NCBI RefSeq assembly: GCF_014218335.1
Contig: NZ_AP023367.1
Coordinates: 3,287,501-3,351,500 of the forward strand
Direction of reading: 5' to 3'
Length of the DNA: 64,000 nucleotides
Origin: Anaerocolumna cellulosilytica
GTDB lineage: Bacteria; Bacillota; Clostridia; Lachnospirales; Lachnospiraceae
In this document: piece by piece, positions 1 to 64,000 of the stretch
How positions within the stretch are numbered: position 1 is the stretch's first letter
How the letters are laid out: every line of letters starts with the position of its first letter
The notes under the pieces: model-generated
Databases searched by the model: none
What the model was told of the DNA's origin: nothing
What the model saw: the letters and a program-made list of their open reading frames with translations, nothing else
Position numbers and translations under genes: made by a program

Positions 1-236
1 TGTGTATGAATCCAGCTTCCCTCCGGTATAGCATTTACTGCAAATCCAATAGGAAAACCATATTTTACAATTTGTTCCTGCTCCGCTACCGGCTTTAAGG
101 TAAATTTATGACCGGCAGGTATCGTTTCATTTAGAACTAGTTTCTTATCTTCTAGTTCCAGTACAGTACCTTCTTTTAGTTCCTGCAAAGCAACTGCAAC
201 ATTATCCGTTTTGTTTATTTTTAAATATTCCTGCAT
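1..236 (-). CDS. uxaA: Altronate dehydratase, N-terminal part (cut by window edge)
   Basis: The first 78 codons of a minus-strand gene are visible, starting MQEYLKINKTDNVAVALQEL and continuing into a small beta-rich SAF-type domain (LVLNETIPAGHKFTLKPV, GFPIGFAVNAIPEGSW). This matches the N-terminal domain of UxaA, which dehydrates D-altronate to 2-keto-3-deoxygluconate. A GAGG lies 5 bases before the ATG. The gene follows uxaB by about 70 bp on the same strand, so it is the second gene of a uxaBA operon. The catalytic C-terminal domain lies outside the window, so integrity cannot be judged. Confidence 0.85.
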   Translation of the reverse strand, partial: MQEYLKINKTDNVAVALQELKEGTVLELEDKKLVLNETIPAGHKFTLKPVAEQEQIVKYGFPIGFAVNAIPEGSWIHT

Positions 237-305
237 AAAGCCTCATTTCTGCTGAGAGGGTTGCCTTGGCTTACAGCAACCTCACTTCCGCTATTAAAAG
301 TCAGA

Positions 306-1769
306 TTATTCTGATAAGTTTTCCATAACTGTACGCATACCGGACTTTTCTACCGCTTCTACGTAACCTGTAAGCAGTTCGGTCAGACCCTGGTATACAG
401 TTAGGTCAGTTCCAAAAAATGCTTTGTTGCTTAATACTTTTGCTACTAATTCGCCTGCTGCCAGCTTGGAATTTTCTTTAAAGAACTCCAATACATGCTG
501 GTCATCCATGATTTTGTAAGTATCTTCTCCTCTTTGGCCGATTAATACTCCCTCTTCCATTACATTACTGCGGTAGAAAGAAATAAGCGCAGCAAGTGAA
601 AAACTTAAATGCACCGGAAGTTTTCCAAATTTATCGATATAACCAGTAAAACTTGGTAAACAACGTGACTTCCATTTAGATACTGAGTTTAGGGAAATAG
701 ATAATAATGCATGTTTAATATATGGATTTTCAAAACGTTCAATTACGGAATCAGCAAATGCTGTCAATTCTTCCTTTGGTAAGGTAAGAGTTGGAATGAT
801 TTCATCATAAATTGTTTTTGTCATGAAATCATTCACTGTTTTATCCTGCATGGACTCAAGTACGTAATCATTACCTGCAAGATAAGATGCTAATACGAAA
901 GATGTATGGGCTCCGTTTAAGATACGAACCTTTCTTTCACGATATGGTTTCTGATTATCTGTAAAGATTACGGGAAGTCCTGCTTTATCAAGAGGAAGTT
1001 CACCGGATATATCCTTATCGCTTTCAATTACCCATAGACCAAAAATTTCACCAGTAACCAATAGGGCATCTTCATATCCTAATTCTTTAAAGATAGTTTC
1101 TGCTTCATCTTTTGGATAACCAGTTACAATTCTGTCTACTAAGGTACTGCAAAAGATACAGGCATCTTCAATCCAGCTTTCAAAATCAGCACCTAATTTC
1201 CAAAGTTTTGCATACTGGTTGACACAATTTTTAAGGGAACCGCCATTATTTTCAATAAGTTCACAAGGAATCATTACTAGCCCTTTTTCCTTATCACCAT
1301 TAAAATGATTAAATCTTTCAAATAAAAACTTAGTTAATTTTCCAGGGAATGTCTTAGGAGGGTTTGCATTAAAATCATCATTCTCCTCAAATACAATACC
1401 TGCCTCTGTTGTATTAGAAACAACAAACCTTAAGTCAGGAGATTTTGCATATGCAGCGTATTTGTCATATTCTTCAATTGCTGCTACTGCATCAGATACA
1501 CTGGTTACAACTCTATTAATCTGTTTGATTTCACCATTTTCTTTTCCTCTTAATGAAACTGTATATTTACAGTCCTGTTTGTGGAACACATCCAGGTTTC
1601 CAAAAGAAATAGGCTTTACAAGTGCAATATTACCATTAAATAGACCTGCCTCATTAACCACATCAATCATGTAATCTACAAATGCCCTTAAGAAATTACC
1701 TTCACCAAATTGAAGTACTTTAACTGGTCTGTCTGTACCTTGAATTAATTTGTTTGATAACGTATCCAT
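306..1769 (-). CDS. uxaB: Tagaturonate reductase (altronate oxidoreductase)
   Basis: A 487-residue member of the long-chain mannitol dehydrogenase family that reduces tagaturonate to altronate with NADH in galacturonate breakdown. The N-terminus has the nucleotide-binding segment VLQFGEGNFLRAF (about residues 18-30); RKVRILNGAHTSF near residue 280 is the substrate-side motif of UxaB/MtlD enzymes. Length matches family members (about 480). AGGAGG lies just before the ATG. It is transcribed with uxaA from the promoter at 1987-2015 behind a leader of about 200 nt that carries a 20-bp inverted repeat. UxaC, across the divergent promoter, supplies its substrate. Confidence 0.92.
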   Translation of the reverse strand: MDTLSNKLIQGTDRPVKVLQFGEGNFLRAFVDYMIDVVNEAGLFNGNIALVKPISFGNLDVFHKQDCKYTVSLRGKENGEIKQINRVVTSVSDAVAAIEEYDKYAAYAKSPDLRFVVSNTTEAGIVFEENDDFNANPPKTFPGKLTKFLFERFNHFNGDKEKGLVMIPCELIENNGGSLKNCVNQYAKLWKLGADFESWIEDACIFCSTLVDRIVTGYPKDEAETIFKELGYEDALLVTGEIFGLWVIESDKDISGELPLDKAGLPVIFTDNQKPYRERKVRILNGAHTSFVLASYLAGNDYVLESMQDKTVNDFMTKTIYDEIIPTLTLPKEELTAFADSVIERFENPYIKHALLSISLNSVSKWKSRCLPSFTGYIDKFGKLPVHLSFSLAALISFYRSNVMEEGVLIGQRGEDTYKIMDDQHVLEFFKENSKLAAGELVAKVLSNKAFFGTDLTVYQGLTELLTGYVEAVEKSGMRTVMENLSE

Positions 1770-1843
1770 AAAATCCTCCTAATAAATTCATTATAATATT
1801 AATCACTAACCGGAAGAAACACATTACTTACGCGGAAGTTTGA

Positions 1844-1933
1844 TTCAGGTGTCAAAAGTCCATGTCTTGAAAATGAGGTATATTGGGTATATTCTCAGGT
1901 GATTTAGTTTTTTATGGACTTTTGACACCTGAA
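1844..1933 (-). repeat. 20-bp perfect inverted repeat in the uxaB leader
   Basis: The arms at 1844-1863 and 1914-1933 are perfect reverse complements (core GGTGTCAAAAGTCC), separated by 50 bp that themselves contain an imperfect TGAGGTATA/TATATTCTCA pair. The element lies between the predicted uxaBA transcription start (about 1980) and the uxaB start codon, so it would form a long hairpin in the leader mRNA. It has no following T-run, so it is not a standard terminator. It may be a dispersed palindromic repeat or a regulatory or mRNA-stability structure. Confidence 0.75.
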
Positions 1934-1969
1934 CCAAATTTGTGACCACCTTTTTCGTTTTTCCGTTTT

Positions 1970-1983
1970 TGTAAGCGTTTACA
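1970..1983 (-). promoter_or_regulatory. LacI-family operator (also fits CcpA cre) at the uxaBA promoter
   Basis: TGTAAGCGTTTACA is a near-perfect palindrome that fits both generic LacI-family operators and the cre consensus TGWAANCGNTNWCA. It sits immediately downstream of the uxaBA -10 box and overlaps the expected +1, a typical repressor position. The LacI-family gene next door is the obvious binding candidate; CcpA is the alternative. Confidence 0.75.
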
Positions 1984-1986
1984 TTT

Positions 1987-2015
1987 ATTTTACTAATATT
2001 TTCGTTTTGTGTCAA
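1987..2015 (-). promoter_or_regulatory. Promoter of uxaBA
   Basis: Read on the minus strand: TTGACA (2010-2015), 17 bp, TAAAAT (1987-1992). This is a near-consensus sigma-A promoter pointing at uxaB, with the operator at 1970-1983 directly after it. Confidence 0.75.
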
Positions 2016-2104
2016 TTGGTTTTCAATAATATTTTTATTATTTTTTCAAATAAGTCAAAATATACTTCTTAGAAAAATATTATATATAAAAGCAAAATCC
2101 TCTA

Positions 2105-2133
2105 TTGCCTTGTAACTTACCTTATAGTATAAT
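2105..2133 (+). promoter_or_regulatory. Promoter of the lacI-type regulator and uxaC
   Basis: TTGCCT (2105-2110), 17 bp, TATAAT (2128-2133) on the plus strand, about 65 bp before the regulator start codon. It is divergent from the uxaBA promoter. Confidence 0.7.
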
Positions 2134-2169
2134 AGAATAAGTCTTAAATTATTAAATAATTTTTTTAAG

Positions 2170-2183
2170 TGTAAGTACTTACA
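2170..2183 (+). promoter_or_regulatory. Palindromic operator before the LacI-family regulator
   Basis: TGTAAGTACTTACA is a perfect 14-bp palindrome sharing its outer bases TGTAAG..TTACA with the site at 1970-1983. It lies between the regulator's -10 and its start codon, suggesting autoregulation together with uxaBA. Confidence 0.65.
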
Positions 2184-2199
2184 GATTTAGGGGTGATTT

Positions 2200-3207
2200 A
2201 TGAATATATACGATGTATCAGAAAAAGCAGGTGTTTCTATTGCCACCGTCTCCCGTGTTATTAACGGGAATCCCAACGTAAGTGAAAAAACAAAGCAGAA
2301 AGTTCTAGACGTTATGGAAGAAATTGGATACACCCCCAATGTATTTGCCAGGGGGTTAGGGTTAAATACCATGAAAACGATTGGTATAATGTGTTCTGAC
2401 TCATCTGACCCATTCTTAGCTAACGCTGTGTATTACATTGAACGGGAACTTCGAAAAAATGGTTATGACTCTTTTTTATGCTGTACAGGCTATGAGTTAA
2501 AGAACAAACAGAATTATTTAAACCTTCTTTTGTCTAAGCGTGTGGATGCTGTCATCTTGGTAGGTTCCAGTTTTTTGGAGTTCAATAAAAAAGATAATGG
2601 TTATATTATCAATGCCGCAAAAGAAGTTCCGGTAATGATGATTAACGGTTATTTAAACAATCCCGGTATTTATTGCACGCTTTGTGATGATTACCAGTCT
2701 ACTTACGATGCTGCGGTTCATTTTATTTCTCAGGATAAGAAAGACATTCTATATCTCTATACTTCCAAGTCCTATAGCGGTATTCAGAAAATGAACGGCT
2801 ATAAAGCAGCTGTATCGGAGCATCTTGGCAAAGTTAATGAAGATTTAATCCAAATTTGTCCCGGTAATATGACCGCTTCCAAAGAACTTCTTCTGCTCTT
2901 GTCAAAAGGTGGTCTAAAATTTAGTGCAGTGATTGCTGCAGAAGATATTCTTGGTGTCGGAGCTATTAAGTATGCCAAGGAAGCAAAACTTACCATTCCG
3001 GATGAATTAAGTATAATTGGATATAATAATTCATTGCTGGCCACATGCTGTGACCCTGAGCTTACATCCATTGATAATCATGTTGAAACCCTGAGCATAT
3101 CTACTGTAAGTAACTTAATGAGGGTTTTAAATGGGGAAAATGTCCCTAATAAAATAACCATCTCTAATGATTTAATTATTAGAAACACTACTGACTTTAC
3201 AATTTAG
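2200..3207 (+). CDS. LacI-family transcriptional regulator of hexuronate genes
   Basis: 335 residues. The N-terminal helix-turn-helix is canonical (IYDVSEKAGVSIATVSRVI, residues 3-21, followed by the hinge region TPNVFARGLG), then a periplasmic-binding-like effector domain from about residue 60. An AGGGGTGATTT box precedes the ATG. It is 11 bp upstream of uxaC and divergent from uxaBA, with matching palindromes at both promoters. By position it corresponds to the ExuR/KdgR class of hexuronate repressors (established for Bacillus). The effector (a uronate or 2-keto-3-deoxygluconate) is inferred. Confidence 0.88.
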   Translation: MNIYDVSEKAGVSIATVSRVINGNPNVSEKTKQKVLDVMEEIGYTPNVFARGLGLNTMKTIGIMCSDSSDPFLANAVYYIERELRKNGYDSFLCCTGYELKNKQNYLNLLLSKRVDAVILVGSSFLEFNKKDNGYIINAAKEVPVMMINGYLNNPGIYCTLCDDYQSTYDAAVHFISQDKKDILYLYTSKSYSGIQKMNGYKAAVSEHLGKVNEDLIQICPGNMTASKELLLLLSKGGLKFSAVIAAEDILGVGAIKYAKEAKLTIPDELSIIGYNNSLLATCCDPELTSIDNHVETLSISTVSNLMRVLNGENVPNKITISNDLIIRNTTDFTI

Positions 3208-3218
3208 GAGGATGAATC

Positions 3219-4619
3219 ATGAAGAAATTTATGGGCAAGAACTTTTTACTTTCCACGGATACAGCTAAGACTCTGTATCATGACTACGCAGCTAAGATGC
3301 CGATTATCGATTATCATTGCCATATTAATCCAAAGGAAATTGCTGAAAACAGAACCTTCGAGAATATAACTCAAGTATGGCTTGGAGGAGATCACTACAA
3401 ATGGAGACAGATGCGCTCAAACGGTGTAGATGAAAAATACATTACAGGAGATGCACCTGACAGGGAAAAATTCCAGAAATGGGCTGAGACTTTACAAAAA
3501 GCTATCGGTAATCCATTGTATCACTGGAGTCATCTGGAATTACAGCGTTATTTCGGTTACTATGGTACACTTAATGCAGATACTGCTGAAGAAGTCTGGA
3601 ACCTTTGCAATGAAAAGTTAAAGACTTCTGCTTTAAGTGTTCGCAGCATTATCAAATCCTCCAATGTAGAAACCATCTGTACGACTGATGACCCTATCGA
3701 TTCTTTAGAATGGCACAGTAAGATTAAAGAAGACACTTCCTTCGATGTGAAAGTTCTTCCTGCTTTCCGTCCGGACAAGGCAATGAACATAGAAAAACCT
3801 GATTATCTTGAATATTTAGATAAATTATCAGGTGTAAGCGGCATTACCATAAATAGTTTTTCATCACTTTGCCAGGCGCTTAATAACCGTATTGCTTTCT
3901 TTGATTCCAAAGATTGTAAAGTATCTGATCATGCCTTAGAATACGTTATGTATCAATCTGCTACTACTGAAGAGATTGAAGCTATCTTTGCAAAGAGAAC
4001 CTCCGGTGCTTCCTTAAGCGAACAGGAATTGTTACAATTTAAAACTGCTTTCATGGTATATGTAGGCAAAAAATACCATGAGTATGGCTGGGTTATGCAG
4101 CTTCACTATGGAACAAAAAGAGATAATAACACACTTATGTTTAACAAGTTAGGTGCTGATACCGGTTATGACTGCATTAATACTTACAGCTCTTCTGCCC
4201 AGATGGCAAACTTTTTAAATGCCTTAAATACCACTGACCAACTTCCAAAGACAATCATTTATTCCTTAAATCCTAACGATAATGCTGCTATCGGTACAGT
4301 TCTTGGCTGTTTCCAGGATTCCAGTGTAGCCGGTAAGGTTCAGCAGGGTTCTGCTTGGTGGTTTAATGACCATAAGGTTGGTATGACTGACCAGATGACT
4401 TCTCTTGCCAACTTAGGACTATTAGCTAATTTTGTTGGTATGTTAACTGATTCCAGAAGCTTCTTATCTTATACAAGACATGAATATTTCAGAAGAATCC
4501 TTTGCGATTTAATTGGTAACTGGGTTGAAAACGGCGAATATCCGGATGACATAGCTTTCCTTGGTAATTTAGTACAGGATATTTCTTATAACAATACCAA
4601 GAAATACTTTAAATTTTAA
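3219..4619 (+). CDS. uxaC: Glucuronate/galacturonate isomerase
   Basis: 466 residues, the usual UxaC length. It belongs to the amidohydrolase superfamily with the metal-binding signature IIDYHCHINP (about residues 29-38) and the conserved segments QVWLGGDHYKWRQMR and FVGMLTDSRSFLSYTRHEYFRR. It converts D-glucuronate to fructuronate and D-galacturonate to tagaturonate, the first step before UxaB and UxaA. A strong GGAGGATGAATC site precedes the ATG. It is co-transcribed with the LacI-type regulator. Confidence 0.95.
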   Translation: MKKFMGKNFLLSTDTAKTLYHDYAAKMPIIDYHCHINPKEIAENRTFENITQVWLGGDHYKWRQMRSNGVDEKYITGDAPDREKFQKWAETLQKAIGNPLYHWSHLELQRYFGYYGTLNADTAEEVWNLCNEKLKTSALSVRSIIKSSNVETICTTDDPIDSLEWHSKIKEDTSFDVKVLPAFRPDKAMNIEKPDYLEYLDKLSGVSGITINSFSSLCQALNNRIAFFDSKDCKVSDHALEYVMYQSATTEEIEAIFAKRTSGASLSEQELLQFKTAFMVYVGKKYHEYGWVMQLHYGTKRDNNTLMFNKLGADTGYDCINTYSSSAQMANFLNALNTTDQLPKTIIYSLNPNDNAAIGTVLGCFQDSSVAGKVQQGSAWWFNDHKVGMTDQMTSLANLGLLANFVGMLTDSRSFLSYTRHEYFRRILCDLIGNWVENGEYPDDIAFLGNLVQDISYNNTKKYFKF

Positions 4620-4661
4620 TTAGCTGAATATTTATATATGTATTAAAAACCTTTTTATAAT

Positions 4662-4754
4662 CCGGATAACAGCTATACAAGTAATATCATGAAACCATTC
4701 ATAAGTACATGATGTACAAGCGCAGGCGGCTGTTATCCGGTATTCTTTTTCATT
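4662..4754 (+). terminator. Long inverted repeat after uxaC, probable terminator
   Basis: CCGGATAACAGC (4662-4673) pairs perfectly with GCTGTTATCCGG (4729-4740), followed by TATTCTTTTT. The 55-nt loop holds a smaller GTACAT-G-ATGTAC hairpin. It lies between the convergent uxaC and ferredoxin genes. The long loop is unusual for an intrinsic terminator. Confidence 0.55.
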
Positions 4755-4763
4755 CTAAAAGAA

Positions 4764-4952
4764 CTAGTCTAAATCTATTGCACTAGTTGGACAGCTATCT
4801 CTTGCATTTTCAGCATCCGAAAGCTGTTCCTCAGGAATATCTCCCTCAATCGCATGGGCATAACCATCCTCTCCCATACTATAAACCTCCGGACATAGAT
4901 TGGTACACAATTCGCAGGATATGCAAAGCTCTGGATCTACATTTGATTTCAC
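4764..4952 (-). CDS. Single-cluster [4Fe-4S] ferredoxin (Thermotoga type)
   Basis: 62 residues. It has CISCELCTNLCPE at residues 10-22 and a lone CPTSAID near the C-terminus, so the cluster ligands are expected to be C10, C13, C16 and C54. This is the layout of Thermotoga maritima ferredoxin rather than the 2[4Fe-4S] clostridial type. C20 is kept, but its usual disulfide partner (around residue 43) is absent. The protein is very acidic, as expected for an electron carrier. The start follows a GGAGGAACAG box. It is monocistronic; its redox partner cannot be told from context. Confidence 0.92.
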   Translation of the reverse strand: MKSNVDPELCISCELCTNLCPEVYSMGEDGYAHAIEGDIPEEQLSDAENARDSCPTSAIDLD

Positions 4953-5112
4953 GTCTGTTCCTCCTTTTTATACACTTTCCTATATTTTGATGCTCTTATC
5001 GCATCATCACAAGCTCACTCTGTCATGAACTTCTAGTTTACTCCTTTATTATTCGTTGAATTGGATATTCTATACATATATTCCAAAAAATTTTATATTT
5101 CGTAATTTATAG

Positions 5113-5141
5113 TTGTATTCCAACCGTGCCTATAGTATAAT
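5113..5141 (+). promoter_or_regulatory. Promoter of pyrBI
   Basis: TTGTAT (5113-5118), 17 bp, TATAAT (5136-5141). Transcription would begin near 5148, leaving a leader of about 33 nt. This rules out the upstream in-frame ATG at 5142 as the start and leaves no room for a PyrR-type attenuator. Confidence 0.7.
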
Positions 5142-5180
5142 ATGCAGTTGAATAATAACATGGTGTTTATGGAGGTGCTT

Positions 5181-6095
5181 ATGAAACATCTGATTAGTCC
5201 GTTGGACTTAACAGTTTCTGAATTGAAGGAAATCCTTGATTTAGCTGGTGAAATCATTCAAAATCCGAAAAAATATGCTACTGTGTGTCAGGGCAAAAAA
5301 TTAGCGACTTTATTTTATGAACCAAGTACAAGAACCAGATTAAGTTTTGAAGCTGCTATGCTGAATTTAGGCGGCAGTATTTTAGGTTTTTCTTCTGCTG
5401 ATTCATCTTCTGCATCAAAAGGCGAAAGCGTTGCCGATACCATTCGTGTCATTTCCAGTTACGCTGATATATGTGCTATGCGTCATCCAAAAGAAGGTGC
5501 TCCCTTAGTTGCTTCTTCTTATTCTTCCATTCCTGTAATCAATGCCGGTGACGGCGGTCACAATCATCCTACACAAACATTAACTGATTTATTAACCATT
5601 CAGACCTTAAAAGGCAAATTAAATAATCTGACTATTGGTTTTTGCGGAGATTTAAAATTTGGCCGAACTGTTCATTCCTTAATTAACGCATTAGTACGTT
5701 ATGAAAACATGAATTTTATGTTGATATCTCCGGAAGAATTAAAGATACCTGCTTATTTAAGAGAAGAAGTGTTGGACGCAAATAAGATTCCATATCAGGA
5801 AGTAAAGCTACTGGAACAAGTTATGCCAAGTCTTGATTTACTTTATATGACAAGAGTTCAAAGAGAACGCTTCTTTAACGAAGAAGATTATATCCGCTTA
5901 AAGGATTCCTTCATACTGGATGCCAAGAAAATGGAATTTGCCAAAGAGGACATGCTGGTACTCCACCCTCTGCCCCGTGTAAATGAAATCGCAACTGAGG
6001 TGGACTCCGACCCAAGAGCTGTGTATTTTAAACAAGCAGAGTATGGTGTATACGTTAGAATGGCATTGATTATGAAATTGCTGGAGGTGGCTTAA
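5181..6095 (+). CDS. pyrB: Aspartate carbamoyltransferase, catalytic subunit
   Basis: 304 residues from the ATG that follows GGAGGTGCTT; an in-frame ATG 39 bp upstream coincides with the -10 box. The carbamoyl-phosphate loop [13 protein letters not shown] and the HPLPR motif ([12 protein letters not shown]) are intact, as is the aspartate-side [10 protein letters not shown]. It condenses carbamoyl phosphate and aspartate in pyrimidine synthesis. Its stop overlaps the pyrI start (TAATG), so translation is coupled and the holoenzyme should be the PyrB-PyrI type. Confidence 0.96.
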
Positions 6096-6520
6096 TGTTA
6101 AACATAGGCGGATTAAATCAAGGTATTGTCATTGACCATATTGAGGCTGGCGGAGCTATGAATATCTATTCTTATCTGAACCTTGAAAAATTAGATTGTA
6201 GTGTTGCTATTATTAAGAATGCCAAAAGTAACAAAATGGGTAAAAAAGACATTATAAAAATAGAAGGAACTTTGGATATTGAATTAGATATCCTTGGAGT
6301 TCTAGATAGAAATATTACTGTCAATATAATTGATGACGGCATGATTAAAGAAAAAAGGAACCTGAAACTTCCTGAAAAAGTAACTAATATTATAAAATGT
6401 AAAAATCCAAGATGCATAACTTCAATTGAACGGGATTTGCCCCATAGCTTTCGTCTGACTGACCGAGAAAAGGGTGTTTATCGCTGTATTTATTGCGAGC
6501 AGGCCTTTAAGCGAATTTAA
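6095..6520 (+). CDS. pyrI: Aspartate carbamoyltransferase, regulatory subunit
   Basis: 141 residues. It has an N-terminal nucleotide-binding domain and a C-terminal zinc domain with the four-cysteine pattern C-x4-C (CKNPRC) and C-x2-C (CIYC). PyrI binds ATP/CTP and gives allosteric control to PyrB. It overlaps pyrB by one base. The N-terminus begins LNIGGLNQGIVIDHIEAGGAM, where the conserved GIVIDHI segment is plain. Confidence 0.94.
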   Translation: MLNIGGLNQGIVIDHIEAGGAMNIYSYLNLEKLDCSVAIIKNAKSNKMGKKDIIKIEGTLDIELDILGVLDRNITVNIIDDGMIKEKRNLKLPEKVTNIIKCKNPRCITSIERDLPHSFRLTDREKGVYRCIYCEQAFKRI

Positions 6521-6595
6521 ATTACAGCTGAATACTGAATAATATAACGAATTTCTCATATTACAATTTTTTCATATTACAAACCTACTTAACAT

Positions 6596-6722
6596 ACTCC
6601 ATGACTTATGACAAATCAGTAAGAAATATTTATCTCTTACGACAGAAAATTTAAAGAAATGGCATATCTCTTTGAATAACCAACCTTTCTCACCTATACC
6701 ATACAGTCATGGAGTTTTTTAT
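6596..6722 (+). terminator. Long-loop terminator-like hairpin after pyrI
   Basis: ACTCCATGACT (6596-6606) is the exact complement of AGTCATGGAGT (6705-6715), which is followed by a T6 run. The stem closes a loop of about 98 nt, so it is a terminator only if the intervening RNA is compact. It lies between the convergent pyrI and superoxide dismutase genes. Confidence 0.45.
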
Positions 6723-6736
6723 TATATCCTCATTTT

Positions 6737-7324
6737 CTATTGCAAAATCTGCATTCTATCCTTTACAACCTGCCAGTCTATATTATCCATAAAACGCTCT
6801 ATGTACTCCACCTTATTGTCAGCGTATTGTAGAAAATAAGCGTGCTCATACATATCAAGCACCAACAAGGGTATGGACATGGCTATATTCCCATAATCAT
6901 GTGCATCCAGACTAATGTTACGAAACCGGTCTGAGCGGGGGTCATAACAAAGTACCACCCAACCTCGACTTGCTTTTGCTGTGGCGACAAAATGCTCCTG
7001 CCATTCTTCAAAACTTCCATAATCCTTGGACAGAAGCTGTCTGATATCTGCGTCCGGCGTGTTATTGGGCGACCCAATATTTTCAAAATAAAATTCATGA
7101 AGAATCACACCGTCAAGTGCATAGGTTTCTCCCCTCTTGATTCCTCTGAATTTGCTGTAGGTTGCATTAGCCTCCTTAAGTCCGGGATTATTCATAAGCA
7201 AAGCATCAATTTCATTCATTTTATTAATATAGCCCTCATATAATCTCATATGTACATCGAATTGCTCTCGGTTAATAACCGTAACATCATCTGTATATTC
7301 AAAGTCTAACTTTTCAAACTGCAT
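6737..7324 (-). CDS. Fe/Mn superoxide dismutase family protein
   Basis: 195 residues with the SOD fold landmarks: ILHEFYFENIG (second His ligand), RGWVVLCYD (the GSGW-like strand), LLVLDMYEHAYFLQY (Asp and His ligands) and a C-terminal NIDWQVV. The first ligand helix reads FDVHMRLYEGYINK. Here the His-to-Tyr spacing is one residue shorter than the H-x7-Y of standard enzymes, so the first metal ligand is shifted or lost. GGAGG lies 6 bases before the ATG and could be buried in a hairpin (7332-7374). Whether it is an active dismutase is uncertain. Confidence 0.82.
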   Translation of the reverse strand: MQFEKLDFEYTDDVTVINREQFDVHMRLYEGYINKMNEIDALLMNNPGLKEANATYSKFRGIKRGETYALDGVILHEFYFENIGSPNNTPDADIRQLLSKDYGSFEEWQEHFVATAKASRGWVVLCYDPRSDRFRNISLDAHDYGNIAMSIPLLVLDMYEHAYFLQYADNKVEYIERFMDNIDWQVVKDRMQILQ

Positions 7325-7331
7325 AAAAAAC

Positions 7332-7374
7332 CTCCAACCTTTAAACTATACTTAAGTATACGCAAGAGTTGGAG
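7332..7374 (-). promoter_or_regulatory. Hairpin that could mask the SOD ribosome binding site
   Basis: In the minus-strand mRNA, CTCCAAC (from 7374-7368) can pair with GTTGGAG (7338-7332), which overlaps the GGAGG ribosome binding site. A perfect palindrome TATACTTAAGTATA (7347-7360) forms an inner stem. The second arm runs straight into GTTTTTTATG, so it also resembles a weak intrinsic terminator. If the promoter -10 is the TATACT inside the palindrome, the first arm would not be transcribed. Confidence 0.45.
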
Positions 7375-7407
7375 ATTTACTACAAGGTTTCACTTCTTAT
7401 ATCCCAT

Positions 7408-7440
7408 AAGTGTAAATTCAGTTAATATAAATTTACACTT
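7408..7440. repeat. 11-bp inverted repeat between fhs and the SOD gene
   Basis: AAGTGTAAATT (7408-7418) and AATTTACACTT (7430-7440) are perfect complements around an 11-nt loop. It lies just after the fhs stop codon and before the SOD promoter. There is no good T-run on the fhs strand; it could act as a 3'-end stabiliser or a weak terminator. Confidence 0.5.
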
Positions 7441-7461
7441 CCTCTATAATTTCAATACATG

Positions 7462-9132
7462 TTAAAATAATCCGGTTATAATTCCCTTCTCATTCACATC
7501 AATATTTTCAGCAGCCGGTATTTTAGGAAGCCCAGGCATAGTCGTTACCGTGCCGGTTATGGCTACTATAAATCCTGCACCCGCAGACAAGTAAACTTCG
7601 CGGATATGAATAGAAAAGCCCTCCGGCCTGCCAAGTTTTGTTGCATCATCCGATAAAGAGTACTGATTCTTAGCCATACAGATAGGAAGCTTACCATACC
7701 CTAATTCTTCAATTTGTGAAATTGCCTTATTGGCAACAGAATCATACGTAACCCCTATTGCTCCATATATTTTACCTGCTATTGTTTCTATCTTTTCTTT
7801 AACCGTCAGATTCAAATCATACAAAGGTTTAAAATGACTTTCTTTACTGTCAAGAACATCTATTACTTTTTCTGCAAGCGTAATTCCACCTTTACCGCCC
7901 TTCTCCCATACCTCAGATAATGCGAATTCACAACCTCTTTTTTCACAAAACTTTTTAACAAAAGCAAGTTCCAACTCTGTATCAGAAGTAAATCGGTTTA
8001 ATGTAACCACTACCGGCACGCCATATTTTTGAAGATTTTCAATATGTTTCTCCAGGTTTACAATGCCTTTCTCTAGCGCTTCTAGATTTTCAGCTCCTAG
8101 TTCTTTTTTGTCAACTCCACCGTTATACTTCAATGCTCTTACAGTCGCAACTAACACCACTGCATCTGGTGAGAGTCCTGCACTTTGGCATTTAATATCA
8201 AAAAACTTCTCCGCTCCTAAATCTGCACCAAAACCTGCCTCTGTTACTACAATGTCCGCTAGTTTTAAAGCTGTCTTAGTAGCACGCACACTATTGCAGC
8301 CGTGGGCTATATTGGCAAAGGGACCACCATGTACGAGGGCAGGTGTATTTTCTAAGGTTTGCACCAGATTAGGTTTAATAGCATCCTTAAGGAGTGCAGA
8401 CATAGCACCCACAGCATTCAAATCTTTTGCGGAAACCGGTTTACCGTCATACGTATAAGCAACAATAATTTCACCCAGGCGCTTCTTTAAATCCTGCATA
8501 TCACAAGCTAAGCAAAAGATAGCCATAATCTCAGAAGCCACCGTGATAACAAAATGATCTTCTCTTACCACACCATCTACCTTACGACCTAAACCTATCA
8601 CTACATTCCTTAAAACCCTGTCATTTATATCCATACAACGTTTCCAGACTATCTGACCGGGGTCAATCTCTAAGGTATTTCCCTGCTGAATATGATTATC
8701 AAGCATTGCAGCCAGTAAGTTATTAGCAGAGGTAATAGCGTGAAAATCTCCTGTAAAATGCAAATTTAAATCTTCCATTGGCACTACCTGGGCGTTACCA
8801 CCACCTGCCGCACCACCTTTTATACCAAAACACGGTCCAAGAGAAGGCTCCCTTAAGGCAATCACCGCTTTTTTATCTAGTAAACCTAAAGCTTGTCCAA
8901 GTCCTACAGTTGTTGTAGTCTTTCCTTCTCCTGCAGGTGTAGGATTAATAGCTGTAACCAATACAAGCTTACCATCTGGATTAGACTTTACTTTTTCCCA
9001 TAATGCATCGGAGAACTTCGCTTTGTATTTTCCGTAGTATTCCAAATCCTCTTCTTCTATATTTAATTTGGCAGCAATATCACGTATATGCTGCATCTTC
9101 GCCTCCTGAGCTATTTGAATATCGGTCTTCAT
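7462..9132 (-). CDS. fhs: Formate-tetrahydrofolate ligase
   Basis: 556 residues from the ATG preceded by AGGAGGCTACACCT; the 11-codon upstream extension lacks a ribosome binding site. It has the P-loop [17 protein letters not shown] (residues about 64-80) and the family segments [20 protein letters not shown] and [19 protein letters not shown]. It makes 10-formyl-tetrahydrofolate from formate, THF and ATP, feeding one-carbon metabolism (purine synthesis, or the Wood-Ljungdahl methyl branch where present). It is a single-gene unit in this window. Confidence 0.97.
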
Positions 9133-9390
9133 AGGTGTAGCCTCCTGATAATTTATTATACGCACTATTTTGCCACCGGTGTTTCATAAACCAATGTACA
9201 TAAACATGCTAGTTCTTAATTAATGTCGTCAAATACATTATAGCAAATTCCATGATTTTGAAAAGCTATAAATTCATAATAATTTAAGATAAGTAATATT
9301 AATAAATATACTTTGACCTATCAATTCCATAGAGTTATAATGTATCCAAATAGGGTTTTGTACATGCACTCCTGTTTTTGCATAACAATC

Positions 9391-10038
9391 ATCTGTGTGA
9401 CCTAGTGCGATTTTCATACTAGAGTTGCCCGCATGTATGAATCAGTAGATTGAAAAACAGTTTGTAGTTTTTCAACTTAACTCCCATAGTGTGCTTTGTA
9501 CACATGAAAATCAGGATGTTGAAAAACGGGTTTGTGGTTTTTCAACTTAACTCCCATTGTGTGCTTTGTACACATGAAAATCAGGATGTTGAAAAACGGG
9601 TTTGTGGTTTTTCAACTTAACTCCCATTGTGTGCTTTGTACACATGAAAATCAGGATGTTGAAAAACGGGTTTGTGGTTTTTCAACTTAACTCCCATTGT
9701 GTGCTTTGTACACATGAAAATCAGGATGTTGAAAAACGGGTTTGTGGTTTTTCAACTTAACTCCCATTGTGTGCTTTGTACACATGAAAATCAGGATGTT
9801 GAAAAACGGGTTTGTGGTTTTTCAACTTAACTCCCATTGTGTGCTTTGTACACATGAAAATCAGGATGTTGAAAAACGGGTTTGTGGTTTTTCAACTTAA
9901 CTCCCATTGTGTGCTTTGTACACATGAAAATCAGGATGTTGAAAAACGGGTTTGTGGTTTTTCAACTTAACTCCCATTGTGTGCTTTGTACACATGAAAA
10001 TCAGGATGTTGAAAAACGGGTTTGTGGTTTTTCAACTT
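9391..10038. repeat. Tandem array of eight 70-bp repeats (minisatellite)
   Basis: Units begin at 9461, 9531, 9601, 9671, 9741, 9811, 9881 and 9951. Units 2-8 are identical and unit 1 differs at only two or so positions. A partial ninth copy (10021-10038) runs into the HAD gene leader and a decayed copy (about 9391-9460) lies upstream. Successive units join to form a perfect stem GTTGAAAAAC...GTTTTTCAAC, plus a small TGTG/CACA hairpin. There are no unique spacers and no long ORF, so this is neither a CRISPR nor coding. The near-identity of copies points to recent expansion. The remaining stretch 9133-9390, up to the decayed copy, holds no feature I recognise. Confidence 0.93.
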
Positions 10039-10075
10039 TATACAATTAACTAACAGAGAAAGCAGGGATTACTTA

Positions 10076-10732
10076 ATGTTTCATACTATAATTTTTGATA
10101 TGGATGGTACAATCCTTAATACGCTTGAGGATCTGGCAGATAGTGTGAATTACGCTTTGCTACAATGCGGATTTCCAAAAAGAACTCTTGATGAAGTAAG
10201 GTGCTTTGTTGGAAACGGTGTGCAGGTTTTAATAGACCGAGCTGTACCCGCCGGGACAAATGAAAAGGAGAAAGAGACTTGCCTCAGCATATATAGAGAG
10301 TACTATAATCAGAACATGCAAAATAAGACCCGCCCTTACAATGGCATACTTGAACTGTTAAAACAGTTAAAATCTTACAATTATAAACTGGCTATTGTTT
10401 CTAACAAATATGATTCTGCTGTGAAATCCTTATGCAAGGAGTATTACAGTGATTTTATCCAGGTAGCTATCGGAGAATCTGATTTAGTTGGCAAAAAACC
10501 GGCACCGGATGGTGTATTAGCGGCTCTAAAAGAGCTTAACAGTTCCAAAGAACATGCACTTTATATAGGGGACTCTGAAGTGGATATTCAGACAGCGCAT
10601 AATGCCGGACTGAAATGCGTAGGTGTTACCTGGGGATTCCGTACCCGCGAGCTGCTTTTAGCCGAAGGTGCGGATATTATAGTCGATACCCCCAGGGAAT
10701 TATTGGATTTTCTGCTTACCCAGAATACCTAA
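10076..10732 (+). CDS. HAD-family phosphatase, phosphoglycolate phosphatase-like
   Basis: 218 residues. The HAD motifs are present: FDMDGTILNT (motif I, DxDGT), IVSNK (motif II), K in GKKPAPDG (motif III) and YIGDSEVDIQTAHNAG (motif IV). An alpha-helical cap lies between motifs I and II, as in Gph/PGP enzymes. The chosen ATG follows AGGGATTACTTA; the longer frame would begin inside the last copy of the 70-bp repeat. Its substrate cannot be fixed from sequence (phosphoglycolate or pyrophosphate are typical). The repeat array ends directly in its leader. Confidence 0.85.
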   Translation: MFHTIIFDMDGTILNTLEDLADSVNYALLQCGFPKRTLDEVRCFVGNGVQVLIDRAVPAGTNEKEKETCLSIYREYYNQNMQNKTRPYNGILELLKQLKSYNYKLAIVSNKYDSAVKSLCKEYYSDFIQVAIGESDLVGKKPAPDGVLAALKELNSSKEHALYIGDSEVDIQTAHNAGLKCVGVTWGFRTRELLLAEGADIIVDTPRELLDFLLTQNT

Positions 10733-10746
10733 TAAAATTACCATAC

Positions 10747-12069
10747 TTATGGTTCTAACCGACTAATATCTCTTGGGAAAAGCGTTGTCTCCCTGACATT
10801 ACTTCTTCCCAAGAGACACATGGTCAGCCTTTCTAAGCCCATTCCAAGACCACCATGCGGCGGTATACCGTATTTATGAATCATCAAATAACTTTCAAAA
10901 AGCTCTGGATTCATCTTTCGTTTTAACAACTTATCAACCTGCTCTGAGTAATCATGTATACGCTGTCCACCTGTGGTAATTTCTAATCCTCTGCATAAAA
11001 GGTCAAAACTTAAAGTATATTGTTGGTTTTCTTTATCCTCCATTGCATAAAAAGGACGTTTTGAGGTTGGATAATGTGTAACAAAAACAAATTCCGAATG
11101 ATACTGTTTTTTTATCAGTTCACACAAAAGTCTTTCTTCTTCCGGTTCAAAATCTTCATAGTCCTTAATTTCTCTTTGGTAAGCTTTATGAATCATCTCT
11201 TTAGCCTCTGCAAATGTTACGCAAGGAATTTCTTCTACCTTTGGAAGAACTATTTCCAGGAGATTTAATTCATTCTTATAATTTCTCTCTAAGGAAGCCA
11301 TAATCTCTTGTAATAATTTCGTTTCCATCTCCATAATTTCCTTAAAGTCTTTTATATATCCCATCTCTAAGTCAATACTGGTATACTCATTTAGATGCCT
11401 TGAGGTATCATGCTTTTCTGCTCTATACACAGCCCCGATTTCATACACCCTGTCATATACACCCACCATCATCTGTTTATAAAACTGAGGACTTTGGGCA
11501 AGATAAGCTTCTCTTCCAAAATAGTCCAGTCTGAAAATATTTGCTCCGCCTTCTGCTCCGGCATACACAATCTTGGGACTGTGTATTTCTGTGAAAGCCT
11601 GACTCATTAAAAATCCTCTAACTGCCGCACATATACCCTCTTGCAGCTTAAAAACAGCTCTTTCTTTCTCATTCCTGAGGGTAATCGGGCGATAATCCAA
11701 TATTGTCTCTAAGGAAGCCGCCAGTTTCTTGTTATTAATAACTACAGGCATTTCTTCCGCCGGTTTTGATAATATAGCCACTTCTTTTATGCGAATCTCA
11801 AATCCTAATTTAGAACGGTTATCCTCTGAAACCTCTCCCTTTAGTTCCACACAATAATTTTCCTTTATATTCTCCAAATCAAACGCTGCGTAATCACTGC
11901 TATAAATGCATTGAATTAAACTTCTTCCTGTTCTTAAGACTATAAAAGCAAAGCTGCTCATACGCCTTATTTTATACACCGATCCACATACTACTATAGC
12001 TTCTCCAATCTGATATTTTAAATCCTCTTCGTTTAAAAGAGGGGTTACTTCACCTTTAATTGCTGCCAT
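10747..12069 (-). CDS. aspS: Aspartyl-tRNA synthetase, archaeal-type (likely Asp-tRNA(Asx) ligase)
   Basis: 440 residues, with an N-terminal OB-fold anticodon domain and a class II catalytic core: YRAEKHDTSRHLNEYTSIDLEMGY (motif 2 region) and GLGMGLERLTMCLLG (motif 3). It lacks the GAD insertion of the bacterial AspRS (about 590 residues), so it is the short archaeal/eukaryal type found as a second AspRS in clostridia, generally non-discriminating and paired with GatCAB to make Asn-tRNA(Asn). The upstream region carries a long leader with an Asn/Asp-rich mini-ORF and a strong terminator, suggesting attenuation. Specificity is inferred. Confidence 0.88.
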   Translation of the reverse strand: MAAIKGEVTPLLNEEDLKYQIGEAIVVCGSVYKIRRMSSFAFIVLRTGRSLIQCIYSSDYAAFDLENIKENYCVELKGEVSEDNRSKLGFEIRIKEVAILSKPAEEMPVVINNKKLAASLETILDYRPITLRNEKERAVFKLQEGICAAVRGFLMSQAFTEIHSPKIVYAGAEGGANIFRLDYFGREAYLAQSPQFYKQMMVGVYDRVYEIGAVYRAEKHDTSRHLNEYTSIDLEMGYIKDFKEIMEMETKLLQEIMASLERNYKNELNLLEIVLPKVEEIPCVTFAEAKEMIHKAYQREIKDYEDFEPEEERLLCELIKKQYHSEFVFVTHYPTSKRPFYAMEDKENQQYTLSFDLLCRGLEITTGGQRIHDYSEQVDKLLKRKMNPELFESYLMIHKYGIPPHGGLGMGLERLTMCLLGRSNVRETTLFPRDISRLEP

Positions 12070-12223
12070 ATTAATTCCTCCGTTTCTTTCAACATACGAA
12101 TACTTTAATTAACTTTATTCATAGACCATTTTTCCTACAGGGCTTTGATAACTTACAAGTTATCACTTACAACATAATCTATATGCTGCATGGTATCACA
12201 ACCTTTCAAATGTTAGAAATAAC

Positions 12224-12268
12224 GACAAAAAACCACATTGGTATTTTATCTAACATACCAATGTGGTT
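12224..12268 (-). terminator. Strong intrinsic terminator in the aspS leader
   Basis: The 14-bp perfect stem 12231-12244 / 12255-12268 (AACCACATTGGTAT and its complement), with a 10-nt loop, is followed on the minus strand by T6. It ends a transcript coming from the promoter at 12728-12756, about 155 bp before the aspS start, so it either terminates an independent RNA or acts as an attenuator. Confidence 0.85.
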
Positions 12269-12613
12269 CTCTATTCATGCTAACTCCCGCTACTAGTACA
12301 AACCAAGGTGTGAAATCGCCTTACATTTCATAGTAACCTACATGTCTAAAACTTTTTCATAAACCTAACTCTAACTTGAACATGCACGCAAACAACTATG
12401 CCATTTTTCAATGCCTGAAAACTTTAGGATTCTTGAATTAAAGTTTATACATAATAACGGGATGTGTAATACACTCCTACCTTTAACAGCAATTTTTATG
12501 AAGTTATCATATTTAGTGCTCAAAAATAGTAACTCGCTTTTTACACCTTTATTTGAATGAATAACCAACATAGGTACAAGCCATACAGCGCTTATACCTA
12601 TGGAACTCCACAG

Positions 12614-12670
12614 CTATAAGCGCATACTATCATCGTCCCTGTTAAGTTGGTTATTCAGCCATTGATTCAT
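12614..12670 (-). CDS. Possible 18-residue Asn/Asp-rich leader peptide
   Basis: The mini-ORF ATG...TAG encodes MNQWLNNQLNRDDDSMRL: four Asn and three Asp codons in 18, upstream of a tRNA synthetase for Asp and probably Asn. GGGTG lies 8 bases before the ATG. The Asn codons lie in the 5' arm of the closing stem and the stop codon lies in the 5' arm of hairpin X, so ribosome position would decide which of the two alternative stems forms. It is too short to prove as coding, and Asn codons are common in AT-rich DNA. Confidence 0.4.
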   Translation of the reverse strand: MNQWLNNQLNRDDDSMRL

Positions 12671-12727
12671 AATTTACACCCATTGAGTATCACAAGAATG
12701 CCTGTGATACTCCCTTTTGATTTTCAC

Positions 12728-12756
12728 ATTTTATCATTTGCTTTTTAGTTTGTCAA
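12728..12756 (-). promoter_or_regulatory. Consensus promoter of the aspS leader RNA
   Basis: On the minus strand: TTGACA (12751-12756), exactly 17 bp, TAAAAT (12728-12733). Transcription should start near 12721. Before the IS insertion this -35 box lay about 6 bp from the site now duplicated, right after the ATP-grasp gene stop. Confidence 0.8.
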
Positions 12757-12760
12757 TATT

Positions 12761-12786
12761 ATTTTAATTATTTCTGCAACTCCTCT
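12761..12786 (+). repeat. 26-bp target-site duplication, left copy
   Basis: Identical over 26 bp to 13853-13878 (sequence around AATTATTTCTGCAACTCCTC). The right copy contains the last codons and stop of the downstream ATP-grasp gene, so the left copy is a duplication made by insertion of the IS between them. Confidence 0.85.
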
Positions 12787-13852
12787 TGTAGGATTACAAT
12801 ACATGTGTTACAAATAAAAGAAAAATAAAATACGGAACCGTCTCTTTTGTGTTATATTTTAGTCACCACAACAAAAACATTAACAAAGGAGCGTTTCCGC
12901 ATGGCTAGTATAACACAGGATATGAGATATCGTCTATCATTAATTAAATATGCTGAGAAATTTGGTGTAACCAAGGCTGCTATCAAGTACAAAACCAACC
13001 GGCAATACATTTACCGCTGGAAACGCCGCTTTGATGGCTCTATCGAGTCTTTACGAGAGCTATCCCGTAGACCTCATTCACACCCAAACCAACATTCTGA
13101 AGCTGAAATAAAACTTATTCATGATATGCGGCGACGTAATCCACACGAAGGCCTTGTTGTTTTCTGGGTGAAACTTATGCAACGTGGATATAAAAGATCT
13201 ATCCCTGGTTTATACCGCTTTCTTAGAAAAGGAAAACTAATGGCTATCAAGCCAGCTAACCCTAAATATATTCCAAAACCTTATGAGCAGATGAAGTACC
13301 CCGGACAGCGCGTTCAAGTCGACGTAAAGCACGTTCCGGCGGCTTGTATTGTCGGTGATGCAAAAGGCCAGAAATTCTATCAATATACTGCAATTGATGA
13401 GTACTCCAGATTTCGTTTTGTAGAAGCTTTTAATGAATCCAGTACCTATACTTCTACTCAATTCCTGGAACATCTAGTTAATGCCTTTCCTATGCCTATT
13501 GAGTGTATTCAAACAGATAATGGATTTGAATTTACAAAAAGATTTGGTAGCCACAAGCTAGATCCTTCCCTGTTTGAAAAGAAGTTACAATCCTTAGGGA
13601 TAAGACATAAACTAATCCGTCCATTTACACCAAGGCATAATGGGAAAGTGGAGCGTAGCCATCGCAAGGACAATGAACGTTTTTATGCTACACATAGTTT
13701 CTTTTCTTTTGATGACTTTTCAAAACAGCTAAATATATATAACCGAAGGGATTATAACAACTTTCCGATGAGACCTCTAGGCTGGAAATCTCCTAGAACT
13801 ACTCTCATTAATTTCTTGAAGTATGGTGTAACATATGTTTGACAAACCAACA
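12787..13852 (+). mobile_element. IS481-like insertion sequence, 1066 bp, apparently complete
   Basis: Starts TGTAGG and ends CCAACA. Its terminal 26 bp are imperfect inverted repeats (about 19 of 26 match, ending in TGTTACA). It encodes one DDE transposase and is flanked by a perfect 26-bp direct repeat. That duplication is longer than usual for the IS481 family. The insertion sits exactly at the 3' end of the ATP-grasp gene without breaking it. Confidence 0.88.
12901..13842 (+). CDS. IS481-family transposase
   Basis: 313 residues from the ATG after AAAGGAGCGTTTCCGC. It has an N-terminal helix-turn-helix (FGVTKAAIKYKTNRQYIYRWKRRF) followed by an rve-type integrase core. The putative catalytic triad is D141 (VQVDVKH), D206 (QTDNGFEF) and E251 (NGKVERSHRKD). 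It is intact, so the element may be active. It fills almost the whole IS. Confidence 0.92.
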   Translation: MASITQDMRYRLSLIKYAEKFGVTKAAIKYKTNRQYIYRWKRRFDGSIESLRELSRRPHSHPNQHSEAEIKLIHDMRRRNPHEGLVVFWVKLMQRGYKRSIPGLYRFLRKGKLMAIKPANPKYIPKPYEQMKYPGQRVQVDVKHVPAACIVGDAKGQKFYQYTAIDEYSRFRFVEAFNESSTYTSTQFLEHLVNAFPMPIECIQTDNGFEFTKRFGSHKLDPSLFEKKLQSLGIRHKLIRPFTPRHNGKVERSHRKDNERFYATHSFFSFDDFSKQLNIYNRRDYNNFPMRPLGWKSPRTTLINFLKYGVTYV

Positions 13853-13878
13853 ATTTTAATTATTTCTGCAACTCCTCT
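13853..13878 (+). repeat. 26-bp target-site duplication, right copy
   Basis: Perfect copy of 12761-12786. It overlaps the stop codon (13860-13862) and last codons of the following minus-strand gene, so it is the ancestral copy. Confidence 0.85.
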
Positions 13879-14744
13879 ATAATGAATTGAAGGTAAAGAC
13901 GTACCAGGTTAATATCGGTGCACTGATACAACATTCTGGCACCAACAACATCTTCGATTTCATTAAATAACAGCTCCCCATCATCGCCGATTATAAAATC
14001 AATACCAACAAGTCCAAAGTCAAATGATGCAATAATCCTTTGAATCTGCATCTCCTCTTGCTTAGATAAGAAATAAGTACATACCTCACCACCCAAGGAA
14101 AAGTTAGATTTAAAGCCTTCTTTTGCAGTTCTTAGAATAGCAGCTATAATCTGTTTACCGATAACATAAACTCTCAAGTCTTGATTTTTTGTTCCCGTTA
14201 AGGGCTGTACCACTACTGAAGCCCCTTCCATCGTGTTAACAATCCTTTTCACGGCCGCTTCATATTCCTCTGCTGATACCCGCTTTTTGTCTGGCAAAAG
14301 CATGACCTGGCTGCCACCATGACCATCTACTGCTTTTACCACTTTCTTGCTTTCAGATGCCCATAAATGATTTACTAAATCCTTGTCACTTACAAAAGCA
14401 GAATCTACCATAGGTATATCAAGTTTTGCTACATATTGATATGTTTTCGCTTTATCGTTACAGACCTCAGCAACACAGGAATTATTGAAAACCGGTATAC
14501 CCATATATTCTAAATGTCTGCTCAATAGAGGATATATCGTTCGACAAATAGCAAAATCAGGAAGCAGCAATTCTTTCTGGCGATACTTCATATACCAGCT
14601 GCCGGTACGTATTCCAAACTCAATGTCCTCTACATACAATAGTTCAATGGTAATTCCCCTTGTCTTACCTTCTTCTAAGTAAAAATTAATATAGCCTTTA
14701 TTTTTTACTGCATCCTGTCTTCTATAAATTAACCATGCTCTCAT
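13860..14744 (-). CDS. RimK-type ATP-grasp ligase (second of a tandem pair)
   Basis: 294 residues. After a pre-ATP-grasp domain (about 1-100, MRAWLIYRRQDA start) comes an ATP-grasp core: VVKAVDGHGGSQVMLL (phosphate loop region, about residue 135), VVVQPLTGTKNQDLRVYVIG and LVGIDFIIGDDGELLFNEIEDVVGARM (metal-binding acidic residues). Such enzymes join a carboxylate to an amine using ATP, as RimK does with glutamate. The next gene upstream is a paralogue with the same N-terminal pattern. An IS lies exactly at its 3' end. The substrate is unknown. Confidence 0.82.
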   Translation of the reverse strand: MRAWLIYRRQDAVKNKGYINFYLEEGKTRGITIELLYVEDIEFGIRTGSWYMKYRQKELLLPDFAICRTIYPLLSRHLEYMGIPVFNNSCVAEVCNDKAKTYQYVAKLDIPMVDSAFVSDKDLVNHLWASESKKVVKAVDGHGGSQVMLLPDKKRVSAEEYEAAVKRIVNTMEGASVVVQPLTGTKNQDLRVYVIGKQIIAAILRTAKEGFKSNFSLGGEVCTYFLSKQEEMQIQRIIASFDFGLVGIDFIIGDDGELLFNEIEDVVGARMLYQCTDINLVRLYLQFIIEELQK

Positions 14745-14766
14745 GTTTTAAGTCCCTTTATTGTCT

Positions 14767-15654
14767 TTAACCAATACATATTCTTTTCACGATATACTCC
14801 AAGATACTATCTGCCACATTAATTCCTGTACAGTCATAGATGTTTTTAAAATGAGCATTGGAATTAACTTCACATACAACCGGCTCCTGATCTTCTCCAA
14901 AAAGTATGTCCACCCCTCCAAAGTCCAAACCAAGAATTTTACAGCATTGTATGGCAAGTTCTACCTGCTTCTGAGTGGGCTCATAGGCTTTCATTTTCCC
15001 TCCGTTGGCTACATTCGCACGAAAATCCCCAGTGTCAGAGTAACGGTACATGGCTGCTACAACTTTACCGCCAACAATCTGTAATCTTACATCCCTGCCA
15101 CTGCTGGTTTTAATAAATTCCTGAAAAAGCATCGGTTTGGCTCCGATACCCGTTACTATTGCAACTAATTCCTCCTGATTCCTTGCCATATAGACCTGCT
15201 GTCCAAAGGAACCAAAACATTCCTTTACTATCATCGGATAAGATAGTTTCTGTTCTGCCTCAGCCAAAAAATTCAGATTGGTATATCCGATGTTTGAGAA
15301 GGTCATCGGTGCAATCAGTGTCCGGGGCATAAAAATCCCTGCCCCCTGAAGGCACAAATGAGTTAACGACTTATCATCACAAGCCTCTATGGCTTTGGAT
15401 GAGTTGAATACTGGATATCCCGTCATCTCAAGATACTTAGCCAATCTGACATCTTTATCCCAGAACAATACAAAATCTATACTTTCTTCTCTTGCCTTTT
15501 TTGCAGCATTAGAATCCAGCAAAGCTAAAACTTCTATATTGGTTTTGGCAGTCAGTTCAATTCCCAGCTTCTTAGCTGACTCAATTAGCCATAAATGAAT
15601 TTCTGTAAATTTTGTGGTATGTAAAAAGCCATTGGTAATTAACCAGCCTTTCAT
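14767..15654 (-). CDS. RimK-type ATP-grasp ligase (first of a tandem pair)
   Basis: 295 residues, start MKGWLITNGFLHT. It has an ATP-grasp core with MIVKECFGSFGQQVYMA (glycine-rich loop), FQEFIKTSSGRDVRLQIVGGKVVAAMYR and GLDFGGVDILFGEDQEPVVCEVNSNAHFKNI (metal ligands E and N). It lies 22 bp from its paralogue and about 100 bp after spoIIIE on the same strand, in a region rich in sporulation genes. A role in spore or peptide modification is possible, but that is inference from position only. Confidence 0.83.
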   Translation of the reverse strand: MKGWLITNGFLHTTKFTEIHLWLIESAKKLGIELTAKTNIEVLALLDSNAAKKAREESIDFVLFWDKDVRLAKYLEMTGYPVFNSSKAIEACDDKSLTHLCLQGAGIFMPRTLIAPMTFSNIGYTNLNFLAEAEQKLSYPMIVKECFGSFGQQVYMARNQEELVAIVTGIGAKPMLFQEFIKTSSGRDVRLQIVGGKVVAAMYRYSDTGDFRANVANGGKMKAYEPTQKQVELAIQCCKILGLDFGGVDILFGEDQEPVVCEVNSNAHFKNIYDCTGINVADSILEYIVKRICIG

Positions 15655-15756
15655 AAAAACACCATTCCTTTTTGTTTGTCATTGTCCATATAATTAACAA
15701 GTTATCCCTTAAATATAAACAGAACGTATTACCGTATTGCGTTCTTATCCCTAAGT

Positions 15757-18633
15757 TTACACATACTCATCTACATATTGTTCAAATTCTTCCATTGACA
15801 TTAAAATCTTTCTGGGTTTGGTACCTTCCTCAGGTCCTACGACTCCTGCCTCTGCAAGCTGATCCATAATTCTCGCAGCACGATTAAAGCCTATTTTATA
15901 TACCCTTTGAAGCATACCAATAGATGCTTTGTCTTTTTCAATAATAAACTTACCAGCTTCTATAAAATAATCATCGCGGTCATTAACACCACCGCTGCTG
16001 TTTCCACCGTCACCAGCTTGTACGTTTGAAATCTTGTTAGCAACCTCTTCATTATATTCTGCACCATTATTTTGAGCAGTTAGGAAATCAACTACTGCGC
16101 CAACTTCCTTGTCGGAAATAAAAGCTCCCTGAACACGTACCGGTTTAGGATACCCGGACGGGAAAAATAACATATCTCCCTTACCTAAGAGTTTCTCGGC
16201 GCCGGAACCGTCAATGATGGTTCTAGAATCAATCGCTGAGGATACAGAAAATGCTATTCTGGATGGTATATTTGCTTTAATCAAACCCGTAATAACATTA
16301 ACGGAAGGCCGCTGAGTCGCAATAATCAGATGAAGTCCTGCTGCCCTTGCCATTTGTGCCAGACGGCAGATTGCATCCTCTACCTCGCCCGGTGCTACCA
16401 TCATAAGGTCAGCAAGCTCGTCTACTATAATTACAATCTGGGGAAGCTTTTGATATCTCTCGTCTTGATATTCTGCCACAGTTGCAATTTTTTCATTATA
16501 ACTTTTTACATCCCTGACACCTAAGTCTGCAAATTTTTTATAGCGTTCCGTCATCTCCATGACCGCCCAGTTCAATGCCGCAGACGCCTTCTTAGGGTCG
16601 GTTACTACAGGAATTAATAAATGTGGAATTCCATTATAAACACTTAACTCTACTACCTTAGGATCCACCATTATCATACGCACATCGGAAGGCTTGGCTT
16701 TATACAATATACTCATAATCAATGTATTGATACAGACGGATTTACCGGAGCCTGTAGCACCTGCAATCAGTAAATGAGGCATTTTGCCTATATCTGTAAC
16801 CACTGTTTGTCCACCAATATCCTTACCAACCGCAAAGGCTATGTCTGACGGATGCTTTAAGAATTCTTTGCTTTCAATCAACTCTCGAAACATAACAGCA
16901 GAGTTTTCTTTGTTGGGAACCTCAATGCCTACTGCTGCTTTACCTGGAATAGGTGCTTCGATTCTAACATCCGCAGCTGCAAGATTTAATTTTATATCAT
17001 CAGCAAGTCCTGTTATTTTACTTACTTTAACGCCTTGCTCCGGCTGTAGTTCATATCTTGTCACCGCAGGACCACAACTCACATTCGTAATAGTTACCCT
17101 TACACCAAAGCTCTCTAACGTCTTTTGCAATTTCACAGCCGTTTCTTTTAAGTCCCGGTCTGACATAGATTTTGCATCACCTTTTGGTTTTCCCAGCAAA
17201 TCTACAGGAGGAAATATATATTCTTTTGGCACGTCTGACTCTTTCATTGCCATATCTATATTAGTGACAACCTTCTCCTTGTTTTCTGCTTTTACAGAGA
17301 GTTTATCTGTTCCATTCCCCTCCGAAGCAGTTGTTTCCTCCACTGTATCAAACACTGTTAATGCTTCATCTGCTTCTAGATTATCATCAACATTTGTCTC
17401 ACTCATCTTAGCGTCAGAATCCTCGAACAAGTAATCCACGTCTACCGTCGGAATAAAAATATCTTCTGGCAGCACCTGCTCGTCTTGTGTCTTAAAACCT
17501 TCTTGTGTTCCATTCCCTTCACTTACGTTCTCTAACGCTTCCACTTCTGTATCCTGTCCCGCTGCTCTTAAAAGTCTTTTAATATCATCATCAATTCTTT
17601 CTCTGATTTCTGAAGACTCTGCCTTCTCTGAATCTGATGATTTGTTACCAAATTTCTGTTTCAGTACTTCTTCATAGGATTTAACCTTTTCATCCCCTTC
17701 ACTTACGCCATCTCGTTGAATTGGTATATTCGGTAATTGTCCAGATGTAATTTCCTGCATATCAAAATAATCAACAGACGATGCATCCATTTGCAAATCC
17801 GAAACATCTTTTCCTTTTTTCTTTTTTCTGGCTTGAAAAAATCCTCCTTCTACTGTGTTTTCTTTACTATTTTCAGAGTCTTTCTTTGCATCATTGCCTT
17901 TCTTCAATTCAACAGTTCTAGCTTTACGTTTCTTTAATGAAGCTTCATTATCTACATCGGAGTAATCCTCTTCTTCATCGTATTCCTCTTCTCTTTGAAG
18001 CCTTCGCTCGCGCATCTGTTGTATTGATGCTTCACTTTTCGCACCCAGATAGCGGAACAGTGCTTTTCCTGTTAAAAACATAATACATATAACCATCAGA
18101 GCTAGTAGTATTATATAAGTACCGACCGTTCCAAACAGTGGATGCAATAATTTACACAATAAGCCACCAATAATTCCACCACCATTTTTTTGTTTTGCCG
18201 AATTAAGAAACAATTCCGGCACCGTAGTATCATTCTGAAATCCCAATGTAATCATTTGAATAAAAGCAGATAAAGCAATACCTAACACTCCTCCGCTAAC
18301 AAGCTTATGTAAAGCAACCCGGCTGCCTCTGTTCGCCACATAAAAGGCAACAGCAAAAAATAAGAAGAAAGGCAGTAAATACGCAATTAATCCAAATAGA
18401 CCAAAGGTAATGTTATTGATCACCTCTCCCACTTTACCACTTAAATTAAAGTTACTCAAAATAAGTAAAAGAGAGACAACCAAGGTTATAATTAATATAA
18501 TCTCATCCCGGTAAATCTCCCTGTTGGGATTCTCTTCTGTTCTTTTATGTACATTCCCGCTGCCAGGTTTCCTTCCCCTTGTGCTGGTCCTTTTCTTTTG
18601 ATTCGATTTATTCTTGTTTTGTCCCGCAGCCAC
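15757..18633 (-). CDS. spoIIIE: DNA translocase SpoIIIE/FtsK
   Basis: About 958 residues. Four hydrophobic segments lie between residues 45 and 195, then a charged linker (about 200-460). The motor follows, with Walker [11 protein letters not shown], Walker [13 protein letters not shown] and a C-terminal gamma winged helix ([23 protein letters not shown]). It pumps the chromosome through the septum. GGAGG lies one base before an in-frame TTG (18637-18639) but 7 bases before the GTG at 18631-18633, so the GTG is the likely start. The neighbours ylzJ and tepA follow the Bacillus order, which favours SpoIIIE over FtsK. Confidence 0.95.
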
Positions 18634-18665
18634 TCCCAATCCTCCTTAAGCTACAACTATCTATC

Positions 18666-18710
18666 CAGCAGACAGTGTATCTGCCATACAAGCGCAGATT
18701 TCTGTCCGCT
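18666..18710 (-). promoter_or_regulatory. Two-tier hairpin in the spoIIIE leader
   Basis: An outer stem (AGCAGACAG / CTGTCCGCT, one wobble) encloses an inner ATCTGC/GCAGAT stem (both read on the minus strand as RNA). No T-run follows. It lies about 35 bp before the spoIIIE ribosome binding site, between ylzJ and spoIIIE, so it may adjust the ratio of these transcripts. Confidence 0.45.
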
Positions 18711-18921
18711 GAAAATAGTTTCTGTCTATCTTAATAATCCGGCAAAACAGCCAGTCTATCATAAAATCAATACATATTATACCCTCAATTTAGGATGGAT
18801 GCAAGGAAAAATATTGTTATTTCTCGAAAAAATGTTCGATTTTTGATTATTTACTTACTTAACACTCATACATCTAGTAACCCTCATGTTGATACTACCC
18901 AAATAGAACATGAAACTGTAC

Positions 18922-19176
18922 TTATTTACAATCGATACTTTTACCTGGAAAATAATTCTTATCTAGATAATCCGCCATGTCTGTTGAAAGGATACCATCC
19001 ACTATATAACCTTCACCTTCTCTTCTTGCATAAATATGTCCATGTCTCAATGCAATTCTTTTGTATTCTACATCAGTAGACATTTCCCCGCTATCATTAT
19101 CTAATCTTCTACCTCTTATAACACTTTCAGTTCTGCAACTGTAAATTCTTTCTAACGGTACAATCGTATAAAGCAT
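18922..19176 (-). CDS. ylzJ: YlzJ-like protein
   Basis: 84 residues, starting MLYTIVPLERIY, which matches YlzJ-like proteins that sit between tepA and spoIIIE in Bacillus and clostridia. It has no known catalytic motif and is mostly short beta segments (RIALRHGHIYARREGEGYIVDGILSTD). Its ATG overlaps the tepA stop by one base (TAATG), indicating translational coupling. Function is unknown. Confidence 0.82.
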   Translation of the reverse strand: MLYTIVPLERIYSCRTESVIRGRRLDNDSGEMSTDVEYKRIALRHGHIYARREGEGYIVDGILSTDMADYLDKNYFPGKSIDCK

Positions 19177-19892
19177 TATTCCTCTCCTGTCCTACCTGTC
19201 ATAGTGTAAAGTTTAGATAAAGCATCCCTAATACCACCAACTTCATCTATAATACCCTCTTGCACAGTTTCCGGCCCAACCAGTATGGAGCCCACATCTT
19301 TTGCTAGTTGTTTGGTGTTATGCATTAATTTCTTTAATTCTTCTTTATCAATTTTAGAATGATGAGATACAAAGTTTAGGATTCGTTCTTGTATTTTTTC
19401 AAAATAATCATAAGTCTGTGAAACCCCTATTACTGTACCATTCATACGAACCGGATGAATCGTCATTGTTGCAGTTGGAACGATAAAACTATAATCCGCA
19501 GAAACTGCCAAAGGGACACCAATTGAATGACTGCCGCCCAGCACCAATGACACTGTGGGCTTACTTAAGGAAGCAATCATTTCTGCAATAGCTAAGCCCG
19601 CTTCTACATCTCCGCCTACTGTATTAATGAGTATTAAAAGCCCGTCAATATCTGAACTATCCTCAATTGCTGCAAGCTGCGGGAGTACATGTTCATATTT
19701 TGTCGTTTTATTATGTTGAGGGAGACACTCATGCCCTTCAATTTCTCCTATGATTGAGAGTAAATGTATTTTTGATTTTCTATCTTCGTTAACCAGTGTG
19801 GTTTGACCATATTCACGTATTTTGCCATCATCCAGCTCTTCTTTTTCCTTCTGCTCTTTTTCTTTTTCAATTTTAGTTGAATTATTCCTCAT
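19176..19892 (-). CDS. tepA: ClpP-like serine protease, translocation-enhancing protein TepA
   Basis: A ClpP-fold protein with GGDVEAGLAIAEMI, the nucleophile serine in GGSHSIGVPLAVSAD and a histidine in TMTIHPVRMNG, the layout of TepA/YmfB. I prefer the ATG at 19892 (GGAG 7 bases upstream; 238 residues) over a GTG at 19934 that lacks a ribosome binding site. It starts the tepA-ylzJ-spoIIIE unit. The Bacillus protein degrades small spore proteins and affects secretion; the role here is inferred by orthology. Confidence 0.88.
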   Translation of the reverse strand: MRNNSTKIEKEKEQKEKEELDDGKIREYGQTTLVNEDRKSKIHLLSIIGEIEGHECLPQHNKTTKYEHVLPQLAAIEDSSDIDGLLILINTVGGDVEAGLAIAEMIASLSKPTVSLVLGGSHSIGVPLAVSADYSFIVPTATMTIHPVRMNGTVIGVSQTYDYFEKIQERILNFVSHHSKIDKEELKKLMHNTKQLAKDVGSILVGPETVQEGIIDEVGGIRDALSKLYTMTGRTGEE

Positions 19893-19942
19893 AATAGACT
19901 CCGCTGCATACTGCTTATCAAGCAGTATTGCCACAAATCAAC

Positions 19943-19998
19943 CAGGTTGAAAGAAGGTCGTGTGGCTTCCTTTCCTATTTTATTTTCTTCCAACCAGC
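19943..19998 (-). repeat. Hairpin repeat element, copy A (tepA leader)
   Basis: GGTTGAAAGAA (19946-19956) pairs with TTCTTCCAACC, one mismatch, around a loop containing GTGGC and TTCCTTTCC. A clearly similar element occurs at 58796-58850. Both lie just upstream of minus-strand genes. Confidence 0.55.
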
Positions 19999-20115
19999 CA
20001 GAACATAAAAATCTTTTGCTTTTTAATGCCTTGCTATCGATTTCATCAAAACTCGGGATTATTATATGGAAAATAATAAATTTTATTTATCATTTTTGTA
20101 ATAACATTTGATTCG

Positions 20116-20156
20116 ACAAAAAACTGCTGCAAAGTAAACAATATGCAGCAGTTTTT
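20116..20156 (-). terminator. Intrinsic terminator after the glycerol-1-phosphate dehydrogenase gene
   Basis: The stem AAACTGCTGCA (20121-20131) / TGCAGCAGTTT (20144-20154) has a 12-nt loop and a T6 tract on the minus strand. The plus strand also carries a short T-run, so it could act in both directions. Confidence 0.85.
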
Positions 20157-20180
20157 AATCTCTTATGAAAAAATTTAATT

Positions 20181-21467
20181 TTATAAACGGAGTAGCTTAG
20201 TTAAGCGCAGGAAAGTCAAGCGATTTCTGACATAAGGTGACAAACGGATTGTTTTAGGAATAATTCCTTCCTCTAGCTCTATCTCCTGCACATCTTTAAT
20301 ACAACCTGCTGCTGTAAGCAACCTATTAATTTCTTCTTCCGTAGGAAGTTTATCCAGTATTCGTGCTATATCCGGCAATTGCTGTTTGAATTTCTCTTCA
20401 TTTATTCCCGCTAAAGGATCCGGTGTATTTTCTGTAATAATATCTTCATACAATCCTTTAGGTGCAAATGCCTCTTTTAGTATATCATATTCCAGCCCTT
20501 TATATGGTTTTACACTGCAAAAGCCATTTCGTATAGCATTTTTAACTTTATGATAGGTTTTTGTTGCTATCATGAGTCCAATGGAAACTTTTTCTCCATG
20601 ATAGGCATCTAGCGGTCCGTTAATCACTTCCATTTCCCACAGATGAGACATATGATGCTCTGATCCAGAGGCCGGTCTTGAGTTTCCAATCATCTGCATC
20701 GCCAGGCCAGATAATAGCAATGCATACATAAGCTGCTCATAAGCCTGTTTTCTTACCTCTTCAGAATTATAATTGCGAAGCTGGGGCAAGCAAGAGCAGA
20801 CCTCCTTCAATGCCTTTAATTCCAATTCACACACTCGTGTACATATATACTCACCTGTTACGATATGAGATACTTCCCAATCAATGAGGGCTGTATATTT
20901 ACCCAACAGGTCAGAAATACCAGATGCCGTCAATCTGTAAGGTGCCTCTGAAAATACATCCGTATCTGCAACTACCAAAACCGGCGAAACTGCCGGAATG
21001 GTTTTTTTCATTCCATTCCAAGTCATGGCCGCTACCGTTGAAACAAAACCATCAACACTGGCAGCTGTTGGTACCGATACAAAAGGGACAGACAAAATAT
21101 TAGACAAATATCTGGTAATGTCATGAATGGTACCGGAACCTACCGCTAAAATCAGTTTTAAGTCTTTCATTCCCGCCAGCATCTCTTCTGCCAGCTCTAC
21201 GCCATGGTTATCCGCATGTAGATTCTCCGCCGGCAATATTACCGTATAACTGCCCGGTAAAACAGCTTCTGCTTTTCTGCCTGCTGCTTTATATGTATTG
21301 GAATCACACAAGATACCAATCTTTGCATAATTTCCATGAAATATATGAGCCAGATATTCCGGAAGCCGTTTCACGGCTCCCGATTCTATAATAATATCCT
21401 TTACATAAATCTCATGATTTCTTCCGCAAGTACAAGAACCAGAAAAAGTTGTAACATCAATATGCAT
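20181..21467 (-). CDS. egsA: sn-Glycerol-1-phosphate dehydrogenase (AraM/EgsA family)
   Basis: 428 residues from the ATG after AAGGAGGTAATC. An iron-type dehydrogenase fold with LILAVGSGTIHDITRYLS (NAD-binding), SVPTAASVDGFVSTVAAM and the metal-site histidines in GSEHHMSHLWEM and YHGEKVSIG. Members make glycerol-1-phosphate from dihydroxyacetone phosphate; in Bacillus this feeds heptaprenylglycerol lipids. It lies 56 bp after the M16 peptidase gene and is probably co-transcribed. The link to that peptidase is not understood. Confidence 0.88.
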   Translation of the reverse strand: MHIDVTTFSGSCTCGRNHEIYVKDIIIESGAVKRLPEYLAHIFHGNYAKIGILCDSNTYKAAGRKAEAVLPGSYTVILPAENLHADNHGVELAEEMLAGMKDLKLILAVGSGTIHDITRYLSNILSVPFVSVPTAASVDGFVSTVAAMTWNGMKKTIPAVSPVLVVADTDVFSEAPYRLTASGISDLLGKYTALIDWEVSHIVTGEYICTRVCELELKALKEVCSCLPQLRNYNSEEVRKQAYEQLMYALLLSGLAMQMIGNSRPASGSEHHMSHLWEMEVINGPLDAYHGEKVSIGLMIATKTYHKVKNAIRNGFCSVKPYKGLEYDILKEAFAPKGLYEDIITENTPDPLAGINEEKFKQQLPDIARILDKLPTEEEINRLLTAAGCIKDVQEIELEEGIIPKTIRLSPYVRNRLTFLRLTKLLRL

Positions 21468-21523
21468 GATTACCTCCTTGAAATATTCCATTCATCATTG
21501 CATTCTTTTGTAATTATTTTATA

Positions 21524-22774
21524 CTATGAAAATAATTTGATTTTGTCAACATTTTCTAGGTTTCCTACTAATGATAAACTGGCTGTTTCTTTTTTTAAAT
21601 ACTGGTTCGCAAACGAAAGTATTTCTTTCGCTGTTACTTCATTTACTTTGTTAATTATTTCATCTAATGGCGTAATATAGTCTTTAAATAAAATAGATTT
21701 ACCATTGCTGTTCATTCGGCTTTTTGCACTTTCGTTTCCCATAATGAGTTCCGTCTTTATCTGTTCTTTTGACATAGAAAGTTCATCTTCCGATAAAGGT
21801 GTTGTCTTTAACTCCTCAATAATATTAAAGATATTAGATAATACCTGCTGTAACTGAATCGGATTCATTGCGCCGTATACCTGCAGCAAACCAGCCTTTT
21901 TGTAGGAGCTGCCATAAGAATAAATGGTATAAGTTAAGCCCCTGTTCTCCCTAATTTCTTGAAATAACCGTGAATTAATACTGCCTCCAAACACCGAATT
22001 TAAGATGGTCAGTGTATATTTTTCTTCTGCATCAGCAACGACAGATTGAAACGCCATATTAAGATGAAGTTGTTCAACGTCCTTTTGCTTGGTGTAAAGC
22101 GTAGGATGGTACACCGGTATGGTACAATCCTGCTGTCTTTCGCCCTCCGGTATGGCAGAAAAGTTCTTTTCTAAATGCTTAACAATCTCTTCTTCTCTAA
22201 AGTTTCCAGCTACGGAAATCACCATATTACCAGAGACGTAATACTTTTTCATAAATTGAAGAATCTCATCTCTGGTAATCGCCTTAACCGTTTTCTTGGA
22301 ACCAGATATCTGATAACCCAGAGGATGCTTATCCCATATTTTCATCTGCAGCATTTCATGTACCAAATCTTCGGGCGAATCGTCGTACATGTCAATTTCT
22401 TCAAGGATAACGCCTTTTTCCTTCTCTAGTGCTTTTTCGTCAAACAGAGAATTATTTAGCATATCCCCTAGAATTTCAATAGCAATTGGTAAATGCTCGT
22501 CCAAGGTTACCGCATAAAAAGAAGTACATTCTTTACTTGTATAAGCATTTATGTCACCTCCGATTCGTGCCATATCATCTGCTATCTGCCTTGCTGTTCG
22601 ATTCTTTGTCCCTTTAAAAAGCATATGCTCAATTATATGTGAAATTCCATTATTCTTTTCATTCTCATTAGAAGAACCAACTTTCACCCAAATTCCAAAG
22701 GCAGCACTTCTTAAATACGGCATAGTTTCTAAAACGACGGTTATACCATTGGACAACTTTCTTCGGTTTACCAT
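21524..22774 (-). CDS. M16 family zinc peptidase (YmxG-like)
   Basis: 416 residues, the usual length of bacterial single-chain M16B peptidases. The inverted zinc motif HxxEH is in HIIEHMLFKGT (about residue 46), with the third ligand in EKGVILEEIDMY. The C-terminal half repeats the fold (GLTYTIYSYGSSY, the R/Y motif). Orthologues commonly follow pnp in Firmicutes; here pnp is 6.5 kb away. It is probably a processing protease, substrate unknown. Confidence 0.92.
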   Translation of the reverse strand: MVNRRKLSNGITVVLETMPYLRSAAFGIWVKVGSSNENEKNNGISHIIEHMLFKGTKNRTARQIADDMARIGGDINAYTSKECTSFYAVTLDEHLPIAIEILGDMLNNSLFDEKALEKEKGVILEEIDMYDDSPEDLVHEMLQMKIWDKHPLGYQISGSKKTVKAITRDEILQFMKKYYVSGNMVISVAGNFREEEIVKHLEKNFSAIPEGERQQDCTIPVYHPTLYTKQKDVEQLHLNMAFQSVVADAEEKYTLTILNSVFGGSINSRLFQEIRENRGLTYTIYSYGSSYKKAGLLQVYGAMNPIQLQQVLSNIFNIIEELKTTPLSEDELSMSKEQIKTELIMGNESAKSRMNSNGKSILFKDYITPLDEIINKVNEVTAKEILSFANQYLKKETASLSLVGNLENVDKIKLFS

Positions 22775-22939
22775 TCATGACTTCCTTTCCTAGGGTTTGC
22801 CTGATACCCTTATCTCATATACGCTAAATTGTAACACTTATAAACAAATTATACAATACATGAATACAACACGGTAGATACATATCGATGCCAAATCCTT
22901 CAGATAAATAAAACTTATTATGAACCAAATGAACGACTT

Positions 22940-23026
22940 TTAATCTATATACACACTATAAAGAATTTTGTATTGTTCCTGACTAAGTAAATATACGATG
23001 ATCCCTAATAAACGGGCAATTTTCAT
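22940..23026 (-). pseudogene. Remnant of a YafY/WYL-type HTH regulator
   Basis: A 28-codon frame behind CAGGAGAGAGT reads MKIARLLGIIVYLLSQEQ before diverging and stopping. This resembles the first helix of DeoR/YafY-type regulators (commonly MKIDRLLGI...). The rest of the domain is missing, and no continuation is recognisable in other frames. I read it as the 5' scar of a deleted gene. The rest of 22775-23095 shows nothing else I can identify. Confidence 0.4.
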
Positions 23027-23095
23027 ACTCTCTCCTGATACCAACAAATATTCTTTTGTTATTGTTCCATAACGTACGATGAAATCAAGTATGGA

Positions 23096-23515
23096 TTATA
23101 ATTTTCTCTCCTGAATCAGCCGATATAACTCCCTATCTTCTTTATCCATTCTGGCTGTCAGAGTTTTCATCATTTCCTTTGCTTCTTGCAAAAAAGTACT
23201 TATATCTTTAGAAATTTTACTGCCTATATTATATTTTATTTTAAAGGCTTTGTAATCCTCATCAATACTTCCCATTTCCTGCATATACAGGTGGCTTATT
23301 TTTTTTATCTCATCATCGGTACCATTGAAAAGAGCCGGATACAAAAATCTATCTTCCTCTAGAAGATGAATTTTTAGTTGTCCGGCTAATTTGTTAATAT
23401 GTAATGCTATCTCTTGAATATCCATATTGGCACCTTTTTCTGCCTCTTTTAAGATAAAATTGATTTCCTCCCTAATTGTATTATGCTGGCGGTTCATATT
23501 TTCTAAATTTATCAT
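23096..23515 (-). CDS. Hemerythrin-like domain protein
   Basis: 139 residues from the ATG preceded by TAGGAGTTTT; the longer frame has no ribosome binding site. A four-helix bundle with candidate di-iron ligands: H in NMNRQHNTIREE, H in ALHINKLAGQLKIHLLEEDRFLYP (the HxxxE/D pattern), H in KISHLYMQEM and E in MDKEDRELY. Such proteins bind oxygen or nitric oxide or store iron. It lies about 155 bp after a radical SAM gene on the same strand. The function is not assigned. Confidence 0.8.
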   Translation of the reverse strand: MINLENMNRQHNTIREEINFILKEAEKGANMDIQEIALHINKLAGQLKIHLLEEDRFLYPALFNGTDDEIKKISHLYMQEMGSIDEDYKAFKIKYNIGSKISKDISTFLQEAKEMMKTLTARMDKEDRELYRLIQERKL

Positions 23516-23671
23516 AAAACTCCTATCTGTGCGCTTTAACACACGTATAATTCGGAGGTCGAAAACATATCTTTTCGGTTTTCTCTCATACCTCCTGTTG
23601 TTTTTGCAACCAGTATAAACCACAGGAGGTAAAAAATCTGTAATATATGTTACATTTCTTCATATAACAGA

Positions 23672-24760
23672 TTAATTCAAGAAATCCTTTACACTTTCCC
23701 TCTGCTCAAATAATACACAGCCTCCTGTATGCTCACTTTTAAGAAGTTGACTATCCTTAAGTTTTCTAAATAAAGGAGATTTTAGAGCATCTCGTAATGA
23801 CATTGTCTTTAAGCTGCTATCGGAGTACGGCGAAAAAGGACAGGGTTCCGCTCCCCCCGCTGGATTAATATGAAAAAATCCTCTTCCCGCTGCCAGACAG
23901 CCACCGGTACCTTTTTCATCACCCGGAAATGATATGAAAATCATATCTGAGTATTTTACCCTTAGTTCTAAAAGTTTTTGTTCTAAGTAACTTCTTTCCT
24001 CTTCTGTTGGAGCAATTTCCACAGACTTTTCATCAGCCGGAACATACTCAATATAAAATACAAGTTTGCAGCCGGATTCACATATGGATTTTAAGAAATT
24101 TTCCTCAGTTACCATTTTAAGATTATTTTTGGTAACTGTTATCGATACACCATAAAAGATTCCCTTCTTCTTCATGGAAGCCATAGCAACGGCTAACACT
24201 TGTGCTACACCTTCACCCCTTCTTTCTTCCGTAGTTTTTTCATCCCCCTCCAAACTTAAAACTGGTAAAAGATTTCGGTTCTGATGAAAAAGCTGCAAAT
24301 ATTCCCTATCGATTATCGTTCCATTGGTGAATATAGGAAATAATATATTTTTAAAATCGGCTGCTGTTCGTATTACATCTCTTCGCATAAGAGGTTCCCC
24401 TCCGGCTATTAGTATAAAAGATATCCCAATCTGTGCAGCTTGGAAAAAGACAGCTTCCCAGTCACTAACCTCTAATAGGTCTTCCATATCTGTATCTATA
24501 CAAGTATGATTTGCTCTGGCATAACAACCCTTACAGTGCAAATTACACTTACTTGTAATACTTGCAATCAAAAATGGAGGGATATGTTCGCCCTCCATTT
24601 CTATTTTTTTTCTTAAGGATGCTGCTTTTTTACTGTCAATAGAAAACTTTGCAATAAACGCACTTTCCCTTGGATTGGTTAACGTCGCCTGAAATGCTCC
24701 CTTAACAATATTATCAATACCTTCACTTAAATATTCGTTCAAATTAAATTCCTGATTCAT
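23672..24760 (-). CDS. Radical SAM protein with SPASM-like C-terminus
   Basis: The cluster motif CNLHCKGC (C-x3-C-x2-C) follows IASITSK and begins the partial TIM barrel (ISFILIAGGEPLMRRD, the GGEP motif). The C-terminal part has further cysteines (GGCLAAGRGFFHINPAGGAEPCPF and GGCVLF), fitting an auxiliary Fe-S site. I chose the ATG at 24760 (363 residues, AAAGGG upstream); a TTG at 24832 is the alternative. Relatives are peptide- or cofactor-modifying enzymes. There is no obvious precursor peptide nearby. Its partner may be the hemerythrin gene just downstream. Confidence 0.85.
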   Translation of the reverse strand: MNQEFNLNEYLSEGIDNIVKGAFQATLTNPRESAFIAKFSIDSKKAASLRKKIEMEGEHIPPFLIASITSKCNLHCKGCYARANHTCIDTDMEDLLEVSDWEAVFFQAAQIGISFILIAGGEPLMRRDVIRTAADFKNILFPIFTNGTIIDREYLQLFHQNRNLLPVLSLEGDEKTTEERRGEGVAQVLAVAMASMKKKGIFYGVSITVTKNNLKMVTEENFLKSICESGCKLVFYIEYVPADEKSVEIAPTEEERSYLEQKLLELRVKYSDMIFISFPGDEKGTGGCLAAGRGFFHINPAGGAEPCPFSPYSDSSLKTMSLRDALKSPLFRKLKDSQLLKSEHTGGCVLFEQRESVKDFLN

Positions 24761-24896
24761 CCCCTTAGCCCTTTCTGATGGATTATTTCTACTAATATAT
24801 TTATGACTTTTCTTAAGCAAATTATCCTGCAATTTATTACAAAATAAAATATATCATAGAAATAGGAACTGAAGATGACCAGAATTTATATAACAG

Positions 24897-26027
24897 TTAA
24901 TTTCTTAATTCGAGAATCCCTGCACAAAAAGACACCTTCTGATAGTAGATATTTGAAAAGTTAAGCATCGCTTTGCTTTCTGAATATATCATATAAAACT
25001 CTTCTTCATCCCATTCTTCGTTACAGTTATGTCTTACTTCTTCCATCTGTTCTCTGGTTTCAAAGGAAATATCCCCGATAATGATAAAACCGCCTGGATT
25101 TAGATTTTTCTTCATTAAATTCAAAAAATTAATCTTTTCTTCCTCGGTCAGATGATGTAGAGCATATGTACTTATAATACAATCATAGGTCAGATTCATT
25201 AATTCGCTTGGCAGTCCCTTGGTAAAATCCCAATGTATTAAATTCGCATCAGGCATTTTACTTTGTGCAGTCTTTAACATTTCGTAAGAAAAGTCTACAC
25301 CATATATATCATATCCGTTTTCGTACAATCTAAAAGTAAATGTTCCTGTACCAAAGCCAATATCCAGTATTGTTTTCACAGACTTACCTTTTATCACTTT
25401 ATATATACTGTCCAATACCTTTGAATATTCTGCAAAAGGATATAGATTATCTGTCTGGCTGCTTAAAACACTGCTATCATAAGTGCAAGCCCACTGGTTA
25501 AATCCTTCATCATCCATTGGACCTTTTTTAATAAAAGTTTCCTTTGTCACCTCAAGATAGGAATCAGAGGGTTCTAAATAATTCGGTCGCTCTTTGCTTA
25601 TAAAACCCAGTTTTTTGTATAATCTCCATGCCTTACTGTTATTAGAATTAGGATCAACGTAAGCTCTTTTTGCCAACCCCTTATCAAATACATGACTTAA
25701 TGCATATCTTAATGCATAATGAGCAATACCTTTGCCCTGAGCTTTTGGTAATAACTTTATATCCATAGCAGCTATATCATGAACTGTATTAATTTCATAA
25801 AAAGTTTCACCACAAAATCCAAGCTCTCTTGTATATATACTGTAATGTTTTCTCTTTTCTTTATTTGCCTGTAAGTGAGTATGCCATGTTTCCATTTCCT
25901 TCATAGTTATGCCCAGCCCCTGAGGAAAGCCCACGTAAAACATTACATCGCCATTATTCCACAAATTTAATATATTCTCTAAATCTTCAATCTTCGTTTC
26001 TTTTATTATAATTGAGTCTGTACTCAT
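24897..26027 (-). CDS. GNAT acetyltransferase-methyltransferase fusion
   Basis: 376 residues. Residues 1-165 are a GNAT domain (LLPKAQGKGIAHYALRYAL, the acetyl-CoA loop; ending WRLYKKLGF). Residues about 185-376 are a class I SAM-dependent methyltransferase (ILDIGFGTGTFTFRLYENG, the GxGxG motif; YGVDFS; CIISTYALHHL). AGGAGG lies before the ATG. There is no frameshift, so it is a true two-domain protein. The acceptors are unknown; a resistance or small-molecule modification role is possible. Confidence 0.85.
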   Translation of the reverse strand: MSTDSIIIKETKIEDLENILNLWNNGDVMFYVGFPQGLGITMKEMETWHTHLQANKEKRKHYSIYTRELGFCGETFYEINTVHDIAAMDIKLLPKAQGKGIAHYALRYALSHVFDKGLAKRAYVDPNSNNSKAWRLYKKLGFISKERPNYLEPSDSYLEVTKETFIKKGPMDDEGFNQWACTYDSSVLSSQTDNLYPFAEYSKVLDSIYKVIKGKSVKTILDIGFGTGTFTFRLYENGYDIYGVDFSYEMLKTAQSKMPDANLIHWDFTKGLPSELMNLTYDCIISTYALHHLTEEEKINFLNLMKKNLNPGGFIIIGDISFETREQMEEVRHNCNEEWDEEEFYMIYSESKAMLNFSNIYYQKVSFCAGILELRN

Positions 26028-26197
26028 ATGTCCTCCTGCATATTAGGAGGGTTACTTTATTTCAGCCCTCCGGTTTTTTATGTTTAGTGTATAATATTTT
26101 CTCTTCATATCGTATCATCCTTTCCGAAGTCTGTTATAAATTAACAAGTTACTCTTACATAGTATTACACCGCCTATTACATTGTCAATTACAAACT

Positions 26198-27238
26198 TTA
26201 GCTTAACAACATTAGAGCCCCTTTAGGCAGGATTAAATATTCCGGCAGTTGTTCTTTTAAAGTATTGTTCCAATAGGCTTTACTGATTTTCCACCAGATT
26301 TCACTTCCCTTACTGTTTACTATGATATTCTGCTCAAAGGGAGATTCTGCAACTCGCATTAAGTTGCATGGCAACGAGTTTTCCTGTTTGCTGTCAATAG
26401 CCGGCCGTATAGCATGAGCACGGATTCCGACATACTGTATGGAATCTTTGATTATTACATCCGTATGTAAGGTTATTCCCCAATCCAGTGCCTCCAAAAC
26501 CGTTTCTGACACTTTTTTTGCTCTTGAAATATTCTTACATCCAGTCAATCTAGCTCCCGCTAAGTTTATAGGATTTTTAAAGATTTCCTTGGTATTACCC
26601 ATAAGTACGATGGCTCCATTCTCAATTACTGCAATACTCCCGCACATTCCATACACCTCATCACGATCATGAGAAACAAGCAACGTATCACCCCTGTACC
26701 CCCTCAGACTTTCAATCAGTTCCTGCTGCAAGCTTTCCTTTAAGTAGGCATCCAAAGCAGAAAAGGGCTCATCTAACATGAGCACCTCAGGTTCATAAGC
26801 AAGAATTCTTGCCAAAGCCACTCTTTGCTGCTGCCCTCCTGATAATTCTACGGGATATCTCTTCTCAAAACCTTTAATATGTAATAGCCCTAGCATTTCA
26901 TAAACTCTGGATTGTTTTTCTTTTTTTGACCCTTTTAAACCACAGCTAATGTTTTCCTCCACGGTCATATTGGGAAATAATGCATAATTTTGAAACAGAT
27001 AACCTACATTTCGCTCCTGAGGCGGAAGATTAATTTTTTTCCTGGAATCAAATAATACTTTATCATTCAGCCGAATCATACCTTCATCTGGTTTTACAAT
27101 CCCTGCAATACACTTTAAAGTCATACTTTTACCACATCCCGAAGCTCCTAAAAGTCCCATGGTCTCACCCGTAGTTTCTAATCTTACTTTCAGGGAAAAG
27201 CCTTTAAATTTCTTTTTGATATCAACATACAGACTCAT
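26198..27238 (-). CDS. modC: Molybdate ABC transporter ATPase
   Basis: 346 residues with Walker A GASGCGKS, Q-loop LFQNYALFP, signature LSGGQQQR and Walker B VLMLDEPFSALD. The C-terminal region after residue 235 (AGARLTGCKNISRAKKV) resembles a MopI/TOBE-type regulatory domain. It overlaps modB by 4 bases and completes modABC, driving uptake of molybdate or tungstate. A plus-strand hairpin (GGAGGG/CCCTCC then T6, 26046-26080) lies downstream. Confidence 0.92.
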   Translation of the reverse strand: MSLYVDIKKKFKGFSLKVRLETTGETMGLLGASGCGKSMTLKCIAGIVKPDEGMIRLNDKVLFDSRKKINLPPQERNVGYLFQNYALFPNMTVEENISCGLKGSKKEKQSRVYEMLGLLHIKGFEKRYPVELSGGQQQRVALARILAYEPEVLMLDEPFSALDAYLKESLQQELIESLRGYRGDTLLVSHDRDEVYGMCGSIAVIENGAIVLMGNTKEIFKNPINLAGARLTGCKNISRAKKVSETVLEALDWGITLHTDVIIKDSIQYVGIRAHAIRPAIDSKQENSLPCNLMRVAESPFEQNIIVNSKGSEIWWKISKAYWNNTLKEQLPEYLILPKGALMLLS

Positions 27239-27924
27239 CTCTTACCCCTCCTTACTTTACTTTTACCGAATCTTCTTTTTCTTATAGGCAGATAGTTCAT
27301 AAAGAACACTACTCCAAAGGAAATAATCACAATAATGGCTACCCACAGCATAGCCTTCTCCATGTCATTACCCTGTGTAGCCATATAGATTGCTACCGGA
27401 ATTGTTTGGGTTACTTTTGGTATGTTACCGGCTATCATTAAGGTTGCACCAAATTCACCTAAAGCACGGGCAAAGGCGAGAATTCCACCGGATATAACTC
27501 CCGGAAGTGCCAGGGGCATAATTACCTTCCAAAAAATCTTAATTTCTGACATACCTAATGTTCTGGCTGCATACACAAGATTTTGGTCTATCTGTTCAAA
27601 GGCCGCTTTAGTAGAACGGTACATAAGAGGAAATGCTATCACTATAGCTGCTATTACTGTAGCCGGCCACTTAAATATTATCTGAATCCCAATTTGGGAC
27701 AGCAACTTTCCTAAGAGACCGTTTTTCCCGAACAGTAACAAAAGAAAGAAACCAGCTACTGTGGGAGGAAGTACCAATGGAAGGGTAAATAAACCATCCA
27801 CAATCCATAATACACCTCCTCTTAGTGCCCTTACCTTATGTGCAGCGAATATACCAAGAAAAAATGTTATGACAGTTGCACAGGTTGCTGTACGAAGTGA
27901 AATCAATAAAGGTGCCCAGTCCAA
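27235..27924 (-). CDS. modB: Molybdate ABC transporter permease
   Basis: About 229 residues with five or six membrane segments and the EAA loop (ARTLGMSEIKIFWKVIMPLALPGVISGGILAFARALGEFGATLMIAGN), the ModB signature. GGGAGG lies 7 bases before the TTG at 27924 (product MDWAPLLISL, as other ModB proteins begin), whereas the ATG at 27948 lies upstream of that site; a GTG at 27927 is also possible. It overlaps modC by 4 bases. Confidence 0.92.
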   Translation of the reverse strand: MDWAPLLISLRTATCATVITFFLGIFAAHKVRALRGGVLWIVDGLFTLPLVLPPTVAGFFLLLLFGKNGLLGKLLSQIGIQIIFKWPATVIAAIVIAFPLMYRSTKAAFEQIDQNLVYAARTLGMSEIKIFWKVIMPLALPGVISGGILAFARALGEFGATLMIAGNIPKVTQTIPVAIYMATQGNDMEKAMLWVAIIVIISFGVVFFMNYLPIRKRRFGKSKVRRGKR

Positions 27925-28030
27925 CACGTTTCCTCCCTTCCGTATCATATTAATTTAGTTCAAAACATTATATTTAGAGTGCAGAATTACTGGTCCTATC
28001 TTTTAAATGACTATTTTGTAATTGTCCATC

Positions 28031-28897
28031 TTATTTATTTTCTTCAAATCCGTATTTTTCAAATACTTCTATTGCATCTTTAGACGACAAATATTGTACA
28101 AAAGCTTTTGCAGCTTCCTGAGCTTTCGAATCCTTTACAACTGCTATGGGATATATTACCTTGGAGGTGCTTCCTACCGGTGCCTCTGCAACCACCATAA
28201 CGTTATCACTGGATTTTGCATCGGTTGCATATACCACACCAGCATAGGCATTTCCCGTCGCAACCCAGGTAAGAACTTCCGTTACGTCTTTACCATAAGT
28301 TACCTTTTCCTTTACCTTGTCTAAAATTCCAAGTGTCGTAAAAATTTCCTCGGAATATTGTCCGACCGGTACACTAGCTGGATCACCCAAAGCAATAATC
28401 GGAGCTTTTACTATATCTTCAAAACTACTAAGACCTAGGTCGCTTTCCTTCGGAACAATAAGAACTACCTTATTCTCAAGTAATTCTTTTTTTGTATCAT
28501 CCAAAATAAAACCGCCCTCTTCTAACGCAGTCATCTGCTTTAAAGCTGCAGACATAAATACATCAACAGGTGCTCCCTGCTCAATCTGCTGTTGTAACGT
28601 TCCTGAACTTCCAAACGTAAAAGTTAGGGTTACATTAGGGTTTGTAACTTTATAAAGTTGCTCCAATTCTTCCATTGCATTCTGTAAGCTGGCAGCCGCA
28701 GCAACTAGAATTTCCGCAGATTTGTCTTCCTTGACCGATTGTTCTGGCGTAACTGTTTGCGACGGCTGCTCAGTTAGTGTTTCAGTAACTTCTGTTATAC
28801 CGTTTGCCTCCTTAGATGGATTTTTCTTATCACATCCAACGAAAGCAAAAATTGTGGCAAATAAAAGTAAAACTAAAAGCATTTTCATTTTTTTCAT
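28031..28897 (-). CDS. modA: Molybdate-binding lipoprotein
   Basis: 288 residues. A lipoprotein signal peptide (MKKMKMLLVLLLFATIFAFVGC, lipobox FVGC) is followed by a Thr/Glu-rich linker to about residue 62. The ModA fold then begins with ILVAAAASLQNAMEEL, with FGSSGTLQQQIEQGAPVDVFMSA (oxyanion-binding residues). It captures molybdate for ModBC. AAAGGAGAAAG precedes the ATG. It heads the modABC operon behind a leader carrying a terminator-like hairpin. Confidence 0.93.
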   Translation of the reverse strand: MKKMKMLLVLLLFATIFAFVGCDKKNPSKEANGITEVTETLTEQPSQTVTPEQSVKEDKSAEILVAAAASLQNAMEELEQLYKVTNPNVTLTFTFGSSGTLQQQIEQGAPVDVFMSAALKQMTALEEGGFILDDTKKELLENKVVLIVPKESDLGLSSFEDIVKAPIIALGDPASVPVGQYSEEIFTTLGILDKVKEKVTYGKDVTEVLTWVATGNAYAGVVYATDAKSSDNVMVVAEAPVGSTSKVIYPIAVVKDSKAQEAAKAFVQYLSSKDAIEVFEKYGFEENK

Positions 28898-28971
28898 AAA
28901 CTTTCTCCTTTTTTTTGTTCTATAATATTTTCGTGCCTGTCTTTTGGTATCCTAGGCAAAAACGATTCTAT

Positions 28972-29006
28972 TAAAAAAAGTCTAAAGCAACATCCGCCTT
29001 AGACTT
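28972..29006 (-). terminator. Terminator-like hairpin in the modABC leader (possible attenuator)
   Basis: The stem AGTCTAAAGC (28979-28988) / GCCTTAGACT (28996-29005), one wobble, is followed on the minus strand by T7. It lies between the modABC promoter (29091-29119) and the modA start, so transcription must pass it. A second small hairpin (TGCCT/AGGCA, 28934-28957) follows. No known riboswitch consensus was recognised. Confidence 0.65.
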
Positions 29007-29090
29007 CTATGTCATTTAATTGATTCCTATGCAAGTACACAACTACTCCAATTTTCGTTTCGATTTGTTATGTTTTACTTATTGTTTTGT

Positions 29091-29119
29091 ATTTTACACT
29101 CTCTGTTATGTTATGTCAA
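29091..29119 (-). promoter_or_regulatory. Promoter of modABC
   Basis: Minus strand TTGACA (29114-29119), 17 bp including the repeat ATAACATAAC, TAAAAT (29091-29096). The leader to modA would be about 185 nt, long for a simple operon. Confidence 0.72.
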
Positions 29120-29275
29120 GTTTTCTTAATTTTAAGCAAATCTGCAACTTCTTAAGGTGTATAAAGTTCTTCCTTCAATGTAAGTTCCTTTTTCTAAAGA
29201 TTGAATTTGTTACTAATATAGGCTGATTACTTTCATCCGACTTATCAGACGGTATTCACAAAGAACTTCACATGA

Positions 29276-29312
29276 AAAAGAACATGGTTTCAAAAAACTA
29301 CCATGTTCTTCT
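29276..29312 (-). terminator. Intrinsic terminator after pnp
   Basis: A stem around AGAACATGGT / ACCATGTTCT, with a loop rich in A/T, is followed on the minus strand by TTTTTC. It ends the pnp transcript 24 bp after its stop. Confidence 0.85.
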
Positions 29313-29335
29313 TTATACTATATAATACAACCAGA

Positions 29336-31423
29336 TTATTTAACGTCTTTTATACTAAAGCTTATTCTGCCCATTTTATCTTTACCAAGGCATACTACCT
29401 TTACCATATCTCCAAGAGTAAGCACATCTTCCACCTTGTCAATACGTTCTTTGGAAATCTTTGAAATATGAACCATACCCTCTTTGCCAGGAGCAAATTC
29501 AATAAAGGCTCCAAATTCCTTTATGCTTACTACTTTACCTTCAAAAACCTGACCTTCCTCAAAATCTGTAACAATGGTCTGAATTAACTTTATGGCTTTT
29601 GCAATACTTTCAGCGTCAACACCGCATACAGAAACGGCACCTTCGTCAGATATATCAATTTTTACACCTGTTAATTCAATGATTGCATTGATGGTCTTAC
29701 CTCTCTGCCCAACTACATCACCGATTTTTGCAGGATCAATCTTAATCTGAACAATCTTTGGAGAATAAGGGCCTACTTCCGCACGAGGCTGTGAGATACA
29801 CGGAGCCATAATATCATCTAAAATATATGTCCTTGCCTCTTTTGTTCTATAAATAGCTTTTTCAATTATTTCTCTGGTTAAACCATGAATTTTGATATCC
29901 ATCTGAATAGCAGTTATACCTTTATGAGTACCTGCTACTTTAAAGTCCATATCACCAAAGAAATCCTCCAAACCTTGAATATCGGTTAAGATGATATAAT
30001 CATCATCCGCCTCTCCGCTAACTAAACCAACGGAGATACCTGCAACCATACTCTTAATGGGAACACCTGCTGCCATTAAGGAAAGGGTGGAAGCACATAT
30101 ACTGCCCTGAGAGGTTGATCCGTTTGATTCTAATACTTCAGATACGGTACGAATTGCATAAGGGAAATCTTCCTCAGAAGGAAGTACGGGTACTAATGCT
30201 TTTTCTGCTAATGCACCATGTCCGATTTCACGTCTTCCCGGTCCTCTGGAAGGTCTTGTTTCACCAACAGAATAGGAAGGGAAATTATAGTGGTGCATAT
30301 ATCTTTTTGAAGTTTCATTCTCGTCAATACCATCTAACTTTTGGATTTCAGCAAGTGCACCTAGAGTTGTTATAGTAAGTACCTGTGTTTGTCCACGGGT
30401 AAACATAGCTGAGCCGTGGGTTCTCGGTAATATATCCACTTCAGCAGCAAGCTTACGTATTTCTGTAATCTGACGGCCATCCGGACGTTTTTTATCCTTT
30501 AATATCATCTTACGAACTGTTTTCTTCTGGAATTTATAAACCGCTTCATCAAGAAGAGACAGCCATTCCGGATGTTGTTCTTCATAACGAACTATTAACT
30601 TGTCCTTTATTTCACGGATATTTGCTTCTCTCACCTGTTTTTCATCTGTAAATACAGCTGATTCCATGGCTTCTGGTGTAATAAAAGCAACCATATCCTG
30701 CCACAGTTCTTCCGGAGTATCACATTTTATATAATCATGTTTTGGTTTACCACATTCAGCAACAATTGTTTCAATAAATTCAATGATTTTATGATTTAAT
30801 TCATGGGCTAAAAAGATTGCTTCAATCATTTTGTCTTCCGGAAGTTCATTGGCACCGGCTTCAATCATAATAACCTTTTCTTTTGTGGAAGCTACCGTTA
30901 GACTTAGAGTAGATTTTTCTCTTTGGGAACTGGTCGGATTGAAAACGAATTCTCCGTCTACCATACCAACCATTGTAGAGGCCGTCGGGCCATCGAAAGG
31001 GATATCTGAGATTGCGGTTGCAATGGCTGAACCTAACATTGCTGTTAATTCAGGACTGCAATCCTGGTCCACACACATTACCAGATTGTTTAATGTTACA
31101 TCATTTCTATAATCTTTTGGAAACAGGGGTCTCATAGGTCTGTCAATAACACGGGAGGTCAGAACAGCATTATCAGATGCCTTCCCTTCTCTTTTAATAA
31201 ATCCTCCAGGTATTTTACCTACCGCATATAATTTTTCTTCATATTCAACACTTAATGGGAAGAAATCAATACCTTCCCTCGGTTTATCCGATGCGGTAGC
31301 AGTTGATAATACCACAGTATCGCCATAGTGCATAAATGCTGCACCATTAGCCTGTGCCGCTACTCTGCCAATATCAACTGTCAGGGTTCTGCCTGCAAGT
31401 TCCATGGAAAAACTTTTGTACAT
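29336..31423 (-). CDS. pnp: Polynucleotide phosphorylase
   Basis: 695 residues: two RNase PH domains (AGRTLTVDIG start; FTRGQTQVLTITTLG in the second), the inter-domain helical region, a KH domain (IGDVVGQRGKTINAIIE) and an S1 domain (GQVFEGKVVSIKEFGAFIEFAPGKEGMVHISKI). It degrades RNA 3' to 5' by phosphorolysis. AAAGGAGAGTAACT precedes the ATG. It usually follows rpsO; here it is separated from it by an opposing FAD-dehydrogenase gene and has its own leader with a long inverted repeat. Confidence 0.97.
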   Translation of the reverse strand: MYKSFSMELAGRTLTVDIGRVAAQANGAAFMHYGDTVVLSTATASDKPREGIDFFPLSVEYEEKLYAVGKIPGGFIKREGKASDNAVLTSRVIDRPMRPLFPKDYRNDVTLNNLVMCVDQDCSPELTAMLGSAIATAISDIPFDGPTASTMVGMVDGEFVFNPTSSQREKSTLSLTVASTKEKVIMIEAGANELPEDKMIEAIFLAHELNHKIIEFIETIVAECGKPKHDYIKCDTPEELWQDMVAFITPEAMESAVFTDEKQVREANIREIKDKLIVRYEEQHPEWLSLLDEAVYKFQKKTVRKMILKDKKRPDGRQITEIRKLAAEVDILPRTHGSAMFTRGQTQVLTITTLGALAEIQKLDGIDENETSKRYMHHYNFPSYSVGETRPSRGPGRREIGHGALAEKALVPVLPSEEDFPYAIRTVSEVLESNGSTSQGSICASTLSLMAAGVPIKSMVAGISVGLVSGEADDDYIILTDIQGLEDFFGDMDFKVAGTHKGITAIQMDIKIHGLTREIIEKAIYRTKEARTYILDDIMAPCISQPRAEVGPYSPKIVQIKIDPAKIGDVVGQRGKTINAIIELTGVKIDISDEGAVSVCGVDAESIAKAIKLIQTIVTDFEEGQVFEGKVVSIKEFGAFIEFAPGKEGMVHISKISKERIDKVEDVLTLGDMVKVVCLGKDKMGRISFSIKDVK

Positions 31424-31450
31424 AGTTACTCTCCTTTAATTTGTAATTTA

Positions 31451-31560
31451 GTTGGAGATGCCGAAACTACTGAAAAATTCACCAAAGTTAAATATTATTC
31501 AGTATACTTTATAATATTATTTTGATAACCTTTTCAGAAGTCTCGGAATAAAGCTCCAAC
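31451..31560 (-). promoter_or_regulatory. Long imperfect hairpin in the pnp leader
   Basis: The arms 31451-31477 and 31531-31560 share three complementary blocks (GTTGGAG/CTCCAAC, CCGA-AC/GT-TCGG, CTGAAAA/TTTTCAG). This forms an extended imperfect stem ending about 27 bp before the pnp start. In E. coli a pnp leader stem is cut by RNase III and then used for PNPase autoregulation; the resemblance here is structural, and regulation is inferred. Confidence 0.6.
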
Positions 31561-31572
31561 ATACAGTAATGA

Positions 31573-31606
31573 AACAGGGAAATTAACCCTGTTTTTATAT
31601 ATTATA
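31573..31606 (-). promoter_or_regulatory. pnp -10 box and 5'-end hairpin
   Basis: TATAAT (31601-31606, minus strand) has only a weak -35 (TAGTAA). It is followed by a hairpin AACAGGG/CCCTGTT (31573-31593) that would sit at the extreme 5' end of the pnp mRNA. On the plus strand the same hairpin is followed by T5 and could act as a terminator. The rest of the 31607-31848 gap shows only a CACACTAGAGTGTG palindrome (31675-31688). Confidence 0.45.
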
Positions 31607-31848
31607 GCACTAATACAAAAAAATTACTACTAAATTTTTCAATTTCATTAATTGTCAGGATAATATAAAAAATTCACACTAGAGTGTGTTCGAATAATAC
31701 TTTACAAGAATCGGATTCTTCATGTGTATCTCTTATTAATGAAGTCAGTATAAATACCACTTTCTTACTATTATAAAACAATACGAATTTCAACCTCATG
31801 ACATCACCTTCTATTCAAGGTCAATAAGTAGGAATTGTATAGAATAAC

Positions 31849-31877
31849 TTGCATAATAATAGAATTTGTGATAAAAT
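31849..31877 (+). promoter_or_regulatory. Promoter of the FAD-dependent dehydrogenase gene
   Basis: TTGCAT (31849-31854), 17 bp, TAAAAT (31872-31877), about 50 bp before the start codon. Confidence 0.65.
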
Positions 31878-31925
31878 TCCTGTTGGTTATACTAAGGTAA
31901 TCTCTAACACAAAAGGAGTGTTTTG

Positions 31926-33326
31926 ATGCAAAAATACGATGTAATTATTATAGGTGCCGGACCATCCGGTATTTTTTGTGCCTATGAACTTATTAAGGAA
32001 AACAAAAACCTCAATATCTTGATGGTGGAAAAGGGACGCCCCATAGAAAATAGAATGTGTCCAAAACGTACCACAAAACAATGCGTAGGCTGTAAACCCT
32101 GCTCTATTACTACCGGTTTTGCAGGTGCCGGTGCTTTCTCCGATGGTAAGCTTTCCTTATCCCCGGATGTTGGCGGTAATCTCCCTGACATTTTAGGTTA
32201 TGAAAAAACTATAGAATTATTAAAAGAATCTGATGACATTTACCTTAAATTCGGTGCCGATACAAATGTGTACGGCGTTGATAAAGATGAGGAAATCCGT
32301 GAAATCAGGAGGAGGGCAATTAATGCCAACTTAAAACTGATTGAATGTCCTATCCGTCATTTGGGTACCGAAGAAGGCTATAAAATATATACCAGACTTC
32401 AAGAACATCTTCTGGCTGAAGGCGTTACTATGCTCTTCCATACCATGATACAAGATATTCTAATTGAAGACCAGCAGGCAAAAGGTGTTATAACAACAGA
32501 TGGAACTACTTATTATGCGGATGAGATTGTCTCTGCAATCGGTCGTGAGGGTTCTGATTGGTTTAGCCACATCTGTGAATCCCATGGAATTGAAACGAAA
32601 GTAGGCACAGTTGATATTGGTGTCCGTGTAGAAGTTCGTGATGAAGTTATGGAATTCCTAAATAAGAATCTCTATGAAGCAAAACTGGTATACTACACCC
32701 CAACTTTTGATGACAAAGTCCGTACCTTCTGTTCCAACCCTTCCGGAGAGGTTGCTACGGAATATTATGAAAACGGCTTAGCGGTTGTTAACGGACACGC
32801 TTATAAATCCCAAGAATATAAGACGAATAATACGAATTTTGCAATACTGGTTTCTAAAAACTTTACAAAACCTTTTAGAACCCCTATTGACTACGGTAAA
32901 TACATTGCACAGTTAAGTAATATGCTTTGTGATGGAAAAATCCTAGTACAAACTTTTGGTGATTTTCAAAGAGGACGAAGAACCACAGAAGAGAGACTTT
33001 GCAGAAACAATCTGATACCAACTCTAAAGGATGCTGTTCCGGGAGACTTATCTTTAGTATTCCCTCACCGTATTATGGTTGATATCAAGGAAATGATACT
33101 GGCACTGGATAAAGTAACGCCAGGCATTGCCAGCGATGAAACCCTGCTTTACGGTGTAGAGGTTAAATTCTATTCCAATAAAGTAGTTGTAAATCAAGAT
33201 TTTGAAACCAGTATAAAAGGTCTTCGTGCTATTGGTGACGGTGCTTCTGTAACTAGAGGTCTTCAACAGGCATCTGCTAACGGCATCAGTGTTGCAAGAA
33301 GTATCGTAGCTGGATTAGCTAGGTAA
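31926..33326 (+). CDS. FAD-dependent dehydrogenase (COG2509 type)
   Basis: 466 residues from the ATG with AAAGGAG 9 bases upstream; a TTG one codon earlier is less well spaced. The FAD-binding dinucleotide fold opens with YDVIIIGAGPSGIFCAYEL (GxGxxG). A cysteine group MCPKRTTKQCVGCKPC (residues 46-61) precedes GFAGAGAFSDGKLSLSP, typical of this uncharacterised oxidoreductase family. The C-terminal GLRAIGDGASVTRGLQQASANG is the second FAD motif. It stands alone between pnp and rpsO, in the opposite direction. The substrate is unknown. Confidence 0.86.
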   Translation: MQKYDVIIIGAGPSGIFCAYELIKENKNLNILMVEKGRPIENRMCPKRTTKQCVGCKPCSITTGFAGAGAFSDGKLSLSPDVGGNLPDILGYEKTIELLKESDDIYLKFGADTNVYGVDKDEEIREIRRRAINANLKLIECPIRHLGTEEGYKIYTRLQEHLLAEGVTMLFHTMIQDILIEDQQAKGVITTDGTTYYADEIVSAIGREGSDWFSHICESHGIETKVGTVDIGVRVEVRDEVMEFLNKNLYEAKLVYYTPTFDDKVRTFCSNPSGEVATEYYENGLAVVNGHAYKSQEYKTNNTNFAILVSKNFTKPFRTPIDYGKYIAQLSNMLCDGKILVQTFGDFQRGRRTTEERLCRNNLIPTLKDAVPGDLSLVFPHRIMVDIKEMILALDKVTPGIASDETLLYGVEVKFYSNKVVVNQDFETSIKGLRAIGDGASVTRGLQQASANGISVARSIVAGLAR

Positions 33327-33370
33327 TAAAATTCGAATTATTTGATTCATTCTGATAAACGGATTTTAAA

Positions 33371-33428
33371 AATTGGACACCCAAACGTTGTCTAAAGAAT
33401 TGGCAAGCTATGGGTGTCCAATTTTTAT
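33371..33428 (+). terminator. Terminator of the FAD-dependent dehydrogenase gene
   Basis: A 13-bp stem, AATTGGACACCCA (33371-33383) with TGGGTGTCCAATT (33411-33423), has a 27-nt loop and a following T5. Confidence 0.8.
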
Positions 33429-33451
33429 ACCTATTTTCTATAAAATTGAAG

Positions 33452-33482
33452 TAAAGAAAAAGAGCGGATATAATCCACTCTT
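33452..33482 (-). terminator. Terminator of rpsO
   Basis: Minus-strand stem AGAGTGGAT / ATCCGCTCT with a 3-nt loop (33461-33481), then TTTTTCTTT. Confidence 0.85.
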
Positions 33483-33509
33483 CTTCCATTGAAAGTTATA
33501 TTTAAAAAA

Positions 33510-33776
33510 TTATTTTCTTAAACCTAAACGTTCAATTAAAGCACGGTAACCTTCGATATTTGTTTTCTTTAAATATTCAAGTAACCCTCTTCTTTGACCA
33601 ACCATCTTTAAAAGACCGCGTCTGGAATGGTGATCTTTTTTGTTAGTCTTTAAATGTTCAGTTAATTCCCCAATTCTTGCAGTTAAAAGTGCAATCTGTA
33701 CTTCAGGTGAACCTGTGTCCTCTGGAGTTCTTCCGTAAGCTGCAATAATTTCATGTTTCTTTTCTTTACTAATCAT
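33510..33776 (-). CDS. rpsO: 30S ribosomal protein S15
   Basis: 88 residues, full family length, starting [31 protein letters not shown] and containing the 16S rRNA-binding [33 protein letters not shown] precedes the ATG; the 60-codon upstream open frame is not coding. It is normally followed by pnp; here it has its own terminator, and pnp is 2 kb further on with an inserted gene between. Confidence 0.97.
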
Positions 33777-34001
33777 ATTAATATTCCTCCTAAATTTTAA
33801 ACGCCAAATACCAAGATTAAGGTCGGAGTGTCCTACTTCTGAGTATAGGCTATATTCATACGTATCTAATGATAACATAGTCTGTCTCATTTGTAAACAA
33901 AAATAATTCAGAAGATTCCTTTTACCAGATAATGAACTTTTTTTTATAAAATCCATATATTAAAATTATCTAATTCATTTATACAAATCAAGGAGGCTGT
34001 A

Positions 34002-34871
34002 ATGAACCCCAGAATCTATGATTTTGCTATAATAGGCGGAGATAAAAGGCTGGTCTGCATGGCAGAAAACTTGCACAGCCTGGGATATTCCGTCATACTC
34101 TACGGACTTCCAGATTCTTCTCCTATACTAAGTTTATATGCCAATTCCCTGGCAGAGGCTATAGATTCCAGTAAGGTTATTATCACTCCCATCCCGGTTT
34201 CAAAAGATGGTGTCCACATTCTGTCTCAAAAGGCAGAATCTGATTTGACCATAGATAACCTATGTAAGTTACTCTCATCAGATCAAACAGTATACGGAGG
34301 ATGCCTGACTGAACTTATGACAGATTACTTTAAGAAACACCGCATCCCCTTCAAAGATTTTATGGAACAGGAAGAAATTACTTTATTTAATACCATAGCT
34401 ACTGCTGAAGGATCCATTGCAGAGGCTATTTCAGAAAGTACCACGAACCTGCACGGCTGCTCCTGCCTTATATTAGGTTTTGGAAGGTGCGCCAGAACTT
34501 TGGCAGAGAAGCTCAAAGGATTGTGTAGTAAAGTGGATATTACAGCCAGGTCTTCAGTTGCCCTTGCGGCTGCTGATGCATCCTCATTTGGGGCATTTTC
34601 ATTAGAGGAACTAAAGGAACAAATTGAACACTATGATTATATATTCAATACCATACCATCCGTAGTTCTTACAAAGGATTTACTGTCTCATACTAAGCCA
34701 GGAGTCGTAATTATAGACATTGCTTCGGCACCAGGCGGTGTAGATTTTGAGGCAGCAAAGGAATTGGGGCGTTTTGCTAAATTGAGCTTAGGTCTACCCG
34801 GTAAATATGCACCAAAATCCTCAGCCGCCTGTTTAACTGATTTTCTATTGTCTGATTTAAGAAAGAAGTGA
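34002..34871 (+). CDS. dpaA: Dipicolinate synthase subunit A
   Basis: 289 residues. A Rossmann-type dehydrogenase-like protein with N-terminal IIGGDKRLVCMAENLHSLGYSVILYG and the central LILGFGRCARTLAEKLKG (GxGxxG), as in SpoVFA. With DpaB it oxidises dihydrodipicolinate to dipicolinic acid in the mother cell during sporulation. AAGGAGGCTGTA precedes the ATG. dpaB starts 4 bp after its stop. Confidence 0.94.
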   Translation: MNPRIYDFAIIGGDKRLVCMAENLHSLGYSVILYGLPDSSPILSLYANSLAEAIDSSKVIITPIPVSKDGVHILSQKAESDLTIDNLCKLLSSDQTVYGGCLTELMTDYFKKHRIPFKDFMEQEEITLFNTIATAEGSIAEAISESTTNLHGCSCLILGFGRCARTLAEKLKGLCSKVDITARSSVALAAADASSFGAFSLEELKEQIEHYDYIFNTIPSVVLTKDLLSHTKPGVVIIDIASAPGGVDFEAAKELGRFAKLSLGLPGKYAPKSSAACLTDFLLSDLRKK

Positions 34872-34875
34872 TCTT

Positions 34876-35463
34876 ATGTCCTTGCATAATAAAAACATCG
34901 GAATTGCCTTAACCGGCTCTTTTTGTACCTTTGATAAAGCTTTTGAAGAAATCGAGAAACTGTTAGCTGATAATGCGAATGTATACCCCATCCTTTCCTT
35001 TAATTCACAAAAAATAGACAGCCGTTTTGGAAAGGCTGCCGATTTTTATACAAGATTAAAAGATATGACCGGTCATGAACCTATTACAACGATTGAAGAC
35101 GCAGAACCTATAGGTCCTAAAAATATGTTTGACATTCTGGCAGTAATTCCCTGTACCGGTAATACTCTTGCCAAAATGGCGAATGGAATTACAGATACGC
35201 CTGTTCTTATGGCCGCCAAAGCACATATCCGCAACAATAAACCATTGGTTTTATCCATTGCTACTAACGATGCGCTGGGTCTGAATCTGCAAAATATCGG
35301 TACTTTATTAAATTCAAAAAATATCTATTTTGTACCCTTTGGTCAGGATAGCCCCGATGGAAAGCCTAAATCCATGATTGCTCATACCCATCTGTTAGGT
35401 CTTACCTTGGAGAGTGCACTGGAAGGTAAACAGATACAGCCAGTGGTTCTTAGTCCATTTTAA
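34876..35463 (+). CDS. dpaB: Dipicolinate synthase subunit B
   Basis: 195 residues, a flavoprotein-like fold: IGIALTGSFCTFDKAFEEIEKL, FDILAVIPCTGNTLAKMANGITDTPVLMAAKAHIRNNKPLVLSIATNDALGLN. This is the SpoVFB signature. Together with dpaA it shows that the organism forms dipicolinate-containing endospores. In Bacillus the pair heads a lysine-pathway operon with asd and dapA; here it stands alone. Confidence 0.94.
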   Translation: MSLHNKNIGIALTGSFCTFDKAFEEIEKLLADNANVYPILSFNSQKIDSRFGKAADFYTRLKDMTGHEPITTIEDAEPIGPKNMFDILAVIPCTGNTLAKMANGITDTPVLMAAKAHIRNNKPLVLSIATNDALGLNLQNIGTLLNSKNIYFVPFGQDSPDGKPKSMIAHTHLLGLTLESALEGKQIQPVVLSPF

Positions 35464-35495
35464 TTTACTTTCTAAAAATAAAAGCTAGATTACTG

Positions 35496-35572
35496 ATAGT
35501 CTGTTAAACCTTCATCTTGTATATGAAACGATTTAATAAGCACACATACAGATTTTAAGGTTAACAGACTAT
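35496..35572 (+). repeat. Long-loop inverted repeat after dpaB
   Basis: ATAGTCTGTTAAACCT (35496-35511) and AGGTTAACAGACTAT (35558-35572) pair with one bulge around a 46-nt loop. No T-run follows directly. It may stabilise the dpaAB mRNA end. The rest of 35464-35739 shows nothing recognisable. Confidence 0.5.
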
Positions 35573-35739
35573 TGGAATTATGTATTTTTCTACATAATAC
35601 ACATATTTTATTCTTTCTCAATCCCATTATTCTTTATTTTTCTTCCCTTACATCCCCGGTCTTTGTTCACTAAAAACTTAATACTTTATTTCATACTGCA
35701 TGCCACTAATCAGGGTATGAAATTGTCTTTTATTTCTTA

Positions 35740-36570
35740 CTAACCTTTTATACCTGTAGAAGCAATTCCCTCCACAAAATACTTTTGCAAAGCAATAAAA
35801 ATGATAAGTACCGGAATCAGAGAAATAACAGATGCTGCCATAATTAATCCATATTCAGAGGAATATTGACTGATAAACATACGCAGACCAATCTGAAGTG
35901 TTTTTTTCGATTCTGTTTTTAAATAAATCATAGGTCCTAAAAAGTCATTCCAGGTTCCGACAAAAGTAAAAATAACAAGGGTAGATAAGGCCGGCTTAGA
36001 CAGAGGCAGCATTATTCTTTTATAGATTTTATACTCTGACATACCGTCAATTCTTGCGGCTTCACAAAGCTCATCAGGTATTCCCTGATAAAACTGTCTC
36101 ATCATAAATACACCAAAAGCTGAAAATGTCTGTAGGAAGATAATAGCCAAATGGGTATCATTTAAGCCGAAGGAACGCATCATCATAAACTGGGGAACCA
36201 TATAAACCTGCCAGGGTACGGCAATGGTTGCCACATAAGCTAAGAATAACAAATTTCTATTCTTAAACTGGAGCTTTGCAAAGGCATAGGCAGCAAAACT
36301 ACTAGTTAGAATTTGAAGTGTTGTTACTATAAGCGTAAGCTTTGTTGTGTTTAAAATAAATTTAGCCAATGGAATTTTTGTCCATATATTCTTATAATTC
36401 TGCCATCTAGGATTCTCTGGAATCCACTGAATGGGAAAGGTAAATACATCTTTATCTAACTTTAACGATGCAGATAACATCCAAACAAACGGAATCAGCA
36501 TTAAGAGTGTTATAAATATTAAAACTGCATACAGTAATATTCTGCTTAATTTTATTTTACTAGTTTTCAT
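35740..36570 (-). CDS. Sugar ABC transporter permease (MalG/CUT1 type)
   Basis: 277 residues from the ATG after GGAGGAAGGACC. Six membrane helices and the EAA loop EAARIDGMSEYKIYKRIMLPLSKPALSTL. It is the third gene of a binding protein-permease-permease operon. No ATPase is present; such CUT1 systems commonly share an MsmX-type ATPase encoded elsewhere. The sugar is unknown, but the neighbouring YesMN-type regulators suggest an oligosaccharide. Confidence 0.92.
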   Translation of the reverse strand: MKTSKIKLSRILLYAVLIFITLLMLIPFVWMLSASLKLDKDVFTFPIQWIPENPRWQNYKNIWTKIPLAKFILNTTKLTLIVTTLQILTSSFAAYAFAKLQFKNRNLLFLAYVATIAVPWQVYMVPQFMMMRSFGLNDTHLAIIFLQTFSAFGVFMMRQFYQGIPDELCEAARIDGMSEYKIYKRIMLPLSKPALSTLVIFTFVGTWNDFLGPMIYLKTESKKTLQIGLRMFISQYSSEYGLIMAASVISLIPVLIIFIALQKYFVEGIASTGIKG

Positions 36571-36623
36571 GGTCCTTCCTCCGGTTTTGCTCATAGTACT
36601 GTTTATTAAGTAACTTCTGTTTG

Positions 36624-37703
36624 CTAACTATTTGCATATTTCTTTTCCCCCTTAAACTGCACCAGGGTTACAATTAAAACAAGCAGGAACAGAACCACGG
36701 ATATTGCACTTGCATAGCCTAAATCCCATGACTTGAAAGCAGTATCATAAATATGGTAAACCAGAACCAGGGTTGAAGTACCAGGTCCCCCTTGGGTAAT
36801 CATATAAATCTGGTCATAAACCTTGAAACAGTTAATAGTCAGTATAACCACTACAAAAAACGTTGTCGGCTGCAGCATAGGCCAGGTTATAGACTTAAAT
36901 TTCTGCCAGCTGTTGGCACCGTCTAAAGAAGCTGCTTCATACATTTCCGCAGAGATTCCCTGAAGCCCAGCAAGATAAATTACCATATAATACCCCATAG
37001 ATTTCCAAACACTAAACAATATCACCGTGAGCATAGCAAAATGTTTATCAGCCGCCCATTTGGGTAAATTCTTAACTGCTACACCTAAATTAGCTAACAG
37101 CATATTGACAGGTCCGTTCGCCGGACTAAATAACATATTCCAAACTGCTGCCACTGCAACCAGGGACGCTACATAAGGGAAGAAGCTGGCTGTACGAAAT
37201 ACATTTCTAAATTTTACTTTCTGGTTTAGTATAATGGCAAGCCCCAAAGCAAATAACAAGGTTAGGGGTACCGTTGCCAAACTATATACAACCGTATTAA
37301 CAAAGGCTGCCTTAAATCTTACGTCATCTGTGAGACGCAAAAAGTTATTTATCCCTACAAAGTCCATCGCATTATTTCCATCCCATTTCATAAAAGATAG
37401 CAGGAAGGCAAACATAATCGGACCTAAGGTGAAGACCATAAACCCTATGAAGTTTGGTGCAATAAAGGAATACGCCACAAGATTTCTTTTGGTCTCCTTG
37501 CTTAGTATACCACCAAGTTTAATATGTTTAATCTTTTTCTGTGTCTTTGCTATGTTACTTAAAACTTTTTCCTTCTCCTTAGAGACAGAGATTGTTTGCA
37601 CACAATCTATTAGGCCGATTAATGTAGCTTCCAGTTCTGCTAGCTCTGTCTTTTGTTTATCTGTAAGTTGTCTGATTTTTGATTCCTTATTTTTATTCTC
37701 CAT
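36624..37703 (-). CDS. Sugar ABC transporter permease (MalF/CUT1 type) with N-terminal extension
   Basis: 359 residues. Residues 1-70 are a hydrophilic, Lys/Glu-rich, probably helical extension (LTDKQKTELAELEATLIG). The usual permease core follows from LVAYSFIAPNFIGFMVFTLGP with six membrane segments and the EAA loop EAASLDGANSWQKFKSITWPML. Normal family members are about 290-300 residues, so the extension is extra. No good ribosome binding site precedes the ATG, but an in-frame stop two codons upstream fixes the limit of the frame. Confidence 0.9.
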   Translation of the reverse strand: MENKNKESKIRQLTDKQKTELAELEATLIGLIDCVQTISVSKEKEKVLSNIAKTQKKIKHIKLGGILSKETKRNLVAYSFIAPNFIGFMVFTLGPIMFAFLLSFMKWDGNNAMDFVGINNFLRLTDDVRFKAAFVNTVVYSLATVPLTLLFALGLAIILNQKVKFRNVFRTASFFPYVASLVAVAAVWNMLFSPANGPVNMLLANLGVAVKNLPKWAADKHFAMLTVILFSVWKSMGYYMVIYLAGLQGISAEMYEAASLDGANSWQKFKSITWPMLQPTTFFVVVILTINCFKVYDQIYMITQGGPGTSTLVLVYHIYDTAFKSWDLGYASAISVVLFLLVLIVTLVQFKGEKKYANS

Positions 37704-37766
37704 TTGTTATTACCGGCGAAGCGGCTTACCCTCCTTTTTTGATATGGAAGTATTGTAATAAATAGA

Positions 37767-37835
37767 GGTTGTTGCAAAACCACTTCAATCTCTTTTATCT
37801 GATACAAAGATGATTTGTGTGTTTTTACAGCAACC
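37767..37835 (-). repeat. Intergenic stem-loop between binding-protein and permease genes
   Basis: GGTTGTTGCAAAAC (37767-37780) pairs imperfectly with GTTTTTACAGCAACC (37821-37835), with an ACAAA/TTTGT hairpin within. Such structures after the binding-protein gene often raise its mRNA level over the permeases. Confidence 0.5.
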
Positions 37836-37861
37836 CCTTGCTCTGGAGGGTCTACGTCTCC

Positions 37862-39184
37862 TTACTGCAACAGCTTCCCAACTTCGGTATTCATGTATTC
37901 AATGCCTTCCTCAATGGTTGCGTTCCCACTCATGATATTATCATGTGCTGTGTTTAATATTGTTTCTATTTCAGAACTGTTTACATGTACAGGCATCTCA
38001 AGATAAGTATTCGCAGTTTGCAACGCTTCTGCACTACCCTCATCTTCCGGGAAACCTTCCATACTCGAAATAGATTCAATAACTGCTTCTGTTTTAATAG
38101 CAGGTATGGTTCCGGTACTTGCAATGACTTTTGCACCCTCTGAACTGGTTATAAATTCAAGAAAATCAAAGGCTGCCTCTTTATGCTTGGAGGCTGTAGT
38201 AACTGCTAGGGAAGTAATGGTTGCTAAGGTTGAACCAGGTTCAACCCCCTCTGCATGTGGATATTTCGCCAAACCCCATTTGGAGATATCCGTATATTCT
38301 CCGCTATCAATTTTTTCAATTAAAGTAGGTATAAACCAGGTTCCCATATTCATCATTGCTACGTTTCCCTGGGCAAATGCTCCCGAATAATGAAGACTGC
38401 TTGTCTTTAAAGTAGCATAATCTTGAACCACCTGGTCTTCCTGCTGTTTTAATACCAGTTCATAGTAAGGTTTTAGGAAATCATAGTTACCCCCTACGAT
38501 GGAATTTTTACCATCTAATATGCCGAATAACTGAACTGCCGATCTCCATGTATGATAATGGGCACCATATCCTTGCGCACCCAATGTTGTATTCGTTACT
38601 TTTCTGGCAAGTTCATCGTACTGTTCAAAAGTCATATCATTGGTTGGATAATCAACTCCTGCTGCATCAAAGATTTCTTTATTATAGAATAAAACCCAGA
38701 AATCACTTCGAAACGGAAGCGCGTACAATCTATCATTGATTATAATCTGGTTGGTAATTCCGCCATATACTGATACATCAATACCGGCAGTTTTTATGTA
38801 AGAATTCAATGGTTCTAATGCATTTTTTTCGACCAGCGTAGCATAACCCGGAATATCTTTAATGGTTGCAATATCAATATCCGAGTCATTTCCTGTCAGT
38901 TCAGTTGCTAGTACCGTCATATAATCTGCAGAACCTAAGTCCACCATTTCAATTTTAACATTCTCATGGGCAGCTTCATAAGTATCAATTAACGGTTGAT
39001 AGTAAGTCGTGGAATTAATATCCCAGACAGACCATTTTAATGTAATCGGTTCGTTTGTTGAATTGTCTCCCCCACTGGTTGGCGCTGCACTTCCGCCTGT
39101 GGTTTTTCCCTTGTTATTGCTACAACCTGCTAAAGCAGTAAGCAACAGAACAAAGACCAGTATAATACAAATTCTTCTTTTCAT
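37862..39184 (-). CDS. Sugar ABC transporter substrate-binding lipoprotein
   Basis: 440 residues with a lipoprotein signal (MKRRICIILVFVLLLTALAGC, lipobox LAGC) and a Gly/Ser/Thr linker. A family 1 extracellular solute-binding domain follows (ITLKWSVWDINSTTYYQPLIDTYEAAHENVKIEMVDLGSADY). AGGAGGAGAAGGA precedes the ATG. It starts the transporter operon and is divergent from the YesM-type kinase gene that probably senses the same sugar. Confidence 0.92.
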   Translation of the reverse strand: MKRRICIILVFVLLLTALAGCSNNKGKTTGGSAAPTSGGDNSTNEPITLKWSVWDINSTTYYQPLIDTYEAAHENVKIEMVDLGSADYMTVLATELTGNDSDIDIATIKDIPGYATLVEKNALEPLNSYIKTAGIDVSVYGGITNQIIINDRLYALPFRSDFWVLFYNKEIFDAAGVDYPTNDMTFEQYDELARKVTNTTLGAQGYGAHYHTWRSAVQLFGILDGKNSIVGGNYDFLKPYYELVLKQQEDQVVQDYATLKTSSLHYSGAFAQGNVAMMNMGTWFIPTLIEKIDSGEYTDISKWGLAKYPHAEGVEPGSTLATITSLAVTTASKHKEAAFDFLEFITSSEGAKVIASTGTIPAIKTEAVIESISSMEGFPEDEGSAEALQTANTYLEMPVHVNSSEIETILNTAHDNIMSGNATIEEGIEYMNTEVGKLLQ

Positions 39185-39457
39185 TCCTTCTCCTCCTAAT
39201 TTTAGAATTCTTAAGTTGTGATTTCACAGAAACTGTAAATTAATTATAATCGCAATCTTAGAAATGCTAAATGTAAATTTTCATGAATATTTTTCCTTAT
39301 TTCTCTAAATTCTAGCTTTTAGTAAATTACCATAAAAAAATATGTAAAATCCTACAACTTATATATAATATTTATATACACTTTTTCACTTCTGTTGACT
39401 TTTATGTAAGTATCATATAAGCTATTACTAATTTTTATGATTGGAGGACTGATATAG

Positions 39458-41263
39458 ATGCATAAACTGTTACCAAAATCAATAAAGCTAAGAATATCTC
39501 TTATTACCATTTCTTTCACTTTAATGATTACTGTATTAATGGCCTCCATCAGTTTTTATCTGTTTCAATATTTTAACGAAAAGAACTTAATTCAGAATAC
39601 AGAATTTAGCCTGCAACTGGTTACAGACAGTATAGCAGCTGACATGACAGAGCTGACCTATCTTTCGAAATGGTGCGGCAGCAATAAAACAGTTTCTGAC
39701 TATTTGGAATACCCTGATAAAGACAACCGTTTCACGCTTCTGTCCTTAGAAGCATATGACCGCTTGAAGGAAGAATATCAGAATTCGAAAATCTCAGAAT
39801 ATATAAAAAGAATTATGATTAGCAATAACAGAAATGATTATATACAAGTGATAGGAAAAGCTCACGATTTTTACAATTCTGATCCGGAAGGTATACGAAA
39901 GCTTCCCTTCTTTGACAAACTAATGCAATCAGATAAAATAAAATGGATAGGAATTGTAATTGACCCTATGGCAAGAACCAGAGCAGAGCAGGTAATTCCT
40001 GTCATACGCCCTATTTATAACAGCTATCGCGCCTCTATTATCGGTTTCGCCTATATTACTGTTAGTACCGATGTAATTACAGATCATTTTAAAAATTATA
40101 CTATTCCCAACGACAGTAACCTGATAATAACTATTGGTGAACTCTCCTACTTAATTAAAGATGGTTCCCTGATACCGGTAAAAAAAGAAGAGCAGGTGAT
40201 TAAAACCATTAACAATGTTACCGTTAATGATAAAACCACTGTAGAAATTGTTAAGTATCAAGATGGTAGTACCCATACAGTTATAACTTATATCTCTGCA
40301 CTAAAAGGGTGGTCCATCTCTCAAAGCCTTTCGAAAGAACAATTTTCCAAGCAAAGGCAATGGTATTATTATTTAATTTTGTTCAGTTGTTTTATCATAC
40401 TATCTGTAGGCACTCTCCTGACTCTATATCTAAATCATATGATAAATGTACCAATAAAAAAAATACGTAAAAAAATGAAAGGGATATCAACGGGTGATTT
40501 TTCATTGGATCCATCCATTGAATGGGATAATGAACTAGGAGAAATCGGAAAAGGAATTAATGTCCTCTCAGGAGATATTGTCCATTTAATGGAGAAACGA
40601 ATTTCTGATGAAAAGCATAAAAACGAATTAGAATATCAGATTTTATTGAATCAAATCAATCCTCATTTTTTATATAACACTTTAAACTCTATTAAGTGGA
40701 TGGCAACTATACAGAATGCCACTGGTATCGCCGAATTGGTCACAGCCTTGGCAAGATTGCTGAAAAAAGTGGCAAAAGGGGGCAATCAGCTCATAACCAT
40801 ACAGGAAGAACTTTCTGTCCTAAATGACTACTTTCTAATACAAAAATACCGTTACGGCGGTACTTTGACAATGGAATCCAAGGTAGGTACAGAGGACTTG
40901 TATGATTGCATTATTCCCCGCTTTTCCTTACAGCCTTTGGTAGAAAATGCTATTTTTCATGGCATCGAGCCTAAGGGTGGTCCCGGATTCATTCAGATTA
41001 ACGTTAGCAAAACAGATGAGACTACTGTTAATGTGAATGTAATAGATGATGGTATCGGTATGACCGCTGAATTAATCCATAAGACTTTAACCGGCCAAAG
41101 TGAAGACTCTTCCGCTTTCTTCCGAAAAATCGGCATTGCTAATGTTAATAACCGAATAAAACATACCTTTGGTAATGACTATGGATTATCCATTCGCAGT
41201 GAATCCGGTAAAGGTACCACTATGACAATCCGGATACCATACATAAAAAAGAATGACAGTTAA
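39458..41263 (+). CDS. Sensor histidine kinase, YesM type
   Basis: 601 residues with membrane segments at about 13-38 and 302-328 flanking an extracellular sensor domain. A HAMP linker (NHMINVPIKKIRKKMKGISTGDF) follows, then the LytS/YesM-type kinase domain with QINPHFLYNTLNSIKWMA (phospho-acceptor His) and PLVENAIFHGIEPKGG (N box), and G boxes DDGIGM and GKGTTM. It pairs with the downstream AraC-type regulator to control the divergent sugar transporter (inferred from position). Confidence 0.94.
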   Translation: MHKLLPKSIKLRISLITISFTLMITVLMASISFYLFQYFNEKNLIQNTEFSLQLVTDSIAADMTELTYLSKWCGSNKTVSDYLEYPDKDNRFTLLSLEAYDRLKEEYQNSKISEYIKRIMISNNRNDYIQVIGKAHDFYNSDPEGIRKLPFFDKLMQSDKIKWIGIVIDPMARTRAEQVIPVIRPIYNSYRASIIGFAYITVSTDVITDHFKNYTIPNDSNLIITIGELSYLIKDGSLIPVKKEEQVIKTINNVTVNDKTTVEIVKYQDGSTHTVITYISALKGWSISQSLSKEQFSKQRQWYYYLILFSCFIILSVGTLLTLYLNHMINVPIKKIRKKMKGISTGDFSLDPSIEWDNELGEIGKGINVLSGDIVHLMEKRISDEKHKNELEYQILLNQINPHFLYNTLNSIKWMATIQNATGIAELVTALARLLKKVAKGGNQLITIQEELSVLNDYFLIQKYRYGGTLTMESKVGTEDLYDCIIPRFSLQPLVENAIFHGIEPKGGPGFIQINVSKTDETTVNVNVIDDGIGMTAELIHKTLTGQSEDSSAFFRKIGIANVNNRIKHTFGNDYGLSIRSESGKGTTMTIRIPYIKKNDS

Positions 41264-41373
41264 TATGAACGAAAATTAATAATTGAAAGGAATGCCACAT
41301 ACTGGTTCTTCACACATTTTATTTGTGGCAGTAACACTTCAATGAGCATATGTGTTACGCAATAGGTGTTGTA

Positions 41374-42990
41374 ATGGTAAAACTATTAATTGTAGAAGAT
41401 GAACCCTTGGTACAAATAGGTATCCGTTCCATGGTAAACTGGTCTGATTATGGTATAGAAATCTGTGATAGCGCCAAAGATGGTATTCAGGGATTGGCAT
41501 CTATAGAAAAATATTCTCCTAAAATTGTGATAACCGATATCAAAATGCCTCAGATGGATGGATTGGAAATGATGAAGGTCTGTCGGGAACGTTCTAAAAA
41601 ACTTCCTGTCTTTATCGTTTTGACAAGCTACGAGGAATTCTCTTTATTAAAAGAAGCTATGAAATATCAGATTGTCGACTATTTGATTAAAATTGAGCTA
41701 AACAAAGAAGATTTAATAGAAGCCGTTAAAAAGGCTTTGGAAATGGTTCAAGAAGTTCAGAATCTAGAATATCCTGATATTGCTACTTCTATCCAAAGCA
41801 ACCAGTCCTTTTATGATAAATTTTTTATAAAACTGCTTTTGAATCTATTTGAAAGTGAGCATCAGAAACGTATGCAGGCCAATGAGTTAAATCTGGATTT
41901 TCAAGCAGATTGTTATGTTGTATGTCATAATGAAATTGTTGAATATAGCCCTATGTGGGAAGAAGAAGATAAAAATCGGCTCTTAAATCTATATTCTAGT
42001 ACCATTCAGATGATAAGGGAAATGACCAAAAAGTTAATCTCCTGTTATGTAGTTTCTCTGGACACAAAACATTTTTCTGTTATCTTTTCTTTGAGTAAGG
42101 AACAGGAAGTACACCATAAGCTTTTACTTTCCAAAGTATTATCCCAAACCTATGCCATGGTTCATAATTACTTTAATGTCAACATTCGAACCAGCTTTGG
42201 AAGGCCCTGCCATAGTCCTCATCATATTCCGGAAGCTTATCAGGATGCCAGGCAGATATTTGCCCTGGTAACAGATACGACACCCATCCTGTTTTATGAG
42301 AACTTGTCAGAAGATACCTCCTCAAATTATATTTTTAATATGTCCCTGTTCCGTCAGGATATAATTAAGGCCTTTGAAGAATTTGATACGGCTACTCTTA
42401 CGAATATCTTTAGCCAGATAAGTGATATTTTTAAAAATCAGCAGGCCTATTATCTCCAGGCAGTGGATGCAGCCAGCAACATTCTTTACCTTGCCATATC
42501 CCATCTGCCAAATGGAGAAGAAACCGTATCAGCAATCTTTTCTGAGGATCCCACCGGATACCGCTCCTTATATAAACAGACCAATGTAGAACAGATAATA
42601 CAGTGGATGTTTAAACTTCACAAAGGTTTATGCCAGGTACTTACTGAGCATAGAAAGAATTATAAAAACCACATTGTAAATAACGTTAAAAAATACATTG
42701 ATTCACATATTGAGGAAAAATTAACTTTAACTGATGTTTCTTCTGTATTTGGGATAAGTCCCAATTATTTAAGCCAGTTATTTAAAAAATATAACGATAT
42801 GGGATTTTCCGACTATATTACCAATAATAAAATAGCAAAAGCGAAAGTACTGATGGCACAAGGCAGTTTAAAGCTTTATGAAATTGCAGATAAGCTTGGT
42901 TTTGAAAGTTCCTTTTACTTTAGCAAAGTATTTAAAAAAGTGGAAGGCTGTTCTCCAAGGGATTATCTTCAGATAAAGCTTAAATACTGA
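41374..42990 (+). CDS. Response regulator, YesN/AraC type
   Basis: 538 residues from the ATG of MVKLLIVEDEPLVQIGI, with only a modest AGGTG upstream. The receiver domain has the phospho-acceptor Asp in IVITDIKMPQMDG and Lys in YLIKIE (the usual YLLKP lysine). The middle region (about 130-430) is variable. The C-terminal AraC double helix-turn-helix is clear (LTLTDVSSVFGISPNYLSQLFKKY and YEIADKLGFESSFYFSKVFKK). It lies 110 bp after its kinase gene. Confidence 0.94.
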   Translation: MVKLLIVEDEPLVQIGIRSMVNWSDYGIEICDSAKDGIQGLASIEKYSPKIVITDIKMPQMDGLEMMKVCRERSKKLPVFIVLTSYEEFSLLKEAMKYQIVDYLIKIELNKEDLIEAVKKALEMVQEVQNLEYPDIATSIQSNQSFYDKFFIKLLLNLFESEHQKRMQANELNLDFQADCYVVCHNEIVEYSPMWEEEDKNRLLNLYSSTIQMIREMTKKLISCYVVSLDTKHFSVIFSLSKEQEVHHKLLLSKVLSQTYAMVHNYFNVNIRTSFGRPCHSPHHIPEAYQDARQIFALVTDTTPILFYENLSEDTSSNYIFNMSLFRQDIIKAFEEFDTATLTNIFSQISDIFKNQQAYYLQAVDAASNILYLAISHLPNGEETVSAIFSEDPTGYRSLYKQTNVEQIIQWMFKLHKGLCQVLTEHRKNYKNHIVNNVKKYIDSHIEEKLTLTDVSSVFGISPNYLSQLFKKYNDMGFSDYITNNKIAKAKVLMAQGSLKLYEIADKLGFESSFYFSKVFKKVEGCSPRDYLQIKLKY

Positions 42991-43019
42991 TTTTATGTCA
43001 GATTCAACCTTAACTTATA

Positions 43020-44918
43020 TTACTGGTTTTTCCAGGCTAAAAGCAGGGATGAGTGAATTATAACCACAACTGACCCTACATTATGTACAAGAGCACCCAA
43101 AATTGGATTTAGTATACCGGTCATAGCCAACAAAATTGCTGCAAGGTTTAACAACATAGATAAAGCAAGATTGATATAAATAGTTTTCATTGTCCTCTTC
43201 GCTAATGAAAGAAGATGAGGCAGGTATTTTATTTCGTCACTTACCAGTGCCATATCAGCCGCATCTACAGCTATGTCACTTCCGATTCCTCCCATAGCAA
43301 TACCTACATATGACTTCTTTAGAGCCGGGGCATCATTTATTCCATCGCCAATCATACATACCTGTTGTCCCTTCTCCTGATGTCTGCTGATATATGTAAG
43401 CTTATCTTCCGGAAGGCATTCTGCTACAATTTCTTCAATCCCTGCCTCCTTTCCAATATGCTCCGCTGCCATTTTATAATCCCCGGTAAGTAATACGCAG
43501 GCTATTCCTTGCTGCCTTATTCCTTCTACCACCTCTCTTGCATCTTTACGAAGAACATCCTCCAATACTAAAAATCCTATAATCTTATCCGCCAATCCAA
43601 CAAAGATAACCGTACTACCCTTTTGATAATATATCTTGGCCTTTTCAGTAAGCTCCTGAATGGATTCAGGAAAATAATTCATTATTAATTCCAGGTTACC
43701 GGCGTAAACACTGTCATCTTTAAGTTTACCAACAACACCTTTACCTAGAAACATTTTAAAATCCGATATGTCATATAAAACAGAATTTACAGCCTTTCGT
43801 TCAAGCTCCTGCTTGTTTGCTATTTGCAGTTTATAATTCTCTACAACAGCCTTCCCCAATGGATGCTCCGAATATTGTTCAATACTAGCGGCAATTTGTA
43901 AAATCTCGGAGGCTGTTATGTTATCCTGAAAACTATGTACATACGTTACCACCGGCTTACCCTGCGTCAATGTACCGGTTTTATCAAATGTAATACGACT
44001 TATCTTCGCCAAACGTTCTAAGGCATCGCCTTCACGAATCAATATTCCAACCTTTGCAGCATTTCCAATACCTGCCATAATTGCGGTTGGTGTTGCAAGC
44101 ACCAGTGCACAGGGACAGAATACTACCAATATAGTGACCGCTCTAATAATTTCTCCCGAAATAAACCAGGTAATACCAGCAGAAATCAGTGCAATCACTA
44201 CAATCCAGGTAGCCCATCGGTCAGCAATACCTACTATCTTTGCTTTACCGGCATCTGCTGATTCTACTAATCGTATCATACGCTGCAAAGAACTGTCTTC
44301 GCCTATTTTAACGGCTTCTATTTCAATGGTACCAAACTGATTTACAGTACCACTAAAAACCTCATCTCCTTCTTTTTTATCAACAGGCATGGACTCCCCG
44401 GTCATAACAGCTTGATCTACAGAAGTTTCTCCCTTCATTACGATACCATCAATAGCAATGGTTTCACCAGGTAACACTCTAAGTATATCTCCAACTACGA
44501 TTTCCTCTGCCGGAATAATTTCTTCTCTGGCATCTTTTAATACTCTGCCTGTTCTCGGAGTCAAATGTATTAATCTTTCAATCCCTTGTCTTGCCTTAGC
44601 CACAGTTCTCTCTTCTAAAAGTGCCCCTAAGGTCATGATAAAAGCCACTTCACCAGCAGCAAAAATTTCGCCGATAATGGCAGATGCAATCAATGCTAAT
44701 GAAACCAGTACATCCGCCTTAATATCAAATTCGGTAACCAAACCAATCACTGCTTCCTTTATGATAGGTAAACCACAAAGTATAATTGCAATCCATGCAA
44801 TATCAACAGGCAGTCTTATCAGCTTAAAGAAACTGCACAGCAGGGAAAGTAAGGATACTGCTAAAGATAATATGGTTACCATTTCCCCCTCCTTAAGCCA
44901 GTTTTTTAATTTTGACAT
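43020..44918 (-). CDS. Heavy-metal P1B-type ATPase
   Basis: 632 residues from the ATG of MSKLKNW (GAGGG 10 bases upstream). It has the CPC ion motif (FCPCALVLATPTAI), phosphorylation site DKTGTLTQG, HPLGKAV (HP motif), TGD loop and GDGINDAPAL. There is no N-terminal metal-binding domain. The last helix reads LVHNVGSVVVIIHSS, which fits neither the classical Cu(I) nor the Zn/Cd (DxG) signatures, so the metal is open. A CsoR-type operator overlaps its promoter region, and the repressor gene lies upstream beyond an IS. Confidence 0.92.
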   Translation of the reverse strand: MSKLKNWLKEGEMVTILSLAVSLLSLLCSFFKLIRLPVDIAWIAIILCGLPIIKEAVIGLVTEFDIKADVLVSLALIASAIIGEIFAAGEVAFIMTLGALLEERTVAKARQGIERLIHLTPRTGRVLKDAREEIIPAEEIVVGDILRVLPGETIAIDGIVMKGETSVDQAVMTGESMPVDKKEGDEVFSGTVNQFGTIEIEAVKIGEDSSLQRMIRLVESADAGKAKIVGIADRWATWIVVIALISAGITWFISGEIIRAVTILVVFCPCALVLATPTAIMAGIGNAAKVGILIREGDALERLAKISRITFDKTGTLTQGKPVVTYVHSFQDNITASEILQIAASIEQYSEHPLGKAVVENYKLQIANKQELERKAVNSVLYDISDFKMFLGKGVVGKLKDDSVYAGNLELIMNYFPESIQELTEKAKIYYQKGSTVIFVGLADKIIGFLVLEDVLRKDAREVVEGIRQQGIACVLLTGDYKMAAEHIGKEAGIEEIVAECLPEDKLTYISRHQEKGQQVCMIGDGINDAPALKKSYVGIAMGGIGSDIAVDAADMALVSDEIKYLPHLLSLAKRTMKTIYINLALSMLLNLAAILLAMTGILNPILGALVHNVGSVVVIIHSSLLLAWKNQ

Positions 44919-45024
44919 ACATAACACCCTCTCTTTGTTATAATCTTTTAGACAATTACAAAACTGTCTTTGTAGCGTTTCAAATTGCTATTATGATAGT
45001 TACGCTCACACTACGCGTTATACG

Positions 45025-45042
45025 TATACCCCCATGGGTATA
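45025..45042 (-). promoter_or_regulatory. CsoR-type operator of the metal ATPase gene
   Basis: TATACCCCCATGGGTATA holds a perfect 7-bp inverted repeat TATACCC/GGGTATA around CCAT, the G/C-tract palindrome typical of CsoR-family sites. On the minus strand it directly follows a TATAAT box (45044-45049, with TTCAGT 17 bp upstream), the expected place for repression. Confidence 0.75.
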
Positions 45043-45082
45043 TATTATATAAATACACTAATCTTAACTGAATCGCTTGTCA

Positions 45083-45111
45083 AGTATAATTTTTGTTAGA
45101 TATGGTATTAT
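45083..45111 (+). repeat. 29-bp target-site duplication, left copy
   Basis: Perfect 29-bp match to 46686-46714 (begins AGTATAATTTTTG, ends GGTATTAT), flanking the second insertion sequence. Confidence 0.9.
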
Positions 45112-46685
45112 CTGAACCATTTTTGATAATGTCTTAAGTAACCACAAGTGATTATGTCCCAAATGAGTAATCCATGTTACACTATATCCTCATGACTTAC
45201 AGATGAGGAGACATTATGAGAAAGGTCAAGTTGACTATGAATGAAGAAAAACGTTATGAAGTAATAAAGAAGTTAGTAGACACAAACGGAAATAAAAAGA
45301 ATGCTGCCTTGAAGATCGGTTGCACCGAAAGACATATCAATAGAATGATTGCAGGATATAAACGTGATGGTAAATCCTTTTTTATACATGGAAACAGAGG
45401 TCGGACTCCTGCTCATGCTCTTTCAAAAGAAACCAAGCAAACTGTCCTAGATTTATATCGTAGTAAGTACTTCGATACGAATTTTACTCATTGTATCGAG
45501 CTTCTAGAGAAGTATGAGGGAATTTCTATTTCTGTATCTACATTGAACTCTATTTTAGAAAAAGAATATATTCTTTCTCCAAAAGCTACCCGATCAAAAA
45601 AAAGAAAAACCAAACTAAAACTTAAACATTTGAAAACACAAACTAAATCTAAAAAGATACTAGCAGAGTTGCAATCCAATATCGTTGCAATCGAGGATGC
45701 ACATTCCAGACGTCCTAGATGTGCTTATTTTGGCGAAATGCTTCAAATGGATGCTTCGATCCACTTGTGGTTCGGTGATACGAAAACTCAGCTTCACATC
45801 GCTGTCGATGATGCAACTGGTACTATTGTCGGTGCTTACTTTGATGAACAAGAAACTTTAAAAGGATACTACAATGTGTTTCATCAAGTACTTACTGAGT
45901 ATGGTATTCCCTATTTATTTTTTACCGATAACCGTACAGTTTTTGAATATAAACAAAAAAACGCCCCTTCTATCGAAGAGGACACATACACACAATTCGC
46001 TTATGCTTGTAAACAGCTAGGTGTTGAAATCAAGACCAGCAGTATACCACAAGCAAAAGGTCGAGTGGAACGATTGTTCCAAACCTTACAATCTCGCCTA
46101 CCAGTCGAATTACGCCTGGCAGGCATAAACACACTTAGCGAAGCAAATGCATTCTTAAACTCCTACATAAAAGAATACAATGCCAAGTTTGCTCTAGAGA
46201 CCAATCTTATCAAATCTGTCTTTGAAAAGCAACCCGTTTTAGAAGAAATAAATCTTGTTCTTTCTGTTCTTACAGAAAGAAAGATAGATAATGGACACTG
46301 TTTGAAGTTTAAAAATAAGTATTTTAAGACACTTGATAAGAACGGGCATCAGGTACACTTTTATAAGGGGACAAAGGCAATGGTAATAGAAGCATTTGAC
46401 GGTAATAAATACTGTTGTATAGATGAGAGTATTTATGCGCTAGAAGCAATTCCGTCACATGAGAAAATATCAAAAAACTTTGATCTTACGCTGTCGCAGA
46501 ATAGAACAATAAAGCGGAAGATACCAGGGATGCATCATCCTTGGAGAAGGCAAGAATTCTGGCGTTTTGTTAAAATGCAGGAACACCACTGGAATGATGA
46601 AGTCCCTGCTTAAATAGATAAAAGCACCAGCCACAGCTGGTGCTAATGTTTAAAATTTATTAGGACATTCTCAAAAATGCTTGAC
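45112..46685 (+). mobile_element. IS1202-like (ISNCY) insertion sequence, 1574 bp, apparently complete
   Basis: The terminal 26 bp are imperfect inverted repeats (about 20 of 26 match, around CATTTTTGANAATGTC). One intact DDE transposase gene lies inside, and a 29-bp perfect target duplication flanks it. Duplications of 24-29 bp are known for IS1202 relatives, which supports the family call. It lies between the metal ATPase gene and its csoR-type regulator gene. Confidence 0.88.
45216..46613 (+). CDS. IS1202-like transposase
   Basis: 465 residues. An N-terminal helix-turn-helix (NKKNAALKIGCTERHINRMIAGY) and a second DNA-binding segment precede an rve integrase core. The likely DDE residues are D179 (LQMDASIH), D238 (FFTDNRTVF) and E285 (GRVERLFQ). 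A beta-rich C-terminal domain follows. GATGAGGAGACATT precedes the ATG. No disruption is seen, so the element may be functional. Confidence 0.9.
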   Translation: MRKVKLTMNEEKRYEVIKKLVDTNGNKKNAALKIGCTERHINRMIAGYKRDGKSFFIHGNRGRTPAHALSKETKQTVLDLYRSKYFDTNFTHCIELLEKYEGISISVSTLNSILEKEYILSPKATRSKKRKTKLKLKHLKTQTKSKKILAELQSNIVAIEDAHSRRPRCAYFGEMLQMDASIHLWFGDTKTQLHIAVDDATGTIVGAYFDEQETLKGYYNVFHQVLTEYGIPYLFFTDNRTVFEYKQKNAPSIEEDTYTQFAYACKQLGVEIKTSSIPQAKGRVERLFQTLQSRLPVELRLAGINTLSEANAFLNSYIKEYNAKFALETNLIKSVFEKQPVLEEINLVLSVLTERKIDNGHCLKFKNKYFKTLDKNGHQVHFYKGTKAMVIEAFDGNKYCCIDESIYALEAIPSHEKISKNFDLTLSQNRTIKRKIPGMHHPWRRQEFWRFVKMQEHHWNDEVPA

Positions 46686-46714
46686 AGTATAATTTTTGTT
46701 AGATATGGTATTAT
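46686..46714 (+). repeat. 29-bp target-site duplication, right copy
   Basis: Identical to 45083-45111; marks the right boundary of the IS1202-like element. Confidence 0.9.
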
Positions 46715-46741
46715 TTTCGGATTCATCTTTTTAAACCGGAT

Positions 46742-46788
46742 GAAAATAAGAAAACAGCCCTAAAGGATAAATTCCTCATGGACTGCTT
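46742..46788 (-). terminator. Terminator after the csoR-type gene
   Basis: Minus-strand stem AGCAGTCC/GGGCTGTT (with G-U pairs) and inner AGGA/TCCT, followed by TTTTCTTATTTT. Confidence 0.6.
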
Positions 46789-46825
46789 TGAATGTATCAT
46801 GAATTTATGCTATTTTAATACTGAA

Positions 46826-47101
46826 TTAGGATAATCTAGAAAAGTGTTCAATTGCTTTTGCAAACTCCTGTACTGTTTTATCTGCATCACCATGTTCGAT
46901 TCCATCTCTGACACAGTGATTTAAATGACCTTCCAATACAACCTGTCCAACCTTATGCAATGCCCCCTTCGCCGCATTAATCTGTATCAAAAGATTCTCA
47001 CAAGGTACATCTTCCTCTACCATCCGGTCGATTGCATTTAATTGTCCAATTATCTTTTTTATTCTTCTATGCAGGTTCTCTGCATCCATACACTGACGCA
47101 T
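46826..47101 (-). CDS. csoR: CsoR-family metal-sensing repressor
   Basis: 91 residues from the ATG after AAGGAGAGGAATTGT. An all-helical DUF156 protein with C34, H59 and C63 in the C-x24-H-x3-C arrangement that binds Cu(I) in CsoR. It has the conserved RRIKKIIGQLNAIDRMVEED. It should repress the P-type ATPase through the TATACCC-N4-GGGTATA site at 45025-45042. An IS now separates the two genes, and a terminator follows this one. Confidence 0.88.
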   Translation of the reverse strand: MRQCMDAENLHRRIKKIIGQLNAIDRMVEEDVPCENLLIQINAAKGALHKVGQVVLEGHLNHCVRDGIEHGDADKTVQEFAKAIEHFSRLS

Positions 47102-47200
47102 ACAATTCCTCTCCTTCGTTATGCTTGATAAAAAGCACACTTATCCATATATTGCTTTACTATTCTGTTAATTAATTCTAACATATCGTACTAAACTACA

Positions 47201-47854
47201 CTAGCCTCCCAGGGTTATATCCTGATTTTGGTACCATTCTAATGCTTCATAAAGATGTTCAACACTAAATTCCGGCCACATTGCATCAATTACGTAAAAA
47301 TCCGAATAGATTGACTGCACCGGTAGAAAACCACTTAATCTCCTTCTGCCTCCCCAACGGATAATCAAATCCATTCTGGAAATATCAGCAGATGCAATTC
47401 CTTGAGCAACTGTTTTTTTTGAAGAATCGCTTTGCAGGGAATAATTTAAATCCCAATCCCAACCGTAATTTACTAAGAAGTTTATTTTCATAAGCCCTTT
47501 TCCCAAGGTTACTCGCTTCGTATAGGGTAAAAGCTCTGGGGGAAATAGTGGGGATTTCGTATTTCCCATTACTAAAAGTTCCGCATCTTCTTTCACAAGC
47601 CGTAGAACAGAGTCCACGCAGGCTTTTTGAAAGGCTTTGGTCTGCACAGAGGGTCTTTTGGTGTTATCTTGGGTAAAACCGTACAAGGTCATCTCTTTTA
47701 TCCCTAATTTCAAGCATTCCTGATACAATGTAAAGCCTGGTTCAATACCATATGCGTATCCCTCTTCCTTATTCAGTCCATTACACCTCGCCCATCTTCT
47801 GTTTCCATCTGGTATTATGCCGATATGTGTCGGCAGACGTTTATATTGCTTCAT
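47201..47854 (-). CDS. Divergent cis-prenyltransferase (UppS-like) homologue
   Basis: 217 residues, shorter than typical UppS (about 240-250). The N-terminal diphosphate site IGIIPDGNRRWAR is canonical, and MTLYGFTQDNTKRP matches the FSTENWKRP region. The C-terminal IPP-binding motif, usually RxSGExRxSNFL, reads RWGGRRRLSGFLPVQSIYSDFYV, so the Ser and the catalytic Glu are replaced. It may be a paralogue with another substrate or reduced activity. It lies in a lone position between csoR and a diguanylate cyclase gene. Confidence 0.8.
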   Translation of the reverse strand: MKQYKRLPTHIGIIPDGNRRWARCNGLNKEEGYAYGIEPGFTLYQECLKLGIKEMTLYGFTQDNTKRPSVQTKAFQKACVDSVLRLVKEDAELLVMGNTKSPLFPPELLPYTKRVTLGKGLMKINFLVNYGWDWDLNYSLQSDSSKKTVAQGIASADISRMDLIIRWGGRRRLSGFLPVQSIYSDFYVIDAMWPEFSVEHLYEALEWYQNQDITLGG

Positions 47855-48042
47855 GATATATCCTTTCTATAAATATTTACAATAAGTATTACTAAGCTAT
47901 TCCACCAAATAGCTGCTTCTAATCTATATCGTCTTATTTCTATAGTAACAGGTATCCAAAATTTTGTCATCCGTCTTTTAAAGTACTGGATTAAAAAATA
48001 CCCAATCAATGAATTGTTTAGGTTATCCCGTGATTTATATTA

Positions 48043-48088
48043 ATAAAAAAACCATAGGATCCAAAGCGATAGCTTCAATCTTATGGTT
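48043..48088 (-). terminator. Terminator after the diguanylate cyclase gene
   Basis: A near-perfect extended stem (48050-48088, AACCATAAGAT...ATCCTATGGTT) with a 4-nt loop, followed on the minus strand by T7. Confidence 0.85.
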
Positions 48089-48096
48089 GTACAATT

Positions 48097-49080
48097 TCAT
48101 AAATCCGAGAATATTATTTCCCCCAAGGAACTCATTGCTCTGCTCTTGCCCAATCTTTTGGCTCTATATAACATTTTGTCCACATCTTCCAACAATTGCA
48201 TATAGTCAGGATATAACATTTGCTCCAAATCAACATAAATTGCTCCGGCACTAAAGGTGACCGGAACCTCCAGTTTTTGTTCTGCAAAAAAGTGCTCTAA
48301 TTCCCGGTGTATCTCTGCCAATATATTCATGGCAATCTCTTGTTCATAATCACAAAAAACAATAATGAATTCTTCACCGCCATACCTGCCTAATATATCG
48401 TTTGCTCTTATGTATTTCTTACTTATGTCAGAAAAAGTCTTTAAAACGGTATCTCCCATAAGATGACCACATACATCGTTAATGCTTTTAAAATTATCAA
48501 AATCAATCATACATATAGTAAAACCACTTTTCACTTCTCCGGCTGCATGTAAAGTTTGTATTGCCTCAATCAGGTTCTGTTTATTCAAAGTTCCGGTTGC
48601 CAAATCTAATGTAAGATTATAGCTTAAATCCATTATTTGCTGCACATATTCCGTAATATCAATAAATTCCAGCACTGCATATGTTTTATCTATTGAATGT
48701 AAAATACCGTTGAATTGAAACCATTTTGTCTCTGTTTTTTCTTCCTTTATATAAGCATATTCTAAGATGGTGCCTTGAACACTTTTTCTATTTTTAAATA
48801 TGTATTTGGCCGTTTTTCTTATATTACATTGTTTACATTGTTCGGTTTTTCCACACTCTGTCACATAACTATTTTTGTAGGCACACCGAAATACATTTCC
48901 AAAACTACCGAAATCCTCTGATAATTCAAGGTCGAAATACCGAAACATCTGTTTATTAGCAGTTAAGACATTTAACTGTCTGTCTACAACCACTTGACCG
49001 GTCATTGAATTTTGGAAAATTGCAGAATAAAACGCATCGAATTTCTTATTAATTCCTGTGATGCTTTTTTGATTCATTTT
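48097..49080 (-). CDS. Diguanylate cyclase with cysteine-rich PAS domain
   Basis: About 327 residues from the ATG of MNQKSITG; the GGGGGG box is 13 bases away, a wide spacing. A PAS domain (about 15-145) contains C-x10-C-x5-C-x2-C (ECGKTEQCKQCNIRK), a pattern seen in several redox or metal-linked PAS sensors. The GGDEF domain has the active site GRYGGEEFIIVF and makes cyclic di-GMP. No transmembrane segment, so it is a cytoplasmic sensor. No RxxD inhibitory site is clear. Confidence 0.87.
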   Translation of the reverse strand, partial: KMNQKSITGINKKFDAFYSAIFQNSMTGQVVVDRQLNVLTANKQMFRYFDLELSEDFGSFGNVFRCAYKNSYVTECGKTEQCKQCNIRKTAKYIFKNRKSVQGTILEYAYIKEEKTETKWFQFNGILHSIDKTYAVLEFIDITEYVQQIMDLSYNLTLDLATGTLNKQNLIEAIQTLHAAGEVKSGFTICMIDFDNFKSINDVCGHLMGDTVLKTFSDISKKYIRANDILGRYGGEEFIIVFCDYEQEIAMNILAEIHRELEHFFAEQKLEVPVTFSAGAIYVDLEQMLYPDYMQLLEDVDKMLYRAKRLGKSRAMSSLGEIIFSDL

Positions 49081-49363
49081 AATTACATATCCCCCCTTTA
49101 TATCCTTTAGGGACACCACAACTACTAAGTGAAATCCATAAAATCCGGGTAAAAAAATTGACTTTAGATTCGATTTTTTCCGATAAGATTATACATCTTG
49201 TGACAAATTACCTAGAATTATGTTATTTGTTTCCTTTTTTCCAATTATAAAGGTATAATAACAATTATAATTCTTTTTTTCTACAAATACAAGTGTATAA
49301 TTACATTTCAAGTTGGTTACTTAATATATATATAATTGATAAAATCATATAGGGTGATAAAAA

Positions 49364-49693
49364 ATGGAAATTAATTATGCCCAATTGGGCAAACGAATTG
49401 CTTTGAGGCGTAAAACTCTAAATCTAACCCAGGATGATGTTGCCGAAGCCACTGGGCTTAGCAACAACCACATATCCAATATAGAAAATAATCATTCAAT
49501 ACCAAGCATTGATTCTTTAATGAAAATTTGCATTGCCCTTGATAGTACTCCGGATTATTTTTTATTAGGAGCTGTGCGCAGCACCGATGAAACTTTACAA
49601 GGTGATATTAAAGAAAAAATAAAATTATGCGGAGAAAAGAAGTTAAAATTGATTGATAATTTTATTACTTGGGTTATTGATGAACAAATTTAA
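49364..49693 (+). CDS. XRE-family transcriptional regulator
   Basis: 109 residues with a classic Cro/C1 helix-turn-helix (LGKRIALRRKTLNLTQDDVAEATGLSNNHISNIENNHSIPSIDSLMKICIALDSTPDYFL, residues 7-65). A short C-terminal tail follows that probably mediates dimer contact. A weak AGGGTGATAAAA precedes the ATG. It is followed by its own terminator. Targets are unknown. Confidence 0.88.
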   Translation: MEINYAQLGKRIALRRKTLNLTQDDVAEATGLSNNHISNIENNHSIPSIDSLMKICIALDSTPDYFLLGAVRSTDETLQGDIKEKIKLCGEKKLKLIDNFITWVIDEQI

Positions 49694-49699
49694 TATGAA

Positions 49700-49728
49700 G
49701 GTGCAGGAACCCACACCTGCATTTTTTA
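49700..49728 (+). terminator. Terminator after the XRE gene
   Basis: Stem TGCAGG (49702-49707) / CCTGCA (49716-49721), 8-nt loop, then T6. Confidence 0.8.
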
Positions 49729-49835
49729 TATGTTTTCCTGCTTTTACCCCGTATTAATACATCATCCATATAAACGGCAGCGATTATTTAAGGTGTAATG
49801 CATCTATTTACCCTATTAAACTCCTAAATTTTTCG

Positions 49836-49869
49836 CTGTCGCCTCCCTCATCCGGGTGACAGTCTTTTT
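49836..49869 (+). terminator. Second plus-strand terminator, orphan
   Basis: Stem CTGTCGCC / GGTGACAG with an 11-nt loop, then TCTTTTT. It lies 110 bp beyond the XRE terminator with no gene between, so it is either a back-up terminator or the end of an unseen small RNA. Confidence 0.65.
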
Positions 49870-49920
49870 ACAATATATATTTCTGCTATATTACTCCTTA
49901 TGATATATTACATTTTACCA

Positions 49921-50640
49921 CTAACCAATTCTAATTGTATTAAAATCTTTGGCATTTTGTAAAAAAGCCTGGATTAGTTTATGCGGTTTATTCTCAGGCG
50001 AGTTTAACTGGGGTTGAAATAAGGTTGCAACATAGAACTTTTTATCGTTTAGTACAAGTATTCTTGCTTCCATGGATGAATCAGCAGCACCAGTTATGAA
50101 TCCATAGTCTTCAAGCATAGCTTGATAGCTTTTATTCAATCCAAAGCTACAGTTATATCTCTCTACAGCCTCCTTTTCTTTATACAGTTCATGCATAATA
50201 GTTTTTTCGTTTATGTAAATTTTTCGTGTTTCTCCAACCAAAGAACAGGATAGCGGAGTGATGAATATATCACTATAGTCCGGGTTTGTCTCTGCATGCC
50301 CTGCTTGCTTAATTCCAATCACATTGCGGGCAAACTCCAGAACTGCATGTTGAAATCCTCCGCAAGTACCCAGAAATGGATAATTACCTTCTCTGGCAAA
50401 GCGAATAGCCCAAAGAGCACCCTCTATACTTTTATAAGGGCTACCAGGAGCTCCTATAAAACCATCTATTTCACTTAGCTTTTTATGACCATCCTCCATC
50501 AGCATAGGCGTAGGAAGCCATTGAATTAGCAGGTCAATTCCAAAAAAAGCACCACAATCAGCTAACGCTTTATTTGTAGCTATGTGGGATGGACGGTTCT
50601 CTTCATAATCGCCAATAATACCTATCGTAATTTTATTCAT
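49921..50640 (-). CDS. CTP synthase C-terminal-like amidotransferase-fold protein
   Basis: 239 residues resembling the glutaminase half of CTP synthase: IGIIGDYEENRPSH start, IDGFIGAPGSPYKSIEGALWAIRFARE and FLGTCGGFQHAVLEFARNV, with the nucleophile-position Cys. The region that should supply the catalytic His and Glu (FHPE) reads LFQPQL, so the triad is not standard. Some relatives in this family carry selenocysteine; here the codon is TGC (Cys). It is monocistronic. The reaction is unknown. Confidence 0.75.
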   Translation of the reverse strand: MNKITIGIIGDYEENRPSHIATNKALADCGAFFGIDLLIQWLPTPMLMEDGHKKLSEIDGFIGAPGSPYKSIEGALWAIRFAREGNYPFLGTCGGFQHAVLEFARNVIGIKQAGHAETNPDYSDIFITPLSCSLVGETRKIYINEKTIMHELYKEKEAVERYNCSFGLNKSYQAMLEDYGFITGAADSSMEARILVLNDKKFYVATLFQPQLNSPENKPHKLIQAFLQNAKDFNTIRIG

Positions 50641-50774
50641 ATCATTCTTTCTTTCCACCTTCCTATTACAAATAAGATACAATTTTAATACTTTTTCAAT
50701 AGGTATATTATACCATTTTGTTTAATATATATCTATAGTAATTGTAATTTATTATCACTTTACCACAAATATTG

Positions 50775-50816
50775 TAAAAGCAAAAGTAACCAGTCTATGA
50801 ACTAACCGGTTACTTC
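50775..50816 (-). terminator. Terminator behind the glycoside-hydrolase remnant
   Basis: Stem AAGTAACC (50784-50791) / GGTTACTT (50808-50815), then TTTGCTTTT on the minus strand. It is still in place after the truncated gene. Confidence 0.65.
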
Positions 50817-50852
50817 CTTATTTCTAATATATTTTATACAAATATCTCCGGT

Positions 50853-51059
50853 TTACCCTTTTCTGCGGTAATACTCCTTTACGACAGCCTCAGCAGGCTT
50901 GCCGTATAAATCATACCCGGAGTCTTTATCCGCATCTTCTATATGGTATTGCTTCCATGCCCAATCTCTTTTTGCTGTTTTTTCAAACATTTTCTTGTAC
51001 CATTCTGCCTGCCCCTGTAGATTAATGTCTCCATCTAGACTCCAATCGTTAGGAATAAG
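50853..51059 (-). pseudogene. C-terminal remnant of a glycoside hydrolase
   Basis: An open 68-codon segment without a start reads IPNDWSLDGDINLQGQAEW, then YKKMFEKTAKRDWAWKQYHI, and ends with GYDLYGKPAEAVVKEYYRRKG and a stop. This looks like the last part of a TIM-barrel glycoside hydrolase (GH113-like: a GYD-x-GKPAE tail). Upstream the frame is closed by TAA and no more homology is recognised, so the gene is deleted except for its 3' end and terminator. Confidence 0.6.
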
Positions 51060-51074
51060 TTACGACCTATTTTT

Positions 51075-51108
51075 AGGCTGTTTCAGCCAGGTTGACAGCC
51101 TGTTTTTA
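51075..51108 (+). terminator. Plus-strand terminator-like hairpin before the MerR gene
   Basis: AGGCTGT (51075-51081) / ACAGCCT (51095-51101) with an inner GGCTG/CAGCC option, then T5. No plus-strand gene precedes it closely. It may be a relic of the deletion that removed the glycoside hydrolase gene. Confidence 0.55.
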
Positions 51109-51173
51109 TTATGTTATGTTATAAATTACAAGTAAAGGGCTCAGTATTAGCAGCCCAAACAATGGAGGACTCT

Positions 51174-51557
51174 ATGCACTATACCATCAAACAGGTTTCG
51201 GAAAAAACCGGCTTATCCATATATACTTTGCGTTACTATGACAAGGAGGGGCTTCTACCTCTTATAAAACGAAGTAAAAGTGGCATACGCAGATTCTCAG
51301 ATAATGATATCTCCTGGCTTAAACTAATCTGCTGCCTAAAGAATTCCGGTATGCCTATTGAACAGATAAAAGAGTTTATGAATTTATGCCTGCAAGGAAA
51401 TAAAACAGCTGAGACTCGCAAAAATATTATGCTAGCCCACAGAGAAAAAATTCTGGAACAGATGAAGCAGCTTGAAAGTAGTCTACATACGATTGATTAT
51501 AAAATCGACCATTACAAAGAAATAGGTATTTTTCACATTGATGCCAGTAATAATTAA
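51174..51557 (+). CDS. MerR-family transcriptional regulator
   Basis: 127 residues from the ATG after GGAGGACTCT. The winged helix-turn-helix is clear (YTIKQVSEKTGLSIYTLRYYDKEGLLPLIKRSKSGIRRFSDNDISWLKLICCLKNSGMPIEQIKEF), then a coiled-coil dimer helix (about 80-115). There are no Cys-based metal ligands at the C-terminus, so it is of the AdhR/organic-effector class. Targets are unknown; the ABC exporter genes downstream run in the opposite direction. Confidence 0.9.
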   Translation: MHYTIKQVSEKTGLSIYTLRYYDKEGLLPLIKRSKSGIRRFSDNDISWLKLICCLKNSGMPIEQIKEFMNLCLQGNKTAETRKNIMLAHREKILEQMKQLESSLHTIDYKIDHYKEIGIFHIDASNN

Positions 51558-51641
51558 CCCTTCATTCAACCATTCCTTGCTTTTGTTTCATGTTAAGGTC
51601 ATTATATAAGGTGTCTCAAGGTATGTTATTAAATAGAAGAC

Positions 51642-53222
51642 CTATTTCCCCCCATATTCTGCTTTATCCAATAGATTGCCGCAGCCTGCAAATATACCGG
51701 CACTGATTACTAGGCAGCAGAACGTATAGGGCAATGTACCAAGAAAAATCAGCGCAGATGGTAAAAATGCGATTGCGGCAACACTTGTTCCAATTCCCGG
51801 TGCCATTACCAAAAAGAGCAAAGCAAGTCCTAACGTTGCTTGTATTAATTTGTTTGGTTGTCCTCCGAATACCCGCTGGCATAACAAGGTATACCCAACA
51901 AACAATGCTCCTGTTGATGCATAGGCTAAAGCCAGAAATAGGTTAAGAAGCGGTGAGGTTTTTGAAAAAATACATACAACTGTAAAAATTACCACGGCAT
52001 CGAAACACGGCTTTAGCAATGTTGTCATAGATGCCATTAACACTTTTTTAATGGACTTTTCTGGAATCATATAAATATATGGTTTAGTCAGCTCCATTGA
52101 AAGCTTACCAAGTATTGTTGTAAAGAACTGAATATAAACCAATATCCCAAGTACAATATACACTGAAAAACTTTCCTGTACAAAATAACACAGAATTCCT
52201 GCACCTGCTGATGCTAACAACGTATACGTATCTAAATATGCAAAACGGTTTCCCCGTCTTACTTCTAAAAGGTGCTTGTAAAAGATAGCTGTATGCCCTT
52301 TGCCTTTTTGCAGTCCCGTCACTGCGTCTTTGACTTTAATCTTTCGGTTAGAAACGAATGTTTTACCTTCTTTTACCTTTTCCAGTTTTTCATAATTTAC
52401 CTCTGTACTGTGAAGCACATCTTCATAATAGTCGGCTTCACCGGAAGTAAATAAAGCAATAATAGCAATACTGCTTCCCAGAAAGAGGGCAAGAGACACC
52501 AGTAAATAAACTATACTCCCCTCAATTGAAGCTTGCATAAACATGACTGCCCAGCCTACTACAGGCAGGAATTGAAATGGCTTAAATTCCATCAGGCTTA
52601 ACAAACATACTAAAATATCACCATGAACCGTATACTGATAATAAATACCTGCCAGTATAAGTAATAAAAATACAATAAAAACACCCTTAACCAACTGCTT
52701 TCTTTCTCTATTTCCATTGGTAAAGATATAAATAGCTATAGATAACAACTGACAGAAAAAAACAAGTATGGCATATACTAAAAAGACATGGGTTATATTA
52801 GTAATCCCCATACCAAAGGAAGATTTTAAGTTTCCTACTTGATAAAGGATAAATAAGGCACTGACCAAAGTAGTTGCTGCTTGCTTAATCAGACCATAAA
52901 CCAGTATCTTTTTGGATGATAGCGGTGATACAAAAAGAAGTCCGACATCTGCCATATTAAACAATGTAGATCCGGTAGATATACCGGTAGACACAAAAGA
53001 ATACAAAAACAGTAACCCTACTCCTACAATAATGGAATACAGAATACGGATATCCCCATGTCTAACTGCTGCACCGGAAATTTCAGAAGTACCGGAAAAC
53101 ACCACCATAACTACTACAAATGCCGTTATGACAAGATAGAGGATAAGCATGGCAGGCTTCTTTTTTAGACTTAAAATTCGGTTTTTTAAAGTCATAAGTA
53201 AAAGATATCCTAATGCTTTCAT
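51642..53222 (-). CDS. ABC exporter permease
   Basis: 526 residues with about 12 hydrophobic segments spread over the length, plus a cytosolic stretch near 255-320 (YYEDVLHSTEVNYEKLEKVKEG). It belongs to the putative ABC-exporter permease family of clostridia. It overlaps the upstream ATPase gene by 4 bases, so the pair forms one transporter. The cargo is unknown. Confidence 0.85.
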   Translation of the reverse strand: MKALGYLLLMTLKNRILSLKKKPAMLILYLVITAFVVVMVVFSGTSEISGAAVRHGDIRILYSIIVGVGLLFLYSFVSTGISTGSTLFNMADVGLLFVSPLSSKKILVYGLIKQAATTLVSALFILYQVGNLKSSFGMGITNITHVFLVYAILVFFCQLLSIAIYIFTNGNRERKQLVKGVFIVFLLLILAGIYYQYTVHGDILVCLLSLMEFKPFQFLPVVGWAVMFMQASIEGSIVYLLVSLALFLGSSIAIIALFTSGEADYYEDVLHSTEVNYEKLEKVKEGKTFVSNRKIKVKDAVTGLQKGKGHTAIFYKHLLEVRRGNRFAYLDTYTLLASAGAGILCYFVQESFSVYIVLGILVYIQFFTTILGKLSMELTKPYIYMIPEKSIKKVLMASMTTLLKPCFDAVVIFTVVCIFSKTSPLLNLFLALAYASTGALFVGYTLLCQRVFGGQPNKLIQATLGLALLFLVMAPGIGTSVAAIAFLPSALIFLGTLPYTFCCLVISAGIFAGCGNLLDKAEYGGK

Positions 53223-53944
53223 ACACCCACCTTATTCTCTTTCTCTTTGACGCTTTCTGTGATTTCAAAGAACAGCTTTTCTAAGTCTTCTCCGCTTCCA
53301 GCCACTTCTTCCCTGGTTCTTCTGGCAGCAAATTTCCCATTCATCATAATATTGGTACTATCCCAAAATTCTGAAACGCTATCCAGCATATGGGTACTAA
53401 GTAATATGGCTGCACCTTGTCTTTTTATTTCTACTAATAATGCTTTTAGTTCCTTTATTGCATGTGGATCTAAGCCAACCAGCGGTTCATCAAATAATAA
53501 CACCTGGGGATTTGGCAGCAGACCGCAGCAGATACTTACCTTTTGCTGCATACCCTTTGACAATTCATTGCCCAGTTTCTTCTTTTTATCTGCTAACTCA
53601 AATCTGTCAAATAATCCTTCAGCTCTCTCCTTCCAATCACTTAAAGAATATGCCCTCCCAATAAACTCCATATGCTCCCATATTGTCAGCATGTCATAGA
53701 GTGCCGGGAATTCAGGTATATAGCCAAGTGTCTTTTTTGCCTCCACCGACTTATTCCTCTTACCATTAATCAGTATCTCTCCCTCAAAACGTAATAATCC
53801 AGCTATGCTTTTAATTATGGTTGATTTTCCTGCACCATTTGGTCCTGCCAGAATGGATATTTCCCCCGGGTTAACCGTAAAGCTTAGATTATCATTTGCC
53901 AAAAATTTTCCGTAACGTTTTGTCACATTCCTAACTTCTATCAT
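53219..53944 (-). CDS. ABC exporter ATP-binding protein
   Basis: 241 residues with Walker A AGPNGAGKST, signature LSKGMQQKV, Walker B VLLFDEPLVGLD and H-loop LSTHML. This is the type found in ABC-2/exporter systems. AAGGAGAGCGT precedes the ATG. It is divergent from the MocR-type regulator 505 bp away, which may control it. Confidence 0.92.
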   Translation of the reverse strand: MIEVRNVTKRYGKFLANDNLSFTVNPGEISILAGPNGAGKSTIIKSIAGLLRFEGEILINGKRNKSVEAKKTLGYIPEFPALYDMLTIWEHMEFIGRAYSLSDWKERAEGLFDRFELADKKKKLGNELSKGMQQKVSICCGLLPNPQVLLFDEPLVGLDPHAIKELKALLVEIKRQGAAILLSTHMLDSVSEFWDSTNIMMNGKFAARRTREEVAGSGEDLEKLFFEITESVKEKENKVGV

Positions 53945-54449
53945 ACGCTCTCCTTTTGTACTATTTCAATTTTAGCCAATTTTAAAACTATCACCAAAAC
54001 AACTTCCATTTATATGTATTATCTCATACCTGTAGAGGATATTCAATATGTCCCTGCAATAAAGCGACATACGTATGGAGAAATGATGATTGCAGGGTGT
54101 TGATATAGGGGTAACTTACTTTATTCTCTTCTCTTCATATTTATCTTTTTAAAGTACTCTATAAATAAAACATGAACGACTATTTCTCTTATACGTTTGC
54201 CGCAGAATTATTATCCCACAGCAAGATTAGTAGCAGATTAGAAAGAAATTAATATTTTTGGAATAAGAATTTAGATTCTTGTAAAATAAGCAAAAAACTG
54301 GTATGCTCATACTAATCCCATTGCATATGGCAAGCCTGCTTGCCATACTGTCCAAGTAAGATAATTAGAATCAACGCGTGAACTATGTTCTCCAAAATTA
54401 CACACAATGACAATTTATATTTTCATACCACAAGTTATGGAGGAAAAGC
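53945..54449. other. 505-bp intergenic region between the ABC exporter and MocR genes
   Basis: No ORF of note. It contains an inverted repeat CCCTGCAAT/ATTGCAGGG (54052-54060 and 54089-54097) and a hairpin TATGGCAAG-CCTG-CTTGCCATA (54326-54347). The latter lies about 100 bp before the MocR start and is a possible operator. The rest is AT-rich without recognisable features. Confidence 0.5.
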
Positions 54450-55931
54450 ATGTTAACTATAATCCTTAATACAGCCTCTACTATCCCCTTATACGAGCAG
54501 ATATATACTTTCATTCGTGATGAAATAAAAGCCGGCCGGTTATGCTATCGTGACAAGTTACCCTCTACCAGAAATTTGGCGGCGAATTTAGGAGTCAGCC
54601 GAAATACGGTAGACATGGCGTATGCACAACTTCTATCGGAAGGATATATAGAATCTGTACCCAAAAGCGGTTACTATATTTCAATGATAACAGAACTGAC
54701 CCATATCAAAACACCTCCCAAGAGTAAACAGCCTCAAGCAGCGAAGTACAATCAGCCCTATCTCTACGACTTTTCACCTTTTGCCATTGATATTAACAGC
54801 TTTCCCTATAACATCTGGCGTAAATTGTCCAAGAATTGTATGAATGAATCCAATAATGACTTGTTTTTACTTGGAGATAATCAAGGGGATGAAAGTCTTC
54901 GAAAGGCAATCACCGATTACCTTTATAGTTCCAGAGGAGTTAACTGTACCCCGGAGCAAATTATTGTAGGTGCAGGTGCAGATTACCTGCTACAACTTTT
55001 AGCACAATTATTTCATATGATGCATACTGAGAGAAATAGATTCACAGATATAAAAGAAACAAAAGACAGCATAACCGATGGATATAGTAACTCATTAACT
55101 ATTGCAATGGAAAACCCCGCTTATAAAAGAGCTTTCCGAATATTTAAGGGTCTTGCGTTCAATACCGTTCCCATCAGCCTTGACCAAAACGGAATAAAAA
55201 TAGAGGAACTGGAAGACTCAGCAGCTAACCTTGTATATGTTACCCCTTCCCACCAGTATCCTCTTGGTATAGTTATGTCTATAAAACGAAGGTTAGAACT
55301 GCTGCAATGGGCTTGCAAAGTCCCAAATCGTTACATTATTGAAGACGACCACGACAGCGAATTCCGTTACAAAGGGAAACCCATACCTGCCTTACAGGGA
55401 ATCGATTCCAACGGCAATGTAATTTATCTCGGAACTTTTTCCAGAGCTATTGCTCCCGCTATTCGTATTGGTTACATGGTACTACCTAAAAGGCTGTTAG
55501 CACTTTATAAAAAACATCTGTTTTACTATTCCTCCACCGTTTCTCGAATGGACCAGTATATTCTGACTCATTTTATTAACGACGGATATTTTGAACGGCA
55601 TCTGAACAAGATACGTAAGCTCTATAAAAACAAGCATGATAGCCTTATACAAAATCTAAAGCCTTTTAAAGGTTCTTTGATAATAGAAGGTGAGAATGCC
55701 GGATTGCATCTTGTTCTGCGTTTAAAAACAAAACTATCAGAAGAAGAACTTACAGAACTAGCAGCAAAGAGCGGTATTCGACTCTATGGCTTAAAGGAGC
55801 ATTATATATCCCATACCGAACCTTATTCAACAACTACATTTTTACTAGGCTATGCAAACATGGCTGAAAGTGAAATTCAAAAGGGCATCCAACTATTATA
55901 TAAGGTTTTAAAGGATTATTTACTGCCTTAG
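54450..55931 (+). CDS. MocR-type regulator (GntR helix-turn-helix plus aminotransferase domain)
   Basis: 493 residues. The N-terminal GntR winged helix (IPLYEQIYTFIRDEIKAGRLCYRDKLPSTRNLAANLGVSRNTVDMAYAQL) is followed from about residue 110 by a fold-type I aminotransferase-like domain. The expected PLP lysine (TFSK in GabR/PdxR) is replaced: the segment reads YLGTFSRAIAPAIRIGYM, with Arg332. Schiff-base formation is therefore unlikely, and the effector may differ. AGGAAAAGC precedes the ATG. It is divergent from the ABC exporter genes and has no pdx or gab neighbour. Confidence 0.9.
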   Translation: MLTIILNTASTIPLYEQIYTFIRDEIKAGRLCYRDKLPSTRNLAANLGVSRNTVDMAYAQLLSEGYIESVPKSGYYISMITELTHIKTPPKSKQPQAAKYNQPYLYDFSPFAIDINSFPYNIWRKLSKNCMNESNNDLFLLGDNQGDESLRKAITDYLYSSRGVNCTPEQIIVGAGADYLLQLLAQLFHMMHTERNRFTDIKETKDSITDGYSNSLTIAMENPAYKRAFRIFKGLAFNTVPISLDQNGIKIEELEDSAANLVYVTPSHQYPLGIVMSIKRRLELLQWACKVPNRYIIEDDHDSEFRYKGKPIPALQGIDSNGNVIYLGTFSRAIAPAIRIGYMVLPKRLLALYKKHLFYYSSTVSRMDQYILTHFINDGYFERHLNKIRKLYKNKHDSLIQNLKPFKGSLIIEGENAGLHLVLRLKTKLSEEELTELAAKSGIRLYGLKEHYISHTEPYSTTTFLLGYANMAESEIQKGIQLLYKVLKDYLLP

Positions 55932-56854
55932 TAGGGATGTTTCTCAAAATAATCCCTTCCATAGACAATATCTTTTTTCATCTGAGCTCTTAATTCATCC
56001 AGAGTTTGATATTTCACTTCTCCTCTTTCTCTTGCGTATAATGCTACCTCAATGAAAGTATCATACAAATCCGAATTAAAATCAAAGATAAAGGTCTCCA
56101 CTCTCTTCTCCGGTGTCTTACCAACCGTTGGGTTAAAACCAATGTTGGTAACTCCCGGATATTTTCTGCCGTTCACTGTTGTTATAGAAGCATACACTCC
56201 GCTTGGAGGTAAGAGTTTATTCTTTTCTGGAATCAGATTAGTTGTGGGAAATCCTAAGGTATGTCCAATTTTACGGCCATGCTGTACAACTCCCATAATT
56301 GTATAGGGATTTCCTAAAAACTGATTGGCATTTTCCAATCTTCCCTCTGCAATTTCACTTCGAATAAAGGAGCTGCTGATTACCTGATCACCTTCCATTA
56401 TTTTGTCATAAACAACCAGTTCATAACCGTATGTGATAGAAAGTTTCTTTAATAATTCTACATTTCCTTTCCTCTGGTGTCCAAAACAAAAGTCTCTCCC
56501 TACAACTATCATCTTCGAATCCAGTTTATCAATCAAAACCTCTTTTACAAACTGTTCCGGCTCCATAGAAGCAGTTTCCTCGGTAAAAGGATAAGAAACT
56601 AGCACATCCAGTCCACTTTTTTGCAAAATATACTTTTTTTCTTCCTCTGTATAAATTAAATCAAGTTCTTTTTCAGAAAACAGATTTTGGGGATGGTACA
56701 TAAATGTAAACATCACAGCCTGATATCCAAACTTTTTCTGTTCTAAAATTTTGTTCAGTAAAAGTTGATGTCCGCGATGCAGACCATCAAATTTTCCGAG
56801 GGAAACAACAGAATTGCTAAGCTTAAAATCTGTTCTTCCTGTAATATATTCCAT
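55928..56854 (-). CDS. ribF: Bifunctional riboflavin kinase / FAD synthetase
   Basis: 308 residues; the ATG at 56854 has AGGAG at ideal spacing. The N-terminal FMN adenylyltransferase domain shows VVSLGKFDGLHRGHQLLL (the GxFDGxHxGH motif). The C-terminal kinase domain shows GRKIGHTLGFPTTNLIPE and GVTNIGFNPTVG. It makes FMN and FAD. It is the last gene of the nusA-infB-truB-ribF cluster; rpsO, which often follows, is located elsewhere. Confidence 0.95.
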   Translation of the reverse strand: MEYITGRTDFKLSNSVVSLGKFDGLHRGHQLLLNKILEQKKFGYQAVMFTFMYHPQNLFSEKELDLIYTEEEKKYILQKSGLDVLVSYPFTEETASMEPEQFVKEVLIDKLDSKMIVVGRDFCFGHQRKGNVELLKKLSITYGYELVVYDKIMEGDQVISSSFIRSEIAEGRLENANQFLGNPYTIMGVVQHGRKIGHTLGFPTTNLIPEKNKLLPPSGVYASITTVNGRKYPGVTNIGFNPTVGKTPEKRVETFIFDFNSDLYDTFIEVALYARERGEVKYQTLDELRAQMKKDIVYGRDYFEKHPY

Positions 56855-56874
56855 ATGCACACTCCTATTAAAAA

Positions 56875-57792
56875 CTATAAAAACATTTTAACGGGTTTAA
56901 AAACACCCTTTCCAACATATTCATAGATACCAGTGAATTGATGCTGCCAATCGTATACCCTTACATAAGAAGATGTTTCTATAGTATCAACCACCGGATA
57001 TTCGGCTCCCTCCATTAGATGTTTTATATCAAAGGAGTTACCATTGTATAGATATTTAGTATACTCTTTAGCTATTACAACCTTCTTATAATCTAAAAAC
57101 ATCTGGTCAACCATTACAATATAATCTGACAGCAGCTCCTTCTCCTGTAAGTCCTGTATTTTCTGAAGTGTTATACTATCATCTATTGTAAATTGTCCGG
57201 CCTTTGTACGTAAAAGTTCTTTCATACAGCCGCCACAGGTAAGTTTTATACCTATATCATGGCATAGAGTTCTAATGTAAGTTCCTTTAGAACAATGAAC
57301 AGCAATGCGGATTTCATGATTTTCATCATCAAACTCAAGTATACGGATATTATGTATCCTTACTTTTCTGGTTTCCCGTTCTACTTCTTTGCCGGCCCTG
57401 GCTAATTCGTAAAGTCTTTTTCCGCCAACTTTTATTGCTGAATACATGGGAGGGAGTTGCTCATAGTCACCTACAAAACTCATAATAGCTGATTCGATTT
57501 CTTCCCTGACCACTGTAACTTTAGAGGTCTCTAACACTTTACCGGTAATATCCTGCGTGTCTGTAGTTACGCCCAACAAGAGTACCGCCTCATAGGTTTT
57601 GTCTTTATCCGTCAGCATATCACACAGTTTGGTGCCATTACCTAAACAAACCGGTAGAACTCCTTCCGCATCCGGGTCTAGAGTCCCGGTATGTCCTATC
57701 TTTTTTTGTTTTAAGATTCCTCTTAATTTTGCAACCACATCATGGGAGGTAAATCCCTTTTCTTTATATACATTAATAATTCCGTTAATCAA
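56875..57792 (-). CDS. truB: tRNA pseudouridine-55 synthase
   Basis: 305 residues. It starts with TTG (57790-57792) preceded by TAGGAG at 8 bases; no ATG fits. The conserved GIINVYKEKGFTSHDVV and the catalytic Asp segment KIGHTGTLDPDAEGVLPVC are intact, with a C-terminal PUA-like extension. It makes pseudouridine 55 in the T loop of tRNAs. It begins 11 bp after nrnA. Confidence 0.95.
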   Translation of the reverse strand: MINGIINVYKEKGFTSHDVVAKLRGILKQKKIGHTGTLDPDAEGVLPVCLGNGTKLCDMLTDKDKTYEAVLLLGVTTDTQDITGKVLETSKVTVVREEIESAIMSFVGDYEQLPPMYSAIKVGGKRLYELARAGKEVERETRKVRIHNIRILEFDDENHEIRIAVHCSKGTYIRTLCHDIGIKLTCGGCMKELLRTKAGQFTIDDSITLQKIQDLQEKELLSDYIVMVDQMFLDYKKVVIAKEYTKYLYNGNSFDIKHLMEGAEYPVVDTIETSSYVRVYDWQHQFTGIYEYVGKGVFKPVKMFL

Positions 57793-57803
57793 TCGAAGAA
57801 CTC

Positions 57804-58772
57804 CTATTCACTTGTATTGTGTTTTAACTGATGTTCTATATGTGGTGTCAGATTATTGACTACATCATGCAAGGTTCCCCGCATCGTACAACCGGCTGCC
57901 TTAATATGACCTCCTCCCCCAAAGTAAGTAGCAATCTTACTAACATCCACAATGCCATTTGATCTCATGCTCACCTTATGCTCATGGAAATCGGACTCAT
58001 AGATTAGTATAGCAACTTCTACACCCTCCGTAATCCTTAGCTGGTCAATGATACCATCTAAATCAGCAGTAACAGCATCGTAAAATTCTATCATTCTTTT
58101 ACTGACAGAAGATACAATACATTTTCCTTGTAATAAAAGGATACTTTCCAACAAACACCTTCCAAGTATCTGATTCTGACGGTAATTCTTTCGATAAAAA
58201 GTATCATCAATCATTTCTGAAAAAGGGATTCCCTTTGTTATAAGCTTGCCTGCTATCTTCATCGTCTTTTCTGTGGTATTGGAATGTTTGAAAACTCCGG
58301 TATCATGTATGATACCCAAATATAATGCTTTCGCTGTAACTGCATCAATTTTTACCTCTTCAAACAAATCATATAACACTTCACAAGTAGAACTTGCGTC
58401 ATCCAAAACATGATTTACTTTAGCAAATCTGGTATTGCTAATATGATGATCTATATTTATAGTCTTTTCAGCCTTTTCAAAATATTTTGCTGCAAAACCA
58501 AGCCGGTCAAGACTTCCGCTGTCTAAAGCAATAAACACATCGTAATTTAGATTTTCTTCATTATTCTGCTTAATTTTTGAAACATCATCTGTAATATAAA
58601 ACTTATCTGAAATTGGTTCCAGATACAAATCGATTATCACTTCTTCGGGTAAGGCCTGTCTTAAATAATGGTATAGGGCAAGGCTAGAGCCGGCACAGTC
58701 GCCATCCGGTCTGATATGTCCTGCAATACCAACGCTTTTAGCCTCTTTTAATTCTTGTAATAAATTCATATA
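57804..58772 (-). CDS. nrnA: DHH-family oligoribonuclease / pAp phosphatase (NrnA-like)
   Basis: 322 residues. The DHH domain has HIRPDGDCAGSSLAL and IDHHISNTRFA, and the DHHA1 domain has HKVSMRSNGIVDVSKIATYFGGGGHIKAAGCTMRG (the GGGH motif). It degrades nanoRNA and 3'-phosphoadenosine 5'-phosphate. I use the ATG of MNLLQELK; a GTG five codons earlier is possible. It lies between rbfA and truB, as in most clostridia. Confidence 0.93.
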   Translation of the reverse strand, partial: YMNLLQELKEAKSVGIAGHIRPDGDCAGSSLALYHYLRQALPEEVIIDLYLEPISDKFYITDDVSKIKQNNEENLNYDVFIALDSGSLDRLGFAAKYFEKAEKTINIDHHISNTRFAKVNHVLDDASSTCEVLYDLFEEVKIDAVTAKALYLGIIHDTGVFKHSNTTEKTMKIAGKLITKGIPFSEMIDDTFYRKNYRQNQILGRCLLESILLLQGKCIVSSVSKRMIEFYDAVTADLDGIIDQLRITEGVEVAILIYESDFHEHKVSMRSNGIVDVSKIATYFGGGGHIKAAGCTMRGTLHDVVNNLTPHIEHQLKHNTSE

Positions 58773-58795
58773 AACTATAGCCACCACTTTCTAAA

Positions 58796-58850
58796 GGCTG
58801 AAAGAAACTATGCGTGGCAATCCTCTCTTTCCCTGTATTTTCTTTCAACC
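58796..58850 (-). repeat. Hairpin repeat element, copy B (nrnA leader)
   Basis: GGCTGAAAGAAA pairs with TTTCTTTCAACC (one mismatch), with a loop holding CGTGGC and CTTTCC; it matches copy A at 19943-19998 over most of its length. It sits in the rbfA-nrnA intergenic gap. Confidence 0.55.
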
Positions 58851-58886
58851 TTTTATTAAGTTAGGTAATTACATTACTAGTTATTC

Positions 58887-59276
58887 TTATTCACTATCCT
58901 CTTTAAGCTCTTCATTGTTGGATAAATCTTTATTCACATCATGAATTAATTTTGACATATTTACACCGTATTCAATAGACTGATCCATTATGAAGGTTAA
59001 TTCCGGTGTATTTCTAAGATTAATGCTTTTCGCAAGTTGTCCTCTCATAAAAGGTGCTGCACTTCTCAATCCAGCCAATGTGTTTTTCTGAGATTCTTCA
59101 TCTCCTAGTACACTGATATATACTTTCGCATGTTTTAAGTCCGGTGCTACCTCTACGGCTACAACGGAGGTCAATGGATTTATTCTTGGATCCTTAATTT
59201 CTCTGTTAATTAACATGCTTAATTCTCTTTGAACTTCACCATTGATTCTTGTGTTTTTAATGCTGTTTTTTCTCAT
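58887..59276 (-). CDS. rbfA: 30S ribosome-binding factor A
   Basis: 129 residues, full length. The KH-like fold begins KNTRINGEVQRELSMLINREIKDPRINPLTSVVAVEVAPDLKHAKVYISVLG, then the AXG-type loop (AAPFMRGQLAKSINLRNTPELTFIMD). It matures 16S rRNA and is needed in the cold. It is 277 bp after infB, with a hairpin in the gap. Confidence 0.95.
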   Translation of the reverse strand: MRKNSIKNTRINGEVQRELSMLINREIKDPRINPLTSVVAVEVAPDLKHAKVYISVLGDEESQKNTLAGLRSAAPFMRGQLAKSINLRNTPELTFIMDQSIEYGVNMSKLIHDVNKDLSNNEELKEDSE

Positions 59277-59499
59277 ACTATGGGATAGTCCTTTCTATTC
59301 TATATTCTTTCCGTTGTCTTAGATAAATTTTTCTAATCCAAAACCAAATTACCGTTATCTATTTCGTTGATTTAGTTTTTTCCCGTAATATATAAAGCTA
59401 CATGAAATATATATATATAGTACTTTTAGCTTGTTTCACGTACAAAAACTGAATTCAACCTATATAGCTTAGACTTCTTTCTTGCAGATTATACAGCAG

Positions 59500-59543
59500 T
59501 GCGCCATAACGCCGCTGTCAGATAACACCGTCATTATGGCGCA
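59500..59543 (-). repeat. Hairpin in the infB-rbfA gap
   Basis: TGCGCCATAA (59500-59509) and TTATGGCGCA (59534-59543) are perfect complements with a 24-nt loop. It is GC-rich for this genome and has no T-run, so it may be a processing or mRNA-stability element rather than a terminator. A minus-strand TATAAT follows (59488-59493) and could serve rbfA. Confidence 0.5.
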
Positions 59544-59553
59544 TGCCTATTAC

Positions 59554-62500
59554 CTATCTTGGTACTTCTTGCATTACATATAATTCAACTATATCAAATT
59601 CTTTTAAATCATTAAACTTTTCAAATACTAAACCACATTCATAACCAGTTGCAACTTCTTTCACATCATCCTTAAATCTCTTAAGAGATGCTAATGGTCC
59701 TTCATAAATCAATTCACCTTCACGCTTAATTCTTGCAGAACAGCCTCTGGTTATCTTTCCGTCTAATACATAGGAACCGGCAATCACACCTAAGCCAGAT
59801 GCTTTAAATGTCTGTCTAACTTCAGCATGACCAATAACCTTTTCTTCAAAGACAGGTTCTAACATACCTTTCATGGCTGATTCTACGTCTTCGATGGCAT
59901 TGTAAATAACTCTGTATAATCTTAAATCTACTTTTTCAGTATCTGCTTTATCCTTTGCCGTATTATCCGGTCTTACATTAAAACCAATAATTATTGCATT
60001 GGAAGCACTTGCAAGATTTACGTCGGATTCGTTAATAGCACCTACACCACCATGAATCACACGTACTGCAACCTCTTCATTGCTTAATTTTAATAAGCTC
60101 TGTTTCATTGCTTCCACGGAACCCTGAACGTCGGCTTTAATAATAATATTTAGATCTTTTACATTGCCGGCTTTTATCTGTGAGAACAAACCATCTAAGG
60201 ATAATTTTGCTTTTGTATCAGCAATCAGTTTTTCTTTTCCCTGTGAAATATACGTTTCAGCAATAGTACGAGCTTCTTTTTCATTATCAGTAGCAATAAA
60301 AATTTCACCCGCATCAGGAACGGCATTCAATCCAAGAATCTCAACAGGAGTAGAGGGAGTAGCTTCTTTTACTCTTCTACCTTTATCATCCATCATTGCT
60401 CTTACTTTACCATAAGCTGACCCGATTGCTAAAGAATCTCCAACGTGAAGTGTACCTTTTTGTACTAAAATAGTTGCTACCGGACCACGTCCTTTGTCTA
60501 ATTCAGCTTCTATAACGATACCTCTTGCATTACGGTTAGAATTGGCTTTTAATTCCACCATCTCTGCGGTTATGATAATCATCTCAAGCAACTGATCAAT
60601 ACCTTCTTTTGTGTGTGCGGAGACAGGCACAAATACAGTGTCACCACCCCAGTCTTCTGCAACTAATTCATGTTCAGTTAATTCCTGTTTTACTCTTTCG
60701 ATGTTAGCACTTGGTTTGTCTATTTTATTTATGGCCACAATAATCTGAATTCCGGCTGCTTTTGCATGGCTGATTGCTTCTACGGTCTGAGGCATTACAC
60801 CATCGTCTGCTGCAACAACAAGAATAGCAATATCAGTGGATTGAGCACCTCTCATACGCATGGAAGTAAATGCTTCATGTCCCGGTGTATCTAAGAAAGT
60901 GATTTTTTCACCATTAACCTCTACCACATAAGCACCGATATGCTGTGTAATACCACCTGCTTCATGTGAAGTTACACTGGTTTCACGAATAGCATCCAGA
61001 AGGGAAGTCTTACCATGATCAACATGACCCATAACACATACAACCGGCGGACGTTTATCCATGGTTGTTACATCTTCTTCCTCTTCTTTTAACAATTCTT
61101 CGATGACATCTACTTTTACTTCGTGTTCTGCTATGATATCATATTCAATTGCTATTTCCTCTGCTTCCTCAAAAGTGATTTCCTGGTTAATGGATACCAT
61201 TTTTCCAGATAGGAACAGTTTTTTTACAAGATTTGATGCAGGCATCTTCATCTTCTCTGCTAATTCTTTAATGGTGAGAATATCAGGAAGAATAATTGTT
61301 TTGATTTCATCTTCCTTATTTTCCTGAGCCTGTATTGGCTTAGGCTTGATAAACTGACCCTTTTTAGGAATTTTGATTTCATCTGTTTCGTTTTCGTATA
61401 CTTTATAATTAGTCTTGGAATTTTTAGTATTTTTATTTGCTCGGTTGTTTCTGTTGTTCGCAGAATCACTTCTGGACATTCCAATCGGTGCATCAAACTT
61501 TTTCCCGGAATCGTTTCTAGTGCTGGTTCTCTTTCTGTTGTTGTTATCAGCATCTTTATCTTTATCCTTGTAATCAGCATCCTTATTGCCGCCGTAACCA
61601 AAGTTACGGTTGCCATAGCCTTCGCCTTGACCGCGGTTCTGGTTATAGCCGCCTCCCTGACCCGGTCTGTTGTTATAAGGTCTTTGAGAAGACTGATTCT
61701 GTCCGCCGTTTCCATAAGGACGGTTCTGCCCATCCTGGGTAGGACGGTTTGAACGATACTGTCCGCCGGACTGGTTATAAGATGAACCCTGGCCTTGTGG
61801 ACGGTTCTGTCCCTGATAACCCTGACCCTGTGGACGATTTTGGTTATTATAACTACCACCTTGACCACGGTTCTGGTTATAGCCGCCTCCCTGACTTTGG
61901 TCACGATTTTGTCCCTGATAGCCTTGGCCACGGTTCTGTCCTTGGTAGCCTTGACCCTGTGGACGATTTTGGTTATTATAACCACCACCTTGACTGCGGT
62001 TCTGGTTATAGCCGCCTCCCTGGCTTTGGTCACGATTTTGTCCCTGATAGCCTTGGCCACGGTTCTGTCCTTGGTAGCCTTGACCCTGTGGACGATTTTG
62101 GTTATTATAACCACCACCTTGACTGCGGTTCTGGTTATTATAGCCGCCTCCCTGGCTCTGGTCACGATTTTGTCCCTGATAGCCTTGACCACGGTTCTGT
62201 CCCTGATAGCCCTGACCCTGTGGACGATTTTGGTTATTATAACCACCGCCTTGACTGCGGTTTTGGTTGTTATAGCTTCCCTGACTTTGATCACGGTTTT
62301 GGTTGTTATACCCTCCCTGACTTTGATCACGGTTTTGGTTGTTATACCCTCCCTGGCCTTGATCACGGTTTTGCCCTTGATAACCCTGACCCTGTGGACG
62401 GTTCTGGTTATTATAGCCACCACCCTGGTTTTGTCTGTTCATCTGCTGGTTTGCTGATCCTGCAGCTGAGGCATGACGGTTGTTGTCGCCATTATGTGGC

Positions 62501-62709
62501 TGAGATACAGTCTGCTTATCTCTAAAAGAAGTATCTTTTTGTGAATTGTCTCTAGGAGAAAAATGACTTTTCACCATATTCACAGCACTATCATCTATAC
62601 TGCTCATGTGGCTTTTTACATCCATACCCTTTTCATTTAAAAAGCTGACGATATCCTTACTGTGTTTATCCATTTCTTTTGCTAATTCATATATCTTAAT
62701 TTTTGCCAT
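59554..62709 (-). CDS. infB: Translation initiation factor IF-2 with repeat-rich N-terminal domain
   Basis: About 1051 residues from the ATG after GGAGGTAGTAAGT. The IF2_N motif lies at the start ([26 protein letters not shown]) and again near residue 460. From about 93 to 373 it is a low-complexity Gly/Gln/Asn/Tyr/Arg domain built of GGYNNQNR and QGYQGQNR units. The GTPase core is canonical ([28 protein letters not shown]), then domains II, III and IV. It brings fMet-tRNA to the 30S subunit. The repeat domain is far longer than in most IF-2 proteins. Confidence 0.96.
61831..62230 (-). repeat. 129-bp tandem repeats inside infB
   Basis: The same 10-mer TGGACGATTT recurs at 61831, 61960, 62089 and 62221: two 129-bp periods, then one of 132 bp (an extra Asn codon). 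The units encode 43-44 residues of the form [19 protein letters not shown] plus GGGYNNQNR. All periods are multiples of three, so copy-number change keeps the frame. Confidence 0.85.
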
Positions 62710-62733
62710 ACTTACTACCTCCACTTATACGAC

Positions 62734-63111
62734 TCAATGTATATCCATACATTTGTCATTGTTAAACATGTTCAGTTGCTTTTCTACCGCATCAGCCAGA
62801 CCTTTGTCTAACAGAACTAGGGATGCCCTGAATTCTTTTCCTATTGCGTGGCCAAGTTTTGTTTTTTCACCAAAAAAGTAAATCGGCACTTTATAGTAAG
62901 TACACATATTGGTAAACATTTTTTTCGTATTGTTCGATGCATCCTCAGCAACAATTACTAATTTGCCTTTTCCTTCTTTCACGGATTTTTCTGTCATAAA
63001 TTCACCGCTTAAAAGGCTGCCGGCCTTTGCTGCCAATCCAATATAAGAAAATACTTTTTTTTCTACAATAGGCCTAAGCCCGCTATTATCCTTTTCATCA
63101 TTCAAGTCCAT
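62734..63111 (-). CDS. L7Ae/L30e-family RNA-binding protein (YlxQ-like)
   Basis: 125 residues with the L7Ae fold: FSYIGLAAKAGSLLSGEFMTEKSVKEGKGKLVIVAEDASNNTKKMF and VPIYFFGEKTKLGHAIGKEFRASLVLL. Such proteins bind kink-turn RNA. It overlaps rnpM by 14 bases and precedes infB, the usual place of ylxQ in the nusA operon. Confidence 0.92.
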   Translation of the reverse strand: MDLNDEKDNSGLRPIVEKKVFSYIGLAAKAGSLLSGEFMTEKSVKEGKGKLVIVAEDASNNTKKMFTNMCTYYKVPIYFFGEKTKLGHAIGKEFRASLVLLDKGLADAVEKQLNMFNNDKCMDIH

Positions 63112-63370
63112 TCAGCTCCTTTTCTAATGCCTCATACACTTCATGAGGAATACTTACCTTTAAGGATCTTTCAAGGCCCTTGCTTTTCGCTGCCTTCCGA
63201 AGACATTCTAAGGATTTGCATATGTATGCTCCTCTGCCGTTCTTCTTGCCAGTAGCATCAATTATGATAGCTTCCTCCGGTGTTTTAATTACTCGGATCA
63301 TTTCTTTTTTATTTTTTAACGCCCCACAACCTGTGCATTGTCTCTGGGGAATTTTTTTAATGCCACTCAT
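63098..63370 (-). CDS. rnpM: RNase P modulator RnpM (YlxR)
   Basis: 90 residues starting MSGIKKIPQRQCTGCGALKNKKEMIRVI, with the YlxR signature QRQCTGC and GRGAYICKSLECLRKAAKSKGLERSL. YlxR binds RNase P RNA and modulates it in B. subtilis (family knowledge). It starts one base after the nusA stop and overlaps the following gene by 14 bases. Confidence 0.94.
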   Translation of the reverse strand: MSGIKKIPQRQCTGCGALKNKKEMIRVIKTPEEAIIIDATGKKNGRGAYICKSLECLRKAAKSKGLERSLKVSIPHEVYEALEKELNGLE

Positions 63371-63371
63371 A

Positions 63372-64000
63372 CTATTCCCATCCGTAGTCTTCTGCCTGTG
63401 ACTCGCTCTTAATATCTATCTTATAGCCGGTGAGTCTTGCAGCCAGTCTAGCATTCTGACCTTCCTTACCAATTGCTAAAGATAACTGATAATCTGGAAC
63501 GATAACACGCGCACTTTTTTCTTCTTCATCCACATGAACAGATACAACCTTTGCAGGACTTAAAGCATTCTCAATCAGAATAGCCGGATTTTCACTCCAA
63601 TTAATAATATCTATTTTTTCGCCCCTTAACTCATTAACAATGGCATTCACCCTTGCACCATTTAGACCTACGCAGGAACCTACCGGGTCAACATCAGGAT
63701 TGTTTGAATAAACCGCCATCTTTGTTCTGGAACCTGCTTCTCTTGAAATACTCTTGATTTCAACAGTACCATCTTTTACTTCTGTTACTTCTGCCTCAAA
63801 TAGACGTTTTACAAGCTCGGGATGCGTTCTGGACACAGTAATTCTTGGACCTTTTGTAGTATCTTTTACTTCAAGTACATAAAGCTTAATACGGTCTGTT
63901 GGCCTGAAATGCTCTGCTTTAACTTGTTCATTTTCCGTCAGCACAGCATCAACCTTACCAAGATTAATACTTACATTATTGCCTACGTAACGCTGTACAA
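63372..64000 (-). CDS. nusA: Transcription factor NusA, C-terminal part (cut by window edge)
   Basis: The last 209 codons are visible: the end of the N-terminal region and S1 domain (TDRIKLYVLEVKDTTKGPRITVSRTHPELVKRLFEAEV), then KH1 (SNNPDVDPVGSCVGLNGARVNAIVNELRGEKIDIINWSENP) and KH2 (LSLAIGKEGQNARLAARLTGYKIDIKSE). It ends right after KH2, as is normal in Firmicutes. The frame is open to the window edge, so the start lies outside; an internal GTG (63942-63944) is not the real start. It is the first visible gene of the translation operon. Confidence 0.96.
   Translation of the reverse strand, partial: VQRYVGNNVSINLGKVDAVLTENEQVKAEHFRPTDRIKLYVLEVKDTTKGPRITVSRTHPELVKRLFEAEVTEVKDGTVEIKSISREAGSRTKMAVYSNNPDVDPVGSCVGLNGARVNAIVNELRGEKIDIINWSENPAILIENALSPAKVVSVHVDEEEKSARVIVPDYQLSLAIGKEGQNARLAARLTGYKIDIKSESQAEDYGWE

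Follow-up and report, generated by a model that had tools for sequence, protein, structure and literature searches.

The window analysed here, a stretch of 64,000 nucleotides from Anaerocolumna cellulosilytica, carries on its minus strand (10747–12069) the gene aspS2, which encodes a 440-aa archaeal-type AspRS of the aspartate--tRNA(Asn) ligase family, and, ahead of it on the same strand from 12756 to 12224, a leader made up of a promoter, an 18-codon mini-ORF, a hairpin X, an alternative hairpin Y that excludes X, and a strong terminator T. The promoter (TTGACA-N17-TAAAAT, 12728–12756) agrees with the consensus at 11 of 12 positions and is weak evidence taken alone, the promoter scan having found 2 sites against a mean of 4.4 in shuffles. 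Mini-ORF 1 (12614–12670) encodes MNQWLNNQLNRDDDSMRL behind a weak Shine-Dalgarno sequence (SD, −3.7) and includes the sensor codons R-D-D-D (AGG GAC GAT GAT, 12629–12640), which form segment 1. Segment 2 (12608–12623) is the 5' arm of X and contains the ORF 1 stop codon, segment 3 (12588–12603) serves both as the 3' arm of X and as the 5' arm of Y, and segment 4 (12566–12581) is the 3' arm of Y, the 5' arm of an antiterminator helix Z and the target of segment 1 in a helix W. Segments 5 and 6, followed by a U-run, constitute the terminator (12230–12269), whose 5' arm pairs with segment 4 in Z. A closing stem of 12 bp, P1, joins 12646–12657 to 12558–12569.

In folding against dinucleotide shuffles, X (12623–12588) reaches −23.1 kcal/mol (z −7.3), Y (12602–12569) −20.1 kcal/mol (z −5.2) and T (12269–12230) −21.3 kcal/mol (z −5.9), stabilities attained by 0 of 200 shuffles for each of the three; P1 with X reaches −46.3 (z −6.1), and the leader as a whole has a z of −7.9. 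The promoter, mini-ORF, X, exclusive Y and terminator listed in an initial annotation of this DNA are therefore all present, with stems that beat shuffled sequence, but that annotation missed helices Z and W, a second micro-ORF beyond the terminator (12191–12153) and the nature of the AU-rich stretch of about 290 nt, which it had left unexplained. This stretch (12280–12556), between segment 4 and the terminator, is an insertion absent from the relatives measured: the spacer from region 4 to T is 288 nt in the window versus 3–114 nt in the other 74 leaders measured, and it contains part of a dispersed repeat, similar to one at G000:C1:1794143 (52 nt, 83%). A strain-specific mini-ORF, MNREPHWYVR (12278–12246), with an SD-like GGGAG, arrives with the insertion and overlaps the 5' arm of the terminator; if translated, it could disturb termination. 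No match to any family of Rfam 15 at the gathering cut-off was found across the whole window. The T-box (RF00230) is absent at that cut-off in the window and also from the 11 relaxed matches over 12060–12900, none of which is relevant to the leader. An origin of the whole leader in a repeat or insertion sequence (IS) was considered and rejected, because genome-wide recurrence is limited to part of the AU-rich insertion, an adjacent IS and a 5' hairpin (GAGTATCACAGG/CCTGTGATACTC, 12685–12712) that is a copy of a genus repeat and lies outside the conserved leader.

The leader is present in 12 of 15 genomes of the genus, 11 of them identified by DNA similarity and the twelfth (G001) by covariance model; the remaining three (G006, G007, G009) are 63–75% complete and were examined by DNA similarity alone. 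A covariance model built from 11 genus sequences (R1) matches 21 of 397 family genomes, or 19 of 334 counted by genus, one of these matches being an Asn-codon variant (G061). A second model, R3, built from 56 sequences, matches 27 of the 397 at E 0.001, which on inspection comprise 22 Asp leaders, 1 Asn-like leader, 2 His leaders and 2 chance matches, so that the Asp leader occurs in about 22 of 397 family genomes. In a sample of 391 genomes from the class, R3 matches 9: our own genome, 2 Asp leaders outside the family, 3 leaders with the peptide LNNGYN, 2 His leaders and 1 leader before a transporter. The hosts are gut and soil clostridia. Weak R3 matches (E up to 2) were followed in 39 family genomes, namely G109 and 38 picked for absence of the Asp leader, and all 28 that were inspected, out of 33 outside G109, looked like chance, as did L280 and L281 (E about 5e-4) by inspection. 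The earlier reading had named beforehand what would speak against it, namely homologues of the leader without the mini-ORF or without the stems, or a match to an Rfam family, and the outcome favours that reading.

A pattern scan of named contigs added at least 120 stretches, of which L076 and L129 are chance; 80 entered the main analyses and the other 40 (L132–L171) were used for peptide and downstream gene alone. Pattern-bearing entries from all sources, copies included, number 149 among the matches listed: 131 have AspRS downstream, 15 end within 49–877 nt, 2 are chance and 1 (L154) is without AspRS. From 109 such entries, removal of the 2 chance stretches and 18 near-identical copies left 89 leaders, of which 88 remained without L100 (only 61 nt) and 87 without L127, which ends early. 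Of the 88 different leaders, 83 precede AspRS (78 AspRS2 and 5 bacterial-type) and 5 end too soon. One could suppose that the element is an independent small RNA gene whose end before aspS is fortuitous, since it has its own promoter and terminator and L154 carries it without AspRS. We find this scarcely credible, given that AspRS of two types (122 archaeal-type AspRS2 and 9 bacterial-type) lies behind 131 of the 132 loci with enough downstream DNA, among the matches listed, and that the antiterminator covaries with the terminator arm as described below. In L154 the Asp leader and terminator are intact, but the next gene is alcohol-dehydrogenase-like and has a promoter-like sequence of its own, and there is no AspRS within 3.7 kb; in L148 the gene behind the leader encodes a bacterial-type AspRS but has a large internal deletion.

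Mini-ORF 1 has the marks of a translated sensor. Of 87 leaders, 76 have an ATG start codon with an SD in frame 0, and 0 have one in frame 1 or in frame 2, so that a translatable ORF with an SD, as expected of a leader-peptide attenuator, was found. Asp-Asp-Asp is constant in all 87, encoded by GAC, then GAC (77) or GAT (10), then GAT, although these letters are partly imposed by the pattern since the set takes in pattern-selected loci. The leaders that the models found outside the pattern read KDDD (L036, G255), QRDDD with CGA (G441), TDDD (G456), RRDDD (G285) and GDDD (G175), and the distance from the sensor codons to X is 17 nt in 6 of 6 leaders found in this way; a run of codons cognate to the downstream gene, DDD before AspRS, at a fixed distance from the switch is likewise what such an attenuator should show. 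The stop codon, measured from the R codon, falls at +15 (42 leaders), +24 (31), +12 (9), +30 (3) or +36 (2).

The Asn codons behave differently from the Asp codons. The initial annotation proposed that both kinds are read, and a dual sensor, with a non-discriminating synthetase induced by a stall at codons for either amino acid, would be in keeping with the codon content of ORF 1 in the window (Asn 4, Asp 3), with the family name aspartate--tRNA(Asn) ligase, and with two non-Asp variants that have Asn codons, LNGNNN (G061) and LNNGYN before a second AspRS (G764, G605, G645). However, the four Asn codons of the window are not conserved in relatives: the residue preceding RDDD is N in 73, H in 12, Y in 1 and T in 1 of the 87 leaders, and Q in G255. 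Conservation thus favours the Asp half of the proposal, while sensing of Asn is unsupported, as the Asn codons vary among relatives in which DDD stays. The gene complement of the genome also tells against a dual sensor. The regulated protein is AspRS2 by both NF003483 (557.7 versus a cut-off of 353 bits) and TIGR00458 (396.5 versus 368.4 bits), but the idea of a synthetase charging both tRNAs comes down to the family name, because the same genome has a canonical AspRS, an AsnRS and a second AspRS2 beside the leader-linked one; a fifth synthetase match is, judged by size, probably LysRS. The second AspRS2 has a T-box whose specifier by position is AAC (Asn). With an AsnRS and an AAC-specifier T-box on the paralogous AspRS2, Asn is apparently sensed elsewhere, and we regard a dual sensor as quite unlikely.

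This arrangement extends to relatives. Among paralogous AspRS2 genes from leader-bearing genomes, 12 of 14 have a T-box by motif and model, with Rfam scores of 52–88 bits that lie below the gathering score of 93, so that standard annotation would miss them, and the specifier is AAC by position in the 8 readable paralogs. The T-boxes of these sister AspRS2 genes therefore apparently respond to Asn, as far as the specifier can be read. T-boxes were seen at L185 and L357–L371 (paralogous AspRS2) and at L372 (a second bacterial AspRS), again with AAC by position where the specifier is readable, and those preceding AspRS likewise score below the gathering cut-off. In a tree, the 52 leader-linked AspRS2 sequences that are long enough and the 14 paralogs form separate, fully supported clades. 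A canonical-type AspRS, recognised by score (409.7–425.4 bits), was found in 17 of 19 genomes (18 with Asp leaders plus G061); in the other two, the match is cut by a contig end (G058) or none was found (G043, 86% complete). Since leader genomes have a canonical AspRS alongside AspRS2, the leader marks an additional AspRS.

The stems tie the position of a ribosome on ORF 1 to the terminator. X and Y, which the initial annotation described as alternatives, have segment 3 in common and each shows compensatory changes, but the switch is incomplete without a further helix. Y is followed in most relatives by GUGG and in the window only by UUGGUUAU, which is no proper U-run although a loose scan counts it as terminator-like. 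Z is made up of the 3' arm of Y, together with the adjoining GUGG, and the complementary 5' arm of the terminator, which reads CCACATTGGTAA in many species. This helix covaries with region 4 between clades (GCGG with CCGC, UGUGA with UCACA), and matched arms pair better than permuted ones, with 0 of 10,000 permutations as good in 75 leaders and 0 of 10,000 in the 43 that remain after thinning. In the pair table, compiled from 77 leaders (63 different), 77% of cells pair versus 27–48% when the arms are slid, in a register that was picked for fit. X, Y, Z and T thus supply the mutually exclusive stems through which a leader-peptide attenuator would link ribosome position to termination.

Folding of the 75 of 88 leaders whose terminator is at least as stable as −14 kcal/mol is consistent with such a switch. 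When the RNA is masked before R-codon+16, corresponding to a ribosome on the first Asp codon, X forms in 70 of 75, Z in 68 and both in 67, and with masking up to the stop codon Y forms in 73 of 75 folds and Z still in 16. Shuffling the letters of the terminator arm leaves a Z-like pairing in 176 of 375 folds, so that folds alone are a modest test. In unmasked folds segment 4 pairs with the Asp codons (W) in 64 of 75 and X forms in 72 of 75; Z appears in only 17 of 75 because the Asp codons pair with segment 4, and when these codons are shuffled or recoded Z forms in 253 and 260 of 375 folds, respectively. As modelled, the antiterminator strand would be available chiefly during occupation of the Asp codons by a ribosome. 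Codon choice points the same way: the commonest natural coding of RDDD ties for the strongest pairing with the consensus segment 4 among 48 synonymous codings, and native W duplexes average −9.1 versus −5.1 kcal/mol in random synonymous codings. W is not universal, however. In a comparison with random synonymous codings, made individually for 23 leaders picked from unusual clades and from other specificities, 6 attain a fraction of 0.05, and W is ordinary in six leaders (G255, G441, G285, L048 and both leaders before hisG). In the window W is weak (−5.6) and P1 is strong instead. This closing stem, described in the initial annotation, is well supported in the 12 Anaerocolumna leaders (matched −13.1 versus permuted −9.0, 0 of 2000 as low) but weakly so in the other 75 (matched −7.5 versus permuted −6.8, 1 of 300 as low); its support is genus-specific, and we rejected it as a core element.

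We consider it probable, at roughly 85%, that the leader is a six-segment transcription attenuator read by the ribosome, responsive to Asp-tRNA(Asp) and controlling aspS2, with pairings W (1:4), X (2:3), Y (3:4), Z (4:5, the antiterminator) and T (5:6, the terminator). The parts themselves, their conservation and covariation, and their tie to AspRS are direct observations. From them we infer stalling of ribosomes at the codons, a change in termination, and Asp-tRNA charging as the signal. If Asp-tRNA(Asp) were scarce, a ribosome would stall on the Asp codons of segment 1 and X would form just ahead of it; segment 4, released from segments 1 and 3, could then pair with the 5' arm of the terminator, allowing read-through into aspS2. 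If Asp-tRNA were plentiful, the ribosome would proceed to the stop codon, which lies within or next to segment 2; X would be blocked, and Y would take segment 4, leaving T to form and transcription to end. If the ORF were not translated at all, W, joined by P1 in Anaerocolumna, would hold segment 4 and T would form as well. What stands of the earlier proposal, that ribosome stalling at Asn/Asp codons controls aspS through a leader with no T-box, is thus the attenuator, the absence of a T-box and the role of Asp, without that of Asn.

The same scaffold occurs with other codons. In Anaerocolumna, LRRRxRRK or a near form precedes argS at five loci (3 confirmed by profile and 2 by N-terminal resemblance), and a sixth Arg leader lies in our own genome before penicillinase-repressor and BlaR1-type genes (L295/L374, C1:2353886); the latter was first matched at E 0.54 and was retained once its relatives proved to precede argS. 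Each of the six (L375–L379 and L295/L374) shows W, X, Y, Z and T, with W at 0.035 or less against random synonymous codings in all of them. HIHHH precedes hisS in G461 (profile-confirmed) and G762 (resemblance), and HHHHHH precedes hisG in G109 (confirmed) and G405 (resemblance). These His-codon leaders, L290 and L294 before hisS and L291 and L293 before the hisG operon, come from another clostridial family and one Lachnospiraceae genus. Possible further variants of the scaffold are LNNGYN before a second bacterial-type AspRS, LNGNNN before a nucleosidase gene (G061) and FFNNHF before a transporter (G447). In Clostridia, genes for at least three amino acids, Asp, Arg and His, stand behind this one scaffold. 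Acidic residue runs destabilise ribosomes, and the ORF 1 peptide is short with a near-fixed end, so the leader might be imagined as a nascent-peptide or antibiotic sensor in which the RDDD peptide, and not uncharged tRNA, arrests the ribosome. This is very unlikely when the codons switch to Arg or His together with the downstream gene (argS, hisS or hisG) on one scaffold, and when the residue preceding DDD may be R, K, T or G.

Taken with attenuation by Asp-tRNA charging, these swaps suggest, with a little more confidence than doubt, a retargetable class of attenuators in Clostridia in which the sensor codons lock the antiterminator and a joint exchange of codons and complement (Asp, Arg, His, perhaps Asn) changes the target, the AspRS2 version having a second Asp checkpoint beyond the terminator. 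Under such a lock the antiterminator strand would be held by the codons if the ORF is untranslated and by segment 3 if translation completes, and it would be free only with a ribosome parked on the codons. If this class is real, it would be the leader-peptide counterpart of T-box modularity.

The presumptive second checkpoint is a micro-ORF 2 found 3' of the terminator. In the window an extended SD (GAAAGGTTGTGAT, 12195–12207) precedes a frame encoding MQHIDYVVSDNL (12153–12191), with a covarying hairpin of 6 bp and a 7-nt loop (12170–12188) directly 3' of the start codon, each of them on the minus strand. The arrangement in 70 of 88 leaders consists of approximately GAAAGGNNGUGAU followed by a start codon and M[GRWQ]H.D[DY][VA]..D, with up to 4 mismatches; in L013 there is a stop at codon 2, and a deletion cuts L121. 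All 54 different copies have Asp at codon 5, and 53 have it at codon 10, a position outside the search motif. In the hairpin 93.8% of cells pair and both sides change in 5 of 6 pairs, and neither value is reached by any of 500 shuffles; for the number of further pair types, 20 of 500 are as high. A model of micro-ORF 2 (R2) matches 14 of 397 family genomes strongly; 12 of these are leader genomes by R1, and the other two hold a diverged leader (G255) and a broken locus (G020). These 14 matches score 49.7–70.1 bits and the next 29.8 and below, and by this gap everything below about 30 bits was taken as noise; E-value alone would have let in 234 of the 397. In L189 (G020) the terminator and micro-ORF 2 stand without ORF 1 or aspS, as a decayed locus or an assembly chimera.

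Micro-ORF 2 accompanies 68 of 78 unique AspRS2 leaders versus 0 of 5 bacterial-type AspRS leaders, and it may act as a second checkpoint for Asp, through an SD that stabilises the mRNA, or as a hairpin bound by AspRS2. Its restriction to AspRS2 lends some appeal to a different account, in which AspRS (by autoregulation) or a small molecule binds the leader directly and the ORF is incidental; some synthetases control their own mRNA, as does E. coli ThrRS (PMC2965389). For the ORF 1 leader, however, frame and SD are conserved, codons swap with gene identity and the codon-to-X spacing is fixed, which makes direct binding highly improbable. These points bear on the ORF 1 leader, and the second hairpin by itself may be a candidate AspRS2-binding site.

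Among known systems, T-box leaders (RF00230) resemble the attenuator proposed here in sensing tRNA charging and in controlling synthetase transcription in Firmicutes, and sister AspRS2 paralogs carry them, but the present leader has no T-box match. For Clostridium acetobutylicum, Saad et al. (2012, 2013) reportedly described genes of tRNA-dependent amidation as being under T-box control. Both cases would involve RNA control of the AspRS2/GatCAB pathway, through a T-box and Asn in C. acetobutylicum and through a leader peptide and Asp here. The Firmicutes are commonly regarded as the T-box phylum. Leader-peptide attenuators for His are described in them for hisS*/hisZ in bacilli (PMC2965389) and for his operons in the B. 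cereus group, Peptostreptococcaceae with Lutispora, and Erysipelotrichales (PMC9413887), and the present leaders add Asp and Arg to His on one scaffold. Both groups have a leader ORF with a run of cognate codons, an attenuator, an antiterminator and a terminator, upstream of a synthetase paralog or a biosynthetic operon (PMC2965389, PMC9413887). Judged by their text descriptions, the two differ: here the specificity extends to Asp and Arg, the scaffold is common to several specificities, the sensor codons pair with the antiterminator strand, and there is a second Asp micro-ORF. The E. coli/Salmonella his attenuator, with AB, CD and EF opposed to BC and DE (PMC10989985), offers a parallel for the six-segment cascade (X to BC, Y to CD, Z to DE and T to EF), but unlike its A:B pairing the sensor segment here pairs with segment 4 and not with segment 2 (compare W and X in the unmasked folds), which makes the leader a variant of the his-type attenuator and not a member. 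In searches of the open-access (PMC) literature on this leader, we found no report of an Asp leader-peptide attenuator of aspS, so that the Asp version of an attenuation already documented for His appears unreported there; argS leaders lay outside that search.

Having T-boxes that are apparently of Asn type on one AspRS2 clade and Asp leaders on the other, in the same genomes, provides a natural comparison of the two strategies, and opens to experiment the question of why a cell should maintain an extra AspRS that is inducible. Perhaps the spare enzyme counters natural AspRS inhibitors, such as microcin C-type compounds, but this link is a guess, and we found none to microcin resistance in the open-access (PMC) literature.

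A repeated hairpin element ending in AATGGGTGTAAA (12712–12666 in the window, and L020–L027) often lies just 5' of the start codons of unrelated genes in the genus, as if it supplied a ribosome-binding site. Upstream, 30 bp from the −35 box of the aspS leader, is an IS481-family insertion sequence of 1066 bp (12787–13852), flanked by a 26-bp target duplication (12761–12786 and 13853–13878). The duplication is unusually long; it measures 26 bp in a second copy of the element (L002) as well, and about 25 bp in a third (L003).
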